Part shown: positions 1 to 64,000 of the stretch, piece after piece
Numbering within the stretch: the first letter of the stretch is position 1
How the letters are laid out: every line of letters starts with the position of its first letter
From: Micromonospora rifamycinica
GTDB lineage: Bacteria; Actinomycetota; Actinomycetes; Mycobacteriales; Micromonosporaceae
Assembly: GCF_900090265.1 (NCBI RefSeq)
Contig: NZ_LT607752.1
Span: 2,666,001-2,730,000, forward strand
Direction of reading: 5' to 3'
Length of the DNA: 64,000 nt
Position numbers and translations under genes: made by a program
Notes under the pieces: generated by a model
Database searches by the model: none
Seen by the model: the letters and a program-made list of their open reading frames with translations, nothing else
What the model was told of the DNA's origin: nothing

Positions 1-3
1 CGG

Positions 4-1608
4 ATGACCGCCGAGTTCCACCCCCCGACGGACCGGCCGGCCGTCCACCGCGACCCCGGCCTGGCGTCCGCGCTCACCGACGCCGCGGAGCTGCCCGACG
101 GGGAGACCCGACTGGCCGAACTCGACCGGATCGCCGCCCGCGCCGACGCGCTCGGCGACCCGCACTCCGGCCTGGACGCCCGTTTCGCGCTGGTCGAGGC
201 GTACCTGCGGGGTGGGGGCCGGTGGCGGATCGTCGAGCCGGTACGCCGGCTGCTGGCCACCGTCGACCGGTCCCCCGGCCTGCTCGACGCCCGCCCCGGC
301 GACGCGGAGCTGCTGCGGCGGCACCTGCGGCAGGCGGTGGAGGCCGCCATCGGCACCCCCCGCATCGGGCTGGCCCAGGCCCACGCGCTGCTCGACGCGC
401 TGGCCCGACGGATCGGCGAGGACGCCGCCGTGGTCGCCCAACTCCGCTGCCGGCTGGCCGACCACCGGGGTGACGAGCCGACCGCCCGCCGGTGGTACGA
501 CCGGTGGACGGCCACCGACCCGGACCCGGCCGCCGGCTGCCCCGGCTGTCTGCCGGTCCGTCGGGCGGAGCTGCTGGCCGGCTGGGGGGACGACCGGGCG
601 GCGCTGGACGCGCTGCGGCCGGTGCTCGATGCCGTGGTCGAGTGCTCCGACCAGCCGGAGGGCGCCCTCGCGGTGGGTCTGCTGCCCTGGTTGCGCACCG
701 GGGCGACCGCGCGGGCCGCGTCGGCGCACCTGCGGGCGTACCGGCGGCACCGGGGGGAACGGCGGGCGATGCCGTACCTGGCCGCGCAGCTGCGGTTCTG
801 TGCGCTGGCCGGGCACCCGGAGCGGGGCCTGGACATCCTCGCCGAGCAGTTGCCCCGGCTGGACCACCCGTACGACGACCTGTCGGCGCTGGAGTTCGCC
901 GCCGCCGGGGCGCTGGTCTGCGCGCTCGCCGTCGAGTCCGGACGCGACGGTCGACGGGTGCACCGCCCCGGCCACGCCGACCGGCCGGCCGCCGACCTGG
1001 ACGTGGCGACCCTCGGCACCGACCTGCTGGCCGTGGCGACCCGGCTGGCGGGCAGCTTCGACGCCCGCAACGGCACCGGTCACCACGCCGGCCGGATCGC
1101 CGCCTGGCTGGCCGAGCGGCCGACCGGTGACCCGGTGCCGGTGCCGGCGTGGGAGAGCGTCGCCGAGCCGGACGACGAACCGGTCCCGCCCGCGGCCGAC
1201 GAACCGGCCCCGCTGAGCCTGGCGCAGCTCACCGCCGTGCTGGACGCCCGGGGTGACGTGTACGCGGTGGACGCCGGTGGCGTGGTGGTCGGCCGCTGGG
1301 ACGATGCGGTGATCCAGTTCTCCCAGTTGGGCCGGCAGGGGGAGGTCCTGCACGCCCGGGTGGTGGCGGCCCGGCGGCTGGCGGCGGGACGGCTCGCCGA
1401 GGCGTACGAGTTCTGCAACGCCTGGAACCACGACCGGCTGCTGCCCAAGGCGTACGTGCACGAACTGCCCGGCGGTGAGCTGGTGCTGGCCGGCGACGTC
1501 AGCACCGACCTGGCGTACGGGGTGGCCCCGACGCAGCTCGGCATCCTGGTCGACGCGGCGGTGAGCACCGGCGTCGCGTACGCCAGGGCCGTCGCCGCCC
1601 TGCCCTGA
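4..1608 (+). CDS. YbjN-domain protein with helical N-terminal region
   Basis: A 534-residue protein beginning with ATG at position 4; no ribosome binding site is visible because the window starts there, so a longer N-terminus cannot be excluded. Residues 1-400 are Ala/Leu/Arg-rich and helical-looking, with short repeated helix-turn-helix-like segments that could be TPR-type but carry no clear signature. Residues about 405-534 read like a YbjN domain (a fold related to type III secretion chaperones): the FCNAWN segment, the KAYV strand and the following LAYGV/QLG stretch fit that family. There is no signal peptide and no membrane segment, so it is probably cytoplasmic. No catalytic residues can be named. 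It is convergent with the protease gene and separated from it by a strong hairpin. Confidence 0.8.
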   Translation: MTAEFHPPTDRPAVHRDPGLASALTDAAELPDGETRLAELDRIAARADALGDPHSGLDARFALVEAYLRGGGRWRIVEPVRRLLATVDRSPGLLDARPGDAELLRRHLRQAVEAAIGTPRIGLAQAHALLDALARRIGEDAAVVAQLRCRLADHRGDEPTARRWYDRWTATDPDPAAGCPGCLPVRRAELLAGWGDDRAALDALRPVLDAVVECSDQPEGALAVGLLPWLRTGATARAASAHLRAYRRHRGERRAMPYLAAQLRFCALAGHPERGLDILAEQLPRLDHPYDDLSALEFAAAGALVCALAVESGRDGRRVHRPGHADRPAADLDVATLGTDLLAVATRLAGSFDARNGTGHHAGRIAAWLAERPTGDPVPVPAWESVAEPDDEPVPPAADEPAPLSLAQLTAVLDARGDVYAVDAGGVVVGRWDDAVIQFSQLGRQGEVLHARVVAARRLAAGRLAEAYEFCNAWNHDRLLPKAYVHELPGGELVLAGDVSTDLAYGVAPTQLGILVDAAVSTGVAYARAVAALP

Positions 1609-1707
1609 CCCGCCTGCCCTGACCCGCCCGCCCGCCCTGCCTGACCCGACCGTCCCACCCTGACCCGACCGTGCCGCCCTGGCCCGGGCGGCGGGGCCGG
1701 ACACGGA
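1609..1707. repeat. Short C-rich direct repeats after the YbjN gene
   Basis: The first 100 bases after the stop codon at 1608 consist of irregular reiterations of CCTGACCCG/CCTGCCC-like words. The segment is C-rich and G-poor on the sense strand, followed immediately by the hairpin at 1708-1746. No ORF with a plausible ribosome binding site is seen. Confidence 0.5.
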
Positions 1708-1746
1708 GCGGCCCCCGACCCCCGGGCGGTGGGGGTCGGGGGCCGC
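1708..1746. terminator. Bidirectional hairpin terminator
   Basis: A perfect 16-bp inverted repeat (arms 1708-1723 and 1731-1746, 7-base loop) lies between the convergent ends at 1608 (+) and 1802 (-). There is no U tract, as is common in actinobacteria. It would serve both genes. Confidence 0.8.
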
Positions 1747-1801
1747 GGTACCGGTTCACCGGCGCGGCCGGTCGACGGCGGCCGGGGCGCGGGTTGAGCG
1801 C

Positions 1802-3034
1802 TCAGCGCACCGATCCGGGGGCGGTCCGCGCCCGCAGCCGGGTGTTCGCCTGCGCGTCCTGCCGGCCGTCGGCGGTCACCAGGGTCAGGTTGTTGCGCTG
1901 GAGGATCTCGTTGACCGGCTGGAAGAAGGTGACCCCGCCGACGGTGCAGTCACCGGAGCCGCCGGAGGTGACGCCCTGCGCCTGGTCGCCGGAGATCCAC
2001 GAGCCGCCGGAGTCCCCCGGCTCGGCGCAGACGTCGGTGCGGGTCAGCCCGGTGACGGTCCCCTCCGGATAGTTCACGGTGGCGTTGCGGGCCTGGACGA
2101 CACCGCAGCGGGCACCCGTGGTCGAACCGGAGCGGCAGATCGACGCGCCGGCCGGCACCTCGGTGGAGCCGTTGACCGGCACCACGCCGCCGTTGAAGTC
2201 GCTCACCACCCCCTGCGGGGTCCACTGGCCGTTGGTGCGGACGAACGCCCAGTCGTCGCCGGGGAACGACGACGCCGCGAAGACGCCCTGCCGGGCCTGG
2301 TTGAAGCCGGTGGTCCGGTCGCCGACCCGGCCGCAGTGCCCGGCGGTGACGAAGCCGCCCACCACCGAGAAGCCGATCGAGCAGCGACCCACGTCGTTGA
2401 TGAAGAACGGCTCGCCGCCGACCAGGTCGAACAGGGGGCGCGGCTGCTCCCGGGAGGTGGTGATCCGCACCGCGTCGGCCGGTGCCCCGCTGCCCGCCGC
2501 CCACCGGCGGGCCCGCGCCTCGGCACCCGGCTGGGCGAGCACCACCACCGTGTTGGTGGCGACGTCGACGTACCAGCCGGTGATGGCGGGCGACGCCTGC
2601 CGGCCCACCGCGTCGAGCCGGCTCTTGGCCGCGTCCAGCTCGCCGACCGGGCGGTCGACCTGCTTGGGCACCGCACCGGCGGCCCGCACCCGGTCGGCTT
2701 GGGCGGGGTCGGCGACCGCCACGTTGAGGGTCGACCCGTCGCCGCTGATCCAGGCCCCGCCGTAGGTGTCGCCGAGGGTGGCCCGCAGCCGGGCCAGCCG
2801 CCCGGCGGCCTGCTGCTCGGCGGTCAGCCGCCGGACCGCCTGGTCCCGGCTGATCCGCAGGTCGCGGCTGAGGGCGTCCACCACCTCGGGGGCCACCCCG
2901 CCGGTGGCCCGCGCGTCGGCTCCACCGGCCTCCGGCGCGCCCTGGTCACCGGCGAACGACGGCAGGGTCACCGCCGCCGTCAGGCCCGCTGCCGCCAGCA
3001 CGACGCCGATCGCTGTCATCCGTCTGCGGTCCAT
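1802..3034 (-). CDS. Secreted S1E serine protease (streptogrisin/alpha-lytic protease family)
   Basis: A 410-residue pre-pro-protease. Residues 1-29 form a signal peptide (RRR, then a hydrophobic core, then SFAG). Residues about 45-200 correspond to the inhibitory pro-region of alpha-lytic/streptogrisin proteases. The mature trypsin-fold domain starts near 205. The catalytic triad is intact: His233 in TAGHCG, Asp261 in DDWAFV and Ser342 in GDSGGSW. Paired cysteines (near 218/234 and around 300-360) match the family's disulfides. Length is typical for S1E proteases with a full pro-region. Start chosen at ATG 3034 because GGGAGGAG lies about 10 bases upstream. It is transcribed divergently from an XRE-family regulator and probably acts outside the cell in protein degradation. 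Confident in family; substrate preference is unknown. Confidence 0.93.
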   Translation of the reverse strand: MDRRRMTAIGVVLAAAGLTAAVTLPSFAGDQGAPEAGGADARATGGVAPEVVDALSRDLRISRDQAVRRLTAEQQAAGRLARLRATLGDTYGGAWISGDGSTLNVAVADPAQADRVRAAGAVPKQVDRPVGELDAAKSRLDAVGRQASPAITGWYVDVATNTVVVLAQPGAEARARRWAAGSGAPADAVRITTSREQPRPLFDLVGGEPFFINDVGRCSIGFSVVGGFVTAGHCGRVGDRTTGFNQARQGVFAASSFPGDDWAFVRTNGQWTPQGVVSDFNGGVVPVNGSTEVPAGASICRSGSTTGARCGVVQARNATVNYPEGTVTGLTRTDVCAEPGDSGGSWISGDQAQGVTSGGSGDCTVGGVTFFQPVNEILQRNNLTLVTADGRQDAQANTRLRARTAPGSVR

Positions 3035-3090
3035 CCGTCATGCTCCTCCCGGCCGACGCGGGGTACGCCCGCCGGTCGGAGGTACGGAAA

Positions 3091-3140
3091 CGGACACCGC
3101 CCGGTTGAGGAGATCCGCAGATATCGACGGAAGGTGTCCG
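3091..3140. promoter_or_regulatory. Inverted repeat in the divergent protease/regulator promoter region
   Basis: Arms CGGACACC (3091-3098) and GGTGTCCG (3133-3140) are perfect complements separated by 34 bases, between the divergent starts at 3034 (-) and 3220 (+). It could be a paired operator half-site for the adjacent regulator; this is inference from position and symmetry only. Confidence 0.35.
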
Positions 3141-3206
3141 CGCCGTCACACAACCGGCCGCCCTGGCTACCCCTGACAGGGTGTGGTTGGCCGGGTGGCC
3201 GGTGCC

Positions 3207-3212
3207 GATACT
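3207..3212 (+). promoter_or_regulatory. -10 box of a probable leaderless promoter for the XRE regulator
   Basis: GATACT ends 7 bases before ATG 3220, the spacing expected if transcription begins at or next to the start codon. No convincing -35 hexamer is present. It supports ATG 3220 over the upstream in-frame GTG at 3181, which lies upstream of this box. Confidence 0.45.
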
Positions 3213-3219
3213 GGGAGTC

Positions 3220-4104
3220 ATGCAGGCATCAGGACAGCTCGGCGAGTTCCTCCGCTCGCGCCGCTCCCGGCTCAGCCCGGAGGAGGCCGGGGTGGCCACC
3301 TACGGCGGGCGGCGGCGGGTTCCCGGGCTGCGCCGGGAGGAGCTGGCCCTGCTGGCCGGGGTGAGCGCCTCGTACTACGCCCGGCTGGAGCAGGGCCAGG
3401 CCACCAACGCCTCACCCGAGGTACTGGACGCGCTCAGCCGGGCGCTGCGCCTCGACGCCACGGAACGCCGCCACCTGACCGGACTGGCCGCCGGGCACCG
3501 ACGCCCGGCCGTCCGCCGGTCGCCGCCGGAGCGGGTCGACCCGGCCGTACGCCAGCTCGTCGGCGCGCTCGGGGACGTGCCCGTGCTGGTGCTCGGCCGT
3601 CGGCTCGACGTGCTGGCCTGGAACACCGCCGGGCACGCCCTCTTCGCCGGCCACCTGGACCCGGCGGCGGTGGACCGGCCGGACCGGCGGCCGAACATGG
3701 CACGGCTGGTCTTCCTCGACGCGCACACCCGTGAGCTGTACGTCGACTGGCCGGCCAAGGCACGGGCGGTGGTGGCCACCCTGCGGATGGCCTCCGGGCA
3801 GCACCCGGCGGACCCGTTGCTCGCCGCGCTGGTCGGCGAGCTGGCGGTCCGCAGCCCCGAGTTCGCCGCCGGGTGGGCCGACCACCGGGTCAAGGCCGGC
3901 GGCGCTGCCGGCTACGTGATGCGGCACCCGGTGGTCGGCGAGCTGACCGTCACCCAGCAGACCCTGCGGACCACCGACGACCAGGCGGTCGTCGTCGCCA
4001 CCACCGCACCGGGTTCCCCGTCGCAGGCGGCGATGACGCTGCTCGTGCACGCCGCGGTCACCGGCCGCGCCGCCACCCGGCAGCCACTCCCGGCCCACGG
4101 TTGA
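3220..4104 (+). CDS. XRE-family regulator with MmyB-like ligand-binding domain
   Basis: A 294-residue helix-turn-helix regulator. Residues about 5-75 form an XRE/Cro-type DNA-binding domain, with the family hallmark RRVPGLRREELALLAGVS followed by YYARLEQG. Residues about 100-280 match the MmyB-like regulator domain (a PAS-like fold thought to bind a small ligand), including LAWN and the conserved PNMARLVFLD segment. Start set at ATG 3220; an in-frame GTG at 3181 exists, but a -10-like box lies between the two. It is divergent from the protease gene, with an inverted repeat between them, so autoregulation or control of the protease is possible but not shown. No partner oxidoreductase, often found beside such regulators, is adjacent. 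Confidence 0.9.
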   Translation: MQASGQLGEFLRSRRSRLSPEEAGVATYGGRRRVPGLRREELALLAGVSASYYARLEQGQATNASPEVLDALSRALRLDATERRHLTGLAAGHRRPAVRRSPPERVDPAVRQLVGALGDVPVLVLGRRLDVLAWNTAGHALFAGHLDPAAVDRPDRRPNMARLVFLDAHTRELYVDWPAKARAVVATLRMASGQHPADPLLAALVGELAVRSPEFAAGWADHRVKAGGAAGYVMRHPVVGELTVTQQTLRTTDDQAVVVATTAPGSPSQAAMTLLVHAAVTGRAATRQPLPAHG

Positions 4105-4414
4105 CGGGTCCTGCCCACCCCTGGCCGACCCACCGGCGGCTGACCCACCCACCGCCCACCGGCGGCTGACCCCTGACCGCTATCCACCGGCGGCACCCGC
4201 CGCTCCCCTACCTGCGGCAGCCTGTGCTGCTGCCCTACCTGCGGCAGCGCTGTGCTGCTGCCCCCGCCGGCCCGGCGGGCCGGCCACCGGACCCGGACGG
4301 TCCGGCCGGTCGACGCCGCGGCGACACCGTAGGACGAGGGCACCTGAACGGGTGCCGGATCGTCCGCGCCCGAAACCGGGTCCGCTCCCGGACCCCTCAC
4401 CAGAAGGACGAACC
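4105..4414. repeat. Gene-free gap with two kinds of tandem repeat
   Basis: This 310-base gap has no credible ORF. At about 4130-4170 the word CACCGGCGGCTGACCC occurs twice. At 4206-4232 and 4233-4260 a 27/28-bp unit beginning CCCTACCTGCGGCAG is duplicated; each copy can fold a small hairpin (GGCAGC ... GCTGCC). The two hairpins could end transcription of the upstream regulator. The last 30 bases carry the AGAAGGA ribosome binding site for the next gene. Confidence 0.6.
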
Positions 4415-5419
4415 ATGCGCAGCAGAATCCTCACCCTCGCCGTCGCCACCGCGGCGGCCGGCGCCCTGGTCATGCCATGGGCGGCTCCGGCACCGGCGAG
4501 CACCCCGGCCGCCGTCGTCATCCCGGCCGGGTCGGCCCCCGTCACCCCGGCCCGGTCGGCCCCGGCGGCCCGGATCGTGACCCACTTCGACCTGGCCAAG
4601 GGGCAACTGCCGGAGAACATCGCGCTGGGCCCCGACGGCACGGCCTACCTCACGTTCGCGGCGGCCCGGCAGGTCGCCGCCGTCGACCGGACGGGGCGCA
4701 CCCGGGTGCTGGCCACCCTGCCGGCCCCGGCCGACGGCGGCGTCGCCACCCCGGTGCTCGGCTTCGCCCTGACCAGCGGCATCGTCCGCACCGGCGACGG
4801 CACGCTCTACTTCCTGTACGCCAGCGGCGACGCCGCCAGCACCGGCCTCTACCGGATGCCACCCGGCCAGCAGCCCCGACGGATCGCCGCGCTGCCGGCG
4901 GCCGGGCTACCGAACGGCCTGGCCCTCGACCCGACGAGCCGGACGTTCTACGTCACCGACTCGGTGCTCGGTACCATCTCGACCGTTCCGCTGGCCGGCG
5001 GCGCCGCCCGGGTCTGGTCGTCGGCGTCCGCGCTCGCCGCCACGGGGTTCCTCGGTGTCAACGGCGTCAAGGTACGCGACGGTGCGGTCTGGGTGACCAA
5101 CCTGGACCAGGGCACCCTGCTGCGGATCCCGCTGCGGCAGGGCCGGGCCGGCAGTGTCGAGACCAGGGCGACCGGCCTGGTCGGCCTGGACGACTTCGCC
5201 TTCGCCCCCGACGGCCGGGTGGTCGCCACCCTCAACGGCCCGAACACGGTGGTGGTCGTCGACGGGGACGGGCGGACCCGGACTCTGCTGACCGGTGCCG
5301 ACGGTCTCCAGAACCCGACCTCGGTGGCCGTCCGCGGGCACACCCTCCTGGTGGCCAGCGCCGCCTACACCACCGCGACCGACCCCAACCTGATCGCGGT
5401 CCCCCTGCACCACCGCTGA
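4415..5419 (+). CDS. Secreted SMP-30/gluconolactonase-like beta-propeller protein
   Basis: A 334-residue exported protein. Residues 1-30 are a Sec signal peptide (Arg, hydrophobic Ala/Val core, APAPAS cleavage zone), followed by a Pro/Ala-rich linker. From about 50 on, repeated motifs of the LPENIALGPDGTAYLT and GLPNGLALDP type mark a six-bladed propeller of the SMP-30/gluconolactonase/NHL class. ATG 4415 is preferred over the in-frame start at 4352 because AGAAGGAC lies just upstream and it begins the signal peptide exactly. Substrate cannot be named: lactonase metal ligands are not unambiguous, so it may be a binding or scaffold propeller. It stands alone between an XRE regulator and a convergent rnj. 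Confidence 0.85.
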   Translation: MRSRILTLAVATAAAGALVMPWAAPAPASTPAAVVIPAGSAPVTPARSAPAARIVTHFDLAKGQLPENIALGPDGTAYLTFAAARQVAAVDRTGRTRVLATLPAPADGGVATPVLGFALTSGIVRTGDGTLYFLYASGDAASTGLYRMPPGQQPRRIAALPAAGLPNGLALDPTSRTFYVTDSVLGTISTVPLAGGAARVWSSASALAATGFLGVNGVKVRDGAVWVTNLDQGTLLRIPLRQGRAGSVETRATGLVGLDDFAFAPDGRVVATLNGPNTVVVVDGDGRTRTLLTGADGLQNPTSVAVRGHTLLVASAAYTTATDPNLIAVPLHHR

Positions 5420-5434
5420 GCGCACCGCAGGTGC

Positions 5435-5473
5435 GCGGGCCGGCCGCCGTCGTCTCGACGGCGGCCGGCCCGC
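5435..5473. terminator. Bidirectional hairpin terminator between propeller gene and rnj
   Basis: A perfect 18-bp stem (5435-5452 with 5456-5473) and a 3-base loop lie between the convergent stops at 5419 (+) and 5498 (-). It is very stable, with no U tract. Confidence 0.85.
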
Positions 5474-5497
5474 AACGCTGTCGGTACGACGACCCGC

Positions 5498-7186
<1,689 letters not shown>

Positions 7187-7238
7187 GCGTCCACCTCATT
7201 CTGCGACGCCGTAACCCGGCGTCCGTCGTGTCGTTCGG

Positions 7239-8165
7239 TCATTCGGGCAGGTCCAGGCCTGCCGCCGCGCAGTCCGCGCGCAGCAGGGCCAGTTCGTCGT
7301 CGGTGGCGTCCACCAGGGGCGGACGCACCGGCCCGGCGGGCAGGCCCATCGTGTTCAGGCCCGCCTTCACCAGGATGGTCCCCGGGCTGCGGAAGATCCC
7401 GGTGAACAGGGGCAGCAGCCGCCGGTGCAGGGTCAGCGCGGTGCCGGTGTCCCCCGCCTCGTACGCCTCGATCATCCGCTTGGCGAGCGCGCCGGTGAAG
7501 TGGGTCGAGGTGCCGACCAGGCCGACCCCGCCGACCGCCAGGGTGGGCAGGGTGAGCGCGTCGTCGCCGCTGTAGAAGGCGAGGTCGGTGCGGCTGGTCA
7601 CCCAGCTGGTGGCGGTCAGGTCGCCCTTGGCGTCCTTGACCGCGACGATCCGCTCGTGCGCGGCGAGCCGCACCAGCGTCTCGGTCTCGATCGGCACCCC
7701 GGCCCGGTGCGGGATGTCGTACACCATCACCGGCAGGCCGGTGCCGTCGGCGACCGCGGTGAAGTGCCGCACCAGGCCGCGCTGCGGGGGCTTGCTGTAG
7801 TACGGCGTCACCACCAGCAGGCCGTGCGCCCCGGCCTTCTCCGCCGTGGCGGCCAGCTCGATGGTGTGCCGGGTGTCGTTGGTGCCCACCCCGGCCACCA
7901 CCTGCGCCCGGTCACCGACCGCCTCCACCACCGCCCGGACCAGGGACTCCTTCTCCGCGTCAGTGGTGGTCGGCGACTCACCGGTGGTGCCGTTGACCAC
8001 CAGCGCGTCGTTGCCCTGCTCGTCGACGAGGTACGTCGCCAGCCGTGCCACGCCGTCGAGGTCGAGGGAGCCGTCGGCGGTGAACGGTGTCACCAACGCG
8101 GTGAGCAGACGCCCGAAGGGGCGGGAGGTGGCCCGGTCGGGGGCGGCAGGGTGGTCGTGCGTCAT
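7239..8165 (-). CDS. dapA: 4-hydroxy-tetrahydrodipicolinate synthase
   Basis: A 308-residue class I aldolase that condenses pyruvate with aspartate semialdehyde, the first committed step to diaminopimelate and lysine. The family signatures GRLLTALVTPF, NGTTGESPT, the YDIPHR strand with the catalytic Tyr, and the Schiff-base Lys177 in VAVKDAKGD are all present. I choose ATG 8165 rather than GTG 8171, because the -10 box TAGGTT at 8172-8177 is separated from ATG 8165 by 6 bases, which places the transcription start on that ATG. It lies between thyX and rnj on the same strand, the usual actinobacterial order. Confidence 0.96.
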   Translation of the reverse strand: MTHDHPAAPDRATSRPFGRLLTALVTPFTADGSLDLDGVARLATYLVDEQGNDALVVNGTTGESPTTTDAEKESLVRAVVEAVGDRAQVVAGVGTNDTRHTIELAATAEKAGAHGLLVVTPYYSKPPQRGLVRHFTAVADGTGLPVMVYDIPHRAGVPIETETLVRLAAHERIVAVKDAKGDLTATSWVTSRTDLAFYSGDDALTLPTLAVGGVGLVGTSTHFTGALAKRMIEAYEAGDTGTALTLHRRLLPLFTGIFRSPGTILVKAGLNTMGLPAGPVRPPLVDATDDELALLRADCAAAGLDLPE

Positions 8166-8171
8166 GCTCAC

Positions 8172-8177
8172 AACCTA
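8172..8177 (-). promoter_or_regulatory. -10 box of dapA, leaderless
   Basis: TAGGTT on the minus strand, then GTGAGC, then ATG 8165. The hexamer fits the actinobacterial TANNNT -10 consensus and the distance implies a leaderless mRNA. It decides the dapA start. Confidence 0.65.
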
Positions 8178-8211
8178 GCGGACGAGCACCGGACGTCCGG
8201 TGGGGAAGGGC

Positions 8212-8964
8212 TCAGGACAGCTGTGCGTGCGGGCTCGTCGCCACCTCGGTGCCGTCGGGCAGGGTGGCGACGACGAAGTCGGCGAACACGTTCGGGGCGA
8301 CCCGCTGGAGCTGCCGCAGGCACTCCACGGCCAGCTCACGGATCTCGACGTCGGCGTGCTCGGTGGCCCGCATCCCGATGAAGTGCCGCCAGGCCCGGTA
8401 GTTGCCGGTGACCACGATCCGGGTCTCGGTGGCGTTGGGCAGCACCGCCCGCGCCGCCTGCCGGGCCTGCTTGCGGCGCAGCGTCGGGTTGGGCTCGTCG
8501 GCGAACCGCTGCTCCAACCCCTCCAGCAGCTCGGTGTACGCCCGGACGCTCGCCTCGGCGGCCTCGACGAACCGCTTGTGCAGCTCCGGGTCGTCGGCGA
8601 TCACCGCCGGCTCGACCATCGCCGCGTCCCGCTCCGGCACGTAGCGCTGGGAGAGCTGGGAGTAGGAGAAGTGCCGGTGCCGGATCAGCTCGTGGGTGAA
8701 CGAGCGGGACACCCCGGTGAAGTAGAACGTCACGCTGCCGTGCTCCAGCACCGACAGGTGCCCGACCTCCAGGATGTGCGCCAGGTAGCCGGCGTTGGTG
8801 GCGGTCGCCGGGTTCGGCTTCTTCCAGCTCTGGTAGCAGGCCCGGCCGGCGAACTCGGCGAGCGCCTGGCCGCCCTCGGCGTCGGTCGACCACGGCACGT
8901 CGTCAGGGGCCTGGAACTGGGTCCACGCGATCAGCTGCACCTGGGGCTGCACCATCTCCGGCAT
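8212..8964 (-). CDS. thyX: FAD-dependent thymidylate synthase ThyX
   Basis: A 250-residue flavin-dependent thymidylate synthase converting dUMP to dTMP with methylenetetrahydrofolate and reduced FAD. The defining RHRxxSxxxxSxR motif is intact at residues 95-107, and the [14 protein letters not shown] strand and the C-terminal RNWRHF-like [11 protein letters not shown] segment also fit. Length is typical. ATG 8964 follows a TACAGT box by 7 bases that also contain AGGA, so it may be leaderless or very short-led. It lies upstream of dapA on the same strand. In related genomes thyX follows dapB directly; here about 5 kb of other genes lie between. Confidence 0.96.
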
Positions 8965-8971
8965 TCCTGCG

Positions 8972-8977
8972 ACTGTA
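8972..8977 (-). promoter_or_regulatory. -10 box of thyX
   Basis: TACAGT on the minus strand, 7 bases from ATG 8964; it matches TANNNT. thyX therefore has its own promoter despite its place in a conserved block. Confidence 0.5.
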
Positions 8978-9090
8978 GTGGCCCGACGGGCTGCGGGGAA
9001 ACTCGGGCCACCGCGCTGACCAGCGAGATCATGGACAGTTCCGCCCCGGGGCGGCGACGGGTGGCCAACGTCTCCCCCGGCGGCGACGGG

Positions 9091-9690
9091 TCAGACGTAG
9101 AGGGCGGTGAACGGTGCCCAGGGCAGGTTGCGCACCACCGAGAAGGCCATCCAGACGGCGAGGAAACCGCCGATCACCGGGGAGCTGAGCCGCAGCTCGG
9201 GCAGTCGCCAGCCGAACGCCTGCCGGCCGGCCCAGGCGACGAAGAGGTAGGCCAGGAAGGGCACCGCGAAGACGAAGAGGAAGTGGTGCCGGGCGGCGGC
9301 CGGCAGGTCGGCGTGCAGCAGGTACCACAGCGCGCGGGTGCCCCCGCAGCCCGGACAGTCCAGCCCGGTGGTGAGCTTGAGCAGGCAGCTCGGCGGAGCG
9401 TCCGGATCGCTGGTGGTCGGGCCGCTGATGAGTGCGTACGCCATCCCGGCACCGACGCAGCCGAGCGCGGCCAGCGGCACCGCCCACCGCGGCGAACGGT
9501 CGTAGAGGCGGACCACGAGCCGGGTCAGGCGGTCCGGCTCGGGCTGCTGCCACGCCACCGGCGGCCCGGCCGACCACGACCCGGGCGGCATCGGATCGGT
9601 GTCCGGCCCGGCCGACCAGGAGCCGGGCGGCATCGGATCGGTGTCCTGCCCCGACCGGCCCGGCCCGGTCGGCCCGTCAACGCTCGTCAC
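9091..9690 (-). CDS. DUF2752 membrane protein with duplicated N-terminal 14-residue unit
   Basis: A 199-residue protein. The first 55 residues are Gly/Pro/Asp-rich and contain two tandem copies of a 14-residue unit (DTDPMPPGSWSAGP). The rest holds about four membrane segments, with the DUF2752 signature TGLDCPGCGGTRALW between the first and second. GTG 9690 is chosen because it begins the repeat-bearing N-terminus and follows GAGG; longer in-frame readings run into the YcaQ-like gene. Function is unknown; the CPxCGxTR motif may bind metal or be redox-active. It lies between thyX and the YcaQ-like gene, whose stop is 4 bases upstream of its start. Confidence 0.85.
   Translation of the reverse strand: MTSVDGPTGPGRSGQDTDPMPPGSWSAGPDTDPMPPGSWSAGPPVAWQQPEPDRLTRLVVRLYDRSPRWAVPLAALGCVGAGMAYALISGPTTSDPDAPPSCLLKLTTGLDCPGCGGTRALWYLLHADLPAAARHHFLFVFAVPFLAYLFVAWAGRQAFGWRLPELRLSSPVIGGFLAVWMAFSVVRNLPWAPFTALYV
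9563..9646. repeat. Two tandem 42-bp units inside the DUF2752 gene
   Basis: Units 9563-9604 and 9605-9646 are nearly identical, differing only in the sixth codon region. The length is a multiple of three, so each copy adds 14 residues in frame. A degenerate third unit may follow. Confidence 0.85.
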
Positions 9691-9694
9691 GGCC

Positions 9695-10924
9695 TCACGG
9701 TACACCGGTGAGGCGATGCAGCGCGGCGGCGAGCGGGGCCGCCAGGTCGCCCGCCGCCGGTGGGGCGACCGCGTCCAGACCGAGCCAGCCGGCGAGCCGG
9801 CGCAGCTCGGCGGCGAGCGCGACGGCCGTCTCCCCCGGGTCGACGCCGGGCTCCTGCCAGACCGCCGGCACCAGCAGCACCCCGGCCTTCCGGTCGGCCT
9901 TGAGGTCGACCCGGGCGGTGAACCGCTCGCCCTGCAGGAACGGCAGCACGTAGTAGCCGTGCACCCGCTGCGCGGCCGGCACGTAGATCTCGATCCGGTA
10001 GCCGAAGCCGAACAGCCGCTCGGTGCGGGCCCGCTCCCAGACCAGCGGGTCGAACGGGCTGACCAGGGTGTTGACGCGTACCCAGCGGGGCAGCCGGGCA
10101 TCGACGTGCCGCCAGGCGGGCTGCCGCCACCCCGGCACCGTCACCGGCACCAGCTCGCCGGCCTCGACCAGCTCGGCGACGGCCTGCCGGGCACCGGCCA
10201 GCGGGAGCCGGAAGTAGTCCCGCAGCTCCGGCTCGGCGGCCACCCCGAGCGACCGGGCCGCCACCGCGACCAGGATGCGGTACGCCTCGGCGTCGGTCGG
10301 CGTGGGCGCGTCGAGGACGGCCGCCGGCAGCACCCGCGCGGGCAGGTCGTACCGGCGGGCGAAGGAGGGGGTACGGGTGGCGGCGGTGACCTCGCCGGCC
10401 CAGAACAGGAACTCCAGTGCCCGCTTCACCGCCGACCAGTTCCACCCCCAGTTGCCGGTCTCCCGGGGCGCGTCGTGCTCGATCTCGGCGGCGGTCAGCG
10501 GCCCCCGCGCGGCCACCTCGTCGCGGACCCAGGCGACCAGCTCGGGCTGCTCCTGGGCGATCCGCCGCATCCCGCCCCAGGCGTCGTCGCGGGCCTTGGC
10601 CATCCGCCACCGCAGCGCCGGGTGCAGCCCCACCGGGACCAGGGACGCCTCGTGCCCCCAGTACTCGAACAGCTCCCGGGGCGGGCGGTAGGCGGCGGTG
10701 TCGAGCAGGCTCGTCGGGTAGGGGCCGAGCCGGCTGTAGAGCGGCAGGTAGTGCGCGCGTTGCAGCACGTTCACCGAATCCATCTGGATCAGCCCGACCC
10801 GGTCGAGCACCCGGCGCAGGTGCCGGCGGGTGGGCGCCCCGGTGGGCGGCGGGTCGGCGAAACCCTGGGCGGCGAGCGCCATCCGCCGGGCCTGGGCGAG
10901 CGAGAGCGATTCCGGTGCGGCCAT
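9695..10924 (-). CDS. YcaQ-like winged-helix protein (DNA crosslink glycosylase family)
   Basis: A 409-residue protein of the winged helix DNA-binding/YcaQ (AlkX, AZL) family, whose characterised members unhook DNA interstrand crosslinks. Family features are visible in order: the N-terminal [14 protein letters not shown] helix, [24 protein letters not shown], the [10 protein letters not shown] block and the C-terminal [19 protein letters not shown] region. Intact length and motifs suggest activity, but the QxQ/catalytic residues of glycosylase members cannot be assigned with certainty. ATG 10924 follows the box TAGGGT by 8 bases and is divergent from a GNAT gene. It is the first gene of a minus-strand pair with DUF2752. 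Confidence 0.9.
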
Positions 10925-10932
10925 CGCCGACG

Positions 10933-10938
10933 ACCCTA
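10933..10938 (-). promoter_or_regulatory. -10 box of the YcaQ-like gene
   Basis: TAGGGT on the minus strand lies 8 bases from ATG 10924, consistent with a leaderless or near-leaderless transcript. Confidence 0.5.
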
Positions 10939-10990
10939 GACCAGCGGTACGACACCACACCGGGTACTGGACCGAACACCCGCCGGGGCA

Positions 10991-10996
10991 TAGAAC
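10991..10996 (+). promoter_or_regulatory. Possible -10 box of the first GNAT gene
   Basis: TAGAAC is 6 bases from ATG 11003, the same geometry as stronger leaderless promoters here, but the final consensus T is missing. Confidence 0.3.
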
Positions 10997-11002
10997 GGAC
11001 AC

Positions 11003-11554
11003 ATGCTCACCATCCGCCGCGAGGAGCCGGACGACGCCGAGGCGATCGCCCGGGTGCACATCCACGGCTGGCAGGCCGGCTACGCCGGCTTCATGCCGGC
11101 CGAGGTGCTGGCCCGGCTCAACCCGGTGGCCTGGGCACAGCGCCGACGGGACGTGGGCACCGCCGACCCGGAGCACCCGTTCACCACCCTGCTCGCCGAG
11201 ATCGACGGGGTGCCGGCCGGGTTCACCACCTTCGGCCCGTACCGCAGGAACCAGGACCGGGGCGACCTCGACCCGGCGTACGGCGAACTGCTGGCGATCT
11301 ACGTGGAGCCGGCGCACTGGGGCGACGGCACCGCGCGGACCCTGCTCGCCGCCGCCCGGGACGGGCTGGCGGCACGCGGCTGGCGGGAGTACCGGGTCTG
11401 GGTGCTGGCCGACAACGCCCGCGCCCGCCGGTTCTACGAGCGGGCCGGCCTGTCAGCCGACGGCCGACGGTCCCGCTACCCGGTGCCGCTGGCCGGCGGC
11501 GGACCCCCGGTCCACCTCGACGAGCTGCGCTACACCGGCCGGCTCCCCGGCTGA
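11003..11554 (+). CDS. GNAT family N-acetyltransferase
   Basis: A 183-residue acetyl-CoA-dependent acyltransferase of the GCN5 fold. The N-terminal [26 protein letters not shown] helix, the acetyl-CoA pyrophosphate loop near [16 protein letters not shown] and the C-terminal [17 protein letters not shown] segment are typical of small-molecule or peptide acetyltransferases. The substrate cannot be inferred. Its last 102 bases overlap the end of the convergent GT87 gene. Confidence 0.9.
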
Positions 11555-12763
11555 CCCGAGCGGAGGCGGCGGCCCGTCACCCCGGCCACCGACCGGGGCC
11601 GCCCAGGCCCGGACCGGCAGCAGCACCAGCAGCGCGAGGCTGATCCAGACGTAGGTGTTGCTGCCCAGGAAGCCGCCGACCCCGGTGAAGTCCTTCTCCC
11701 AGGCCCAGACGATCCGGCTGCACAGCAGCGCGTAGCCGACCACCGCCAGGGCGAGCAGCAGCCACCGCCGCAGACCGCCGGCGGGGGCGGCGACGGCGTT
11801 GTCGACCAGCAGGATCAGCGCCGGGATCAGCCAGACCAGGTGGTGCACCCAGGTGACCGGGCTGACCAGGCACATCACCGCGCCGGTCAGCGCCAGCCCG
11901 GTGGCCTCGTCGCCGACCGCCACGGCGGCCCGGCAGCGCCAGGCCCAGACGACCAGGGTGAGCAGCACCAGGACCAGCCAGGCCAGGGTGCTCGGATGCT
12001 CCGGGTTCAGCCGGGCCACCACCCCGCGCAGCGACTGGTTGGACACGAAGGCCAGCTCGCCCACCCGGTCGGTGTTCCACAGCGCCGACGTCCAGAACTC
12101 CCGGGCGGCGTCGGGGAAGAGACCGGCGGCGAGCAGGGTGGCCGCCGCCGCCGCGGCGACCGCGGTGCCGGCGGCCCGGAACCGCCGGGTGACCAGCAGA
12201 TAGACGATGAAGACGCCCGGGGTCAGCTTGATCGCGGTGGCCAGCCCGACACCGACCCCGGCCCACCGGTTGCCGGCCGGCAGCAGCCGCAGCAGGTCCA
12301 CCGCCACCAGGAAGAGCAGCAGCATGTTGACCTGGCCGAAGTTGACCGTCTCGCGCATCGGCTCGAACGCGGCGGCCAGGCAGAGCGCCACCGCCAGGGT
12401 GAACCAGCGGGTCCAGCCGGCCCGCCGGGCGACCGGGTCGAGCAGCCACCAGACCAGCACCGCGCTGACCACCACCGTGGCCGCCACGCTGACCGAGATC
12501 GCCACCGGCCACGGCAGGTAGGCCATCGGGAGCATCACCAGGGCCGCGAAGGGTGGGTAGGTGAAGCCGTACTGGGTGCCGGGCTTGAGGTAGTCGTAGA
12601 TCTCGCCGTGGTCGTGGACCCAGAAGTGCAACGCCCCGTAGTAGACCTTGAGGTCGAAGAAACCGTGCCGGACGGCCGCCACGGAGAGGAAGGCGGTCAC
12701 CGCGACGGCGAGCGCCACCACCGCGACGACCTGCCCGGTCGTCCGCCTGGCACCCTGCGCCAC
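11453..12763 (-). CDS. GT87-family (DUF2029) membrane mannosyltransferase-like protein
   Basis: A 436-residue integral membrane protein with about ten hydrophobic segments spread over residues 10-400. The early acidic/aromatic loop (FDLKVYYGALHFW), YGFTYPPFAAL, and the AIKLTPGVFIVYLL segment are hallmarks of the polyprenyl-phosphomannose-dependent alpha-mannosyltransferase group (PimE and relatives), which act on the outer face of the membrane in glycolipid or lipoglycan assembly. GTG 12763 follows GGGAGG. The C-terminal ~34 residues are low-complexity and run antisense through the end of the GNAT gene, so that tail may be unimportant. The acceptor is unknown. Confidence 0.88.
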   Translation of the reverse strand: MAQGARRTTGQVVAVVALAVAVTAFLSVAAVRHGFFDLKVYYGALHFWVHDHGEIYDYLKPGTQYGFTYPPFAALVMLPMAYLPWPVAISVSVAATVVVSAVLVWWLLDPVARRAGWTRWFTLAVALCLAAAFEPMRETVNFGQVNMLLLFLVAVDLLRLLPAGNRWAGVGVGLATAIKLTPGVFIVYLLVTRRFRAAGTAVAAAAAATLLAAGLFPDAAREFWTSALWNTDRVGELAFVSNQSLRGVVARLNPEHPSTLAWLVLVLLTLVVWAWRCRAAVAVGDEATGLALTGAVMCLVSPVTWVHHLVWLIPALILLVDNAVAAPAGGLRRWLLLALAVVGYALLCSRIVWAWEKDFTGVGGFLGSNTYVWISLALLVLLPVRAWAAPVGGRGDGPPPPLGSAGEPAGVAQLVEVDRGSAAGQRHRVAGPSAVG

Positions 12764-12785
12764 CGTCGCCTCCCTCGCTGTGGCC

Positions 12786-12791
12786 TAGGCT
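12786..12791 (+). promoter_or_regulatory. -10 box TAGGCT, leaderless promoter of second GNAT gene
   Basis: TAGGCT lies 8 bases before ATG 12800. It sits in the palindrome GCCTAGGC, so a minus-strand version could serve the divergent GT87 gene. Confidence 0.6.
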
Positions 12792-12799
12792 TTCGTGCC

Positions 12800-13381
12800 A
12801 TGGCTCTGGGGTTCGTCCGCCCGGCGCGTCCGGAGGACGCCGCCGAGATCGCCCGTGTGCAGCTCGCGACCTGGCGGGTCGCGTACCGTCGACTGCTGCC
12901 CCGGCACGTGCTCGACAACCTGGACGAGGCGTGGCTCGCCCGGCGGTGGAGCGCGGCGGTGCAGGAGCCGCCCTCGGCCACGCACCGGGTGCTCGTCGCC
13001 GTGGAACAGGCCGAGCAATCCTATCTGGTGGGTTTCGCGGCTTCCGGGCCGGCGGACGCCGAGGCGCTCGCCCCGGGCGAGCCGCCGGCCGCGCTAGGGG
13101 CCGGCGTGGCGGCGGTGACCGACCTGCTGGTCGAACCGCGCTGGGGTCGGCGCGGGCACGGCAGCCGGCTGCTCGCCGCCGCCGTGGACGGCTGGCGGGC
13201 CGACGGGTTCACCCACGCGGTGGCCTGGGCGTTCGACGGGGACGAGGCGACCCGCAAGTTCCTCACCAGCACCGGCTGGGAGCCGGACGGCGCGGCCCGC
13301 GCGCTGGACGTCGACGACATGCTCGTCGGCCAGGTACGGCTGCACGTGGCGGTCCCCGCCGAGCCGACCGACACGCCCTGA
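12800..13381 (+). CDS. GNAT family N-acetyltransferase
   Basis: A 193-residue acetyltransferase of the same fold as the one at 11003 but not closely similar. PARPEDAAEIARVQLATWRVAYRRLLP is the family N-terminus; LLVEPRWGRRGHGSRLL contains the acetyl-CoA-binding RxxGxG/A loop; FLTSTGWEPDGAAR ends the fold. ATG 12800 is supported by a TAGGCT box 8 bases upstream and by conservation of the MxxxFVRPA start; the much longer in-frame reading upstream runs antisense to the GT87 gene. Divergent from GT87. Substrate unknown. Confidence 0.9.
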   Translation: MALGFVRPARPEDAAEIARVQLATWRVAYRRLLPRHVLDNLDEAWLARRWSAAVQEPPSATHRVLVAVEQAEQSYLVGFAASGPADAEALAPGEPPAALGAGVAAVTDLLVEPRWGRRGHGSRLLAAAVDGWRADGFTHAVAWAFDGDEATRKFLTSTGWEPDGAARALDVDDMLVGQVRLHVAVPAEPTDTP

Positions 13382-13453
13382 CCCGGCCGGTTCTGTCGGC
13401 CCGCCCTGGTAGACCGGAGGCGACAGGGTGCCACCGACGGTGAGGAGACGACC

Positions 13454-13834
13454 ATGTTCCGGGAGACGAAGGCGTTCAGCGGGTTCTCGGCCGCCGACAC
13501 CGACCGGGCGCGGGAGTTCTACGCCGACACCCTCGGCCTGCGGGTGTCGCAGCTCGGCGGCCCCGGCGGACTGCTGAAGCTGCACCTGGCCGGGGACCGG
13601 GACGTGGTGGTCTACCCGAAGGCCGACCACGTGCCGGCGACGTTCACCGTGCTCAACTTCCCGGTGCCCGACGTCGACCGGGCGGTCGACGAGCTGACCG
13701 CCCGGGGGGTGCGGTTCGCGCGGTACCCGGGGTTCCCGCAGGACGACCGGGGGATCATGCGCGACAACGGGCCGACGATCGCCTGGTTCACCGACCCGGC
13801 CGGCAACATCCTGTCGGTGATCGAGCAGGAGTGA
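13454..13834 (+). CDS. VOC-superfamily (glyoxalase-like) protein
   Basis: A 126-residue single-domain vicinal-oxygen-chelate protein. It has the two beta-alpha-beta-beta-beta modules, with [23 protein letters not shown] at the start and [15 protein letters not shown] at the end, the latter including the usual metal-ligand Glu. Such proteins include dioxygenases, glyoxalases and antibiotic-binding proteins, and the reaction here cannot be assigned. GAGGAG lies 8 bases before ATG 13454. It is followed by a G-rich tract and a convergent dapB. Confidence 0.9.
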
Positions 13835-13889
13835 CGCCGTGGACGGGTCAGCGGCGCAGCTCGGCGACCACGGCCCGCTCTGCCGCCCG

Positions 13890-13955
13890 GCGGGGCGGGG
13901 TACGGCACGGCGGGGCGGGGCGGGGCGGGGCGACCGGACAGCGGGGCGGGGGGCG
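13890..13955. repeat. (GGGGC)n tract, G-quadruplex candidate
   Basis: Between the convergent VOC gene and dapB the plus strand carries repeated GGGGC, including four uninterrupted G4 runs with single-C loops at 13912-13930. This is a classical intramolecular G-quadruplex pattern and would be a C-rich 3' segment in dapB mRNA. Confidence 0.7.
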
Positions 13956-13975
13956 TTACGGCGCGGCGCGGCGGC

Positions 13976-16287
<2,312 letters not shown>

Positions 16288-16329
16288 GCGGACCTGCTCT
16301 CCGTGCGACGAGGGGTGGGAGGGAGACGC

Positions 16330-16366
16330 ACCGGCCGGGTGACGACGTCGTCGTCACCCGGCCGGT
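16330..16366. terminator. Hairpin terminator after pnp
   Basis: A perfect 17-bp inverted repeat (16330-16346 with 16350-16366, 3-base loop) begins 6 bases after the pnp stop at 16373 and ends before the peptidase start. It probably insulates the peptidase gene from pnp transcription. Confidence 0.8.
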
Positions 16367-16372
16367 CACTGC

Positions 16373-18757
16373 TCAGCTGTGCCGGGTACGCCGACGCGGA
16401 CGCTCGCCGCCGTCGCCACCCTCGCCGCCACCCGGGCCGCGCTCGCCGCGCTCCGGGGCACGACCACCCCGGTCGCCGCCCCGGTCACCGCGGTCCCGCG
16501 GACCCCGGTCACCACCGCGGCCGGCCGGGCGGTCGCCACCGGCGGCCTCACCGGCCTCACCGGCGGCCGGCGCCTCGGCGCCCTCCGGACGGACCTTGTC
16601 CAGGTAGATCTTGCCGCGGGCGTCGATGTCCGCGATCTCCACCTCGACCTTGTCACCGACGTTGAGGAAGTCCTCGACCCGCTCGACCCGCTTGCCGTCG
16701 CCCACCTTGGAGATGTGCAGCAGGCCGTCCCGGCCGGGCAGCAGCGAGATGAACGCCCCGAACGCGGCGGTCTTGACCACCGTGCCGAGGAACCGCTCGC
16801 CGGCCTTGGGCAGGGTCGGGTTGGCGATCCCGTTGATCCGGTCCACGGCGGCCTGCGCCGACGGGCCGTTGGTCGCGCCGACGTAGATCGTGCCGTCGTC
16901 CTCGATGGAGATCTCGGCGCCGGTCTCGTCCTGGATGGCGTTGATGGTCTGCCCCTTCGGGCCGATCACCATGCCGATCTTGTCCACCGGGATCTTGACG
17001 GTGGTGACCCGTGGCGCGTAGTCCGACATCTCGGCCGGCGACTCGATCGCCGCCTGCATCACGCCGAGGATGGTCTGCCGGGCCTCGTTCGCCTGCTGGA
17101 GCGCGGCGGCGAGCACGTCCGACGGGATGCCGTTGAGCTTGGTGTCGAGCTGGAGCGCGGTGACGAACTCCGGCGTGCCGGCGACCTTGAAGTCCATGTC
17201 ACCGAACGCGTCCTCGGCGCCGAGGATGTCGGTCAGCGTCACGTACTGGGTCTTGCCGTCCACCTCGTCGGAGATGAGGCCCATCGCGATGCCGGCCACC
17301 GGCGCCTTGAGCGGCACACCGGCCGACAGCAGCGCCAGCGTCGAGGCGCAGACCGACCCCATAGAGGTCGAGCCGTTGGAGCCGAGCGCCTCGGAGACCT
17401 GCCGGATCGCGTACGGGAACTCCTCGCGCGTCGGCAGCACCGGCAGCAACGCCCGCTCGGCCAGCGCGCCGTGGCCGATCTCCCGCCGCTTCGGCGAACC
17501 GACCCGGCCGGTCTCCCCGGTCGAGTACGGCGGGAAGTTGTAGTTGTGCATGTAGCGCTTGCGGTTCTCCGGCGAGAGGGTGTCCACCATCTGCTCCATG
17601 CGCAGCATGTTCAGCGTGGTGACGCCGAGGATCTGGGTCTCGCCCCGCTCGAACAGCGCGGAACCGTGCACCCGGGGCAGCACGCCGACCTCGGCGGTCA
17701 GCGCCCGGATGTCCCGCGGGCCCCGGCCGTCGATGCGGACCTGCTCGCGCAGCACCCGGTTGCGGACCTCGGACTTGGTCAGCGACCGGAAGGCCGCGGA
17801 CAGCTCCTTCTCCCGGCCCTCGAACCGGCCGCCCAGCTCCTCGGCGACCTTGGCCTTGATCCGGTCCAGGGCCTCCTCGCGGTCGGCCTTGCCGGCGATC
17901 TGGAGGGCCTCGGCCACCTCGGCGCGGACCAGCTCGGCCACCGCCTGGTAGGCGTCGTCCTGGTAATCCAGGAAGACCGGGAACTCGGTGACCGGCTTGG
18001 CGGCCACCTCGGCCAGCTCGCTCTGCGCCCGGCACAGCTCGCGGATCGCCGGCTTGGCGGCCTCCAGGCCACTGGCGACGATCTCCTCGGTCGGGGCGGT
18101 CGCGCCGCCCGCGATCAGGGCCACGGCGTTCGGCGTCGCCTCGGCCTCGACCATCATGATCGCGACGTCGCCGTCGTCGAGCGCACGGCCGGCGACCACC
18201 ATGTCGAAGGTGGCGCGGGCCAGCTCCTCCAGGGTCGGGAAGGCCACCCACTGGCCGTCGACGTGGGCCACCCGGGTCGCCCCGATCGGGCCGGAGAACG
18301 GCAGGCCGGACAGCTTCGTCGACATCGAGGCCGCGTTGATCGCGACCACGTCGTACGGGTGCTGCGGGTCGAGCGCGAGGACGGTCTCGACGACCTGGAC
18401 CTCGTTGCGCAGGCCCTTGACGAACGACGGGCGCAGCGGCCGGTCGATCAGCCGGCAGGTGAGGATCGCGTCCTCGCTGGGCCGGCCCTCGCGGCGGAAG
18501 AACGAACCGGGGATCCGGCCCGCGGCGTACATCCGCTCCTCGACGTCGACGGTCAGCGGGAAGAAGTCGAACTGCTCCTTCGGGTGCTTACCGGCGGTGG
18601 TGGCGGAGAGGACGACCGTCTCGCCGAGCTGGGCGACGACGGAGCCGGCGGCCTGCCGGGCCAGCCGGCCGGTGGAGAAGGTGATCTCACGGGTGCCGAA
18701 CGACCCGTTGTCGATCACGGCGGTACGGGATTCGGTGCCGAGGTTGGTCTCGGTCAT
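16373..18757 (-). CDS. pnp: Polynucleotide phosphorylase
   Basis: A 794-residue 3'-5' phosphorolytic exoribonuclease and ppGpp/poly(A)-related enzyme of the degradosome. In order: RNase PH domain 1 (about 10-150), an alpha-helical linker, RNase PH domain 2 (about 340-560, with the FPPYSTGE and [14 protein letters not shown] blocks), a KH domain near 590-650 ([13 protein letters not shown]), an S1 domain near 665-735 ([13 protein letters not shown]), and a 55-residue disordered tail rich in RG, RGG and DRG. ATG 18757 is preferred over upstream in-frame codons because AAGGAG precedes it and it matches the conserved MTETxLGTES start. It follows rpsO as in most bacteria. Confidence 0.97.
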
Positions 18758-18946
18758 GTGCGGCGGTACTCCTTCGCGTCGTGGGCCCACGACACCGGAG
18801 CTGCTCAGACGGCCGGTCTTCGATCGAAGCGCCCGGGTGGCCGGCATGATGCCGGGTTGCCCGGGGGCCACTACCGGAGACCGGTACGCTGACCGGCTCC
18901 CTGTCGGGTGGTCGCGCGGCCCTCTTCTTCTGGTGGTGCGCGGAAC
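18758..18946 (-). promoter_or_regulatory. pnp leader region with palindromes
   Basis: The 189-base stretch between the rpsO terminator and pnp contains TTCGATCGAA (about 18819-18828) and CCGGCATGATGCCGG (about 18840-18855), both near-perfect palindromes, and the AAGGAG ribosome binding site. pnp is autoregulated through leader structure in some bacteria; here only the symmetric elements are seen and the mechanism is inference. Confidence 0.35.
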
Positions 18947-18974
18947 GGGGGAGCGACCCGGTGGCCGCTCCCCC
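18947..18974 (-). terminator. rpsO terminator hairpin
   Basis: A perfect 9-bp G/C stem (18947-18955 with 18966-18974, 10-base loop) begins 6 bases after the rpsO stop at 18981 and is followed in the transcript by an A/G-rich stretch rather than U. Confidence 0.7.
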
Positions 18975-18980
18975 GTCACG

Positions 18981-19250
18981 TCATCGGCGCAGGCCGAGCC
19001 GCTCGATGAGCGACCGGTAGCGGTTGATGTCCTTCTTCTGGACGTAGTTGAGCAGCCGGCGGCGCCGACCGACCAGCAGCAGCAGCCCGCGGCGGCTGTG
19101 GTGGTCGTGCTTGTGCACCTTCAGGTGCTCGGTCAGCTCCGCGATCCGCTTGGTGAGGACCGCGACCTGCACCTCCGGCGAACCGGTGTCGCCCTCGGCG
19201 GTCGCGTACTCCGAGCGGATCTTGGCCTTGGCTTCCTGGTCGAGCGCCAT
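18981..19250 (-). CDS. rpsO: 30S ribosomal protein S15
   Basis: An 89-residue S15, a primary 16S rRNA central-domain binder. The sequence has the canonical [42 protein letters not shown] and [10 protein letters not shown] blocks and exact family length. ATG 19250 follows GGGAG by a few bases; the longer in-frame reading upstream has no S15 similarity. It lies between ribF and pnp, the common actinobacterial order. Confidence 0.98.
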
Positions 19251-19492
19251 GTTCTCCCTGTTTCGGTGGGTTGACAACTGATGTCCGTCGTACGGATCCG
19301 AGTGGACCGGGGACGGACGAACCTCGCACCCGCGGCGTCGTGCAGGCACGCGAGGCCCCGCGTCGGTCATCCGACGTCACCGCCACCTTACCAGCCCGTC
19401 GCGGAACCGCCCGGTCAAGGCCCACGCGCCGGCCCCGACGGCGCATCCCGGCCAGGCTGCCGAGGACGCCGGCCCGCCGACGGCCCGACCGG

Positions 19493-20419
19493 TCAGGCGA
19501 CGGCCCGGCGGGTCCGCTCGACGTCCTCGGCCATCTGGACGAGGAGCGGCTCGATCGCGTCGTAGCGGATCTGGCCGCGCAGGTGGGCGGCGAAGTCCAG
19601 GGCGACGTGCTCGCCGTACAGGTCGCCGGAGAAGTCCAGGACGTGCGCCTCGACCCGGCGCTCCCGGCCGGCGAACGTCGGGTTGGTGCCGATCGAGATG
19701 GCCGCCGGCAGCCGCTCGGTACCCCCGCGCACCAGCCAGCCGGCGTAGACCCCGTCGGCGGGCACCGCCGCGTGCGGCGGGCAGCGCAGGTTGGCGGTGG
19801 GGAAGCCCAGTTCCCGGCCGCGCTGGTCGCCGAGGACCACCACCCCTTCGAGCCGGTGCGGTCGGCTGAGCACCGCCGCTGCCGCCGCCACGTCACCCGC
19901 CTCGACCCGGGACCGGATGTACGTCGAGGAGAAGACCGTCCCGGCGGCGGCGACCAGCGGGGCGTGCTCCACCTCGAAGCCGGAGTCGCGGCCGAGCCGT
20001 TCCAGCAGCTCGACGTTCCCGGCGGCCCGGTGCCCGAACCGGAAGTTGTCCCCCACCACCACCAGCGCGACGTGCAGGTGCTCGACCAGGATGTCGTGCA
20101 CGAACGCCTCGGGCGACAGCCGGGAGAGCTCTTTGGTGAACGGCACCACACAGAGCACGTCGACCCCGAGCGCCTCGATCAGCTCGGCCTTGCGGGCGGG
20201 CTCGGTGAGCACGGCCGGGTGCGAGCCGGGGCGGACCACCTCGACGGGGTGCGGGTCGAAGGTCACCACCACCGAGCCGATGCCCAGGTCCCGGGCGCGG
20301 GCCACGGCGTGCCCGATGGTCGCCTGGTGCCCCCGGTGCACGCCGTCGAAGACGCCGATGGTGACGACCGACCGCCCCCACCCACCGGGCGTCGCCTCGT
20401 ACCCCCGCCACCGCTGCAT
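19493..20419 (-). CDS. ribF: Bifunctional riboflavin kinase/FAD synthetase
   Basis: A 308-residue enzyme that makes FMN and then FAD. The N-terminal nucleotidyltransferase half (about 15-190) shows TIGVFDGVHRGHQ, VTFDPHP and GDNFRFGHRAAG. The C-terminal kinase half (about 195-305) shows GRELGFPTANL, DGVYAGW and SIGTNPTFAG, with the catalytic Glu in RRVEAHVLDF. ATG 20419 is favoured over the in-frame start at 20470 because GGAGGAG lies 4 bases upstream. It lies between truB and rpsO on the same strand. FAD supply is relevant to ThyX and the flavoproteins in the window. Confidence 0.96.
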   Translation of the reverse strand: MQRWRGYEATPGGWGRSVVTIGVFDGVHRGHQATIGHAVARARDLGIGSVVVTFDPHPVEVVRPGSHPAVLTEPARKAELIEALGVDVLCVVPFTKELSRLSPEAFVHDILVEHLHVALVVVGDNFRFGHRAAGNVELLERLGRDSGFEVEHAPLVAAAGTVFSSTYIRSRVEAGDVAAAAAVLSRPHRLEGVVVLGDQRGRELGFPTANLRCPPHAAVPADGVYAGWLVRGGTERLPAAISIGTNPTFAGRERRVEAHVLDFSGDLYGEHVALDFAAHLRGQIRYDAIEPLLVQMAEDVERTRRAVA

Positions 20420-20561
20420 GCCGCTCCTCCCCTGCTCCGCCGCTGACCGGCCCACCGTGCCCACCACCACCGCCGGGCCGTCCCGGCCGCTGTCCCCGCT
20501 CGTCGCGCCGTGCCGTCCGTCGCCGACCCACCCGCCGCCGTCGGCGCTGGTCGGCGACCGG

Positions 20562-21446
20562 TCAGGCCGGGGCGAGCACGATCTCCGCCCGGGCCCGGCC
20601 GTCCCGCTCGCTGACGATAGCGATCAGGCCGCCGTCCGGTCCGAAGACGGCGTACGGCCCGGCGATGCCCACCGGGTCGAGCGGGCCACCGTGCGAGAGC
20701 ACCCGCGCCTCGTCGACCCCGGCGTCCCGGCGGGGGAAGTACCGGCCGGCGGCGGTGTCCAGGGGCAGGTTGACCACCTCGGGCGCCCGCTCCTCCAGGG
20801 CGGCGAGGGTGGCCGCCTCGGCGAGGGTGAAACTGCCCACAGCGGTCCGCCGCAGCGCGGTGAGGTGCCCGCCGACGCCCAACGACCGGCCGGCGTCGCG
20901 GGCCAGCGCCCGGATGTACGTCCCCGACGAGCAGGTGACGTCGATGTCGACGTCGACCACGTCCGGGGCGTCCCGACGGATGGCCAGCACGTCCAGCCGG
21001 TGCACGGTGACCCGGCGGGCGGGTAGGTCGACGCTCTCCCCGTCCCGGACCCGCTTGTACGCCCGCTCACCATTGATCTTGATAGCGCTGACCGCGCTGG
21101 GCACCTGGTCGATCTCGCCGGTCAGCGGCCCGAACGCGGCCCGGATCGCGGCGTCGGTCAGCTCACCGGCCGGCGTGCTGGTGAGCACGTCACCCTCGGC
21201 GTCGTCGGTGACGGTGGACTGGCCGAGCCGGACCGTCGCGGTGTAGCTCTTGCCGGCCCCGATCACGTACGTCAGCAGGCGGGTGGCCCGGCCCACCCCG
21301 ATCACCAGCACCCCGGTGGCCATCGGGTCGAGGGTGCCGCCGTGCCCGACCCGGCGGGTCCGGGCCAACCGGCGGATCCGCGCCACCACGTCGTGCGACG
21401 TCATGCCGCCGGGCTTGTCGACCACGATCAGACCGTCACCGTTCAC
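20562..21446 (-). CDS. truB: tRNA pseudouridine-55 synthase
   Basis: A 294-residue enzyme that isomerises U55 in the tRNA T-loop. The catalytic Asp40 is in GGTLDPMATG, followed by GAGKSYTATVRLG and the RVRDGESVDLPAR and C-terminal PUA-like segments. The start is probably GTG 21446, giving the conserved N-terminus xNGDGLIVVDKPGGM; an in-frame TTG at 21455 preceded by GGCAGG is an alternative adding three residues. It lies downstream of the MATE gene and upstream of ribF. Confidence 0.94.
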   Translation of the reverse strand: MNGDGLIVVDKPGGMTSHDVVARIRRLARTRRVGHGGTLDPMATGVLVIGVGRATRLLTYVIGAGKSYTATVRLGQSTVTDDAEGDVLTSTPAGELTDAAIRAAFGPLTGEIDQVPSAVSAIKINGERAYKRVRDGESVDLPARRVTVHRLDVLAIRRDAPDVVDVDIDVTCSSGTYIRALARDAGRSLGVGGHLTALRRTAVGSFTLAEAATLAALEERAPEVVNLPLDTAAGRYFPRRDAGVDEARVLSHGGPLDPVGIAGPYAVFGPDGGLIAIVSERDGRARAEIVLAPA

Positions 21447-21560
21447 GACCGCCAAGCCTGCCAGACGGGCCGGCCGCCCCCGTCACCGCACGGCGACGAC
21501 CGCGACCACGACACCCGCCACGCACCACGGCACCGTGCCCGACGGGCGGTCCCGCCCTGC

Positions 21561-22883
21561 TCAGCCGCGTACCGCGCCGACCACCGCCCAGCCGCCGGAG
21601 CGCAGCCGCAACAGCAGGGCGACCAGCCGCAACAGCACGAAGAGGGTCAGCCCGGCCCAGATGCCGCCCAGGCCCAGATCGAACGCGTAGGTCAGCCAGA
21701 TCGCCGGCAGGAATCCGCCGAACGCCGCGACGATCGTCAGGTTGCGCAGGTAACGCACGTCCCCCGCGCCGATCAGCACCCCGTCGAGGGCGAACACCAC
21801 GCCGCCGAGCGGTTGCAGGGCCACCAGCCAGGGCCAGGCGACCATGGCCTGTTCGCGTACCCGGGCATCGGAGCTGAACAGGCCGGGCACGACGCCGGCC
21901 CCGACGGCGATGAGCACCGCGAACGTCACTCCGCAGGCGGCCCCGAGCAACGCGAGGCGGCGGGCCAGGGCGCGGGCGCCGGCCGCGTCGCCCGCCCCGA
22001 GCGCCGCGCCGACCAGCGCCTGCCCGGCGATCGCCAGGGCGTCGAGCAGCAGGGCGGTGAGGAACCACAGTTGTACGGCGATCTGGTGCGCGCCGACCGA
22101 CGCCGCGCCGAACCGGGCCGCGACAGCGGTGGCGGACAGGAAGCTGGCCTGGAAGGCGACGCCCCGGACCAGCAGGTCCCGGCTGAGCATGAGCTGCTGG
22201 CGGAGCACCGCGGGACGGGGACGCAGCGCCACCCGCTCGCTGATCAACGCGGCGACGAACAGCCCACCGGCGACGGTCTGGGCGAACGCGTTGGCGACCG
22301 CCGAACCGGTCAGCCCCCAGCCGACGGGATAGACCAGCACCGGGCAGAGCAGCGCGGAGAGCAGGTTGGGGCCGAGCACGAACCACAGCGGCCGGCGGGT
22401 GTCCTGCACCCCGCGCAGCCAGCCGTTGCCGGCGGCGGCGAGGAGCAGGCCGGGAGCGCCGAGCGCGGCGACCCGCAGCCACCGCTCGGCCGCCTCGGCC
22501 ACCTCTCCCGGCCCGGCGAGGAGGTCGGCCAGCGGGCCGGCGCCGAGCTGCATGCCGAGCGCGACCAGCAGCCCCACCCCGAACGCCAGCCAGGAGGCCT
22601 GGACACCCTCGGCCACCGCGGCGGACCGGTCCCCCGAGCCGAACCTGCGGGCCGCCCGCCCGGTGATCCCGTACGCCAGCACGGTGCCCAACCAGGCGAT
22701 CAGGGTCAGCACCGTGCCACCGACGGCCAGCGCGGCGAGCGCCACCCGGTCGAGGTGCCCGGCCACGGCGGTGTCGACCAGGACGTAGAGCGGCTCGGCG
22801 GCGAGCACCACGAGGGCGGGCAGCGCCAGCGCGGCGATCCGGCGCGGCGCGGCGACCGTGGGTGGGGTGACGGAGGTGGTCAT
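21561..22883 (-). CDS. MATE family efflux transporter (DinF-like)
   Basis: A 440-residue protein with about twelve membrane segments in two homologous halves. The first half begins with LALPALVVLAAEPLYVLVDTAVAGHLGR-like sequence, and the second repeats the pattern after about residue 230 (GVAFQASFLSATAVAARFGAASVGAHQIA). MATE proteins export cationic compounds with Na+ or H+. The position next to the rbfA-nrnA-truB block matches the DinF homologue of other actinobacteria. ATG 22883 is preferred over in-frame ATG 22901 because AGGA lies 9 bases upstream. Substrate unknown. Confidence 0.92.
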   Translation of the reverse strand: MTTSVTPPTVAAPRRIAALALPALVVLAAEPLYVLVDTAVAGHLDRVALAALAVGGTVLTLIAWLGTVLAYGITGRAARRFGSGDRSAAVAEGVQASWLAFGVGLLVALGMQLGAGPLADLLAGPGEVAEAAERWLRVAALGAPGLLLAAAGNGWLRGVQDTRRPLWFVLGPNLLSALLCPVLVYPVGWGLTGSAVANAFAQTVAGGLFVAALISERVALRPRPAVLRQQLMLSRDLLVRGVAFQASFLSATAVAARFGAASVGAHQIAVQLWFLTALLLDALAIAGQALVGAALGAGDAAGARALARRLALLGAACGVTFAVLIAVGAGVVPGLFSSDARVREQAMVAWPWLVALQPLGGVVFALDGVLIGAGDVRYLRNLTIVAAFGGFLPAIWLTYAFDLGLGGIWAGLTLFVLLRLVALLLRLRSGGWAVVGAVRG

Positions 22884-22907
22884 CGGAGCCGATCCTGCCA
22901 TGATCAG

Positions 22908-22937
22908 GTAAGGATCACAATAGGTGTCATTCCTTAC
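22908..22937. promoter_or_regulatory. Inverted repeat upstream of the MATE gene
   Basis: GTAAGGA (22908-22914) and TCCTTAC (22931-22937) flank 16 bases that contain a minus-strand TATTGT (-10-like, 22917-22922). The geometry suggests an operator across the MATE promoter; the regulator is unknown. Confidence 0.4.
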
Positions 22938-23114
22938 GTGAGCGAACTCGGCAGAACGGTCGAGCGAGCAGCCTTCCGGCACGTCGTCGCGCCATTCCCG
23001 GAAACAGATACCGATAGCCGAAAACAGGAACGCCGCCGCCCGACGGCGGCGGCGAAACGGATGGCGAGGGTCCAGCGGAACCACCGGACCGGCGGTCGCC
23101 CAGTCGTCGGCTGA
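22938..23114 (+). CDS. Possible small basic protein, 58 codons
   Basis: GTG 22938 opens a 58-residue Arg-rich reading frame, divergent from the MATE gene and beginning directly after the inverted repeat. It has a mixed N-terminal half (SELGRTVERAAF) and a strongly basic C-terminal half (RKQERRRP, AAAKRMARVQR). No ribosome binding site is evident apart from CCTTAC, and I recognise no family. GC is visibly lower than in the neighbours. It may be a real small DNA/RNA-binding protein or a chance frame. Confidence 0.3.
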   Translation: MSELGRTVERAAFRHVVAPFPETDTDSRKQERRRPTAAAKRMARVQRNHRTGGRPVVG

Positions 23115-23431
23115 ACTCGCCCGTGCCGGGCGTCGGCGACGGCGCGGAATGCGCGTGCGTGACCGCGGCGGGCAGGGGCGGCACGGAAGGAGCCCGGGTT
23201 CCCAGCACGGTGGTCAGCCGGCACCACGCGCCTGCCCGGACACGCTGTTTCGCCGCCGGGAACCTCGGCGTACCGGCCAGGGCGTCGCACCCGGCGGCCG
23301 GGACCACACGCGGAGCCGGCGACCGTCGCCCGACCGTGGCCCCTTCGGGGGCGGAAGGCGCCGCCACCCGCCCCGGCCAGGTCGTCCCGCCGCCGGGACG
23401 GCCGGGGCGGGACACCGCTGCGCACCCCGGA

Positions 23432-23535
23432 GGGGATCGTCACAGCCACCGAGGCGGACGGCGCTGCCGCGCGCCCCGGGGATCGTCACAGCCACCGAGG
23501 CGGACGGCGCTGCCGCGCGCCCCGGGGATCGTCAC
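23432..23535. repeat. 46-bp tandem repeat, 2.3 copies
   Basis: Units start at 23432, 23478 and (partial) 23524, each opening with GGGGATCGTCAC. The full copies are identical. The period is not a multiple of three, so the array is not coding. Confidence 0.9.
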
Positions 23536-23593
23536 ACCGCCCGGGGCCACCGGCGGCCCGCGCGACGTGGTCAGCGCGGCGGCCGTCGACCTC

Positions 23594-23635
23594 GGGGTCG
23601 AGCATCCTCTGACAGGGGTCGAGCATCCTCTGACG
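23594..23635. repeat. 21-bp tandem repeat, 2 copies
   Basis: GGGGTCGAGCATCCTCTGAC plus one base is repeated at 23594-23614 and 23615-23635, differing only in the last base. Confidence 0.9.
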
Positions 23636-23765
23636 GGAGCGTCGGAGCAGGAGTGCCGGCCCCGAACAGGCGTCGCCGTCATGAGCTGGACCGTCCGGCG
23701 GCAGGAAGACCCACCGGCGGCCCGCGGTGACGCCGACGAGTCGGCGTCACCCTCGGTAGGTCAGT

Positions 23766-23855
23766 TCACTGCCGGGTGTCCATCGAGGTCTGCAACGCGC
23801 GACGCATCTGCTCGCGGGCCTCGTCGGTGGTCTCGGTCTTGGGCTTGGTCGCCAT
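23766..23855 (-). CDS. 29-codon small protein of unknown function
   Basis: ATG 23855 is preceded by GGAAGGAC at ideal spacing (about 8 bases), a stronger ribosome binding site than most annotated genes here have. The encoded peptide is hydrophilic and helical: a Lys/Thr-rich start (MATKPKTETTDEA) and an amphipathic REQMRRALQ stretch, ending at TGA 23766. It has no membrane segment or cysteine. It lies alone in a repeat-rich region. I do not recognise a family; the good initiation signal and balanced composition argue for a real gene. Confidence 0.5.
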   Translation of the reverse strand: MATKPKTETTDEAREQMRRALQTSMDTRQ

Positions 23856-24059
23856 GGCGGTGTCCTTCCAGGGTGCGGGTCACCGGAACAGGTGGCCCCA
23901 CGGGCGGTCCTGCTGAGCGCCGGGAGGGCGGCCCGGGATCACCGGAACGGCTCGCCTGGCAGCGTGAGCCCGGGTCGGTCAGACCCTGGAGGGAGGCGGC
24001 ACCGGGTGTGGCACCACCGCCCACGACCTGCGTCGCGACGCGACGTCGGCCTTTCCCAA

Positions 24060-24071
24060 GTTAACGTTTAC
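24060..24071. promoter_or_regulatory. AACGTT-centred near-palindrome
   Basis: GTTAACGTTTAC is symmetric at 10 of 12 positions around AACGTT, the centre common in LacI-family operators, and is conspicuously A/T-rich for this genome. It lies about 200 bases upstream of the 29-codon gene on the minus strand. No LacI-type gene is in the window. Confidence 0.3.
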
Positions 24072-24147
24072 TTTCCACATGCTGTCCACTCTTCCCGCCA
24101 TCTGGACGGGAGGGGAGGAACCGGTCCGGGCGACCCCGCCGGTGACC

Positions 24148-24225
24148 GAGCCACCCGCGCGCAGGCCGCTGACGAGCCACCCACGCGCAGGCCGCTGACG
24201 AGCCATCCGCGCGCAGGCCGCCGCC
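24148..24225. repeat. 26-bp tandem repeat, 3 copies
   Basis: Units 24148-24173, 24174-24199 and 24200-24225 begin GAGCCAC/TCCGCGCGCAGG and differ at one to four positions. The units abut without spacers, so this is not a CRISPR array. Confidence 0.9.
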
Positions 24226-24443
24226 ATCGGCAGCGCGGGAGAGCAGGCAATCCGCACGTGTCGACCCCATACCGGCCTTCGACACGTCGACGGGCGGGCA
24301 GCAGCATCGACGCTGGTGCTCGACGACACCGGGGTCCGACCGCGCACGGGATCGGCGGCGACGCGGCTCGACGACACCGGGACGACAGCCGCGACACGGC
24401 GACAGTCAGCGGGACCGCTGGCCCGGTGGCGGATGGTTGACGC

Positions 24444-24656
24444 TCAGCGGGCCAGGAAGTGCCAGCCCAGCCACCACCAGAACCCGAACAGTCCGATCCG
24501 GCCGACCGGCACCGGGCCGACCTCGTACCGCATCACGTAGGCGCAGACGTCGCCCAGGGACGGAATCCGGGAGCCCTCCCGACGGGCGGCCCATTCGACC
24601 GCCGCGAACATCACCAGCGAGGCGAGGAACCCGCTGATGGCGAGGGTACGCATCAT
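24444..24656 (-). CDS. DUF6186-like small membrane protein
   Basis: A 70-residue protein with an N-terminal membrane helix (LAISGFLASLVMFAAVEWAA), a conserved-looking RREGSRIPSLGDVCAYVMR loop, and a second helix ending GFWWWLGWHFLAR. The SRIPSLGD...WWWLGWHF pattern is what I associate with DUF6186 of actinobacteria. Its ATG (24656) overlaps the TGA of the upstream membrane gene (ATGA), so translation is coupled. Function unknown. Confidence 0.75.
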   Translation of the reverse strand: MMRTLAISGFLASLVMFAAVEWAARREGSRIPSLGDVCAYVMRYEVGPVPVGRIGLFGFWWWLGWHFLAR

Positions 24657-25060
24657 CGCCGCACCAACCCCCAGAACGCGGCCAACCAGGCGAACCAGGC
24701 CGCCGAGCGGACCAGCTCGTCCTCTAGCAGCGGGTCGGCCAGCCGGGAGAAGGTGGGAAAGTCGTCCCCGACCGACATCACGAAGGTGGCACCTTCGAGG
24801 ACACCGAACACCGCCGCCGGGAGCAGCCACCACACGGCGCCCCGGCCCAGCCGGCGCGGTGCCGGACGACGCTGCACCCGGTTGCCCAGGCCGAGCCAGA
24901 TCAGCGCACCACCGGTGCTCAGCGTCCAGAGGTTGGCCTGGGCGGAGAACGACGGAAACTGCCCGCCGACCAGGGAGATGCAGGCCAGCACCGGCACGGT
25001 GACCACCGGCCTGTCCCAGGTACGGGAGGCTTCCAGGGCGATCTCGTGCGGCTGTTCCAT
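24653..25060 (-). CDS. Small multi-pass membrane protein
   Basis: A 135-residue protein with about four hydrophobic segments (VVTVPVLACISLVGG, LWTLSTGGALIWLGLG, AVWWLLPAAVFGVLEGATFV, and the C-terminal SAAWFAWLAAFWGLV). GGGAGA precedes ATG 25060; an in-frame start at 25114 lies before it. It is coupled by a 4-base overlap to the DUF6186-like gene, so the two probably form a unit in the membrane. No family is recognised. It lies 19 bases after the nrnA stop, on the same strand. Confidence 0.75.
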   Translation of the reverse strand: MEQPHEIALEASRTWDRPVVTVPVLACISLVGGQFPSFSAQANLWTLSTGGALIWLGLGNRVQRRPAPRRLGRGAVWWLLPAAVFGVLEGATFVMSVGDDFPTFSRLADPLLEDELVRSAAWFAWLAAFWGLVRR

Positions 25061-25079
25061 CGTCCGATTCTCCCCGGGC

Positions 25080-26176
25080 TCACCCTGTGCGGGAAGGCCG
25101 ACACCCGTCGACATCGGCGCGGCTCCCCGTCAGGGCACCGGGCAGCTCAGCTCGGATGAGGGCGATGACCTGCTCGGCGTCGCCGCGTCCGGTGAACCCG
25201 GCGGCGAAGCGGTGACCTCCGCCACCCAGCGCCACCGCCACCGCGCTCACGTCGACCGCTCCCTTGCTCCGCATCGACACCGCCCACTCGTCCGGCCCGA
25301 CCTGCTTGAGCACACACGCGACGTCCGCCTCGGCGGTGCACCGCACCGAGTCGATCAGTGACTCCAGCACGTACGGTCGCTGGTCGTGCCGGGTCAGGTC
25401 GTCGAGGGTGGCCTGCGTCCAGACCAGGCCGTGACCGGCGGCGGCCTCCGGTTCGAGCCGGGACCGGCCCAGCACCTCGCCGAAGAGCCGGACCGCGCCG
25501 AACGGCCGGGTGTCGAAGACCTCGCGGGAGATGTCACCGGGGCGCAGGCCGGTGGCGAGGAGCCGGGCGGCGAGCTGGTGCACCTCCGGCGTGGTCGCCG
25601 CGAACCGGAACGAGCCGGTGTCGGTGGTCAGCGCGACGTAGAGGCCCGCCGCGATCTCCGCGTCCAACGGCACGTCGAGCCGGGCGAGCAGCTGGGCGGC
25701 GACGACCGAGGTGGCCGCCGCGCCCGGGTCCACCAGGCGCACCGTACCGAAACCGGTGTTCGAGGCGTGGTGGTCGAGGACCACCGCCGTGCCGGCGGTG
25801 TCGAGCCGGTCCACCAGGTCACCGAGGCGCGACTCCGCCGCCGCGTCGAAGCAGATCACCAGATCCGGATCGGGGTACGCCTCCGTCGCCGGCACCAGCA
25901 GGTCGATCCCGGGTAGCCAGCGGAACGGCTCCGGCACCTCGGGCGGCCCCGGAAAGGTGGCCTGCAACCGTCGTACGCCGAGCCGGCGCAGGCCCAACCC
26001 GAAGCCGAGCATGCTGCCCAGCGCGTCACCGTCCGGATTGACGTGACAGATCAACAGCACCCGGGCATCGGCCGGCAGGCCGCGTACCGCCGCGACGGCG
26101 GCGGCCCAGTCGTCGTCGCCGGGGCCGGTGGACGGCGAACCGGTGCGGAGCCCGTCGGCTGTGCCCGGGGCGGCGG

Positions 26177-26180
<4 letters not shown>
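25080..26180 (-). CDS. nrnA: DHH-family oligoribonuclease / pAp phosphatase
   Basis: A 366-residue bifunctional nanoRNase and 3'-phosphoadenosine 5'-phosphate phosphatase. The first DHH block CHVNPDGDALGS, the DAAAESRLGDL segment, the defining LDHHASN motif and the C-terminal DHHA1 motif GGGGHRFAAGF are all intact. The first ~28 residues are a Gly/Pro-rich extension, so initiation may be internal. It overlaps rbfA by 4 bases (ATGA) and is translationally coupled to it, the usual rbfA-nrnA pair. It removes short RNA products of pnp and rnj. Confidence 0.93.
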
Positions 26181-26662
<482 letters not shown>

Positions 26663-26911
26663 GTCCCCCACCTCCAGGGCTTTCCTCCCGCGGCCGGAGC
26701 GGCGACGCCGAACGCCACCGAACCAACCACCCAACACCCGAACACTACCCGCGATCCACCTCCACCCACCCACCCCACCCGCCCGCTCCCCCACCCCACT
26801 CCCCGCCTCGCCCGATCCCCCGCTCCGCCGGCTCAACCCCACCCGTCCACCCCCAGCCCCACCCCGGCCCACCCACCCACCCACCCCGCAGTCTCCCGCC
26901 CTGGTGCCAAC
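26663..26911. other. C-rich low-complexity gap upstream of rbfA
   Basis: About 250 bases of C-rich, CCACCC/CACCC-type low complexity on the plus strand (G-rich in the rbfA transcript sense). No ORF with a start signal. The first 20 bases hold the rbfA ribosome binding site. Confidence 0.6.
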
Positions 26912-26984
26912 CGCCCCGGTGATCAAGAGGTTCAGGTCACCACCCCGCGGAAACCCTGACGCGAATCTCTTGATCACCGGGGCG
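26912..26984. repeat. 73-bp imperfect palindrome (GGTGATCAAGAG type)
   Basis: Perfect 18-bp arms 26912-26929 and 26967-26984 (outer sequence CGCCCCGGTGATCAAGAG) with further imperfect pairing inward (TTC/TCA blocks) leave a loop of about 15 bases around CCACCCCGCGG. It lies between DUF503 and rbfA and is noncoding. From memory, GATCAAGAG palindromes recur between genes in Micromonospora genomes; this was not checked. Confidence 0.85.
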
Positions 26985-26998
26985 ACGCGGGACGGACC

Positions 26999-27031
26999 AG
27001 GGCGGGGCGGGGCAGGGCGGGGCGGGGCGGG
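26999..27031. repeat. (GGGGC)n tract after the DUF503 stop
   Basis: G-runs with single C or CA spacers on the plus strand, ending exactly at the stop codon of the minus-strand DUF503 gene. In that mRNA it is a (CCCGC)n C-rich tail. It has G-quadruplex potential on the plus strand. Confidence 0.75.
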
Positions 27032-27325
27032 TCAGGTTTCCGGGGTGTGGAGGTCGCGGCGGACGGAGAGGAGCTCGATCTCGGGGCGGGCGGCGACCAG
27101 GCGCTCGCAGGAGTCGAGCACGTCGCGGACGTGGGCGGCCTCGGCGGCCACCACGGCCACCCCGATCTCGGCCCGACCGTGCAGGTCGAGCGCACCCACC
27201 TCGGCGGCCGACACCTCGAAGCGGCGCAACGCCGCCACGATCGGCCGGACATACGATCTCTTTGCCTTCAGCGATCGGGAGTCGCCCGGCAGGAGCAGGT
27301 CGAAGAGTGCGGTTCCGGTATACAT
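27032..27325 (-). CDS. DUF503 protein (YlxP-like)
   Basis: A 97-residue protein of the DUF503/YlxP family, with the conserved SLKAKRSYVRPIVAALRRF motif, the AEIGVAVVAAEAAHVRDVLD stretch and the family's usual length. YlxP homologues sit between infB and rbfA in most Gram-positive bacteria and are thought to aid ribosome assembly, without a defined activity. ATG 27325 lies 8 bases from a TAACGT box, so the gene has its own near-leaderless promoter after the infB terminator. It is followed by a C-rich tail and a palindrome. Confidence 0.9.
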   Translation of the reverse strand: MYTGTALFDLLLPGDSRSLKAKRSYVRPIVAALRRFEVSAAEVGALDLHGRAEIGVAVVAAEAAHVRDVLDSCERLVAARPEIELLSVRRDLHTPET

Positions 27326-27333
27326 CGCCCAGG

Positions 27334-27363
27334 ACGTTACGGAACCGTCCCGGACATGCTCAA
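27334..27363 (-). promoter_or_regulatory. DUF503 promoter overlapping the infB terminator
   Basis: On the minus strand, -35 TTGAGC (27358-27363), an 18-base spacer and -10 TAACGT (27334-27339), then 8 bases to ATG 27325. The -35 box lies in the distal arm of the terminator hairpin at 27357-27398. Confidence 0.6.
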
Positions 27364-27398
27364 GGGGTTTACGCCGGTCGGCGTAAACCCCTTGAGCA
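27357..27398 (-). terminator. infB terminator hairpin
   Basis: A perfect 19-bp stem (27357-27375 with 27380-27398) and 4-base loop GGTC begins 17 bases after the infB stop. It is one of the longest perfect stems in the window, with no U tract. Confidence 0.88.
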
Positions 27399-27414
27399 CT
27401 GTGTCAGCCCCGGA

Positions 27415-30400
27415 TCAGGAGCGCGGCTTCTCCCGCATCTCGAAGGTCTCGATGGTGTCGCCGACCTGGACGTTGTTGAAACCACCCAGGGTCAGACCAC
27501 ACTCGAAGCCTTCGCGGACCTCCGTCGCGTCGTCCTTGAACCGCTTGAGCGAGCTGATGGTGAGGTTGTCCGCGATGACCGCCCCGTCCCGCAGCAGCCG
27601 CGCCTTGGCGTTGCGGCGGATGATGCCGGACCGGACGATACAACCGGAGATGTTGCCGATCTTGGACGAGCGGAAGACGTCGCGGATCTCCGCGGTGCCC
27701 AGCTCGACCTCCTCGTACTCCGGCTTGAGCAGCCCCTTGAGCGCGGCGTCGATCTCCTCGATGGCCTGGTAGATGACCGTGTAGTACCGGATCTCCACGC
27801 CCTCGCGGTCGGCGATCTCGCGGACCTTGTTGGCGGCCCGCACGTTGAAGCCGATGATCGTGACCGCCTCGGACGAGGCGCTCGCGAGCATGACGTCGCT
27901 CTCGGTGATCGCACCCACACCCCGGTGGATGATCCTGAGCTGGACCTCCTCGGGGATGTCGAGGTTGAACAGCGCGTCCTCGAGGGCCTCCACGGAACCG
28001 GAGACGTCGCCCTTGAGCACCAGGTTGAGCGAGGTCTTCTCGCCCTCCTTGAGCTGCTCCATGAGCGTCTCGAGGGTGGCCCGGCCACGGGAGTTGGCGA
28101 AGGACGCCGCCCGCCGCCGTGCCTGCCGCTGCTCGGCGATCTGCCGCACCGTACGGTCGTCGGCCGCCGCGAGGAAGGTGTCACCGGCACCCGGCACCGC
28201 GGTCAGACCGAGAACCAGCACCGGACGGGCCGGACCTGCCTCGGTGACCTGGTTGCCGTTCTCGTCGAGCATGGCACGGACCCGGCCGTGGGCCCCACCG
28301 GCGACGATCGAGTCGCCGGCCCGCAGGGTGCCCTTCTGCACCAGCACCGTGGCCACCGCGCCGCGACCCTTGTCCAGGTGTGCCTCGATGGCCACACCCT
28401 GGGCCGGGCCGTCGATCGCCGCGGTCAACTCGAGCGACGCGTCGGCGGTCAGCAGGACCGCGTCCAGCAGCTCGTCGATGCCGATGCCCGGCTTGGCCGC
28501 CACGTTGACGAACATGGTGTCGCCGCCGTACTCCTCGGCGACCAGGCCGTACTCGGTCAGCTGCTGGCGGACCTTGTCCGGGTTGGCCTCCGGCTTGTCG
28601 ACCTTGTTGACGGCCACCACGATCGGCACGTCGGCCGCCTTGGCGTGGTTGAGCGCCTCGATGGTCTGCGGCATGACACCGTCGTCGGCCGCCACCACCA
28701 GCACCACGACGTCGGTGACCTGGGCACCACGGGCACGCATGGCGGTGAACGCCTCGTGACCCGGGGTGTCGATGAAGGTGACCGCCCGGTCCTCGCCCTC
28801 GTGCGGGACGTGGACCTGGTACGCGCCGATGTGCTGGGTGATGCCGCCCGCCTCGCCGGCCACGACGTTCGCCTTGCGGATCGCGTCGAGCAGCTTGGTC
28901 TTACCGTGGTCGACGTGACCCATGACGGTCACCACCGGTGCCCGGCTGACCAGGCGGTCCGCCGCGACCTCGGCGTCGAGGTCGATGTTGAACTGCGCGA
29001 GCAGCTCGCGGTCCTCGTCCTCCGGGCTGACGATCTGCACGTCGAAACCGAGGTGCTCACCCAGCAGCAGCAGGGTCTCGTCAGAGCAGGACTGGGTCGC
29101 GGTGACCATCTCGCCCAGGTTGAACATCTCCTGGACCAGCGAACCCGGGTTGGCGTTGATCTTGTCGGCGAAGTCCGACAGCGAGGCGCCACGGGAGAGC
29201 CGGACGACCTGACCCTGACCCCGGGGAGCACCCGAGGACATGGTCGGGGCCGACAGGTTGTCGAACTCCTGTCTGCGCTGCTTCTTGGACTTGCGGCCAC
29301 GGGTCGGCCGGCCACCCGGACGCCCGAAGGCACCCGCGGCGCCACCGCCACGACCACGGCCACCGCCACCGGGGCGGCCACCGCCACCGGCCGGGGCACC
29401 CGGACGGAAACCGCCGCCGGGAGCACCACCGCCACCACCGGGGCCACCACGGTAGCCACCGCCGCCGGCGCCACCGCCGCCGCCGGGACCGCCACGGAAG
29501 CCACCGCCGCCGCCACCGCCACCGGGGCGGAAGCCACCGCCGCCGCCACCGGGACGACCGGCGCCGCCACCGGGGCCACCACGACCGCCACCGGGACCAC
29601 CGGGGCGACCGGTGGTGGGCCGCTGGCTCGGCATCGAGGCCGGGCTGGGACGCGGCGGCATGGAGGCCGGGCTGGGACGCGGCGGCATGCCGGCCGGGTT
29701 GCCGGGCCGGGGACCACCAGCACCGGCGGCCGGGGGCCGCTGGGGCTGACCGCCCTGGATCCCGAACGGGTTGTTACCGGCGCCGCGCGCCGGCGGACGA
29801 CCACCGGGCCGGGCACCCGGACCCGCCGGGGCGCCACCGGGACGACCGGCGGCCGGGGTACCCGGACGCGGCGGCACGGCGTTCGGACCGGGACGCGGAC
29901 CCGGACGGGGACCACCCTCGGTCGGGGGCTCCCGTCGGACGGTGTCCCGCTGCTGCTGCCGGGCGGCCTGGGCGGCCTTGACCGCCGCCTCCTGCTCGGC
30001 CTTCAGCGCGGCGGCGCGCGCCTCGGCGGCCGCCACCTCGATGTCGTGGGCGCTCGCCGGCTTGGCAACCGGGGTCACCGGCTGCGGCGGACCGGGGACC
30101 GGGCCCTTGGGCCTCGGTCCAGGGGTCGGCGCGGCCGGCCGCCGGGGCGGCATCGGTCGGGCCGAGACCCGGGGGGCACCCGGGGTCGGGGTCGGCGTCG
30201 GGGTCGGTGCCGGGCTCGGGGCCGCCGCCGGAGCGGACGGTGCCGACGAACCACCGGCGGACGCGACGAATGCGCCACGCAGCCGACGGGCGACGGGCGC
30301 CTCGACGGTGCTGGACGCGGACTTCACGAACTCGCCCATTTCCTTCAACTTGGCGAGCACTGTCTTGCTCTCGACCCCGAGCTCCTTCGCAAGCTCGTGT

Positions 30401-30420
30401 ACGCGGGCCTTACCTGCCAC
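27415..30420 (-). CDS. infB: Translation initiation factor IF-2
   Basis: A 1001-residue GTPase delivering initiator tRNA to the 30S subunit. In order: IF2_N motif (residues 1-55, [10 protein letters not shown]), a Pro/Ala-rich linker to about 260, a Gly/Arg-rich low-complexity segment about 260-385, a second IF2_N-type region near 410-470, the G domain (G1 GHVDHGKT near 501, [17 protein letters not shown]), then domains II-IV. GTG 30420 preceded by GAGGAG gives the conserved [15 protein letters not shown] start; the in-frame codon at 30432 is less likely. The Gly-rich stretch is long for the family. It is downstream of ylxR and ended by a strong hairpin. Confidence 0.97.
29290..29640. repeat. 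Gly/Arg codon repeats inside infB
   Basis: Plus-strand CCACCGCCGCC/GGGGCGG words are densely reiterated and encode poly-Gly with Arg, Pro and Phe ([21 protein letters not shown]). The repeat is in frame but irregular. Confidence 0.75.
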
Positions 30421-30513
30421 TGCACTCCTCACTCCGAGGTCGTGCGGGCAGCACCCGCAGCGACCTCACTCCTGCACTTGAAGCCTGGTCATTTCAGGGA
30501 CTTCATCGTGTGC

Positions 30514-30846
30514 TCATGTCGGTCGTCCTACCTTGCTAGCGACCCTCGCCCGGTCGGGTTGACCGGACGTAGTGGTTGGCGCATCGACGTGCTCCGCGAC
30601 GGCACCGTGGTCAGGAACCCCGGTGAGCCGCAGCGCCCGCCCGAAGGCGCGACGCCGCACCGCCAGCGCGAAGCAGGCCGGATCCGGGTGCAGGTTCGCT
30701 CCCCGACCCGGCAGACTGCGGCTCGGATCAGGCCGGAGACTGTGACCATCCTCGTCACCGACCGCGACGATCCGCAGCAGTTCGCTGGCCGGCGCGCGTT
30801 TCCGGCAACCCACACAGGTGCGCTCCGGTTGCGCGCGTCGTACCAC
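30514..30846 (-). CDS. ylxR: YlxR-family RNA-binding protein (RnpM-like)
   Basis: A 110-residue YlxR/DUF448 protein. RTCVGCRKRAPASELLRIVA opens the domain and PGRGANLHPDPACFALAVRRRAFGRALR closes it, with a poorly conserved tail after about residue 80. Homologues lie between nusA and infB almost universally; in Bacillus it binds RNase P RNA. It starts 16 bases after the nusA stop and ends about 90 bases before infB, in the same operon. Confidence 0.92.
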   Translation of the reverse strand: MVRRAQPERTCVGCRKRAPASELLRIVAVGDEDGHSLRPDPSRSLPGRGANLHPDPACFALAVRRRAFGRALRLTGVPDHGAVAEHVDAPTTTSGQPDRARVASKVGRPT

Positions 30847-30862
30847 TGGAGGAAGTCTACCC

Positions 30863-31906
30863 CTAGCCGCCCGAGATCGCTCCGCCCGGCTCCGGGACGC
30901 CCCCGGCCGCCTCCCGGCCGCCGGTGCCCGCCTGCTCCGCGTCGGAGCGGATGTCGATCCGCCAACCGGTCAACCGGGCGGCAAGTCGGGCATTCTGCCC
31001 CTCGCGCCCGATGGCCAGGGAGAGCTGGAAGTCCGGCACGGTCACCCGGGCGGTACGGGTGGCCAGGTCGACCACCTCCACCCGCAGCGCCTTGGCCGGG
31101 GAGAGCGCGTTGCCGACGAAGGTCGCCGGGTCGTCCGACCAGTCGATGATGTCGATCTTCTCACCGTGCAGCTCGCTCATCACGGCGCGGACCCGCTGGC
31201 CCATCGGCCCGATGCAGGCCCCCTTGGCGTTCACGCCCGGGGTGGTGGAGCGTACGGCGATCTTGGTGCGGTGACCCGCCTCACGCGCGATCGCCCCGAT
31301 CTCGACGGTGCCGTCGGCGATCTCCGGGACCTCCAGCGCGAAGAGCTTCTTCACCAGCGCCGGGTGCGACCGGGAGAGGGTGATCTGCGGACCGCGCATC
31401 CCCTTGGTCACGTGCACCACCACGCAGCGGATCCGCTCGCCGTGGTGGTAACGCTCCCCGGGCACCTGCTCGGACTGCGGGAGCACGCCCTCCAGCTTGC
31501 CGAGGTCGACGCTGACGATGCCCTTCTCGCTGCGGGCCTCGTGCGCCTGCACCACGCCGGTGACCAGGTCGCCGTCGCGGCCGACGTACTCGCCGAAGTG
31601 CACCTCGTCGGTGGCCTCCCGCAGCCGCTGGAGGATCACCTGCTTGGCGGTCATCGCCGCGATCCGGCCGAAGTCGTGCGGGGTGTCGTCCCGCTCCCGC
31701 ACCACGCTGCCGTCGTCGTCCAGCTCCTGGGCGTAGACCAGGGCGGCCCCGGTCCTACGGTCGATCTCCACCCGGGCGTGCGACTCGGCGCCGTCGGTGT
31801 GCCGGTAAGCGGTCAGCAACGCGGTCTCGATCGCCGCGAGGATCGTGTCGAACGGGATCTCCCGCTCGCGCTCCAGTGCGCGCAGCGCCGCGAGGTCGAT
31901 GTTCAC
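30863..31906 (-). CDS. nusA: Transcription termination/antitermination factor NusA
   Basis: A 347-residue NusA: an N-terminal RNA-polymerase-binding domain (about 1-105, [18 protein letters not shown]), an S1 domain (about 110-185), and two KH domains (about 200-345, with [25 protein letters not shown]). It lacks the acidic repeat extension of gamma-proteobacteria, as is normal in actinobacteria. Its ATG overlaps the rimP stop by 4 bases, so translation is coupled. It modulates pausing and termination at the hairpin terminators common in this window. Confidence 0.96.
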
Positions 31907-32598
31907 CTCTCCTCGCCCTCCACATCATCATCGTCGTCGTCATCTTCGTCGTCGGCGTCGTCGCCGGCCCCGTCGCCCAGGTCCGCCTCGTCGATCTCGT
32001 CGAGGCGGTGGAACTCGATCTGCACCCGGCCGGGACCGAGGTCGGCGTGGCGGTGCTCCACCCGGCCGGCGTCGGTCTCCAGCACCACACGCTCGTCGTC
32101 GACCGCGACCACCCGGCCGGTCACCTGACGGTCCACCGCAGGCTGCCCGTCGGGTCGCGCGACCCGGGCGGTCACCTTGACCAGCCGGCCGGTGCTGCGT
32201 CGCCAGTGCCGGGGCAGCGTCAGCGGACGGTCCACCCCCGGGGAGCTGACCTCCAGCTGGTACTCCCCCGCCACGATGTCCCCGCCGGACTCCTCGGCCG
32301 CGTCCAGCGCCGCCGAGACCAGCCGGGAGACGTCCGCGACGGCGTCCAGGTTGATCCCGCCGTCGGCGTCCACGATCACCCGCACCACGTGCCGACGGCC
32401 GGCCCGGGAGACGGAGACGTCCTCCAGGTCGTAACCCGCGCCGGTGACCACCGGTGTGATCACGTCACTCAGCGTGGCCCGGCGGGCGGCCAGGTCGCCC
32501 CGGGACGCGCCCGCACGGTCCCCGCCCCGGGGGCCGTCGGTGCGACGGGAGCGTCCCGTCGGCGCCGCCGGCCTGGTAGCACGACCACGCTGCGTCAT
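31903..32598 (-). CDS. rimP: Ribosome maturation factor RimP
   Basis: A 231-residue 30S maturation factor. The N-terminal ~40 residues are a basic Gly/Arg-rich extension (start ATG 32598; GAAGGG upstream), then the RimP core ([45 protein letters not shown]). The C-terminal ~30 residues are almost purely Asp/Glu, encoded by CATCATCATCGTCGTCGTC-like triplets on the plus strand. First gene of the nusA-infB operon. The acidic tail is unusually long. Confidence 0.94.
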
Positions 32599-32770
32599 CT
32601 GGGCACCCTTCTCCTGGTCAACGGCGGTCGTCGGAACGGCACGCCGGGACGCCACCGGGGCGGCAGCGCCGGTGGCTGCGCAGAGCGTAACGCGCCGCCG
32701 GGGGGACGGCCCCGGCGGCGCACCGACGGCGGTCGCCCGACGGTCGGCACGGATGGTGTTGACTTGTCCG

Positions 32771-33277
32771 GTGGCCACCGGCAGAACGACGACTCACCAC
32801 GACGGAGCGGGGCGATCCCGGCGTTCCGTGCTCCGCACCGGCGCGCTCCTGGCGGTCGGCGTGACCGCCGTACCGCTGACCGGTTGTGACCTCCTCGACC
32901 GCGACGGGCCGGACCGGCCGCCCGACCCGCTGGAGCCGCTCGCGGGCGAGTCCCGGGCGCTGGCCGACCGGTACCGGGCCGCGATCGCCGCCGACCCGGG
33001 GCTGACCGACCGGCTCACCCCGATCGCCGACGCGCACGCCGCGCACGCCGACGAGTTGCGCCGGCTGATCGGCCGCCCCGCGCCCAGCGGCCCGGCGACC
33101 CCGGAACCGACCGCGGCCACCGGTACACCCGCCACCGTCCTGGCCGGGCTGCGGGCCGCCGAGCAGAGCGGCCGGGACAACGCGGCGAAGGCGTGCGCCG
33201 ACGCGCCGGGCGAGCGGGCCGCGCTGCTCGGCTCGATCGCCGCCGCCCGGGCCACCCACCTGGAGGCGCTCAAGTGA
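32771..33277 (+). CDS. Tat-type lipoprotein, partner of DUF4439 protein
   Basis: A 168-residue exported lipoprotein. Residues 16-40 hold a twin-arginine motif (SRRSVLRTG), a hydrophobic core and the lipobox LTGC, so the mature protein is anchored at its Cys on the outer face of the membrane. The rest is a helical Ala/Arg/Asp-rich domain. GTG 32771 is chosen for a 17-residue n-region; in-frame ATG 32753 and GTG 32828 are possible. It overlaps the DUF4439 gene by 4 bases (GTGA). No enzymatic motif is seen; I infer a structural pair with the ferritin-like protein. Confidence 0.75.
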   Translation: MATGRTTTHHDGAGRSRRSVLRTGALLAVGVTAVPLTGCDLLDRDGPDRPPDPLEPLAGESRALADRYRAAIAADPGLTDRLTPIADAHAAHADELRRLIGRPAPSGPATPEPTAATGTPATVLAGLRAAEQSGRDNAAKACADAPGERAALLGSIAAARATHLEALK

Positions 33278-33723
33278 ACCGCCGTACCGCCCCGTCCGCC
33301 CCCGGCGGCGCGCTGGCCGACGCCCTGGCCGCCGAGTACGCCGCCATCTACGCCTACGGCCCGATCGGGGTACGCCTCACCGACGCCGACCGGCGGGCGG
33401 CCCGCGCCGCCGAGGCGGCCCACCGGTCCCGCCGGGACGCGCTGGTCCTCCAGCTCAGTGCCGCCGGCGGCACGGTCCCCGCCGACCAGGCGGGCTACGC
33501 GCTGCCGTTCCCGGTCACCGACCGGGTCAGTGCGCTGCGGCTCGCGGTGCAGGTGGAGGAGCGCACCGGGGCGTTCTGGCGGGCGGCGCTGCCGGTCACC
33601 ACCGGCGCGGACCGCACCCGGGCGCTCAACGCGCTGACCGACTGCGCGGTACGGGCCACCCGGTGGCGGCGCAGCGCCGGCACCACCCCGCTGACCGTCC
33701 CGTTCCCCGGCCGCCCCACCTAG
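33274..33723 (+). CDS. DUF4439 ferritin-like protein
   Basis: A 149-residue four-helix protein of the DUF4439 ferritin-like group. AAEYAAIYAYGPIG, the EAAHRSRRDAL helix and the VQVEERTGAFWRAAL helix carry Glu/His residues at the spacing of ferritin-like di-iron sites, though whether metal is bound is unproved. The GTG start overlaps the stop of the lipoprotein gene, so the two are cotranslated. No export signal is seen here, unlike its partner. Confidence 0.82.
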   Translation: MNRRTAPSAPGGALADALAAEYAAIYAYGPIGVRLTDADRRAARAAEAAHRSRRDALVLQLSAAGGTVPADQAGYALPFPVTDRVSALRLAVQVEERTGAFWRAALPVTTGADRTRALNALTDCAVRATRWRRSAGTTPLTVPFPGRPT

Positions 33724-33787
33724 CCCCGACGCCGGCCGCACGACGGGCCACCGGGTGACGCCGGTCACGCCCCGGTGCTCGCTCCGG

Positions 33788-33816
33788 TTGCGCTGCGCAT
33801 ACGGGGTATGCATACT
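33788..33816 (+). promoter_or_regulatory. padR promoter with operator palindrome
   Basis: -35 TTGCGC (33788-33793), 17-base spacer, -10 CATACT (33811-33816), 8 bases to ATG 33825. GCATAC (33797-33802) and GTATGC (33806-33811) form a perfect inverted repeat with a 3-base centre, and GCATAC recurs at 33810-33815 over the -10. A regulator bound here would block RNA polymerase. Confidence 0.65.
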
Positions 33817-33824
33817 CCGTTGCC

Positions 33825-34412
33825 ATGTCCATCCGTCACGGCCTGCTCGCCCTGCTCGAGCGTGGCCAGATGTACGGCTACCAGCTCCGGGCCTCCTTCG
33901 AGGAGTCGACCGGCTCGACCTGGCCGTTGAACATCGGTCAGGTCTACACCACCCTCAACCGGCTGGAACGCGACGGCCTGGTCCGTTCGCTGCCCGAGCA
34001 CGAGGGCGGCCAGCGGCCGTACGAGATCACCGACGCCGGACGGGCGGACCTGGCGCTGTGGTTCGTCACCCCGATCAGCCGCACCGACCGGCCCCGCGAC
34101 GAGCTCTCCATCAAGCTGGCCCTGGCGCTGACCACCCCCGGGGTGGACGTCCGGGCCGTGGTGCAGACCCAGCGCAGCGCGACCATGCGTACCCTCCAGG
34201 AGTTGACCCGGTTGAAATACACCAGCGACCGGCCGGAGGACCTGCCCTGGCGGTTGGTGCTGGACGCGATGATGTTCCAGGCCGAGGCGGAGGTCCGCTG
34301 GCTGGACCACTGCGAGACCAGCCTGGTCCGGCACCGACCCGCGACGCCGACGACCCGCACCGGGTCACCGCCGGAGGTGGTGGACCGGGCCGACGAGGAG
34401 GCCCACCGGTGA
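33825..34412 (+). CDS. PadR-family transcriptional regulator
   Basis: A 195-residue repressor. The N-terminal winged-helix PadR domain (about 3-85) shows HGLLALLERGQMYGYQLRASFE and LNIGQVYTTLNRLERDGLV; the C-terminal half (about 95-180) is the helical dimerisation/ligand domain. Members commonly repress the ABC drug-efflux genes downstream and release on ligand binding. Its stop overlaps the ATPase start (GTGA), so padR, ATPase and permease form one operon behind the palindromic promoter at 33788-33816; autorepression is inferred. Confidence 0.93.
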   Translation: MSIRHGLLALLERGQMYGYQLRASFEESTGSTWPLNIGQVYTTLNRLERDGLVRSLPEHEGGQRPYEITDAGRADLALWFVTPISRTDRPRDELSIKLALALTTPGVDVRAVVQTQRSATMRTLQELTRLKYTSDRPEDLPWRLVLDAMMFQAEAEVRWLDHCETSLVRHRPATPTTRTGSPPEVVDRADEEAHR

Positions 34413-35143
34413 CCGGTTCCGACTGCGCGGTGCTCGAACTCCGCGACGTGCACCGTACCCACGGCGGCGGCGCGGCGGCGGTCCACGCGTTGCGCGGGGT
34501 GAGCATCACCGTGCGTCCGGGTGAGCTGGTGGCCGTGATGGGGCCGTCCGGTTCGGGCAAGTCGACCCTGCTCACCCTGGCCGGCGGGCTGGACCGGCCG
34601 ACCGCCGGGGAGGTGCTGGTCGAGGGGGAGCCGCTCGGCCGGCTGGACGGGCGACGACTGGCCCGGCTGCGCCGCCGCCGGATCGGCTACGTCTTCCAGG
34701 ACCTGAACCTGCTCGGCAGCCTCACCGCCGCCGAGAACGTGGCGCTCCCCCTGGAACTCGACGGGGTGGGGGTACGACCGGCCCGGCGGGCGGCGCTGGA
34801 GGCGCTGGAGGAGGTCGGCCTGACCGGGCTCGGCGGGCGCTTCCCCGACCAGATGTCCGGCGGCCAGCAGCAGCGGGTGGCGATCGCCCGCGCGCTGGTC
34901 GGCCAGCGGCGGCTGGTGCTGGCCGACGAGCCGACCGGAGCGCTGGACTCGCAGACCGGGGAGGCCGTGCTGCACCTGTTGCGGCGCCGGGTCGACGCGG
35001 GCGCGGCCGGTGTGCTGGTGACCCACGAGGCCCGGCACGCGGGCTGGGCGGACCGGGTGGTCTTCCTCCGCGACGGCCGCATGGTCGACTCGACCGCGCC
35101 GCTGACCGGGGTCGAGCACCTGCTCTCGGGCATCGGCCGGTGA
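34409..35143 (+). CDS. ABC transporter ATP-binding protein (MacB/LolD type)
   Basis: A 244-residue nucleotide-binding subunit. Walker A GPSGSGKST near residues 46-54, FQDLNLL with the Q-loop, signature MSGGQQQRV, Walker B LVLADEPTGALDSQT and the H-loop VTHEARHA are all intact. Sequence type matches MacB/LolD/FtsE-like ATPases that drive FtsX-fold permeases. The GTG start overlaps padR and its stop overlaps the permease start (GTGA). Confidence 0.95.
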   Translation: MTGSDCAVLELRDVHRTHGGGAAAVHALRGVSITVRPGELVAVMGPSGSGKSTLLTLAGGLDRPTAGEVLVEGEPLGRLDGRRLARLRRRRIGYVFQDLNLLGSLTAAENVALPLELDGVGVRPARRAALEALEEVGLTGLGGRFPDQMSGGQQQRVAIARALVGQRRLVLADEPTGALDSQTGEAVLHLLRRRVDAGAAGVLVTHEARHAGWADRVVFLRDGRMVDSTAPLTGVEHLLSGIGR

Positions 35144-37881
35144 GCCGACCGCCCCGCCCCGAACGCTCCGGGCGGCTCGGCGAGGCGGTCGGGTCCTGGC
35201 GGGCGGCGCTGCGGATCGCCCGGCGGGAGGCCCGCCGGGCGCGGGGGCGTACCGCGCTGGTGCTGGCGATGATCGCGCTGCCGGTGCTGGCGTTGAGTTT
35301 CGTGGCGGTCAGCTACGACATGGCCGCCCTCACCCGGGCGGAGAGTTTCGACCACCGGGTCGGTGACGCCGACGTGGAGCTGCGCTGGTTGTCGGAGAAT
35401 CCCCTGCATCAGGACACCTGGGGCGAATCGACCTGGCCCCGGCAGGGTGAGCAGGTGGACCGGGAGCGGCCGGTGGACCGCCGGGAGATCGAGACGTTGC
35501 TCCCCGCCGGCAGCCGGATCAGCCGGATCCTCTGGTGGGTGCCGTTCGAGGTCCGGATCGGTGACCGCACCGAGACGATGGACGGGCGGGTGCTGGACTT
35601 CACCGACCCGCTGGCCCGCTCGACGGTGCGGCTGCGGGCCGGTCGGGCGCCGACCGCCCCCGACGAGGTGGCGGTCAGCAGGCGGGCCGCCGCCCGGCTG
35701 GGCGTACGGGTCGGTGGGACGGTCGCCCCGGCCGACGGTTCCGGCCGGTGGCGGGTGGTCGGCGTGGTGGAGTTCCCCAGCCAACTCGGCGAGGTGGTCG
35801 CGGTGGCCCCGGGCGGGCTCCCCCGCCTCGGCCCGGGCCACGAAGAGAGCTGGCTGGTCGACCTCCCCGGTGCGCTGGACACCGCCCTGGTGGACCGGCT
35901 CAACGCGCACGGCGTCATGGTCCGCGCCCGCACCGCGGTGCCCGGCGGGCAGCCGCCCGGCGGGGGGCCCGAGCGCGTCACGCTGCCCGATCCGGTGGCG
36001 GCGAGCAACTCGGTCCTCGTCGGTGGGCTCGGCCTGTTGGAGGTCGTCCTGCTGGTCGGCCCGGCCTTCGCGGTCGGGGTCCGCCGCCGCCGACGGGATC
36101 TGGCGCTGGTCGCGGTGGCCGGCGGTGACCCGGTGCACCTGCGCCGGATCGTGCTCGCCGACGGGGTGGTGCTCGGTGGCCTCGGCGCGGTGCTCGGGCT
36201 GCTGCTCGGGGTCACCGCCGCCGTCCTCGGCCGGTCGCTGGTCGAGGAGTACGTCATGGGCGAGCGGGGCGGCGGCTACCGGTTCTTTCCGGCGGCGCTC
36301 GCCGCGATCGCCGGGGTGGCGGTGCTGGCCGGGGTGCTGGCCGCGCTCGCCCCGGCGCTGGCCGCCGCCCGGCAGGACGTGGTGGCCGGGTTGGCGGGCC
36401 GCCGGTCGGTGCCACCGCACCGGCGGCGCTGGCTGGTCCTCGGGGTGACACTCACCGTGCTGGGGGCCGGGGCCGCCGCACTCGGTGCCGGCCACGGCGA
36501 CACCCCGGTGCTGCTCGCCGGGCTGGTCCTGGGCGAGTTGGGCCTGGTCTTCGCCACTCCGACGCTGATCGGGCTGCTCGCCCACCTCGGCCGGCTGCTG
36601 CCCCCGGCACCCCGGATCGCGTTGCGCGACGCCAGCCGCAACCGTTCCTCGGCCGCGCCGGCCATCTCGGCGGTGATGGCCGCCGTCGCCGGCAGCGTCG
36701 CGCTCGGCGTCTACGTGGCCAGTGACGACGCCCGGAACCGGGCCGAGTGGCAGCCGGGCATGCCACCCGGTCGGGTGCTGCTGGTGCGGGCGGACCGCGA
36801 GGGCACCGGCCCGCTGCCCCCGCTGCCGCTGGTCACCGAGCGGATCCGGGCCGAGCTGGGCACCGACGCGGTGGTGCCGCTGGCCGTCCCCGAATGCGTC
36901 GACCAGACGCCGGACGGGTACTGCTCGGTGACGTCGGTCCTGCCGGCGGAGCGGGTCTGCCCGTACGAGGCGAGGGAGTACCGCTCGGCGGAGATCCGCC
37001 GGCAGGCGCTGGCCGACCCGCGCTGCGCCGCGCCGGCCCGGGCGGTGAACGGCTCCTACCTGCCCACCCTGGTCGACGACGGAGCCGCCCTGAGGGTGCT
37101 CAGCGGTGCCCCGCCGGAGGAGGTGGCGGCGGCGGGCGCCGTGTTGCGCGCCGGTGGCGTGGTGGTGACCGACCCCCGGTACCTCGTCGAGGGTCGGGTG
37201 GTCGTCCGGGTCGACCGTTCGACGGGTGGTTCCCGGCCGTCGACGTTGACCACCGTCACCCTCCCCGGGTACCTGTTGCGCGGCGGGCTGCCGGTCGACC
37301 GGCTGGTGCTCTCCCCGGCTGCCGCCGGTCAGGCGGGCCTGGCCGCCCGGCCGTTCGGCTATGCCGTCGACACCGCCACCGCGCCGTCCCCCGCCCAGCT
37401 CGACCGGGTGGTGACCGCCCTGCGGCCGGTGTTGCCGGTGTCGGTGGAGGTGGAGCGGGCCCCGCCGGCTTCCGCGCAGCGGCCGCTGCTGCTGTTGCTG
37501 GCCGCCGGTGCCGGGGTGATCACGGTGGGCGCCGCCGGGGTGGCCACCGGGCTCGCCGCGGCGGAGGGCCGCCGGGACCTGTCCACGCTGGCCGCGGTGG
37601 GGGCCAGTCCCCGGGTACGCCGGGTGCTCTCGCTCTGCCAGGCGGGGGTGATCGCCGGGGTGGGTTCGGTGCTCGGCATCGCCGCCGGGCTCGGCTCCGC
37701 GTTGATCATCCTGACCGCGATGAACCGGCAGTACGCCCAGACGTGGCCGGTCGAGTCGCCGTACCCGGTAGTGGTGCCCTGGCAGACCCTCGGCGTGCTG
37801 GTGGTGGTGCCGTTGGTGGCCATGCTCGGTGCGGGTCTGTTCACCAGGTCCCGTCTCGCGGTCGAACGCCGACTGGACTGA
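35140..37881 (+). CDS. FtsX-like ABC permease, two-domain
   Basis: A 913-residue membrane subunit for the preceding ATPase. It has one N-terminal transmembrane helix (about 38-60), a large extracytoplasmic segment to about 290, a first FtsX core of three helices (about 290-430), further helices near 430-520, a second extracytoplasmic segment (about 530-770) with several cysteines, and a final three-helix FtsX core (about 780-905, LLLLLAAGAGVITVGAAGVATG). This two-fold arrangement fits mechanotransmission-type or efflux permeases; cargo unknown. The start overlaps the ATPase stop by 4 bases. Confidence 0.93.
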   Translation: MSRPPRPERSGRLGEAVGSWRAALRIARREARRARGRTALVLAMIALPVLALSFVAVSYDMAALTRAESFDHRVGDADVELRWLSENPLHQDTWGESTWPRQGEQVDRERPVDRREIETLLPAGSRISRILWWVPFEVRIGDRTETMDGRVLDFTDPLARSTVRLRAGRAPTAPDEVAVSRRAAARLGVRVGGTVAPADGSGRWRVVGVVEFPSQLGEVVAVAPGGLPRLGPGHEESWLVDLPGALDTALVDRLNAHGVMVRARTAVPGGQPPGGGPERVTLPDPVAASNSVLVGGLGLLEVVLLVGPAFAVGVRRRRRDLALVAVAGGDPVHLRRIVLADGVVLGGLGAVLGLLLGVTAAVLGRSLVEEYVMGERGGGYRFFPAALAAIAGVAVLAGVLAALAPALAAARQDVVAGLAGRRSVPPHRRRWLVLGVTLTVLGAGAAALGAGHGDTPVLLAGLVLGELGLVFATPTLIGLLAHLGRLLPPAPRIALRDASRNRSSAAPAISAVMAAVAGSVALGVYVASDDARNRAEWQPGMPPGRVLLVRADREGTGPLPPLPLVTERIRAELGTDAVVPLAVPECVDQTPDGYCSVTSVLPAERVCPYEAREYRSAEIRRQALADPRCAAPARAVNGSYLPTLVDDGAALRVLSGAPPEEVAAAGAVLRAGGVVVTDPRYLVEGRVVVRVDRSTGGSRPSTLTTVTLPGYLLRGGLPVDRLVLSPAAAGQAGLAARPFGYAVDTATAPSPAQLDRVVTALRPVLPVSVEVERAPPASAQRPLLLLLAAGAGVITVGAAGVATGLAAAEGRRDLSTLAAVGASPRVRRVLSLCQAGVIAGVGSVLGIAAGLGSALIILTAMNRQYAQTWPVESPYPVVVPWQTLGVLVVVPLVAMLGAGLFTRSRLAVERRLD

Positions 37882-37966
37882 CGGTGCGGCCGGCCTGGTC
37901 GGTCCGTCGGTGCCGGGATGGGATCCGGTGGGTGCGGATACGGGTCCGACCAGGCAGACTGGCCCG

Positions 37967-38446
37967 GTGCCCGTCATCGGAAGCCTCACCCGTCGGCTCG
38001 GTCACCACGAGTGGTTCGGCACCGCCATGCGCCTGCTGGTCCCCGCCGACCGGCTGGTCGGCCGGCTCACCCGCGGCCGGGTGGTCGCGTTGGGGCTGGT
38101 CCCGTCGCTGATCATCACCACCACCGGGCACCGGTCCGGGCTGCCGCGCAGCAATCCCCTGCTCTACGTGCCGGACGACGACGGTTTCGTGGTGATCGGC
38201 TCCAACTGGGGTCAGCGCCAGCAGCCGGGGTGGGCGTTGAACCTGCTCGCCCGGCCGCAGGGGGAGGTGACCGTCAAGGGTCGCCGGCTCGCCGTCCGGG
38301 CCGACCGGGCCACCGGGGCGGAGCGGGAACGACTCTGGCAGCTCCTGGTCACCGAGTGGCCGGCCTACCGGACGTACGTGCAGCGGGCCGGCGGCCGGGA
38401 GATCCACATCTTCCGGTTGGTCCCGACCGGTCCGGCCCAACCGTGA
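37967..38446 (+). CDS. Ddn-type nitroreductase-family (F420-linked) protein
   Basis: A 159-residue split-barrel protein of the deazaflavin-dependent nitroreductase family. LIITTTGHRSGLPRSNPLLYVPDDDGFVVIGSNWGQ is the characteristic core, followed by NLLARPQGEVTVKGRR. Members bind F420 (some bind other flavins) and reduce quinones or nitro compounds. GTG 37967 follows CAGACT by 6 bases and is preferred; longer in-frame readings overlap the permease. It is convergent with the VIT1/CCC1 gene with 12 bases between. Confidence 0.88.
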   Translation: MPVIGSLTRRLGHHEWFGTAMRLLVPADRLVGRLTRGRVVALGLVPSLIITTTGHRSGLPRSNPLLYVPDDDGFVVIGSNWGQRQQPGWALNLLARPQGEVTVKGRRLAVRADRATGAERERLWQLLVTEWPAYRTYVQRAGGREIHIFRLVPTGPAQP

Positions 38447-38458
38447 CCGCGCCGGCCG

Positions 38459-39175
38459 TCAGCCGAGGCCGCCCTGGACGCCGATCAGCATGCCGACGAG
38501 GTACGTCGCTCCGGCCGCCGCCGCGCCGAGCAGGAGCTGACGCAGCCCGCCGGACCACCACGGGCGACCGGTGAACCGGGCCACCACCGCCCCGGCAGCG
38601 AAGAGCCCCACCCCGCCGATGGCGAGCGCCAGCACCAGGCTGGTCGAGCCGAGCAGGTAGCTCAGCAGCGGGATCAGCGCGCCGACGGAGAAGCAGAGGA
38701 ACGACGAGACGGCCGCCGCCCAGGGGCTGGGCTGTTCGTCGGGGTCGACGCCCAGCTCCTCCCGGACGTGCACCCGCAGCGCCTCCTCCGGGTTGCGGCG
38801 TACCGCCTCGGCGACCTGGGTGGCCAGGTCGCGGGGCAGGCCCCGGGCCACCCAGGCGTCGGCCAGCTCGCGGGCCTCCGCCTCCGGGTGGCGTTCCAGC
38901 TCCCGGCGTTCCTTGGCCACCTCGGCGGCGACCTGCTCGTTGGCCGAGCGGACGCTGGTGTACTCGCCCAGCCCCATCGAGATGGCGCCGGCGACCAGGC
39001 CGGCGGTGCCGGTCAACACGATGCTGTGCGCCGACACCCCGCCGCCGCCGACCCCGGCGATCAGGGCGATGTTGGTGACCAGCCCGTCCATCGCGCCGAA
39101 GACGGCCGGCCGGAGCCAGCCGCCGGACACGTCCGCGTGGTGCGCCTCGCGCAGCGCCGCCGGGGTCTCGGTCAC
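38459..39175 (-). CDS. VIT1/CCC1 family metal transporter
   Basis: A 238-residue membrane protein with five predicted helices. [25 protein letters not shown] and [25 protein letters not shown] are signatures of vacuolar-iron-transporter family members, with the Glu-rich cytoplasmic helix ([19 protein letters not shown]) that binds metal in plant VIT1. It probably exports Fe2+/Mn2+ from the cytosol. GTG 39175 overlaps the map stop (GTGA); pairing with map is positional only. Confidence 0.93.
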
Positions 39176-40029
39176 GGCAGGGTGAGGATCTCGTGGCCGT
39201 CGTCGGTGACGACGATGGTGTGTTCGAACTGGGCGGTCCACTTCCGGTCCTTGGTGACGACCGTCCAGCCGTCGTCCCACGTGTCGTACTGGTAGGTGCC
39301 GAGGGTGATCATCGGCTCGACGGTGAAGGTCATCCCCGGTTCCATGATGTCGGTGGGGCGGGGGCTGTCGTAGTGCGGCACGTAGAGGCCGCTGTGGAAC
39401 GCCTCGCCGATGCCGTGGCCGGTGAAGTCGCGGACCACCCCGTAGCCGAAGCGCTTGGCGTACGACTCGATGACCCGGCCGATCACGTTGATCTGCCGGC
39501 CGGGGCGGATCGCCCGGATGCCGCGCATCATCGCCTCGTGGGTGCGTTCGACCAGCAGCCGGGCCTCCTCGCTCACCTCGCCCACGCAGAAGGTGGCGTC
39601 GGTGTCGCCGTGCACCCCGTCGAGGTACGCGGTGACGTCGACGTTGACGATGTCGCCGTCGACGAGCTCGGTGGAGTCGGGGATGCCGTGGCAGATGACC
39701 TCGTTGATGCTGGTGCAGCAGGACTTGGGGAAGCCCCGGTAGCCGAGGGTGGAGGGGTAGGCCCCGTGGTCGACGAGGAACTCGTGCACCACCCGGTCGA
39801 TCTCGTCGGTGGTCACCCCGGGCTTGCAGTGCTCCCCGGCGAGCTGGGTGGCCTGGGCCGCCAGCCGGCCGGCGACCCGCATCTTCGCGATGGTCTCCGC
39901 GGTCTGCACGTGGGAGCCGCGCCACTGCTGCGGTTGCTTCCTGCCCACGTACTCCGGTCGGGCGATGTGGCCCGGAACCGCTCGCCACGGGGAGAGCGTG
40001 CCGGGGGTGAGCGGGGCACGGACGGTCAT
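39172..40029 (-). CDS. map: Methionine aminopeptidase, type I
   Basis: A 285-residue enzyme that removes N-terminal Met. The metal-binding core is clear: [35 protein letters not shown] (two Asp ligands), [10 protein letters not shown] (His), FTVEPM and QFEHTIVV (Glu ligands). The N-terminal ~35 residues are a Pro-rich extension common in actinobacterial MapB types. ATG 40029 is 6 bases from a TAGGCT box, so the mRNA is leaderless. It is coupled to the VIT1/CCC1 gene and divergent from the STAS gene. Confidence 0.96.
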
Positions 40030-40035
40030 GACGAC

Positions 40036-40041
40036 AGCCTA
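40036..40041 (-). promoter_or_regulatory. -10 box of map, leaderless
   Basis: TAGGCT on the minus strand, 6 bases, then ATG 40029. Confidence 0.65.
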
Positions 40042-40078
40042 TCTCCGGGCACCCGCGTGATCCCCGGCACGGCGGTTG

Positions 40079-40107
40079 TTGCCGGCACCACCGGGCTGTG
40101 CCATTGT
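40079..40107 (+). promoter_or_regulatory. Promoter of the STAS gene
   Basis: -35 TTGCCG (40079-40084), exact 17-base spacer, -10 CATTGT (40102-40107), 6 bases to GTG 40114, giving a leaderless start. Its geometry is the best of the plus-strand promoters here. Confidence 0.6.
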
Positions 40108-40113
40108 GGCTGC

Positions 40114-40431
40114 GTGGATCAAGGGGGCGCACCTCCCGTGTTCTCCGCATGCGCGGAGGTCGCCGGTGACCACGCCCGCGTCACGGTGACCGGTGAGGTC
40201 GACATGGCCACCGCCGACACCATGATCCAGACCGCGCTGCGGGAGCCTGCCCGGCAGCTCACGCTGGACCTGCGCGCCGTCACCTTCTTCGACTCGGCCG
40301 CCATCCACGCGGTGGTCCAGCTCGCCCAGCGGTTCCCTCCGGGCGCGCTGACCGTGCTCCCGTCCCGGCAGGTCAGACGGGTGTTGGAGATCTCCGGCCT
40401 CGGCGAGCAGGGCTGGCTCGACCCGGCCTGA
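40114..40431 (+). CDS. STAS-domain anti-sigma factor antagonist
   Basis: A 105-residue single STAS domain of the SpoIIAA/RsbV class. VTGEVDMATADTM is the family start, LDLRAVTFFDSAAIHAV carries the Ser normally phosphorylated by the anti-sigma kinase, and the C-terminus GQEG-like LGEQGWLDP ends the fold. GTG 40114 is supported by a promoter at 40079-40107; longer in-frame readings run antisense to map. It is convergent with a giant protein containing both the matching phosphatase and kinase domains, so the two probably form one partner-switching circuit. Confidence 0.9.
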   Translation: MDQGGAPPVFSACAEVAGDHARVTVTGEVDMATADTMIQTALREPARQLTLDLRAVTFFDSAAIHAVVQLAQRFPPGALTVLPSRQVRRVLEISGLGEQGWLDPA

Positions 40432-40447
40432 CCAGCGCCGGCCCGGC

Positions 40448-43400
40448 TCAGTCGGTCAGCCGGCGGCGCAGCGACACCTCCGTGCCCTCCCCGGTGCGCC
40501 GTACCGTCAGCTCGCCCAGCGCCTCGATCAGGGCGAGTCCCCGGCCCCGGAAGCCCGCCCCGGTCGACTCCCGCCAGCGGCCGGTGTCGCGCACCGTCGC
40601 CACCACCGTGCGGTCGACGATCGACACCTCGACGGCGATGGTCGGCTGGACCGGCGCGACCGGGTGCTCGATGGCGTTGGCGGCGGCCTCGGAGACGGCG
40701 ACGGTCAGGTCGAACAGGTCGTTCTCGGCCACCCCGTGGGCGACCAGGAAGTCCTCCAGCCGCTTGCGCAGCACGCTGAGCCGGGTCGGGTCGGCGGGCA
40801 GCCGCAGCGTGAACCGGTTCGGCTCGGCGGCCTCCAGCGCCAGCACCGCGACGTCGTCGTGCCGGGTGCGCCCGTCGACCCGCGCCACCACGGCGTCCAC
40901 CAAATCGGCGACGTGCTCGCCGCCGGTGCCGGCGTCCACCCGGAGCTGGGCCAGGGCGGCGTCGATGCCGGCGTGCCGGTCCTCGATCAGCCCGTCGGTG
41001 TAGAGCAGCAGCCGGCCACCGGGGGCGAGTTCACCCCCGGCCGTCCGGTAGTCGGTGCCGGCGATCGCGCCGATCGGCGGTCCGAGCGCCCGTTCGTGCA
41101 GGAAGGCCACGTCGTCTCCTCGGATCAGCAGGGGGGACGGATGACCGGCGCTGGCGTACCGCAGCCGGCCGGTGTGCGGGGAGAAGGAGAGGCAGAACAC
41201 GGTGGCGAACGACTGCCGCTCGGTCGAGCCGACCAGCCGGTTCAGCCGGGTCAACGCCTGCCCCGGGTCGTACCCCTCCAGCAGGTACGCCCGCAGGCCG
41301 TTGCGGAGCTGACCCATCGCGGCGGCGGCCCGCACCCCCTTGCCCACCACGTCGCCGATGACCAGCACCACCTCGTCGTCGCCGATGCCGATCACGTCGT
41401 ACCAGTCGCCGCCGACCTCGACGTCGGTGCTGCCGGGCAGGTAGCGGCTGGCCACCACCGCGCCGGGGAGCTGGGGCAACGAGCGGGGCAGCAGGCTGTG
41501 CTGGAGGGTGGTGGCGATCCGGTGCTCGGCCTCGTAGAGCTGGGCGTTCTCCAGCCGTACCCCGACCAGCCGGGCCAGTTCCGCCACGGCGGCCTGGTCG
41601 GTGCCGTCGCCCTCGTGCCGCCAGACCCGCAGCTCGCCGAGCTGCGCACCGGTGGTGCCGGTCAGCGACAGCACCTGGGACGGCTGGTCGGGGGCGGTGC
41701 CGCCGCCGTCGGCCTCGTGCCGCGCGCCGGTGGTCGTGGCGACCACCACCCGGGCCGCCTCGGCCAGGTGCAGGGCGTGCCGGGCGGCGACCTGGACCAC
41801 CTCGGCGGTCGACTTCGCGGTGTTCACCGCCACGGCGGCGTCGGCGAGCGCCCGCAGCCGGCGGATGATCTGCCCACGGAGCTGGCCCAGCTCGACGTTG
41901 GCCCGGACCCGGGCGATCAGCTCCGCGCCGGAGAAGGGCTTGGTCAGGTAGTCGTCGGCGCCGACCGAGAGGCCGGCGACCGCCTCGGCGGAACCGGCCC
42001 GTGCGGAGAGCAGCACGATCGGCACGTGCCGGGTACGCCGGTCCGCCCGCAGCGCGGTGACCAGGCCGAAGCCGTCCAACCGGGGCATCATCACGTCGGT
42101 GAGCACCAGGTCGAACGGGCTCGCGGTGGCCTCCCGCAGGGCTACCGCGCCGTCCGGGACGGCCACCACCTCGTACTCGGGGCCGAGCAGTCGGGTGACG
42201 TGTTCGCGCAGGTCGGCGTTGTCGTCGGCGAGCAGGACCCGGCCCGCCCGCCCGGTGCCGCCGCCCGCCGGGGCGGCCGGCCCGCCGTCGGTCCACAGGG
42301 CGGTCTCCGCGACGTAGAGCGGCGCCTGCGGCGACTCGGCGGTGGGCAGCGGCGTCGCCTCGGCGACCCGGTCGGCGGGCAGGTGCGCGGAGCCGAACGG
42401 CACGGTCACCGTGAACCTGGTGCCCTGGTCGACCCGGCTCGCGGCGGCCACCGTGCCGCCGTGCATCTCGACCAGCTCACGGACCAGGGCCAGGCCGATC
42501 CCGGTGCCCTCGTGGCTACGCGACCGCGCCCCCGGCACCCGGTGGAACCGCTCGAAGACGTGCGGGAGCTCCTCGGCGACGATGCCCACCCCGGTGTCGG
42601 ACACCTCCAGCCGGGCCGCGTCGTCCGCCGCGACCAGCCGGACCCGGATCTCACCCTCGAAGGTGAACTTCAGCGCGTTGGAGAGCAGGTTGAGGACGAT
42701 CTTCTCCCACATGTCCCGGTCCAGGAAGACCGGCGCGGGCAGCGGCGGGCAGTCCACCACCAGCCGCAGCCCGGCCCGCTCGGTCGCGGAGCGGAAGGTG
42801 CTGGCCAGCCGGGCGGTGTACGCGGCGAGGTCGGTGGGCTGGTAGTGGGCGGCCAGCCGGCCGGACTCCAGCCGGGAGAAGTCGAGCACCGTGTTGACCA
42901 GCTTGAGCAGGCGCAGCGCGTTGCGGTGCATCACGGTCAGCCGGTCGAGGTGCGCCGGCGGCAGCGCCGGATCGGCCAGCATGTCCTCCAGCGGGCCGAG
43001 CACCAGGGTCAGCGGGGTCCGGAACTCGTGGCTGACGTTGGCGAAGAAGTTGGTCTTGGCGCGGTCCAGGGCGGCCAGCTCGGCCGCGCGGGCCCGCTCC
43101 TGCTCGTAGACCCGCTGCTGGCCGACCACCCGGGAGACCTGGGCGGCGATCAGGCCCACGAAGTCGCGGTACTCGTCGTTGAACGGCAGCCGGGCGGAGA
43201 GGCCGACCACCAACACCCCGGCCGGCTCACTGGTGGCGGTGAGCGGCAGCGCCAGGGCCTGCTCGGCGACACCCTGGGGCACCTCGCCGCACAGCTCGGC
43301 CACGTCGATCCGGGCGGCCACCCCACCGGCGGCGACCCGGGACAGCACGCTCGGCAGTTCGGCCGGCACCCGGTCCGGATCGATACCGCTGGCTCCGGTC

Positions 43401-44194
43401 AGCACCGGGCGGCCGGTCTCGTCGGTCAGGTGGACCAGGGCGAAGGGGACGTCGTCCCGGTGCCCGTCCAGCACACCCGCCGTCGCCTGCCCCAGCTCCG
43501 CCATGCTGCCCGCCGCGCCGAGCCGCGAGCCGAGTTCGGCCAGCGCCCGCAACCGTCGTTCGCCGAGAACCCGGCCGGTGGTCTCGTTGACGAAGCAGAA
43601 CACCCCGTTGACGCCGCCGTCGGCGTCCCGGATCGGGTCGTAGGAGATGTCGAAGTAGACCTGCTCGACGAAGCCGTGCCGGTCGAGCAGGAACGGATGG
43701 TCCTCGCCCCGGTACGCCTCCCCGGTGCGGCGCACCCCGTCCAGCAGCGGGCCGAGCGCGTCCCAGGTCTCCGCCCAGTGCTCGGGGGCCGATCGGCCGA
43801 GCGCCTGCGGGTGCTTGTCGCCGATGGTCGGCCGGTAGGCGTCGTTGTAGAAGGCGAGCTGTTCAGGACCCCAGAACATCACGATCTGCGCACGCGAGGA
43901 GAGCATCATGCCGACCGCGTGGCACAGCGCCGACGGCCAGGTGTCCGGGGTGCCCAACGGGCTGGTCGACCAGTCGTGCGCGGCCAGCAGGCGGCCCATC
44001 TCGCCACCCGCGGCGAAGGACGCCGCCAGGGCCGGCGCCAGCCTCGGCAGGGCGGGCGGAGCGGGGTCACCGGGCACGGTGCCCCCGGGCGGCGTCGAAC
44101 TCCCGGACGGGGTGGCCCTGCCAGACCGGGGGGCGTCGGCAGCCGACAGGAAGGACAACCCTCGTCCCTCCTCGCCCCCATAGGACGAGCTCAT
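40448..44194 (-). CDS. Hybrid histidine kinase fused to PP2C phosphatase and anti-sigma kinase
   Basis: A 1248-residue multidomain sensor. In order: PAS (about 60-215, with the FWGPEQLAFYNDAYRP ligand pocket); GAF (220-370); HisKA with phospho-acceptor His389 in NVSHEFRTPL; HATPase (490-605; NLLSNALKF, GTGIGLAL); receiver (650-770; phospho-acceptor Asp700 in LTDVMMPRLDG); a second GAF-like region (790-890); PP2C/SpoIIE phosphatase (905-1100; VGGDWYDVI, GDVVGKG, SFATVFCLSF); and a C-terminal RsbW-like HATPase (1115-1245; VSEAAANAIEHP, RGRGLALIE). ATG 44194 is chosen; in-frame GTG 44353 and ATG 44326 would add about 45-53 basic residues. It probably links a two-component signal to dephosphorylation of the neighbouring STAS protein. 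The RsbW domain alongside a phosphatase is unusual. Confidence 0.92.
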   Translation of the reverse strand: MSSSYGGEEGRGLSFLSAADAPRSGRATPSGSSTPPGGTVPGDPAPPALPRLAPALAASFAAGGEMGRLLAAHDWSTSPLGTPDTWPSALCHAVGMMLSSRAQIVMFWGPEQLAFYNDAYRPTIGDKHPQALGRSAPEHWAETWDALGPLLDGVRRTGEAYRGEDHPFLLDRHGFVEQVYFDISYDPIRDADGGVNGVFCFVNETTGRVLGERRLRALAELGSRLGAAGSMAELGQATAGVLDGHRDDVPFALVHLTDETGRPVLTGASGIDPDRVPAELPSVLSRVAAGGVAARIDVAELCGEVPQGVAEQALALPLTATSEPAGVLVVGLSARLPFNDEYRDFVGLIAAQVSRVVGQQRVYEQERARAAELAALDRAKTNFFANVSHEFRTPLTLVLGPLEDMLADPALPPAHLDRLTVMHRNALRLLKLVNTVLDFSRLESGRLAAHYQPTDLAAYTARLASTFRSATERAGLRLVVDCPPLPAPVFLDRDMWEKIVLNLLSNALKFTFEGEIRVRLVAADDAARLEVSDTGVGIVAEELPHVFERFHRVPGARSRSHEGTGIGLALVRELVEMHGGTVAAASRVDQGTRFTVTVPFGSAHLPADRVAEATPLPTAESPQAPLYVAETALWTDGGPAAPAGGGTGRAGRVLLADDNADLREHVTRLLGPEYEVVAVPDGAVALREATASPFDLVLTDVMMPRLDGFGLVTALRADRRTRHVPIVLLSARAGSAEAVAGLSVGADDYLTKPFSGAELIARVRANVELGQLRGQIIRRLRALADAAVAVNTAKSTAEVVQVAARHALHLAEAARVVVATTTGARHEADGGGTAPDQPSQVLSLTGTTGAQLGELRVWRHEGDGTDQAAVAELARLVGVRLENAQLYEAEHRIATTLQHSLLPRSLPQLPGAVVASRYLPGSTDVEVGGDWYDVIGIGDDEVVLVIGDVVGKGVRAAAAMGQLRNGLRAYLLEGYDPGQALTRLNRLVGSTERQSFATVFCLSFSPHTGRLRYASAGHPSPLLIRGDDVAFLHERALGPPIGAIAGTDYRTAGGELAPGGRLLLYTDGLIEDRHAGIDAALAQLRVDAGTGGEHVADLVDAVVARVDGRTRHDDVAVLALEAAEPNRFTLRLPADPTRLSVLRKRLEDFLVAHGVAENDLFDLTVAVSEAAANAIEHPVAPVQPTIAVEVSIVDRTVVATVRDTGRWRESTGAGFRGRGLALIEALGELTVRRTGEGTEVSLRRRLTD

Positions 44195-44386
44195 CCGCGC
44201 CCCCTGCTCGGCCGGTCGTGCCCCCCAGTACGCCCCGGCTGACGCCGGCCGCGCCACGTCTTCTACCCCGACGGGTCGGAAACGTAACGCGGGGGTTCCG
44301 GCGGACGCTGGTAACCCGTGCCTCATCCTGCCGTCACTCTCCCGACGGCGCACGGCGGGAGCCCGTGGAGGGCGGGCGGACCGGCC

Positions 44387-44938
44387 TCAGAACACCGGCA
44401 GACCGTCGATGCTGGCGGCGTTCTTGGTCGCCCGGTAGGTGACCAGGTCGTCGGCGGTACGCCGGGAGTGTGACGTGAGCAACAGGTCCCGGTCGCCCCG
44501 GTAGTCCATCAGGGGCACCGCGAAGCCGCAGGAGTCGCTGACCCGCTCCACGGCCACGTCGATCACGGCCCGGACGGCGTGCAGGTCGGGCGGGTCGGGA
44601 AAGGCGGCCAGCAGGGCGGCGAAGCCCGGGTCGGTGACCGGGGTGGCGACGCCCCGGCCGTGCAGCCGGAGGATCTTCGGCGGGCCGTCGAAGGCGCAGA
44701 ACATCAGCGTGATCCGGCCGTTGTCCCGCAGGTGGGCGATCGTCTCCGCCCCGCTGCCGTGGTAGTCCAGCCAGGCCACCCGGTGTGGGCCGAGCACGAC
44801 GAAGGTGCCGCGCATCCCCTTCGGCGAGACGTTGACGTGCCCCTCGGCGCCGCTGGGCGCGGTGGCCACGAAGAACATCGGCTGCGCCTCGACGAACTCC
44901 CGCAGTCGCCCGTCCAGCGCCGGATACACGGTCCCCAT
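44387..44938 (-). CDS. Pyridoxamine 5'-phosphate oxidase-fold protein
   Basis: A 183-residue split-barrel flavoprotein relative. FVEAQPMFFVATAPSGAEGHVNVSPKG is the family opening, with VAWLDYHGSGAETIAHLRDNGRITLMF forming the flavin-side strands. Such proteins bind FMN, F420 or heme and act as oxidoreductases or general stress proteins; which applies here cannot be told. ATG 44938 is preceded by AGGATGGCGG. It lies between the hybrid kinase and the GATase gene, all on the minus strand but with clear gaps. Confidence 0.88.
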   Translation of the reverse strand: MGTVYPALDGRLREFVEAQPMFFVATAPSGAEGHVNVSPKGMRGTFVVLGPHRVAWLDYHGSGAETIAHLRDNGRITLMFCAFDGPPKILRLHGRGVATPVTDPGFAALLAAFPDPPDLHAVRAVIDVAVERVSDSCGFAVPLMDYRGDRDLLLTSHSRRTADDLVTYRATKNAASIDGLPVF

Positions 44939-44969
44939 GCCGCCATCCTGCCGCCGCCGACCGCATTCC

Positions 44970-44984
44970 GGGAACGTCGTTCCC
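44970..44984. promoter_or_regulatory. Palindrome upstream of the PNPOx-like gene
   Basis: GGGAACGTCGTTCCC is a perfect 7+1+7 palindrome 32-46 bases upstream of the start at 44938, over the expected -35 region. Operator role inferred. Confidence 0.4.
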
Positions 44985-45056
44985 ACCAGGCAGGAAGACC
45001 GTCCCGGAAACGTCGACACGGTGGGCCGCGCGGCCGGGCCGTCGGCGCGGCGGTGG

Positions 45057-45836
45057 TCAGCCCGGGCGGGCCGCCCGGACCAGGGCGGTCACCGGGCGCG
45101 GGTCGTCGTCGTTCTCCGGATGCCACTGCACCCCGAGCAGGAACCGCCGGGCCGGGTCCTCCACCGCCTCCACCACCCCGTCGTCGGCCCAGCCGGTGAC
45201 GGTGAGGCCGCCCGGGTCGGCCACCCCCTGATGGTGGTACGAGTTGACCCGCTCCACCCCGGCCAGCACGGTCGCCGTCCGGCTCCCCGGGGCGAACCGC
45301 ACCGGATGCGCCCCGTACACCCCGGGGGCGGGGCGGTGCCGGTCGTGGCCCACCACGTCCGGCAGGTGCTGGTGCAGCGTCCCGCCGTACGCGACGGCCA
45401 GCAACTGCATGCCCCGGCACACCCCGAGCACCGGCAGGTCGGCGGCGAACGCGGCGGCCAGCAGGGCGGACTCCCCGGCGTCCCGGTCCGGCCGGGGTTC
45501 GGTGCGCGGGTCCACCGGCTGGCCGTAACGCTCCGGGCCGACGTCCGCGCCCCCGGCCAGCAGCAGCCCGTCGAGGACGTCGACCACGTCGGCGTCCAGG
45601 TCGTCCGGGGGCAGCACCACGGCCCGGCCCCCGGCGGCGGTCACCGAGCGGACGTACGCCTGCGGCACCAGCGACGCCGGGACGTCCCGCCAGACCGCCC
45701 AGCTCGCCGGCTCGACGTACCCGGTGATCCCGATCAGCGGACGTGCCCGCCGGCCGGTCCCCGCGGGCCGGAGTGCGCGGGCCGGCGGGTGGCCGGGGTG
45801 GTCGCCGACCGGGCCGGGCCGGGCGGAGCCGGTCAC
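45057..45836 (-). CDS. Class I glutamine amidotransferase (PuuD-like gamma-glutamyl hydrolase)
   Basis: A 259-residue GATase-fold hydrolase. PLIGITGYVEP opens the domain, GGADVGPERYG precedes the nucleophile Cys140 in LGVCRGMQLL, and the catalytic His lies in GVQWHPE. This is the peptidase C26/PuuD group that removes glutamate from gamma-glutamyl intermediates. GTG 45836 overlaps the SDR stop (GTGA); the first ~25 residues are a Pro/Gly extension, so initiation may be internal. With the ligase at 48124 and the ALDH it completes a gamma-glutamylated amine pathway. Confidence 0.92.
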   Translation of the reverse strand: MTGSARPGPVGDHPGHPPARALRPAGTGRRARPLIGITGYVEPASWAVWRDVPASLVPQAYVRSVTAAGGRAVVLPPDDLDADVVDVLDGLLLAGGADVGPERYGQPVDPRTEPRPDRDAGESALLAAAFAADLPVLGVCRGMQLLAVAYGGTLHQHLPDVVGHDRHRPAPGVYGAHPVRFAPGSRTATVLAGVERVNSYHHQGVADPGGLTVTGWADDGVVEAVEDPARRFLLGVQWHPENDDDPRPVTALVRAARPG

Positions 45837-46609
45837 AGCGGGGTGACGTACGCGCCGGTGATGCCGCCGTCGACGACGAACTGCGCGGCGGTCATGAACG
45901 AGGCGTCGTCGCTGGCCAGGAAGGCCACCGCGGCGGCGATCTCCTCCGGTGCGCCGAACCGGCCCATCGGCACGTGCACCAGCCGGCGGGCGGCCCGCTC
46001 CGGGTCGGCGGCGAACAGCTCCATCAGCAGCGGGGTGGCGACCGGGCCGGGGCAGAGCGCGTTGACCCGGATGCCCTCCCGGGCGAACTGCACGCCCAGC
46101 TCCCGGGTCATCGCCAGCACCCCGCCCTTGCTCGCGGTGTACGCGATCTGCGAGGTGGCCGCCCCCATCAGCGCCACGAACGAGGCGGTGTTGATGATCG
46201 ACCCCTTGCCCTGCCGGCGCATGTGCCCGATCGCGTACTTGCAGCACAGGTAGACGCTGGTGGTGTTGACCCGCAGCACCCGCTCCCAGGCGTCCAGCCC
46301 GGTGTCGAGGATGGAGTCGTCGTCGGGCGGGGAGATGCCGGCGTTGTTGAACGCCACGTCGACCCGGCCGTGCCGCTCGACCACCCCGTCGAAGAGGCTC
46401 CGCACGGCCGCCTCGTCGGCGACGTCGGTGTGCACGTACTCCCCGCCGACCTCTTCGGCGGCCCGACCGCCGGCCTCGTCGTCGATGTCGACGCAGACCA
46501 CCCGGGCCCCCTCGGCGGCGAACCGCCGCACGGTGGCCAACCCGATCCCGCTGCCCGCTCCGGTCACCACGGCGACCCGGTCCTGTAACCGACCCTGCAC
46601 TGGCGTCAC
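45833..46609 (-). CDS. SDR family oxidoreductase
   Basis: A 258-residue classical short-chain dehydrogenase. Cofactor motif TGAGSGIG at 16-23, an acidic residue after strand two (VDIDDE, pointing to NAD), NNAG near 89, catalytic Tyr157/Lys161 in AYTASKGG, and PG motif ALCPGPVATP are intact. It overlaps ALDH by 4 bases (ATGA) and the GATase by 4, so ALDH-SDR-GATase are translationally linked. Annotated relatives are called 3-oxoacyl-ACP reductase, but context suggests an amine/amino-alcohol pathway step. Confidence 0.92.
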   Translation of the reverse strand: MTPVQGRLQDRVAVVTGAGSGIGLATVRRFAAEGARVVCVDIDDEAGGRAAEEVGGEYVHTDVADEAAVRSLFDGVVERHGRVDVAFNNAGISPPDDDSILDTGLDAWERVLRVNTTSVYLCCKYAIGHMRRQGKGSIINTASFVALMGAATSQIAYTASKGGVLAMTRELGVQFAREGIRVNALCPGPVATPLLMELFAADPERAARRLVHVPMGRFGAPEEIAAAVAFLASDDASFMTAAQFVVDGGITGAYVTPL

Positions 46610-47961
46610 TCCTCCGTGCCGATGAAGACGTTCTTGACGTCGGTGAAGGCGTGCAGCGCGTCCGGGCCCAGCTCACGGCCGAGCCCGGAACGCTTCATCC
46701 CACCGAACGGGGTCCAGTAGCGCACCGAGGAGTGCGAGTTGACACTGAGGTTGCCCGCCTGGACCGCGCGGGCCAGCCGTAGCGCCCGGCCGACGTCCCG
46801 GGTCCAGATCGAGCCGGACAGGCCGTACTCGGTGTCGTTGGCGAGCCGGACGGCGTCGGCCTCGTCGTCGAAGGGGAGCACCGAGACGACCGGCCCGAAG
46901 ATCTCCTCCCGCCAGTGCCGGTCGGCCGGGGAGTCGGCGAGCAGCACCGTCGGGGCGTGCCAGAAGCCTGGGCCTTCGGGGCAGGTGCCGGTGAAGGCGA
47001 CCGTCGCGCCGTCGAGGTAGCCGGCGACCCGGTCGCGGTGGGCGGCGGAGATCAGCGGCCCCATCTCGGCGGTCTCGGCGGCCGGGTCCTCCACCCGCAG
47101 CGCCCGGACCGCGGGTTCGAGCAGCTCCAGGAACCGGTCGTACACCGGACGCTGGACCAGGATCCGGGAGCGGGCGCAGCAGTCCTGGCCGGCGTTGTCG
47201 AACACGGCGTACGGCGCGGTGGCCGCCGCCTTCTCCAGGTCGGCGTCGGCGAAGACCAGGTTGGCGCTCTTGCCGCCCAGCTCCAGGGTGACCCGCTTCA
47301 CCTGGGCGGCGCAGCCCGCCATGATCCGGGTGCCGACCTCGGTGGAGCCGGTGAAGCAGACCTTGCGCACGGCCGGGTGGGTGACGAACCGTTCGCCGAC
47401 CACGTCACCCCGACCGGGCAGCACGGTGAACACCCCGTCCGGCAGGCCGGCTTCGCGCCCCAGCTCGGCCAGCCGCAGCGCGGTCAGCGGGGTCAGCTCG
47501 GCGGGCTTGAGCACGACCGTGTTGCCGGCGGCCAGCGCCGGGGCGAAACCCCAGGCGGCGATGGGCATCGGGAAGTTCCACGGCACGATCACCCCGACCA
47601 CGCCGAGCGGTTCGTGGAAGGTGACGTCCCAGCCGCCGGGCACCGGGATCTGCTGCCCGGTCAGCCGCTCCGGCGCCCCCGCGTAGTAGTCGAGCACGTC
47701 ACGGACGTTGCCCGCCTCCCACCGTGCATTACCGATGGTGTGCCCCGCGTTGCGCACCTCCAGCTGAGCTAACTCCTCCAGGTGCGCGTCCACCATCCCC
47801 GCGAACCGCCGCAGAATCCGCCCCCGCTCCCCCGGCGCCACCCCCCGCCACGCTTCGAACGCGACGGCGGCCCGCGAGACAGCCCCATCCACCTCCCCCA
47901 CCTCCACGCCCGGGACCTCCGCCACCACTTCCCCCCGAGCCGGATCCACCACCCGCGTCAC
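46606..47961 (-). CDS. NAD(P)-dependent aldehyde dehydrogenase
   Basis: A 451-residue ALDH superfamily enzyme. IVPWNFPMPIAAWGFAPALAAGNTVVLKP (cofactor and Asn), VTLELGGKSANLVFADAD (general-base Glu), the catalytic Cys261 in GQDCCARSR, and EEIFGPVVSVLPF are intact. Slightly short for the family, with an N-terminus starting directly at DPARGEVVAEVP. First gene of the ALDH-SDR-GATase unit, downstream of the glutamine-synthetase-like gene but separated from it by a C-rich tract and palindrome. Expected to oxidise gamma-glutamylated aminoaldehydes, by analogy with PuuC. Confidence 0.93.
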   Translation of the reverse strand: MTRVVDPARGEVVAEVPGVEVGEVDGAVSRAAVAFEAWRGVAPGERGRILRRFAGMVDAHLEELAQLEVRNAGHTIGNARWEAGNVRDVLDYYAGAPERLTGQQIPVPGGWDVTFHEPLGVVGVIVPWNFPMPIAAWGFAPALAAGNTVVLKPAELTPLTALRLAELGREAGLPDGVFTVLPGRGDVVGERFVTHPAVRKVCFTGSTEVGTRIMAGCAAQVKRVTLELGGKSANLVFADADLEKAAATAPYAVFDNAGQDCCARSRILVQRPVYDRFLELLEPAVRALRVEDPAAETAEMGPLISAAHRDRVAGYLDGATVAFTGTCPEGPGFWHAPTVLLADSPADRHWREEIFGPVVSVLPFDDEADAVRLANDTEYGLSGSIWTRDVGRALRLARAVQAGNLSVNSHSSVRYWTPFGGMKRSGLGRELGPDALHAFTDVKNVFIGTEE

Positions 47962-47977
47962 ACCCCACCCCTTTCCC

Positions 47978-48054
47978 CGTCGATCATGGAGTTGTGGTGC
48001 CCTACATAAGCCACGTCACACCACATATCGTCCACCACAACTCCAAGATCGACG
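47978..48054. repeat. 77-bp imperfect palindrome (GTCGATCATGGAGTTGTGGTG type)
   Basis: 22-bp arms 47978-47999 and 48033-48054 pair with one mismatch; the 33-base centre is comparatively A/T-rich (TACATAAG, CACCACATATCG). It lies between the ligase stop and the ALDH start and is noncoding. From memory, similar GTCGATCATGGAGTTGTGG palindromes occur between many Micromonospora genes; unverified. Confidence 0.87.
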
Positions 48055-48058
48055 CGGG

Positions 48059-48123
48059 AAGGGGGTTGGGGTGAGGGGGGTGGGGTGAGGGGGGTGGGGG
48101 TGGGGGTGGGGGTGGGGGTGGGG
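48059..48123. repeat. (GGGGGT)n low-complexity tract after the ligase stop
   Basis: The plus strand has about ten G4-G6 runs separated by single T or TGA, ending exactly at the minus-strand stop codon at 48124. In the mRNA it is an unstructured CCCCCA repeat with almost no G, the composition of a Rho-loading site. Confidence 0.8.
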
Positions 48124-49488
48124 TTAGAGGCGTTCGAAGCCACGGGTCAGTTCCCAGTCGGTTACGGCGGCGTCGAAGGCGGACAGCTCGACCTTCGCCA
48201 TGTTGGTGTAGTGGGCGTGTACCTCCTCGCCGAAGGCTGCCTTGGCGATGTCGGAGGTCTGCCAGAGGGTGAGGGCGTCGCGGAGGGTGGGTGGGACGCG
48301 CTCGGCGGACGGGTCGTCGTAGGCGTTGCCGGTGCACTCGTCGGCCAGCTCCAGCTCCTGCTCGATGCCGTGCACGGCCCCGGCGACCAGGGCGGCGATC
48401 GCCAGGTACGGGTTGACGTCCGCGCCGGGCACCCGGTTCTCCACCCGCATCCCCTGCCCGTGACCGACCAGCCGCAGCGCGCAGGTGCGGTTGTCGGTGC
48501 CCCAGCGCAGCGCGGTCGGCGCGAACGAGCCGGGCTGGTAGCGCTTGTAGGAGTTGATGTTGGGGGCGAACAGCAGGCTCATCTCCCGCATGGTGGCGAG
48601 CAGCCCGGCCAGCACCCGCTGCCCGGTGACGCTGAGCTGCGCCGGCCCGTCGCCGAGCATCGCCGAACGGCCGTCGACGTCGCGCAGCGAGAAGTGGATG
48701 TGGCAGGAGTTGCCCTCCCGGGCGTTCGGCTTGGCCATGAAGGTGATCGACATGCCCTCCTGGGCGGCGATCTCCTTCGCCCCGTTCTTGTAGATCACGT
48801 GGTGGTCGGCGCAGGCCACCGCCTCGTCGTAGCGGAAGGCGATCTCGTGCTGGCCGAGGTTGCACTCGCCCTTGGCGCTCTCCGGGGTCAGCCCCGCGCC
48901 GGCCATCTCGGTGCGGATCCGGCGCAGCAGCGGCTCCACCCGGGCGGTGCCGAGCAGCGAGTAGTCCACGTTGTACTGGTTGGCCGGGGTGAGGTCGCGG
49001 TAACCGCGCTGCCAGGCGTCCTCGTACGAGTCGCGGTAGAGGACGAACTCCAGCTCGGTGCCGGCGTACGCGGTCAGCCCGTGGTCGGCCAGCCGGTCGA
49101 GCTGCCGGCGCAGGATCTGCCGGGGCGAGGCGACCACCGGGCCGGACCCGTCCAGCCACTCCAGGTCGGCCAGGAGCAGGACGCTGCCCGGCTGCCACGG
49201 CATCCGGCGCAGGGTGGACAGGTCGGGACGCATGGCGAAGTCGCCGTAGCCGCGTTCCCAGCTCGACATGGCGTACCCGTCGACGGTGTTCATGTCGACG
49301 TCCACGGCGAGCAGGTAGTTGCAGCCCTCGCTGCCGTTGGCGACCACCTGGTCGAGGAAGAACGGGGCGTGGAACCGTTTGCCCTGGAGGCGGCCCTGCA
49401 TGTCGGTCAGGGCGAGCACCACCGTGTCGATCTCGCCGTCGGCGACGGCGACCCGGAGCTGTTCCAGCGTGAGCGGGGCTTTCCTCAT
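48124..49488 (-). CDS. Glutamine synthetase-like gamma-glutamylamine ligase
   Basis: A 454-residue member of the glutamine synthetase family of the PuuA/GlnA3-4 class. AYAGTELEFVLYRDSYEDAW and AKGECNLGQHEIAFRYDEAVACADHH are the metal/glutamate-binding core, FMAKPNAREGNSCHIHFSL the nucleotide loop, and LRWGTDNRTCALRLVGHG the Arg loop. It lacks the C-terminal adenylylation tyrosine region of housekeeping GlnA-I. GGAGG precedes ATG 49488. Expected to ligate glutamate to a polyamine or ethanolamine as step one of the pathway formed with the ALDH and GATase genes. Confidence 0.92.
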   Translation of the reverse strand: MRKAPLTLEQLRVAVADGEIDTVVLALTDMQGRLQGKRFHAPFFLDQVVANGSEGCNYLLAVDVDMNTVDGYAMSSWERGYGDFAMRPDLSTLRRMPWQPGSVLLLADLEWLDGSGPVVASPRQILRRQLDRLADHGLTAYAGTELEFVLYRDSYEDAWQRGYRDLTPANQYNVDYSLLGTARVEPLLRRIRTEMAGAGLTPESAKGECNLGQHEIAFRYDEAVACADHHVIYKNGAKEIAAQEGMSITFMAKPNAREGNSCHIHFSLRDVDGRSAMLGDGPAQLSVTGQRVLAGLLATMREMSLLFAPNINSYKRYQPGSFAPTALRWGTDNRTCALRLVGHGQGMRVENRVPGADVNPYLAIAALVAGAVHGIEQELELADECTGNAYDDPSAERVPPTLRDALTLWQTSDIAKAAFGEEVHAHYTNMAKVELSAFDAAVTDWELTRGFERL

Positions 49489-50039
49489 CCGTGCGCCTCC
49501 ATCACCAAGGTCTACCGGCCTAGCGGATCACCGTCAATGCCCCGTCCGGGCGTCCCGGCAAACCCGCTCCCGGGGTACGCCGTCCCGCTCCGGAGCCGTC
49601 GCCCGCCACTGCCGCCCGGGGTGTCCGGCGCGGTGGCTCCGGGCGGTCCCCGCGCCCGACGACCCGCCCGGCTGGTGGTGCGCTCCGGTGGCATCGATTA
49701 CCACTGGGAATTGCCGGGGCGCACAACACCGGAAACGATTATCTCCAACCCGGGAAAGAACTGCGGCGACACGCCGTTCATCCATTCGGACAGACCCTCG
49801 GAACGGCTATCGCCAATCACACAGTGACCTTGCGGGAGCGCCGCCGCCTTGCCAGACTCTGACCAACCGGGTTCGGCGTACCGCCTTTTCTCGAACGACC
49901 CGCCCCACTCCCCCGCCAACCACCTGCGCATGTGCGCGCCATGCGCCGGTGCGGCCTGCGGAGAAACGGCGCGTCCGCCGCACCCGACAGGAATTCCGAC
50001 CGCCCGAACCATTCCAGCACGACGCACAAAGGACACGTC
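49489..50039. promoter_or_regulatory. Divergent control region of ligase and secreted-protein genes
   Basis: 551 bases without a supported gene. Base composition drops around 49690-49870 (AATTGCC, GATTATC, CATTCGGAC). GCGCATG (49926-49932) and CATGCGC (49940-49946) form an inverted repeat with a 7-base centre about 95 bases before ATG 50040. Minus-strand TAGACC/TAGGCC words near 49510-49520 may be ligase -10 elements. Confidence 0.4.
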
Positions 50040-50588
50040 ATGACGAGAGCAATTCTGCGCGGCACGCCCCGGTCCTTCGCCGCCATGGTGGCGACCGCCC
50101 TGTCCACCGTGCTGCTCGCGGTGGCCGCCCCGGCCCAGGCCGCACCCGCCGCCGGTGCCGAGTCGACCGGCCCGCTGTCCTCCCTCTCCGCCGGGACCAT
50201 CGGCCGGCCGGCCGGCTCCGTCGGCACGCTCGCCTCGACCTCGGTGACGGGCACCGTCGGTTCCATCACCGTCACCTGCACGCTGACGCCGAGCACGCCG
50301 TTCGTCTACTACGGCGGCCCGTACGGTGGCGGCGAGGAGGGCCTGGCCACGGTGCGGTGTACCTACCCGGTCTACGCGATCCAGGTCGAGGTCGCCCTGT
50401 TCCGCTACGGCACCCAGGTCACCTACAACACGCACACCCTCTACAGCACCACCACGGCGAGCGCCGACACCGAGTACCCCCGGTCCACCGGGGAGTACAA
50501 GACCGGCGCGGACGCCTTCATCACCTGGAGCTACGGCGGCTCCACCAGCTTCGTCCCGCTGACCTTCAGCAACAGCATCTACCTCTGA
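50040..50588 (+). CDS. Secreted protein of unknown function
   Basis: A 182-residue exported protein. Residues 1-35 are a signal peptide (basic TRAILRGTPRS, Ala/Val/Leu core, APAQAAPAA cleavage zone). The mature part is Thr/Ser/Tyr/Gly-rich and beta-strand-like, with two cysteines (VTCTLTP and VRCTYP) spaced to form a disulfide. AAAGGAC lies 6 bases before ATG 50040, strongly supporting it over in-frame upstream codons. I recognise no family. Codon and base use around it is less G/C-extreme, a possible sign of recent acquisition; it sits inside the amine catabolic locus between ligase and permease. Confidence 0.8.
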   Translation: MTRAILRGTPRSFAAMVATALSTVLLAVAAPAQAAPAAGAESTGPLSSLSAGTIGRPAGSVGTLASTSVTGTVGSITVTCTLTPSTPFVYYGGPYGGGEEGLATVRCTYPVYAIQVEVALFRYGTQVTYNTHTLYSTTTASADTEYPRSTGEYKTGADAFITWSYGGSTSFVPLTFSNSIYL

Positions 50589-50699
50589 CGGTGCCCTGAT
50601 CCGGCGCGGCAGGACATCCGCCGGCCCGACCGGGGCGGCCCCTGGCCGAGGCCTCTCTCCGGAGGCCCCACCAGGGGCTGCCCGTGGTGCGTGGGGTCG

Positions 50700-52337
50700 T
50701 CAGGCCGGCTCGTCGGCCCGCGCGGGGTCCACCGCCGCGGGCGACCCCGGCGGGGGCAGGTCGACGGTCCGGCGGGGGCCGGTGAACCACTTCCGGGCCG
50801 AGGCGTACCACCAGATGCCCACCCCGAGCAGCACCCCACCGACGGCCAGCGGCGCGTAGTTCACCGCCGACCAGCTGAACTCCGCGTTGCCGGGCACCCC
50901 GGCCGGCACGATCGGCAACACGAAGTAGACCGAGATGACCACGATCTCGACCACCGCGATCCAGCCGAACAGCTTGTACTTCCGGCCGAGGGTCCACGGC
51001 CCCGGCTGGAACCGGTCGCCGAGGCGCAGCCGCAGCGCGATCGGGATGACGAAGGACAGGTAGAGGCCGATCACCGCCACCGACACCACCGCGTAGAACG
51101 CGACCGGGACGCCGCCGCTCTGGTAGAGCGCCGGCAGGGTGAGCACCAGACCGGCCAGCGTCGCCCCGATGATCGCGTTGGCCGGGGTGCCGTTGCGGTC
51201 GACCTTGGACCACAGCCGCCAGCCCGGCACCGCCCGGTCGCGGCTGAACGCGTACGTCATCCGGCTCATCGAGGTCACGCAGCTCATCCCGCAGAAGAAC
51301 TGCCCGATGGTGGAGATGATGATGACCGTCTTGAAGAAGAACGGCGTCAACGCGGACTCGAAGATCGCCCCGGAGAACCCGCCGGCCGCGTTGATCGCGT
51401 CCACGTCGGTGGCGGCGAACAGGAAGGCCAGCAACAGGATCCAGCCGCCCACCGCCGAATAGAAGATCGACCGCCACAGCCCCTTGGCGGCGGCCTGCGA
51501 CGCACCCCGGGTCTCCTCCGAGACGTGCGCGCAGGCGTCGAATCCGGTGATCGTGTACTGGGTGAGCAGGAAGCCCAGCGGCAGCACGTAGAACCAGAAG
51601 GTCAGCCCACCGGTGTCGCCGTCACCGAAGCCCGAGTTGTTGAACCGCTCGGTGAACACGAACTGGAAGCTCTGGTGCTCGTCCGGCACCAGCAGCAGGA
51701 TGGCCACCACGGCGGCCGCGCCGGCCACGTGCCACCAGACCGAGACGTTCTGGAGTACGTCGATGATCCGGTGCCCGAAGATGTTGATCAGCCCGTGCAG
51801 GGCCAGGATGATCACGAACAGGACGAACGCCTGCCGCAGCGTCCCCTCCCACCCGTCGAAGAGCGCCGACAGGGTGAGGTTGAGGAAGGTGGCGCAGCCG
51901 TAGTCCACCGACGCGGTGACAGCGACCAGGCCGATCAGGTTGAGCCAGCCGGTGAACCAGCCGTGCACCGGCCGGCCCATCTTCGCCGCCCACCAGTAGA
52001 TCCCCCCGGCGGTCGGGTACGCCGACACCAGCTCGGCCAGGCAGAAACCGATGATCAGGATGAACAGCGAGATCAGCGGCCAGCCCCAGGAGATGGCGAC
52101 CGGCCCGCCGTTGTTCCACGCCTGGCCGAACGTGGTGAAGCAACCGGCCAGGATCGAGATGATCGAGAACGAGATGGCAAAGTTGGAGAAGCCGCTCCAC
52201 GTGCGGCGCAGCTCCTGCTGGTAGCCGAGTTCGGCGAGCCGTCGGGCGTCGTCGTCCGGCGGCGCGGTCGGCGGTTGCCCGGCGGTCGATTGTCCGTTGG
52301 TCGGTCGTCCGCTGGTCGGCGGGGGCGTCGTGGCCAC
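50700..52337 (-). CDS. APC superfamily amino acid/amine permease
   Basis: A 545-residue transporter with about twelve helices. The N-terminus is a Pro/Thr-rich cytoplasmic stretch, then ELGYQQELRRTWSGFSNFAISFSIISILAG, the amino acid:GABA/choline-type permease start. AELVSAYPTAGGIYWWAAKMG is the helix 2-3 motif, and EETRGASQAAAKGLWRSIFYSAVGG the loop before the second half. GTG 52337 follows a perfect GGAGG. The type (BAT1/GABA-permease-like) and position near ligase, ALDH and GATase point to uptake of the polyamine or amino acid substrate. Confidence 0.93.
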   Translation of the reverse strand: MATTPPPTSGRPTNGQSTAGQPPTAPPDDDARRLAELGYQQELRRTWSGFSNFAISFSIISILAGCFTTFGQAWNNGGPVAISWGWPLISLFILIIGFCLAELVSAYPTAGGIYWWAAKMGRPVHGWFTGWLNLIGLVAVTASVDYGCATFLNLTLSALFDGWEGTLRQAFVLFVIILALHGLINIFGHRIIDVLQNVSVWWHVAGAAAVVAILLLVPDEHQSFQFVFTERFNNSGFGDGDTGGLTFWFYVLPLGFLLTQYTITGFDACAHVSEETRGASQAAAKGLWRSIFYSAVGGWILLLAFLFAATDVDAINAAGGFSGAIFESALTPFFFKTVIIISTIGQFFCGMSCVTSMSRMTYAFSRDRAVPGWRLWSKVDRNGTPANAIIGATLAGLVLTLPALYQSGGVPVAFYAVVSVAVIGLYLSFVIPIALRLRLGDRFQPGPWTLGRKYKLFGWIAVVEIVVISVYFVLPIVPAGVPGNAEFSWSAVNYAPLAVGGVLLGVGIWWYASARKWFTGPRRTVDLPPPGSPAAVDPARADEPA

Positions 52338-53016
52338 AGCACACCTCCGTGAGGTGGTACCCGGTACCGCCCGGGTGGTCCCGGTACGAGTGCGCCCGAG
52401 TCTCGTCCCGCCGATAACCACGGTCAATCCGTCGCCGGTGCCGAACTCGTTACATCGCGCACCCCGGCCCGGCAGTAGCGGCATCCCCAGTGGGCAATGG
52501 GGACGTTCCCAGCCAGGCGGGAGGGACGCCGACCCAGGCGGGAGGGACGTCCCAGCGGGGCAGTGGGGCGTCCCCAGCCCGCGGTAATCAGATTGCCCCG
52601 AGCCGCGCACCGCCGCATGCTTGAGCCCGTGACCAGGCCCGATCGCGACGGGCCGACGCCGGGCGCTCGGCAGGAGCCCGGCTCACGGCGGCGCGGGGCG
52701 TCCACCTCTCTCTCACGTACGGCGTCCCGCCGTACCCGACGGACGTCCCGCACCGCCGTCCCCGGTCGACACCGGGCCGACCGCCCCTGGCCAATGGCAA
52801 CGGCGCGGGGAGTATGCCCAGCAGTCATATTCATGCCTGAGGGGCATAAGGCTGTCGACGGAATGCTGACACGTCGACCCGCTCGGCGCCGGCCGGCAAG
52901 AGGCGATCAACATCATGTCCGTCGATACGACGCCCGGCCGCCGCACGACGAGGTCGGCGCGTTCCCGCCGAGCCGACCCCGGCGGGCTGGTGCCGACACG
53001 AGGGTGAACCGCCCCG
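52338..53016. other. Gene-free region with short repeats
   Basis: 679 bases with no credible gene. CCAGGCGGGAGGGACG occurs twice (about 52515-52553), and GGGGACGTTCCC/GGGACGTCCC symmetrical words recur at 52500-52580. The last 250 bases are less G/C-rich (TCATATTCATGCCTGAGGGGCATAAGG near 52827). The permease promoter must lie at its left end. Confidence 0.5.
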
Positions 53017-53217
53017 TCAGAGACTCCCACCGGAGCTGCGGAGGTTACTGCCGTCCGTCGGGTTCCGGTGGTCGTCCAGCCGGCGGCGGGCCTCCGCCGA
53101 CGCCGCCAGGTCGCGGACCCGGCGGTCCCCGTCGATCGCCGTCCGCCGACTGCGGCGCCACAGTGCCAGGGCCACGACGGCCAACAATACGACGATGAGG
53201 ATGATGAGCCAGCGCAT
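53017..53217 (-). CDS. Small single-helix membrane protein
   Basis: A 66-residue protein: one N-terminal membrane helix (WLIILIVVLLAVVALALW), a basic cluster (RRSRRT), then a hydrophilic tail (RRVRDLAASAEARRRLDDHRNP) likely on the cytoplasmic side. GGGAGGCG precedes ATG 53217. No family recognised. It stands alone, with gene-free DNA on both sides. Confidence 0.65.
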   Translation of the reverse strand: MRWLIILIVVLLAVVALALWRRSRRTAIDGDRRVRDLAASAEARRRLDDHRNPTDGSNLRSSGGSL

Positions 53218-53588
53218 GATCGCCTCCCGAAGGTGAAGTCCCTGCCGTCCAGGTTGCCCTTTCAGGTCAAGGATGGGAAGTGGCGCAACCCGGGGCGAAC
53301 TCCAGATCAGATTGCAGTTTTGCAGACGACATGCCGATACGAGTACACGAAATCGCTATTTGATCACGTCGATTCTCAGCATTCCTACCGGCGGCCCAGT
53401 AGCAGCGCATCTCCGTCACCGAGTGCGGGCGCATGAGGCGGGCTACCAGGCGTTGATCACCTGACCAGACAGATCACCACCGCTGCCCGATCTTCCGCCC
53501 AGCCTCGGCGACCCACCCCGTCTTGATCGACACACCTGGGTCGATGTTGCGCTGTCCCAGCGACCGGATACCGCATCAACGACCCAAC
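53218..53588. other. Lower-GC gene-free stretch
   Basis: About 370 bases visibly poorer in G/C than the surroundings (for example GATTGCAGTTTTGCAGACG and AATCGCTATTTGATCACG). Short frames here lack start signals. It may be a remnant of transferred DNA. Confidence 0.5.
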
Positions 53589-53728
53589 TGAGTCGACCAT
53601 GCCCCCGGCAGGGGAGAGTCGATCATGCCGGCCCCCGCCCGCACAGGAAGAGTCGATCATGCCGCCCCTGCCAGGATGGGTGAGTCGATCATGCCGGCCC
53701 ACGCCGGCACAGGTGAGTCGATCATGGC
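53589..53728. repeat. Five-copy GAGTCGATCATGCC array
   Basis: GAGTCGA(T/C)CATG(C/G)C occurs at 53590-53603, 53616-53629, 53650-53663, 53682-53695 and 53715-53728, start-to-start 26, 34, 32 and 33 bases, with variable GGC/CCG-rich spacers. It lies directly downstream of the minus-strand DUF456 gene. The core TCGATCATG also occurs in the palindrome at 47978. Confidence 0.85.
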
Positions 53729-53742
53729 TGTGTCGTGGGGGG

Positions 53743-54243
53743 TCAGGTGAGCAGTAGGCCCGCCACCCAGAGGGCGGCGACGAGCAGCCCGGCCAGGAAC
53801 TCCACCAGCATGGACAGGCCGGCCGCCTTCAACGCCTGGACGGTCGCCGGCCAGGCGAGCTGGTTGCTGCCCAGCCGCAGCCGCTCGGCCCCCCACACCC
53901 CGCCGACGAAGCCGATCACCAGGCCCACCACCGGGATGACGAAGAACCCGACCAGCCCGAGCAGACCCCCGACGAGCAGGGACGACGTGGGCACCCCGGT
54001 GCGCTTCAGGTTGCGCCCCGGCCAGGCGTACTTGACCACGGCACCGGCGGCGGCGACCACCGTGGCCGCGCCGAGCACCGCCCAGCGGCCCGGCCCGGCA
54101 CCGCCGAAGAGCGCCCAGACCAGCACCCCGCCCCAGCACAGCGGCAGCGCCGGCAGGCCGGGCACCACCACCCCGGCCAGGCCGGCGACGATCGCGAGCG
54201 CCGCGATCACCGAGGCCGCCGTCCCGCCGTCGGTCAGGCTCAC
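53743..54243 (-). CDS. DUF456 membrane protein
   Basis: A 166-residue protein with four to five hydrophobic segments. VIAALAIVAGLAGVVVPGLPALPLCWGGVLVWAL is the DUF456 opening, and GLVGFFVIPVVGLVIGFVGGVWGAERLR carries the family's Gly-rich repeated helix motif. GTG 54243 overlaps the stop of the GGDEF-EAL gene (GTGA), so it is translationally coupled and probably acts with it. Function of the family is unknown. Confidence 0.88.
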   Translation of the reverse strand: MSLTDGGTAASVIAALAIVAGLAGVVVPGLPALPLCWGGVLVWALFGGAGPGRWAVLGAATVVAAAGAVVKYAWPGRNLKRTGVPTSSLLVGGLLGLVGFFVIPVVGLVIGFVGGVWGAERLRLGSNQLAWPATVQALKAAGLSMLVEFLAGLLVAALWVAGLLLT

Positions 54244-56429
54244 CCCGCCACCTCTCCCCCGTCCGGTCCCGATCCGATGCCGCCCCGCAGGCGGGCGGTG
54301 ATCTGGCCCGCCGGGGTGGGCGGGCCGAACCAGCGGCCCTGCCCGGTGTCGCAGCGCAGCGCCCGCAACCGCTCCGCCTGCTCCCCGGTCTCCACCGCCT
54401 CGGCGGTCACCCACAGCTCCAGTGCGTGCGCCAACCGGACCAGGGCGTCGACGATCCGTTCGTCACGGTGGTCGGGCGGAGACCCGTCGCCGACACCCCG
54501 GATGCCCTCGACGAACGGACCGGCCAGCTTCAGGCAGTGGATCGGCAGCCGCCGCAGGTAGACCAGGTTGGAGTAGCCGGTGCCGAAGTCGTCGATCGCC
54601 AGCCGTACCCCCAGGTCGGCCAACCGGTACAACGACCGTAACGGCTCCCCGGCGGTGCCCATCACGGCGCTCTCCGTCAGCTCCAGCTGCAACAGCTCCG
54701 CCGGCAGGCCCGTCCGGCTCAGCGCACTGGCCACCGTGTCCACGATCGCCGGGTCGTCCGCCTGCCGGGCCGCCAGGTTGACGCTGACCACCAGTTTCGC
54801 CTCGGGGAACTCGCGGTGCCAGGCGCGGGCGTCGCGGCACGCCTGCCTCAGCACCCACTCCCCGAGCCGGACGATCAGCCCGGTCTCCTCGGCCAACCCG
54901 ATGAACCGGTCGGGGCCGACCAGACCCAGCTCCGGGTGCGCCCAGCGGACCAGCGCCTCCACCGCGATCATCGAGCCGTCCAGCAGGGAGACGATCGGCT
55001 GGTAGTGGACCACGAACTCGCCCCGGTCGAGGGCTGCCGGCAGGCCCGCCGCCAGGGCGGACCGGGCGATGTCGGCGGCGCTGCGCTCCGGGTCGTACAC
55101 CGCCCAGCGGCCCCGGCCCTCCGCCTTCGCCCAGTACAGCGTGGTGTCGGCGGCCTTCATCAGCTCGGAGACGCTGGTCTCGCTGGCCGGGCACTCGACC
55201 ACCCCGATGCTGGCCGAGACGGCGAGCTGGTGGTCGCCGACGAGCACCGGGGCGGCCACCGCGGCCAGCGCCAACTCGGCGACGCCCACCGCATCGTCGA
55301 TCCCCTCTCCGCCGTTGACCAGGATGACGAACTCGTCGCCGCCCATCCGGGCCACCAGGTGCCCCTGGCCGATCACGCAGTCGGAGAGCCGTCGGGCGAT
55401 GGTGACCAGCAGCCGGTCACCGAGGTCGTGGCCGAGGCTGTCGTTGACCGCCTTGAAGCCGTCCAGGTCGAGGAAGCAGACGCCGATCCGCTGCTCGGGG
55501 GCGGCGTCGGCGAAGACCTGACCGAGGGTCTCGAAGAACAGCGTCCGGTTGGGCAGGCCGGTGAGCGGGTCGTGCAGCGCCTGGAAGCGCAGCCGCTGCT
55601 GGAGTTCGTACCGCTGGGTGATGTCCTCGATCATCGCGACGGTGAACCGGGGTCGACCGTCGTCGTGGCGGATCAGCGAGACGGCCAGGTCGGTCCAGAC
55701 GACGCTGCCGTCCTTGCGGTAGTAGCGCTTCTCCACCCGTACGCTGTCGTGCTTGCCCTCGATCAGCTCCTGGTACAGCTCCCACATGCCGGCCGCGTCC
55801 TCGGCGTGGAAGAGCGACGCGACGTTGGTCTGCCGCAGCTCCTCCGGGGTGTAGCCGAGCATGTCGGCGAAGGACTGGTTGACGTCGATGATCTGACCGT
55901 CGATGCCGGCGATGCCGATACCGATGGCCGCGCCGGTGAAGACGGCCCGGAACCGGGCCTCGCTGTCCCGCAGCGCCCGCTCCACCGCGTCCCGGGCCTG
56001 CCACGCCGAGCGGGCGATCCGTTCCTGCTGGCTGAAGGTACGGTCCCGCAGCGCGCGGCCGAATCCGGCGGCCAGTCCACCCTGGAGGGCGGCCACCCGG
56101 GTGGTCAGGTCGGACGGCAGGTCGACCGGGGGCAGCACCCGCTGCGGCAACTGCTCGCCGAGCGCCCGCACCGACCAGTCCAGGATCCGCGGCTCGGTCA
56201 GGTGCGCCTCCACCAACGCCCGGCCGACCTCCTCCGCCGGGGTGGTGGAGAAGTCGTCGGCGAGCAGGGCCTGCGCCAACCGTACGGTGTGCACGAGCAG
56301 CAGCCGCTCGGTCTCGTCCGCGCTCATCGGCACGAACCCGAGCCGGCGTACCGCCCGTGCCCAGTCGGCGGCGTAGCCCTGGGCACCCGGCCGGGCGTCG
56401 GTGCCGCCGGAGTCCGGAACGGCGGACAT
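54240..56429 (-). CDS. PAS-GGDEF-EAL cyclic-di-GMP protein with altered EAL site
   Basis: A 729-residue signalling protein. Residues about 15-150 form a helical N-terminal region of unknown type, then a PAS domain (about 165-275; GIDGQIIDVNQSFADMLGYTPEEL), GGDEF (about 285-450; intact MGGDEFVIL, GGDEF at 363-367) and EAL (about 460-720; EAL 491-493, ELTES, DDFGTGYSN). The inhibitory I-site RxxD is replaced by GQGH, and the conserved Lys-x-Asp of EAL reads KLA (Lys634, Ala636), so synthesis without product inhibition and weakened hydrolysis are possible. ATG 56429 starts 8 bases after the methyltransferase stop. DUF456 is coupled downstream. Confidence 0.93.
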   Translation of the reverse strand: MSAVPDSGGTDARPGAQGYAADWARAVRRLGFVPMSADETERLLLVHTVRLAQALLADDFSTTPAEEVGRALVEAHLTEPRILDWSVRALGEQLPQRVLPPVDLPSDLTTRVAALQGGLAAGFGRALRDRTFSQQERIARSAWQARDAVERALRDSEARFRAVFTGAAIGIGIAGIDGQIIDVNQSFADMLGYTPEELRQTNVASLFHAEDAAGMWELYQELIEGKHDSVRVEKRYYRKDGSVVWTDLAVSLIRHDDGRPRFTVAMIEDITQRYELQQRLRFQALHDPLTGLPNRTLFFETLGQVFADAAPEQRIGVCFLDLDGFKAVNDSLGHDLGDRLLVTIARRLSDCVIGQGHLVARMGGDEFVILVNGGEGIDDAVGVAELALAAVAAPVLVGDHQLAVSASIGVVECPASETSVSELMKAADTTLYWAKAEGRGRWAVYDPERSAADIARSALAAGLPAALDRGEFVVHYQPIVSLLDGSMIAVEALVRWAHPELGLVGPDRFIGLAEETGLIVRLGEWVLRQACRDARAWHREFPEAKLVVSVNLAARQADDPAIVDTVASALSRTGLPAELLQLELTESAVMGTAGEPLRSLYRLADLGVRLAIDDFGTGYSNLVYLRRLPIHCLKLAGPFVEGIRGVGDGSPPDHRDERIVDALVRLAHALELWVTAEAVETGEQAERLRALRCDTGQGRWFGPPTPAGQITARLRGGIGSGPDGGEVAG

Positions 56430-56436
56430 GGTCGGC

Positions 56437-57255
56437 TCAGCCGGCTGTGCGGTCGTACCGGGCGACGCCGCCGAACGCCCCGAACCGCTCGGGGTGCTCG
56501 TCCACGTCGGACGGGGAGTCGGGCCGCCACAACGGCATGTGCACCACGCCGGGCTCCAGCACAGTCCAGTCACCGAAGAAGCCGGTGACCTCGGCGCGGG
56601 ACCGTAGCGTGATCTCGGTGTCGGTGCGCGCCGAGAGCCGCTGCGCGTCCAGCATCTCCTGGGGTTGATCCTCGAACGTGGAGTGCGAGACGACCAGGAA
56701 GCTGCCCGGTGCGGCGGCGGCCCGCAGGGTGGCCAGGATCTCCGCCGGCCGGTCGGCGTCCGGGACGAAGTGCACGACCCCGGCGAGCAGGATGCCGAGC
56801 GGCCGGTCGACGTCGATCAGGCCGCTGGACCGGGCCTCGTCCAGGATCAGCTTCGGCTCGCGCAGGTCGGCGTGGATGGCGACGGCCCGGTCGTTGCCGG
56901 CGAGCAGTTCCCGGCTGTGCGCCACGGCCACCGGGTCGATGTCGACGTAGACGATCCGGGCCTGCGGGTTGGCGGCCTGGGCGACCTCGTGGACGTTGCC
57001 GACGGTGGGGATGCCCGAGCCGATGTCGAGGAACTGGTCGATGCCGGCGTCGAGCAGCACCCGGACCGCGCGGCGCAGGAACTCCCGGCCGGCGCGCATG
57101 GTGTCGGCGAGGTTCGGGGTCATGCTGGCGATCTGTTCGGCGAGCCGCCGGTCGATCTCGAAGTTGTGCGCGCCGCCGAGGAAGTAGTCGTAGACCCGGG
57201 CGGCGCTGGGCCGGCTCAGGTCGATCTCGGCGGGAAGTCCGTCCGACGTCTGCAT
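56437..57255 (-). CDS. SAM-dependent methyltransferase (DUF574/Methyltransf_19)
   Basis: A 272-residue member of the actinobacterial S-adenosylmethionine methyltransferase family formerly DUF574. RPSAARVYDYFLGGAHNFEIDRRLAEQ is the diagnostic N-terminus, FLDIGSGIPT the SAM-binding loop, VYVDIDPVAVAHSRELL the acidic strand, and SHSTFEDQP a later family block. Many copies occur per genome in streptomycetes and micromonosporas, with no settled substrate. It is the first gene of a minus-strand run with the GGDEF-EAL and DUF456 genes, only 7 bases before the former. Confidence 0.92.
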   Translation of the reverse strand: MQTSDGLPAEIDLSRPSAARVYDYFLGGAHNFEIDRRLAEQIASMTPNLADTMRAGREFLRRAVRVLLDAGIDQFLDIGSGIPTVGNVHEVAQAANPQARIVYVDIDPVAVAHSRELLAGNDRAVAIHADLREPKLILDEARSSGLIDVDRPLGILLAGVVHFVPDADRPAEILATLRAAAAPGSFLVVSHSTFEDQPQEMLDAQRLSARTDTEITLRSRAEVTGFFGDWTVLEPGVVHMPLWRPDSPSDVDEHPERFGAFGGVARYDRTAG

Positions 57256-57501
57256 CGCTGACTGGCCCCCAGTTCGTCGCCGCGGTGCGGGAGGGCACCG
57301 GTGTCGGCGGCGTGCGCGGGCACGCGGAGCCGCACCGGCCGACCCGCGGATCGTGTGGTGCTGACCACTCTAGGCCCGTCCGTCCAGGTGCGGGAGATCA
57401 GCTCACCCCGATCTGTGGCCGCCCCAGCAGGGAGGACGGCCCGAACGGCCGGCGGTAACCCTAAGCAGCCGGACACCTATCGGTCGGTGACGACGACCGG
57501 C

Positions 57502-58707
<1,206 letters not shown>

Positions 58708-58818
58708 CGACGCACGTCCTTCGGGGGGTGGGAAGGGGCTGGCGGGCCGGCGTGGCCCGGGTCACGCCGACGCCGGCCGTCAGGATATCCGCGCCCGGTG
58801 GGCCGTGCCGGGGGCGGA

Positions 58819-58824
58819 TAGGTT
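58819..58824 (+). promoter_or_regulatory. -10 box TAGGTT of the DUF998 transcript
   Basis: TAGGTT lies 6 bases before ATG 58831, the start of a 27-codon upstream ORF. The same hexamer and spacing occur at dapA and dapB. Confidence 0.6.
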
Positions 58825-58830
58825 GGAGAC

Positions 58831-58914
58831 ATGGCCCCGTTCAACGCAGTGACCCCCACCGGTGGGGCGGTCGTCCGCCGGCCCGGCCGGGCCACCCCGT
58901 ACCGCCGTGCCTGA
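58831..58914 (+). CDS. 27-codon upstream ORF overlapping the DUF998 start
   Basis: ATG 58831, the predicted transcription start, opens a reading frame (MAPFNAVTPTGG... ending YRRA) that stops at TGA 58912-58914. The downstream GTG start at 58907 lies inside it in another frame, so ribosomes finishing the short ORF end within 8 bases of the main start: a coupling or leader-peptide arrangement. The product is basic at its C-terminus and has no recognised family. Confidence 0.5.
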   Translation: MAPFNAVTPTGGAVVRRPGRATPYRRA

Positions 58915-59590
58915 CGCCGCGTCGGTCCGGGCCGCCGCCGGGTGGGTCGCCGCCGGGTGCGTGCTGGTCGGCGCGGTCGCGGTGACCGTCGCCGTCGCCG
59001 CCGGTCCCGGCAGCCCGGCGGGCGGGTACGTCAGTGAGGCCGGTGTCCCCGACAGCGCTCTCGCGTCGACGTACCGGATGGGGGTCTTCACCCTGGCGGC
59101 GGCGCTGCTGGCGCTGGCCGCCGCGCTGCCGACGGCGCTGCGGGCCGCGGCCGTCCTGCTCGCGGCCGGCGCGGTCGGCGCGGTGCTCTCCGGCGCGGTC
59201 ACCTGCAGCGCCGGCTGCCCGCTGCCGCCGTTCGAGGCGGCGACCCCGGCGGACCTGGTGCACGGCGGGGCGAGCATCGCCGCGGTCGGGGTGACCGTGC
59301 TCGCGATGCTGGTGATCGGTTTCCTCCGCCCGGCGACGCCGGCCCTGCGGCGGGTGGCCCGGGTGTCCGGGGTGCTGGCGTTGCCGGTGGCCGGGGCGAC
59401 CGCCCTGGGGCTGCTGACGGTGGGTCGCGGCGGCCTGCTGGGCGGGCTGGAACGGCTGCTGCTGGCGATCTGCGTCGGCTGGGGCCTGCTCACCGCGCTG
59501 CTGCTGACCCGGCACCGACCTGCGGCACGGAGCGTGCCGGACGGTGCCGAACATGACGAACCGGTCGCCGCGTCGAGAACGCCCCTGTAA
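58907..59590 (+). CDS. DUF998 membrane protein
   Basis: A 227-residue protein with six hydrophobic segments spread over residues 8-200, the DUF998 arrangement. ASTYRMGVFTLAAALLALAAALP and the CSAGCPLPPFEAATPADLVHG loop, with two cysteines, then VSGVLALPVAG are the recognisable blocks. The start is probably GTG 58907, placed by overlap with the upstream ORF; in-frame GTG 58862 would add 15 residues. Function unknown. Confidence 0.78.
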   Translation: MPDAASVRAAAGWVAAGCVLVGAVAVTVAVAAGPGSPAGGYVSEAGVPDSALASTYRMGVFTLAAALLALAAALPTALRAAAVLLAAGAVGAVLSGAVTCSAGCPLPPFEAATPADLVHGGASIAAVGVTVLAMLVIGFLRPATPALRRVARVSGVLALPVAGATALGLLTVGRGGLLGGLERLLLAICVGWGLLTALLLTRHRPAARSVPDGAEHDEPVAASRTPL

Positions 59591-59636
59591 GGAGCCTCAC
59601 GCCGAGCGCTCCTTCCACCTGCCGAGCGTCCCGGAG

Positions 59637-59642
59637 TAGCGT
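59637..59642 (+). promoter_or_regulatory. -10 box of the leader-peptide transcript
   Basis: TAGCGT lies 9 bases before ATG 59652, so the transcript would begin at or within about 3 bases of the leader start codon. Confidence 0.45.
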
Positions 59643-59651
59643 CGGCTGGCG

Positions 59652-59741
59652 ATGACCAATGTCTGGCACCTCACCGTGCGCCTGTACGTCGATCTCCGAC
59701 GGCAGGCCAGCGGGGTCTGTCCGGCGCAGCCACGCTCCTGA
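59652..59741 (+). CDS. Cys-containing putative leader peptide
   Basis: A 29-codon ORF, 40 bases upstream of the DAACS symporter. The middle reads LYVDLRRQASGVCP, matching the pattern (R/Y)HVDLxRxASxxC of the putative leader peptides placed before sulfur, cysteine and methionine genes in actinobacteria. It starts at or next to the predicted transcription start and ends at TGA 59739. The single Cys codon (TGT, 59718-59720) lies near the end, suitable for ribosome stalling on low cysteinyl-tRNA. Sequence and placement are observed; attenuation is inference. Confidence 0.7.
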   Translation: MTNVWHLTVRLYVDLRRQASGVCPAQPRS

Positions 59742-59781
59742 CGCTGCCCACCGGCCACCCCCTTCAGACCCGGGACACCCC

Positions 59782-61101
59782 ATGTCTTCCACCCTGCGTA
59801 AATTCCCCTTCTCCGCCCAGATCCTGCTCGGCCTCGTCCTCGGCGTGGCCCTGGGCTTCCTCGCCCGTGCCAACGACCTGAGCTGGCTGGCCAGCACCCT
59901 CGACACCGTCGGCGGACTCTTCGTCCAGCTGCTCAAGCTGGCCGTGCCGCCGCTGGTCTTCACCGCCATCGTGATCAGCGTGGTCAGCCTGCGCGGGGTG
60001 GCCAACGCCGCCCGGCTGGCGCTCAAGACGCTGCTCTGGTTCGGGGCCACCGCGCTGATCGCGGTGAGCATCGGCATCGGTCTCGGCCTGGTGACCAACC
60101 CGGGCCGGGGGGTCAGCCTGGACGTCGGCGGCGCCACCGCGCCGAAGACCACCGGCTCGTGGACGGACTTCCTCACCGGCATCGTGCCGACCAACCCGGT
60201 CGGCGCGTTCGTCGAGGGCAACGTGCTCCAGATCGTCTTCCTCGCCCTGGTCGTCGGGGCCGCCGCGCTGCTGGTCGGCGCGGCCGCCGAACCCTTCGTC
60301 GAGGTCAACCGGGCGGTGCTGGCCATCGTGCAGAAGGCGCTGTGGTGGGTGATCCGACTCGCCCCGATCGGCACCCTCGGCCTGATCGGCCACGCGGTCG
60401 CCGCGTACGGCTGGGACCTGCTGGCCCCGCTGGCGAAGTTCACCACCGCGGTCTACGTCGGCTGCGCGGTCGTCCTGTTCGTGGTCTACCCGCTGCTGCT
60501 GGTGACGGCCGCCCGGCTCAACCCGCTGCGCTTCTTCGCCGGTGCCTGGCCGGCGATCGAACTGGCCTTCGTCTCCCGTTCCTCGGTGGGCACCATGCCG
60601 GTGACCCAGCGCTCCGTCGAGCGGCTCGGCGTCCCCCGCGAGTACGCCTCCTTCGCGGTGCCGTTCGGCGCGACCACCAAGATGGACGGCTGCGCCGCGA
60701 TCTACCCGGCCCTCGCCGCGATCTTCGTGGCCCAGGTCTTCGGGGTGGACCTCGGCGTCGGCGACTACCTGCTGATCGCCTTCGTCTCGGTGGTCGGTTC
60801 GGCCGCCACCGCCGGCCTGACCGGTGCCATCGTGATGCTCACCCTGACCCTGAGCACGCTGGGCCTGCCGCTGGCCGGGGCCGGTCTGCTGCTGGCCATC
60901 GACCCGATCCTGGACATGATCCGCACCGCCACCAACGTGGCCGGGCAGGCCGTCGTGCCGACCATCGTGGCCGCCCGCGAGGGCACCCTGGACCGGGACG
61001 CCTACGCCGCCGCCGGCCGGCGGGACCTGACCGACGCCGACGAGACCGCCGACGCCGAGCCGCCGGCCCGCCGCGACGAGCTGACGCCGGCACCCGCCTG
61101 A
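59782..61101 (+). CDS. Dicarboxylate/amino acid:cation symporter (DAACS), possibly cystine
   Basis: A 439-residue transporter of the GltP/TcyP (DAACS) family. FSAQILLGLVLGVALGF opens helix 1; the re-entrant hairpin SRSSVGTMPV, the PFGATTKMDG loop of helix 7 and the second hairpin near SVVGSAATAGLTG form the substrate site, followed by DPILDMIRTATNVAGQ. ATG 59782 has only a weak ribosome binding site, so expression probably depends on the upstream leader peptide. That leader's type, and existence of cystine carriers (TcyP) in this family, suggest a sulfur amino acid substrate; sequence alone does not separate this from C4-dicarboxylate or glutamate. Confidence 0.9.
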   Translation: MSSTLRKFPFSAQILLGLVLGVALGFLARANDLSWLASTLDTVGGLFVQLLKLAVPPLVFTAIVISVVSLRGVANAARLALKTLLWFGATALIAVSIGIGLGLVTNPGRGVSLDVGGATAPKTTGSWTDFLTGIVPTNPVGAFVEGNVLQIVFLALVVGAAALLVGAAAEPFVEVNRAVLAIVQKALWWVIRLAPIGTLGLIGHAVAAYGWDLLAPLAKFTTAVYVGCAVVLFVVYPLLLVTAARLNPLRFFAGAWPAIELAFVSRSSVGTMPVTQRSVERLGVPREYASFAVPFGATTKMDGCAAIYPALAAIFVAQVFGVDLGVGDYLLIAFVSVVGSAATAGLTGAIVMLTLTLSTLGLPLAGAGLLLAIDPILDMIRTATNVAGQAVVPTIVAAREGTLDRDAYAAAGRRDLTDADETADAEPPARRDELTPAPA

Positions 61102-61174
61102 GCGCGCCGGGCGCTCCCCCGGACCCTGCGCCCCGCCCCGCACCGCCACCTGCCCGTACCGGAGGATCACCCGC

Positions 61175-62242
61175 ATGAGTTCCCTGTTCACCCCCCTCGC
61201 CCTCCGCGGCGTCACCCTGCCGAACCGGATCGCCCTGGCGCCGATGTGCCAGTACAGCTCCGGCCCGGACGGCCTGCCCACCGACTGGCACCGGGTGCAC
61301 CTCGGCTCCCGGGCCGTCGGCGGTGCCGGCCTGATCGTCACCGAGGCCACCGCGGTCGTCCCCGAGGGACGGATCAGCCCCCAGGACACCGGCATCTGGT
61401 CCGACGCGCACGTCGACGCGTGGCGTCCGGTCACCGCGTTCGTCGCCGGGCAGGGGGCGGTGCCCGCCGTGCAGCTCGCGCACGCCGGGTTCAAGGCCAG
61501 CACCTACCGGCCCTGGGCGCGGCAGCACGGCGGGGTGCCGGACGCCGAGGGCGGTTGGACGCCGGTCGGCCCGGGAGCCGACCCGTTCCTGCCCGACTAC
61601 CGGCGGCCGACCGCGCTGGACTCCGCCGGGATCGCCGGGGTGGTGTCGGCCTTCGCCACCGCCGCCGGCCGGGCCGTCGACGCCGGCTTCGCCGTGGTGG
61701 AGATCCACGCCGCGCACGGCTACCTGCTGCACGAGTTCCTGTCCCCGCTGACCAACCACCGCACCGACGGCTACGGCGGCGACCGGGCCGCCCGGATGCG
61801 GCTCACCCTGGAGGTCGCCCGCGCGGTCCGCGCCACCGTCGGCGAGCAGGTGCCGGTGCTCACCCGGATCTCCGCCACCGACTGGGTGGACGGCGGCTGG
61901 ACGGTGGACGACAGCGTCGCCCTCGCCGCCGAACTCGCCGCGACCGGGGTGGACCTGGTGGACGTCTCCTCCGGCGGGGCGGCGGCCGGAGCCAGCATCC
62001 CGGTCGGGCCGGGCTACCAGGTGCCGATGGCCGCGCGGATCCGCCGCGAGGCGGGCGTCCCGACCGGCGCGGTCGGCCTGATCGTCGAGCCGGAGCAGGC
62101 CGAGCAGATCGTCGCCGCAGGCGAGGCCGACCTGGTGCTGCTCGGCCGGGAGCTGCTCCGCGACCCGTACTGGCCGCGCCGCGCCGCCGCCAAGCTCGGT
62201 GCCGCCCCCGACTGGCCCGACCCGTACGCCCGCGCCTTCTGA
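61175..62242 (+). CDS. NADH:flavin oxidoreductase (old yellow enzyme, YqjM class)
   Basis: A 355-residue FMN-dependent ene-reductase. Cys25 in APMCQYSS (the redox-tuning Cys of YqjM/thermophilic-like enzymes), His178/His181 in EIHAAHGYL (substrate-binding pair), SPLTNHRTDGYGG and LRISATDWVDGGW are intact, with full family length. GGAGG lies 8 bases before ATG 61175. It probably reduces activated C=C bonds, as part of thiol or xenobiotic stress handling. Transcribed in the same direction as the DAACS gene. Confidence 0.95.
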   Translation: MSSLFTPLALRGVTLPNRIALAPMCQYSSGPDGLPTDWHRVHLGSRAVGGAGLIVTEATAVVPEGRISPQDTGIWSDAHVDAWRPVTAFVAGQGAVPAVQLAHAGFKASTYRPWARQHGGVPDAEGGWTPVGPGADPFLPDYRRPTALDSAGIAGVVSAFATAAGRAVDAGFAVVEIHAAHGYLLHEFLSPLTNHRTDGYGGDRAARMRLTLEVARAVRATVGEQVPVLTRISATDWVDGGWTVDDSVALAAELAATGVDLVDVSSGGAAAGASIPVGPGYQVPMAARIRREAGVPTGAVGLIVEPEQAEQIVAAGEADLVLLGRELLRDPYWPRRAAAKLGAAPDWPDPYARAF

Positions 62243-62260
62243 CCTGCCCGCCGGCCACCA

Positions 62261-62293
62261 CCGGCTGACCCCGCGCGAGGCGGGGTCAGCCGG
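62261..62293. terminator. Bidirectional hairpin terminator
   Basis: A perfect 14-bp stem (62261-62274 with 62280-62293, loop GCGAG). The right arm contains the stop codon of the convergent ABC gene (62286-62288). Confidence 0.85.
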
Positions 62294-63998
62294 CCAGGTG
62301 ACCCCAGTCGTTCTCCAGGTCCCGCCACGGCCCCTGCGCGGCGACCGTGCCGTCGACCAGGACCACCACGTGGTCGGCGCGGACCAGCGCGGCCCGTTTC
62401 GCGGTGGAGCCGACCACTGTCACCCCGTGCTCGCGCAGCGCCGCCCAGAGCGCCAGCTCGGTGGTGACGTCCAGCGCGGACGACACGTCGTCGGCGACCA
62501 GCAGTTCGGTACGCGGCGCCAGCGCCCGCGCCAACGCGAGCCGCTGCAACTGCCCGCCGGAGAGCCGGGTGCCCTTGTGCCCGATGAGCAGCCCCAACCC
62601 TCCCCCGGCCGCCAGATCGGGGGTGAGCTGGGCGGTGGTCACCGCACCGGCGGCGTCCACGTCGTGCCCGAGGGCGATGTTGTCGGCCACCGTGCCGGAG
62701 AGCACCCGGGGGAGCTGGCCGACGTAGCCGACCTGACCGGGGCGCAGGAACAGCTCCGGCTCGGTCACCGGCTGGCCGTTCCAGCGCAGCTCGCCGACGT
62801 GGTGCACGATCCCGGCCAGCGCCCGCAGCAGCGACGACTTGCCCGCGCCGACCGGACCGACCACCAGCACGAGCTGCCCCCGGTCCACGGTCAGGTCGAC
62901 CTCCCGGACGGCCAGGGTGCCGTCGGAGTGCAGCGCCCCGAAGCCGGCCAGTTCCAGCCGGCGCAGCGGCCGACGCGGCGGCGGCTCCGGCGCGGGGGCG
63001 GTACCGGCGACCAGGTCCACTCCGGGCACCTTCGCCGAGTACGCCCCGACCCCGGTCATCGCCACCGTCCGCCGGGTCCAGACCCGGGCCGACGGGTACT
63101 GCGAGACCAGTGCCGCGGTGGTCCAGGCGAACCAGCGGGCCGCGCCGAGGGTGGAGACGGCGACCAGGGTGGCACCGGCGGACAGCCCACCGGCCAGGTA
63201 GAGCGCCCACGCCCCGATCGGCAGCAGCCCGCTCACCACCGACGGGGTGGAGCGGGCCCACACCTGCGCGGCGATCTCCCGCCGCTGCCGGTCGCTGCGC
63301 ACCAGGTCCAGGGCTGAGAGATGGTCGAGCACCGGCCGGGTCGCACCGGCCAGCTTGACCGTCCGGGCCGCCGACAGCGAGGAGACCAGCGCGGTGGCGA
63401 AGGCCGCGCGGGCGGCGACGGTGTCCCGGGCGGAGCGCTCCAGCCGGGGCCCGAACAGGGTGGCGGCGAGCCCGGAGACGGCCATCGTGCCGAGGAAGAA
63501 CAACCCCGGCACGGGGCTGCCCGTCACCGCCGTCATGACCACCATGATGATGACGGCGATGAACTGGTCCATCAGGTTGTCGGCGAGCTGCACCACCCGC
63601 TCGGTGTCGCCGCTCTGGGCCACCACCTCGGCCGGGGTGTGCGTACTGGTCCGGCGGGCGCCGGTCTGCCCGTGCACCAGCCGCAGGCTCATCCGCAGCA
63701 TCTGCCGCACCCACCACTGGGGGAAACGCAGGTTGGTCCAGTAGGGCAGCGGCAGCACGACCAGCAGCGCGCCCACGATGCCGATCGCCGGCAGCCACGG
63801 GCTGCCGCCGTCGACCACGTCCGCCCAGAGCCAGGGCAGCACCGTGCCGTCCAGGCCCAGCACGCTCATCACCACGAACATCGCGACCGACAGCAGGCCG
63901 AAACGCGGGTCGTTGACCGCCAACCGCAGGATCTCCCCCATGGTCCGCGCGGGGGCGGCGGGTGGCAGCGGCGGCGGATCCCTCTTGGGTACGACCAC
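62286..63998 (-). CDS. ABC half-exporter with degenerate catalytic site (window edge)
   Basis: At least 570 residues; GTG 63998 is the first start in the window, so the N-terminus may be incomplete. A transmembrane domain (about 25-300, six helices) precedes a nucleotide-binding domain: Walker A GPVGAGKSS (Lys387), Q-loop GYVGQLP, signature LSGGQLQRLALARAL and Walker B ending ADD (Asp503-Asp504). The catalytic Glu after Walker B is Asp504 and the switch His region reads GSTAKR (about 530-535) with no His, so this domain is a degenerate site. Such subunits work as heterodimers with a full-site partner, expected just beyond 64000. Export is likely; substrate unknown. Confidence 0.88.
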   Translation of the reverse strand: MVVPKRDPPPLPPAAPARTMGEILRLAVNDPRFGLLSVAMFVVMSVLGLDGTVLPWLWADVVDGGSPWLPAIGIVGALLVVLPLPYWTNLRFPQWWVRQMLRMSLRLVHGQTGARRTSTHTPAEVVAQSGDTERVVQLADNLMDQFIAVIIMVVMTAVTGSPVPGLFFLGTMAVSGLAATLFGPRLERSARDTVAARAAFATALVSSLSAARTVKLAGATRPVLDHLSALDLVRSDRQRREIAAQVWARSTPSVVSGLLPIGAWALYLAGGLSAGATLVAVSTLGAARWFAWTTAALVSQYPSARVWTRRTVAMTGVGAYSAKVPGVDLVAGTAPAPEPPPRRPLRRLELAGFGALHSDGTLAVREVDLTVDRGQLVLVVGPVGAGKSSLLRALAGIVHHVGELRWNGQPVTEPELFLRPGQVGYVGQLPRVLSGTVADNIALGHDVDAAGAVTTAQLTPDLAAGGGLGLLIGHKGTRLSGGQLQRLALARALAPRTELLVADDVSSALDVTTELALWAALREHGVTVVGSTAKRAALVRADHVVVLVDGTVAAQGPWRDLENDWGHLAG

Positions 63999-64000
63999 CG

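Follow-up and report, generated by a model that had tools for sequence, protein, structure and literature searches.

A conserved leader peptide with an invariant UGU cysteine codon precedes a DAACS symporter gene in Micromonospora, Streptomyces and relatives and may act as a cysteine-responsive attenuator

We analysed a 64,000-nucleotide stretch of the Micromonospora rifamycinica genome (contig NZ_LT607752.1; hereafter the window), in which all of the features described here lie on the plus strand. A gene for a symporter of the DAACS (SDF) superfamily occupies 59782..61101 (ATG at 59782; 439 amino acids) and matches PF00375 with 348.2 bits (E = 7.6e-104; gathering cut-off, 27.9); it is the one match in its own genome, by both protein search and PF00375. 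Upstream lies a short ORF encoding 29 amino acids (59652..59741; ATG 59652, stop TGA 59739–59741; MTNVWHLTVRLYVDLRRQASGVCPAQPRS), preceded at a distance of 9 nt by a −10-like TAGCGT box (TANNNT; 59637..59642) and followed by a spacer of 40 nt (59742..59781). An earlier reading of the sequence alone (the sequence-only reading) had described this ORF, box and gap, and direct reading returned the same positions; its mention of a weak ribosome binding site is also fair, given that the best Shine–Dalgarno (SD)-like run in the spacer is only GGGA (59772–59775). The leader core, R-L-Y-V-D-L-R-R-Q-A-S-G-V-C (59679..59720; codon columns drawn from 121 distinct leaders), ends in a Cys codon, TGT (59718..59720), which is codon 23 of the leader and lies at +10 from the core Val. 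The leader had no match in a Pfam search and an Rfam search yielded no relevant match. Its pN/pS of approximately 0.20 (23 sequences, 21 distinct) indicates that the peptide is under purifying selection. A longer symporter ORF stays open from 59659, and the short ORF might accordingly be a chance ORF in a 5′ untranslated region with the real gene start at 59659. We regard this as having almost no chance of being right: none of 22 relatives has a start equivalent to 59659, the longer ORF is not conserved, and leader conservation, purifying selection and promoter spacing all speak against it.

The leader is conserved together with its gene. A leader of the form R..VDL......C, with the Cys codon in each case, precedes the DAACS gene in 66 of the best 80 of at least 575 homologue loci, whereas the leader peptide pattern occurs in 1 of 1,507 control windows; the association of leader and DAACS gene is not due to chance. 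The sequence-only reading had proposed a search for such homologous pairs, and had stated beforehand that its claim would fall if relatives lacked the short ORF and its Cys codon; both are kept at 22 of 22 loci of close relatives (Micromonospora, Salinispora and Plantactinospora). A narrower initial pattern recovered 53 of the 80 loci, missing leaders with VDLRLQ, and was widened after inspection of the misses to give the 66; one match to the narrower pattern (L071) was false, lying inside a long ORF. Eight more of the best 80 loci probably carry a diverged Cys-rich leader, a call that rests on mutual similarity under a loose criterion (two or more Cys) and is weaker than that for the 66, because a second ORF, which was set aside, also had two or more Cys in six of the eight (L035, L042, L046, L047, L059 and L088). 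Six of the best 80 of at least 575 homologues have no leader, and L217 likewise has none. Taking the best 80 of at least 575 loci over-represents near relatives. To balance this bias, we gathered 30 DAACS genes from 60 genomes with PF00375, regardless of leaders, and scanned the 500 nt before each start except that of L214, which lies at a contig end without upstream DNA. The leader precedes 8 of 9 genes with KMDGCAA, including that of the window (7 of 8 without it), and 0 of the 20 other DAACS genes with upstream DNA.

The distance from box to ATG is identical in 23 of 23 aligned loci (the window and L013–L034). Of 138 distinct leaders, 109 have a TANNNT box 4–10 nt ahead of at least one in-frame RTG (counted per leader), compared with 3 of 260 out-of-frame RTGs (counted per RTG). 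This spacing supports initiation of the short ORF at the predicted 5′ end of the mRNA, and the leader is likely to be translated from a leaderless or near-leaderless transcript; at the window locus, we infer a leaderless start and translational coupling. Neither a sigma-70 consensus promoter nor an intrinsic terminator was found in 59500–59900. Farther upstream lies a conserved, operator-like block (GTAAGGAGCCTCACGCCGAGCGCTCCTT; 59587..59614), an imperfect inverted repeat in which TCAC is invariant and GTAAGGA nearly invariant across the 23 loci. As a regulon-wide operator this GTAAGGA..TCAC block was rejected, given its single occurrence in the window's own genome.

Related leaders connect the locus to sulfur metabolism. 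The window leader matches the NCBIfam model NF042934 (cis_reg_atten; ‘putative leader peptide’) over profile positions 2–19 of 19 and has the same core, VDL.R..S..C, but scores under the curated cut-off (24.6 bits versus 27; E = 1.4e-5); ten DAACS leaders tested against this model scored 11.4 to 35.0 bits, and only L044 (35.0) passed. For the codon count we assembled 101 related loci, of which 92 fitted the pattern and 9 were read by hand; 2 of the 92 were followed by no ORF within the stretch examined. The genes after the other 90 leaders encode rhodanese/3MST (41), DUF4395 (13), sulfite/nitrite reductase (8), ThiS/MoaD (5), CysH (4), luciferase-like monooxygenase (4), DAACS (3) and SsuA (3), with APS kinase, PALP and sulfatase once each and some single genes having no obvious sulfur role (for example, ROK, SBP_bac_5 and POR). 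The rhodanese type is over-represented in these counts because the loci are mostly best-scoring matches, with 40 chosen by hand among the matches listed; one locus (L006) with a weak NF042934 match (E = 3.96) was included by choice as preceding a sulfite reductase, and the related-leader sets may overlap in species. As the genes that follow NF042934-type leaders are mainly sulfur genes, we read the locus as most probably controlled by cysteine, and to this extent, by comparison, the cysteine sensing claimed by the sequence-only reading is supported.

Attenuators of this kind are already known as the cysteine attenuators of mycobacteria. Canestrari and colleagues reportedly described, in 2020, polycysteine leaderless short-ORF attenuators of mycobacteria, which we take to be those modelled by NF042936 (leader_Ms4527A) and NF042933 (leader_Ms5788A). 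The window leader resembles them in being a short ORF at the predicted mRNA start with a Cys codon near the stop, and in that their downstream genes belong to cysteine or sulfur metabolism. It differs from them in lacking a polycysteine tract (direct reading gives a single Cys codon) and in preceding a DAACS symporter gene, and it has no match to NF042936 or NF042933 at E ≤ 1. The leaders of Streptomyces DAACS orthologues have several Cys codons. Of 101 genomes from the same order as the window, 89 contain a match to the Ms4527A model at E ≤ 0.01, that of the window among them; 7 of these are over the model cut-off. Cys leader peptides were predicted for Mycobacterium, P. acnes and B. longum cbs by Seliverstov 2005 (PMC1262725); in the available part of that paper they share Cys codons near the stop and the lack of a clear terminator, with Rho suggested, but have runs of Cys codons and precede biosynthesis operons, with no transporter named. 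The accessible text of an S. lividans reannotation (PMC8079986) gives eight leader peptides, none called cysteine-dependent. The leader–DAACS pair is not described among the literature matches listed, mainly titles and abstract starts, nor, within the same material, is the UGU rule set out below.

At +10, Cys is encoded by UGU in each of the 66 DAACS leaders (from the best 80 of at least 575 loci), in 92 of 92 other leaders and in the 9 of 9 read by hand. Ms4527A-type loci have Cys at this position in 29 of 30 cases, with UGU in 29 of 29; the exception, L280, stands outside the codon count. Cys codons elsewhere in the same leaders (+3, +8, +9 and +11) are mostly UGC, the window's genome has one tRNA-Cys, and the wobble positions of the leader core other than that of the UGU all vary among 121 distinct leaders. 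The invariant U might be there for RNA pairing rather than for decoding, as the RNAalifold consensus of 21 Micromonosporaceae sequences pairs it with the A of an SD-like GGACA. We find this improbable and rejected it on a folding test, in which in silico U→C substitution at 65 DAACS loci (67 sequences were given; L052 and L054 were dropped, no start codon being found) gave no consistent destabilization—17 were destabilized and 26 stabilized (>0.5 kcal/mol; mean, −0.10). Pairing between this U and the SD region has a probability above 0.5 at just 1 of the 65 loci, and the other wobble positions of the core are free to vary. Because the substitution has no consistent folding effect, the invariant U points to decoding. 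It offers a one-base synonymous test of whether attenuators read codon–anticodon strength beyond the amino acid, set in organisms with strongly G+C-biased codon use, and a simple sequence rule for locating cysteine-controlled genes in actinobacteria.

The sensor might comprise more than the codon. If the conserved peptide were a nascent arrest peptide, its residues R−3, V0-D1-L2, R4 and S7 would act from within the exit tunnel to keep the ribosome paused, UGU in its A site, until a Cys-tRNA is delivered, and peptide plus codon, not the codon alone, would do the sensing. We keep this as a possibility short of an even chance. R−3 is invariant in 121 distinct leaders yet encoded by five codons; D1, L2, R4 and S7 are kept with synonymous variation across unrelated downstream genes; a plain starved-codon attenuator would not need a fixed peptide; and UGU is obligatory at the +10 Cys only. 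However, residue conservation is partly by construction, because V0, D1, L2 and C10 belonged to the collecting pattern and R−3, R4 and S7 entered the class-set score. Common descent could account for a further part, and Kitasatospora-type leaders have diverged yet precede the same DAACS gene. For the actinobacterial Cys leader family, we tentatively suggest, without favouring it, a composite sensor of the nascent peptide R..VDL.R..S and one wobble-decoded UGU in the A site: the peptide would make the ribosome prone to stall exactly as UGU enters, the supply of Cys-tRNA would be read through the weaker G34–U3 pairing at one defined position (a single tRNA-Cys(GCA) reads both UGU and UGC), and the RNA output devices would differ by lineage.

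At the window locus, our main reading, to which we assign a probability of roughly 0.8, is that a cysteine-responsive leader attenuator controls the amino-acid symporter gene. Judging from the box and its spacing, the promoter at 59637 would start the mRNA at or a few bases from the leader ATG, so that ribosomes would begin on the leader at once. With scarce Cys-tRNA, a ribosome would stall with the UGU at 59718–59720 in its A site, six residues short of the stop, and keep the downstream mRNA open, so that the transporter would be made. With plentiful cysteine, the ribosome would reach the stop, and the gene would be shut off, either by RNA pairing that covers the weak start site or by Rho at the C-rich spacer. 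A comparable layout is found in E. coli TnaC, an arrest peptide that responds to free tryptophan: there too the control residue lies beside the leader stop and a C-rich stretch follows, whereas starvation for Cys-tRNA is proposed for the window leader.

The spacer is C-rich and G-poor (57% C, 20% G), and C minus G exceeds 0.15 in 47 of 67 DAACS spacers compared with 4 of 67 stretches lying ahead of the leader (the first 80 nt being scored in spacers longer than 100). Rho-dependent attenuation of the tnaC kind would use this feature—a ribosome stalled at UGU would shield a rut-like spacer, on which, after normal termination of the leader, Rho would load and end transcription. In each of the 66 DAACS leaders 0–7 residues separate the UGU from the stop, the search of 59500–59900 found no intrinsic terminator, and Rho has been proposed for mycobacterial cys leaders in the part of Seliverstov 2005 (PMC1262725) available. 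However, a high C content predicts Rho sites poorly and the Streptomyces spacers resemble a translation switch more, and we regard Rho as a rather unlikely agent.

Pairing of the leader with its spacer differs among lineages. Universal complementarity was rejected, with p ≤ 0.05 in 17 of 67 loci (16 Streptomyces and L030) against plain base shuffles of the spacer; for the window, complementarity was not above shuffles (p = 0.765). In Streptomyces orthologues, leader segment GCCGCUGUAUG pairs with CAUGCAGCGGC directly after the stop, a candidate switch in which this pairing would free a third segment to mask the SD site, and the first segment would lie under a ribosome that has stalled at UGU. 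Leader:spacer pairing exceeds shuffles in 15 of 17 sequences of this group, and the helices are paired in 100%, 95.0% and 98.3% of cells. When the ribosome-covered segment was masked in the 17 sequences, SD opening went up in 13, down in 3 and stayed the same in 1 (mean, 0.26 to only 0.40, or 0.32 when just the RNA beyond the ribosome was folded). The Streptomyces spacers suggest a translation attenuator, and a start-site-sequestering RNA structure is plausible in the 17 loci. In the window, GGACA (59773..59777), which overlaps the SD-like GGGA, is the candidate partner of UGUCC (59718–59722). RNAalifold on 21 Micromonosporaceae sequences (L030 and L032, with long spacers, are absent from the alignment) pairs this UGUCC:GGACA helix in 97.1% of cells with no double changes, and single-sequence folds do not favour it; SD sequestration by UGUCC in this family is a weak suggestion of the folding model. 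None of the four helices tested showed double compensatory changes. The same 21-sequence consensus also places a short stem (columns 75–78 with 96–99) where the leader ends, and this stem has two doubly changed pairs in 4 of the 21 sequences.

The leader places a symporter known by superfamily alone in a cysteine regulon of Micromonospora, Streptomyces and relatives, and the substrate class of the symporter can therefore be predicted. Most likely the DAACS gene imports cystine or another sulfur amino acid, as judged mainly from regulon membership and one unusual substrate-site motif resembling that of E. coli TcyP (b1729), annotated as a cystine/sulfocysteine symporter of the same superfamily. 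Alignment with E. coli TcyP, GltP, DctA and SstT shows that KMDGCAAIYPA (60679..60711; residues 300–310) replaces the NMDGT-type motif and has, as in TcyP, the TM7 motif GCA..YPA with an extra residue, which, on the analogy of this one E. coli protein, may mark cystine transport. The TM8 motif DPILDMIRTATNVAGQ (60901..60948; residues 374–389) is like those of TcyP and GltP, with an acidic residue–Pro ahead of DM.RTA.NV.G, the Pro being shared with TcyP only. An aspartate/glutamate symporter that merely responds to the sulfur state is an alternative with appreciable weight, although we do not prefer it. By BLAST, GltP is the best global match among three E. coli proteins compared (33%, 186 bits, versus 136 bits for TcyP), an aspartate transporter (9bgz; 283 bits) heads the solved-structure matches, and TcyP, at 30% identity, sits on a separate, very long branch of unsure placement (tree without rows L205, the window's own copy, L214, L219 and L221). 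The TM8 Arg, which in GltPh contacts a distal carboxylate, is kept, and most of the TM8 motif is common to GltP; however, the same Arg is kept in TcyP. All ten actinobacterial relatives aligned have KMDGCAA[IV]YP, which exceeds the GltP motif by one residue and resembles NGCAGLYP of TcyP, and the related leaders mark sulfur genes. The cystine carrier proposed by the sequence-only reading is compatible with the substrate-site motif, whereas the global scores lean towards GltP. Downstream, an oxidoreductase of the old-yellow-enzyme family (61175..62242; PF00724, E = 5.7e-75) is probably the second gene of the DAACS transcript. No match to it was found in the stretches examined around the other 58 of the best 80 DAACS loci, and it adjoins the DAACS gene in 18 of 22 Micromonospora, Salinispora and Plantactinospora loci.

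The 29-codon leader ORF (59652–59741) is flanked by a DUF998 gene and, at 59782–61101, a DAACS symporter gene (PF00375, E = 7.6e-104); its coordinates, promoter box, spacing and peptide, as given by the sequence-only reading, all proved correct when the sequence was re-read. The symporter is the sole DAACS match in its own genome (assembly size, 7.01 Mb; the window spans 2666001–2730000 of contig C1), and the relatives nearest to it are from Micromonospora. The claimed pairing of leader and symporter recurred among homologues: on the genome contigs of the best 80 of at least 575 DAACS relatives, a leader ([VI]D[LYF]...C, with an R..VDL..R..S..C look) was found in 66 loci (35–258 nt from leader end to matched DAACS start), among them every one of the 22 Micromonospora, Salinispora and Plantactinospora loci, compared with 1 of 1,507 random 480-nt windows from the same loci. 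A Cys-rich ORF resembling a diverged leader is present in eight Kitasatospora-type loci, and the remaining 6 of the 80 have no leader. Comparing codons pairwise across 21 distinct sequences from the window and the 22 relatives gave 876 synonymous and 517 non-synonymous differences (pN/pS about 0.20), which indicates that the leader is under protein-level selection in this set.

Among the symporters, the leader is the mark of one branch. When 60 genomes of the class were searched with PF00375, 30 genes turned up in 19 genomes; 9 of these genes (the window's own among them) bear the motif KMDGCAA[IV]YPA. A leader with a UGU codon preceded eight of these nine (the exception is locus L217) and none of the 20 motif-free genes with upstream DNA (locus L214 has no upstream DNA and is outside this count). 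In the tree, the motif-bearing genes form one group (18 rows; support, 99/99).

The leaders had been gathered on their peptide pattern or profile, the codon never being a criterion, and the conserved Cys ten residues after the core valine (+10) was encoded by TGT in 66/66 DAACS leaders, 92/92 other leaders (plus 9/9 read by hand), 29/29 leaders from the Ms4527A model and the leaders of the PF00375 sample; over distinct sequences, the count was 143/143. The Cys series of all eight Kitasatospora-type leaders also ends with TGT. The DAACS genes themselves use TGT for 2 of their 154 Cys codons, and long ORFs of the loci for 113 of 1,018. Elsewhere in the distinct leaders, Cys was mostly TGC at +3 (86/91), +8 (43/48), +9 (6/6) and +11 (32/38), mixed at +12 and +13, and, in the reverse of +3, +8 and +11, mostly TGT at +5 (18/21). 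Taking 19 peptide clusters and the frequency of TGT at the remaining Cys codons of the leaders (59/277), the chance of TGT throughout at +10 is about 10^-13. The genome has a single tRNA-Cys gene (anticodon GCA; it appears as two overlapping loci among the 51 tRNA matches), so no UGU-specific tRNA explains the codon. All other wobble positions of the leader core vary, and changing U to C at +10 in silico had an inconsistent effect on folding. UGU is read through G–U wobble, which would be expected to make it the Cys codon that responds more strongly to a shortage of Cys-tRNA; the simplest reading is that the +10 UGU acts in decoding. Among the literature matches listed, none described this UGU rule. 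One relative from the Ms4527A model (locus L280, near 1501) reads VDLARVCSCLGP, without the +10 Cys, the sole exception in that 30-locus set.

A TANCNT box lies exactly 9 nt 5′ of the leader ATG in 23 aligned loci, and TANNNT occurs 4–10 nt before an in-frame RTG in 109 of 138 distinct leaders, compared with 3 of 260 out-of-frame RTG codons. This spacing and control make it likely that transcription starts at or near the leader ATG.

In 17 Streptomyces orthologues, the leader segment GCCGCUGUAUG can pair with CAUGCAGCGGC 3′ of the stop codon; CAUGCAGCGGC has a GCGCCGC-like segment as an alternative partner (95.0% of cells), and that segment is itself able to pair with the SD region (98.3% of cells). 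A ribosome stalled at UGU would occupy GCCGCUGUAUG; when this segment was masked, the mean open-SD probability, 0.26 before, became 0.40, with a rise in 13 of the 17 sequences and a fall in 3. All 11 GCCGCUGUAUG:CAUGCAGCGGC pairs are invariant and thus uninformative on covariation, and no double compensatory changes were seen in the Streptomyces helices, which is why the switch is proposed as a model only. The Micromonosporaceae spacer is mostly short; a candidate UGUCC:GGACA helix is compatible there (97.1% of cells paired) but not favoured in single folds, and leader–spacer complementarity in the window was nothing special. Because the spacers are C-rich, Rho may alternatively act on this region 3′ of the leader. 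The +5 Cys of Streptomyces DAACS leaders, mostly TGT, sits within the segment pairing with CAUGCAGCGGC.

The window protein shares 33% identity with Escherichia coli GltP (186 bits), 30% with TcyP (136 bits) and 26% with DctA (141 bits), and among solved structures it matches an aspartate transporter best. TM7 of the window protein (DGCAAIYPA) is akin to that of TcyP (NGCAGLYPA), whereas that of GltP (DG-STLYQS) is one residue shorter. In TM8, the window protein has DPILDMIRTATNVAG, TcyP EPLIDMGRTALNVSG and GltP DRILDMARTALNVVG; only the Pro separates the window protein and TcyP from GltP, and DctA is without the Asp. In GltPh, the TM8 Asp and Arg touch the substrate's amino and distal carboxyl groups. 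An amino acid that is charged at a second end (cystine, for example) would suit the window symporter; glutamate or aspartate is a less likely substrate.

The window leader matched the NCBIfam model NF042934 ('putative leader peptide') at 24.6 bits (E = 1.4e-5), below the cut-off of 27. At E ≤ 0.01, this model found leaders in 91/101 genomes of the family, 116/148 of the class and 0/14 control genomes. The window's own genome has further leaders of this type before a rhodanese and an NMT1-type solute-binding protein, and a weaker match before a sulfite/nitrite reductase. Among 90 proteins downstream of related leaders (25 of 29 Pfam families, among the matches listed) were rhodanese/3-mercaptopyruvate sulfurtransferase (41), DUF4395 (13), sulfite/nitrite reductase (8), ThiS/MoaD (5), CysH (4), luciferase-like monooxygenase (4), DAACS (3) and SsuA (3), with single cases of APS kinase, PALP and sulfatase and others not obviously sulfur-linked (for example, ROK, SBP_bac_5 and POR). 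By this tally, leaders of the family stand chiefly before sulfur and cysteine genes, with the DAACS gene among their targets. Polycysteine attenuation was reportedly demonstrated in M. smegmatis in 2020. The window leader is probably a further cysteine leader attenuator, with a single Cys codon and a transporter gene as its target. Cysteine leader peptides were predicted before mycobacterial cys operons in 2005, with a Rho-type suggestion (PMC1262725), and conserved Cys-rich uORFs were described before cysA2, Rv0485 and nirA in 2015 (PMC4633059).

A GTAAGGA.{3}TCAC....TCCTT block (59587–59614), 5′ of the leader promoter, is kept in Micromonospora and relatives, occurs once genome-wide and is a possible operator for some regulator. 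Downstream, an OYE-family oxidoreductase gene (61175–62242) follows the symporter gene; such a gene was found in 18 of the 22 Micromonospora, Salinispora and Plantactinospora loci and, within the stretches covered, in none of the other 58 DAACS loci. Two Streptomyces DAACS genes without a leader (L079 and L084) have, by eye, in the roughly 110 nt leading up to the matched DAACS start, a CCAAAGAATC.CTTTGG palindrome and a TAGCGT box located 7 nt 5′ of an in-frame ATG, and may have swapped their mode of control. Cysteine leaders also occur as back-to-back divergent pairs on opposite strands (G121:C251:3248-3485, G230:C520:3768-3939 and G285:C7:63750-64039, as genome:contig:positions).
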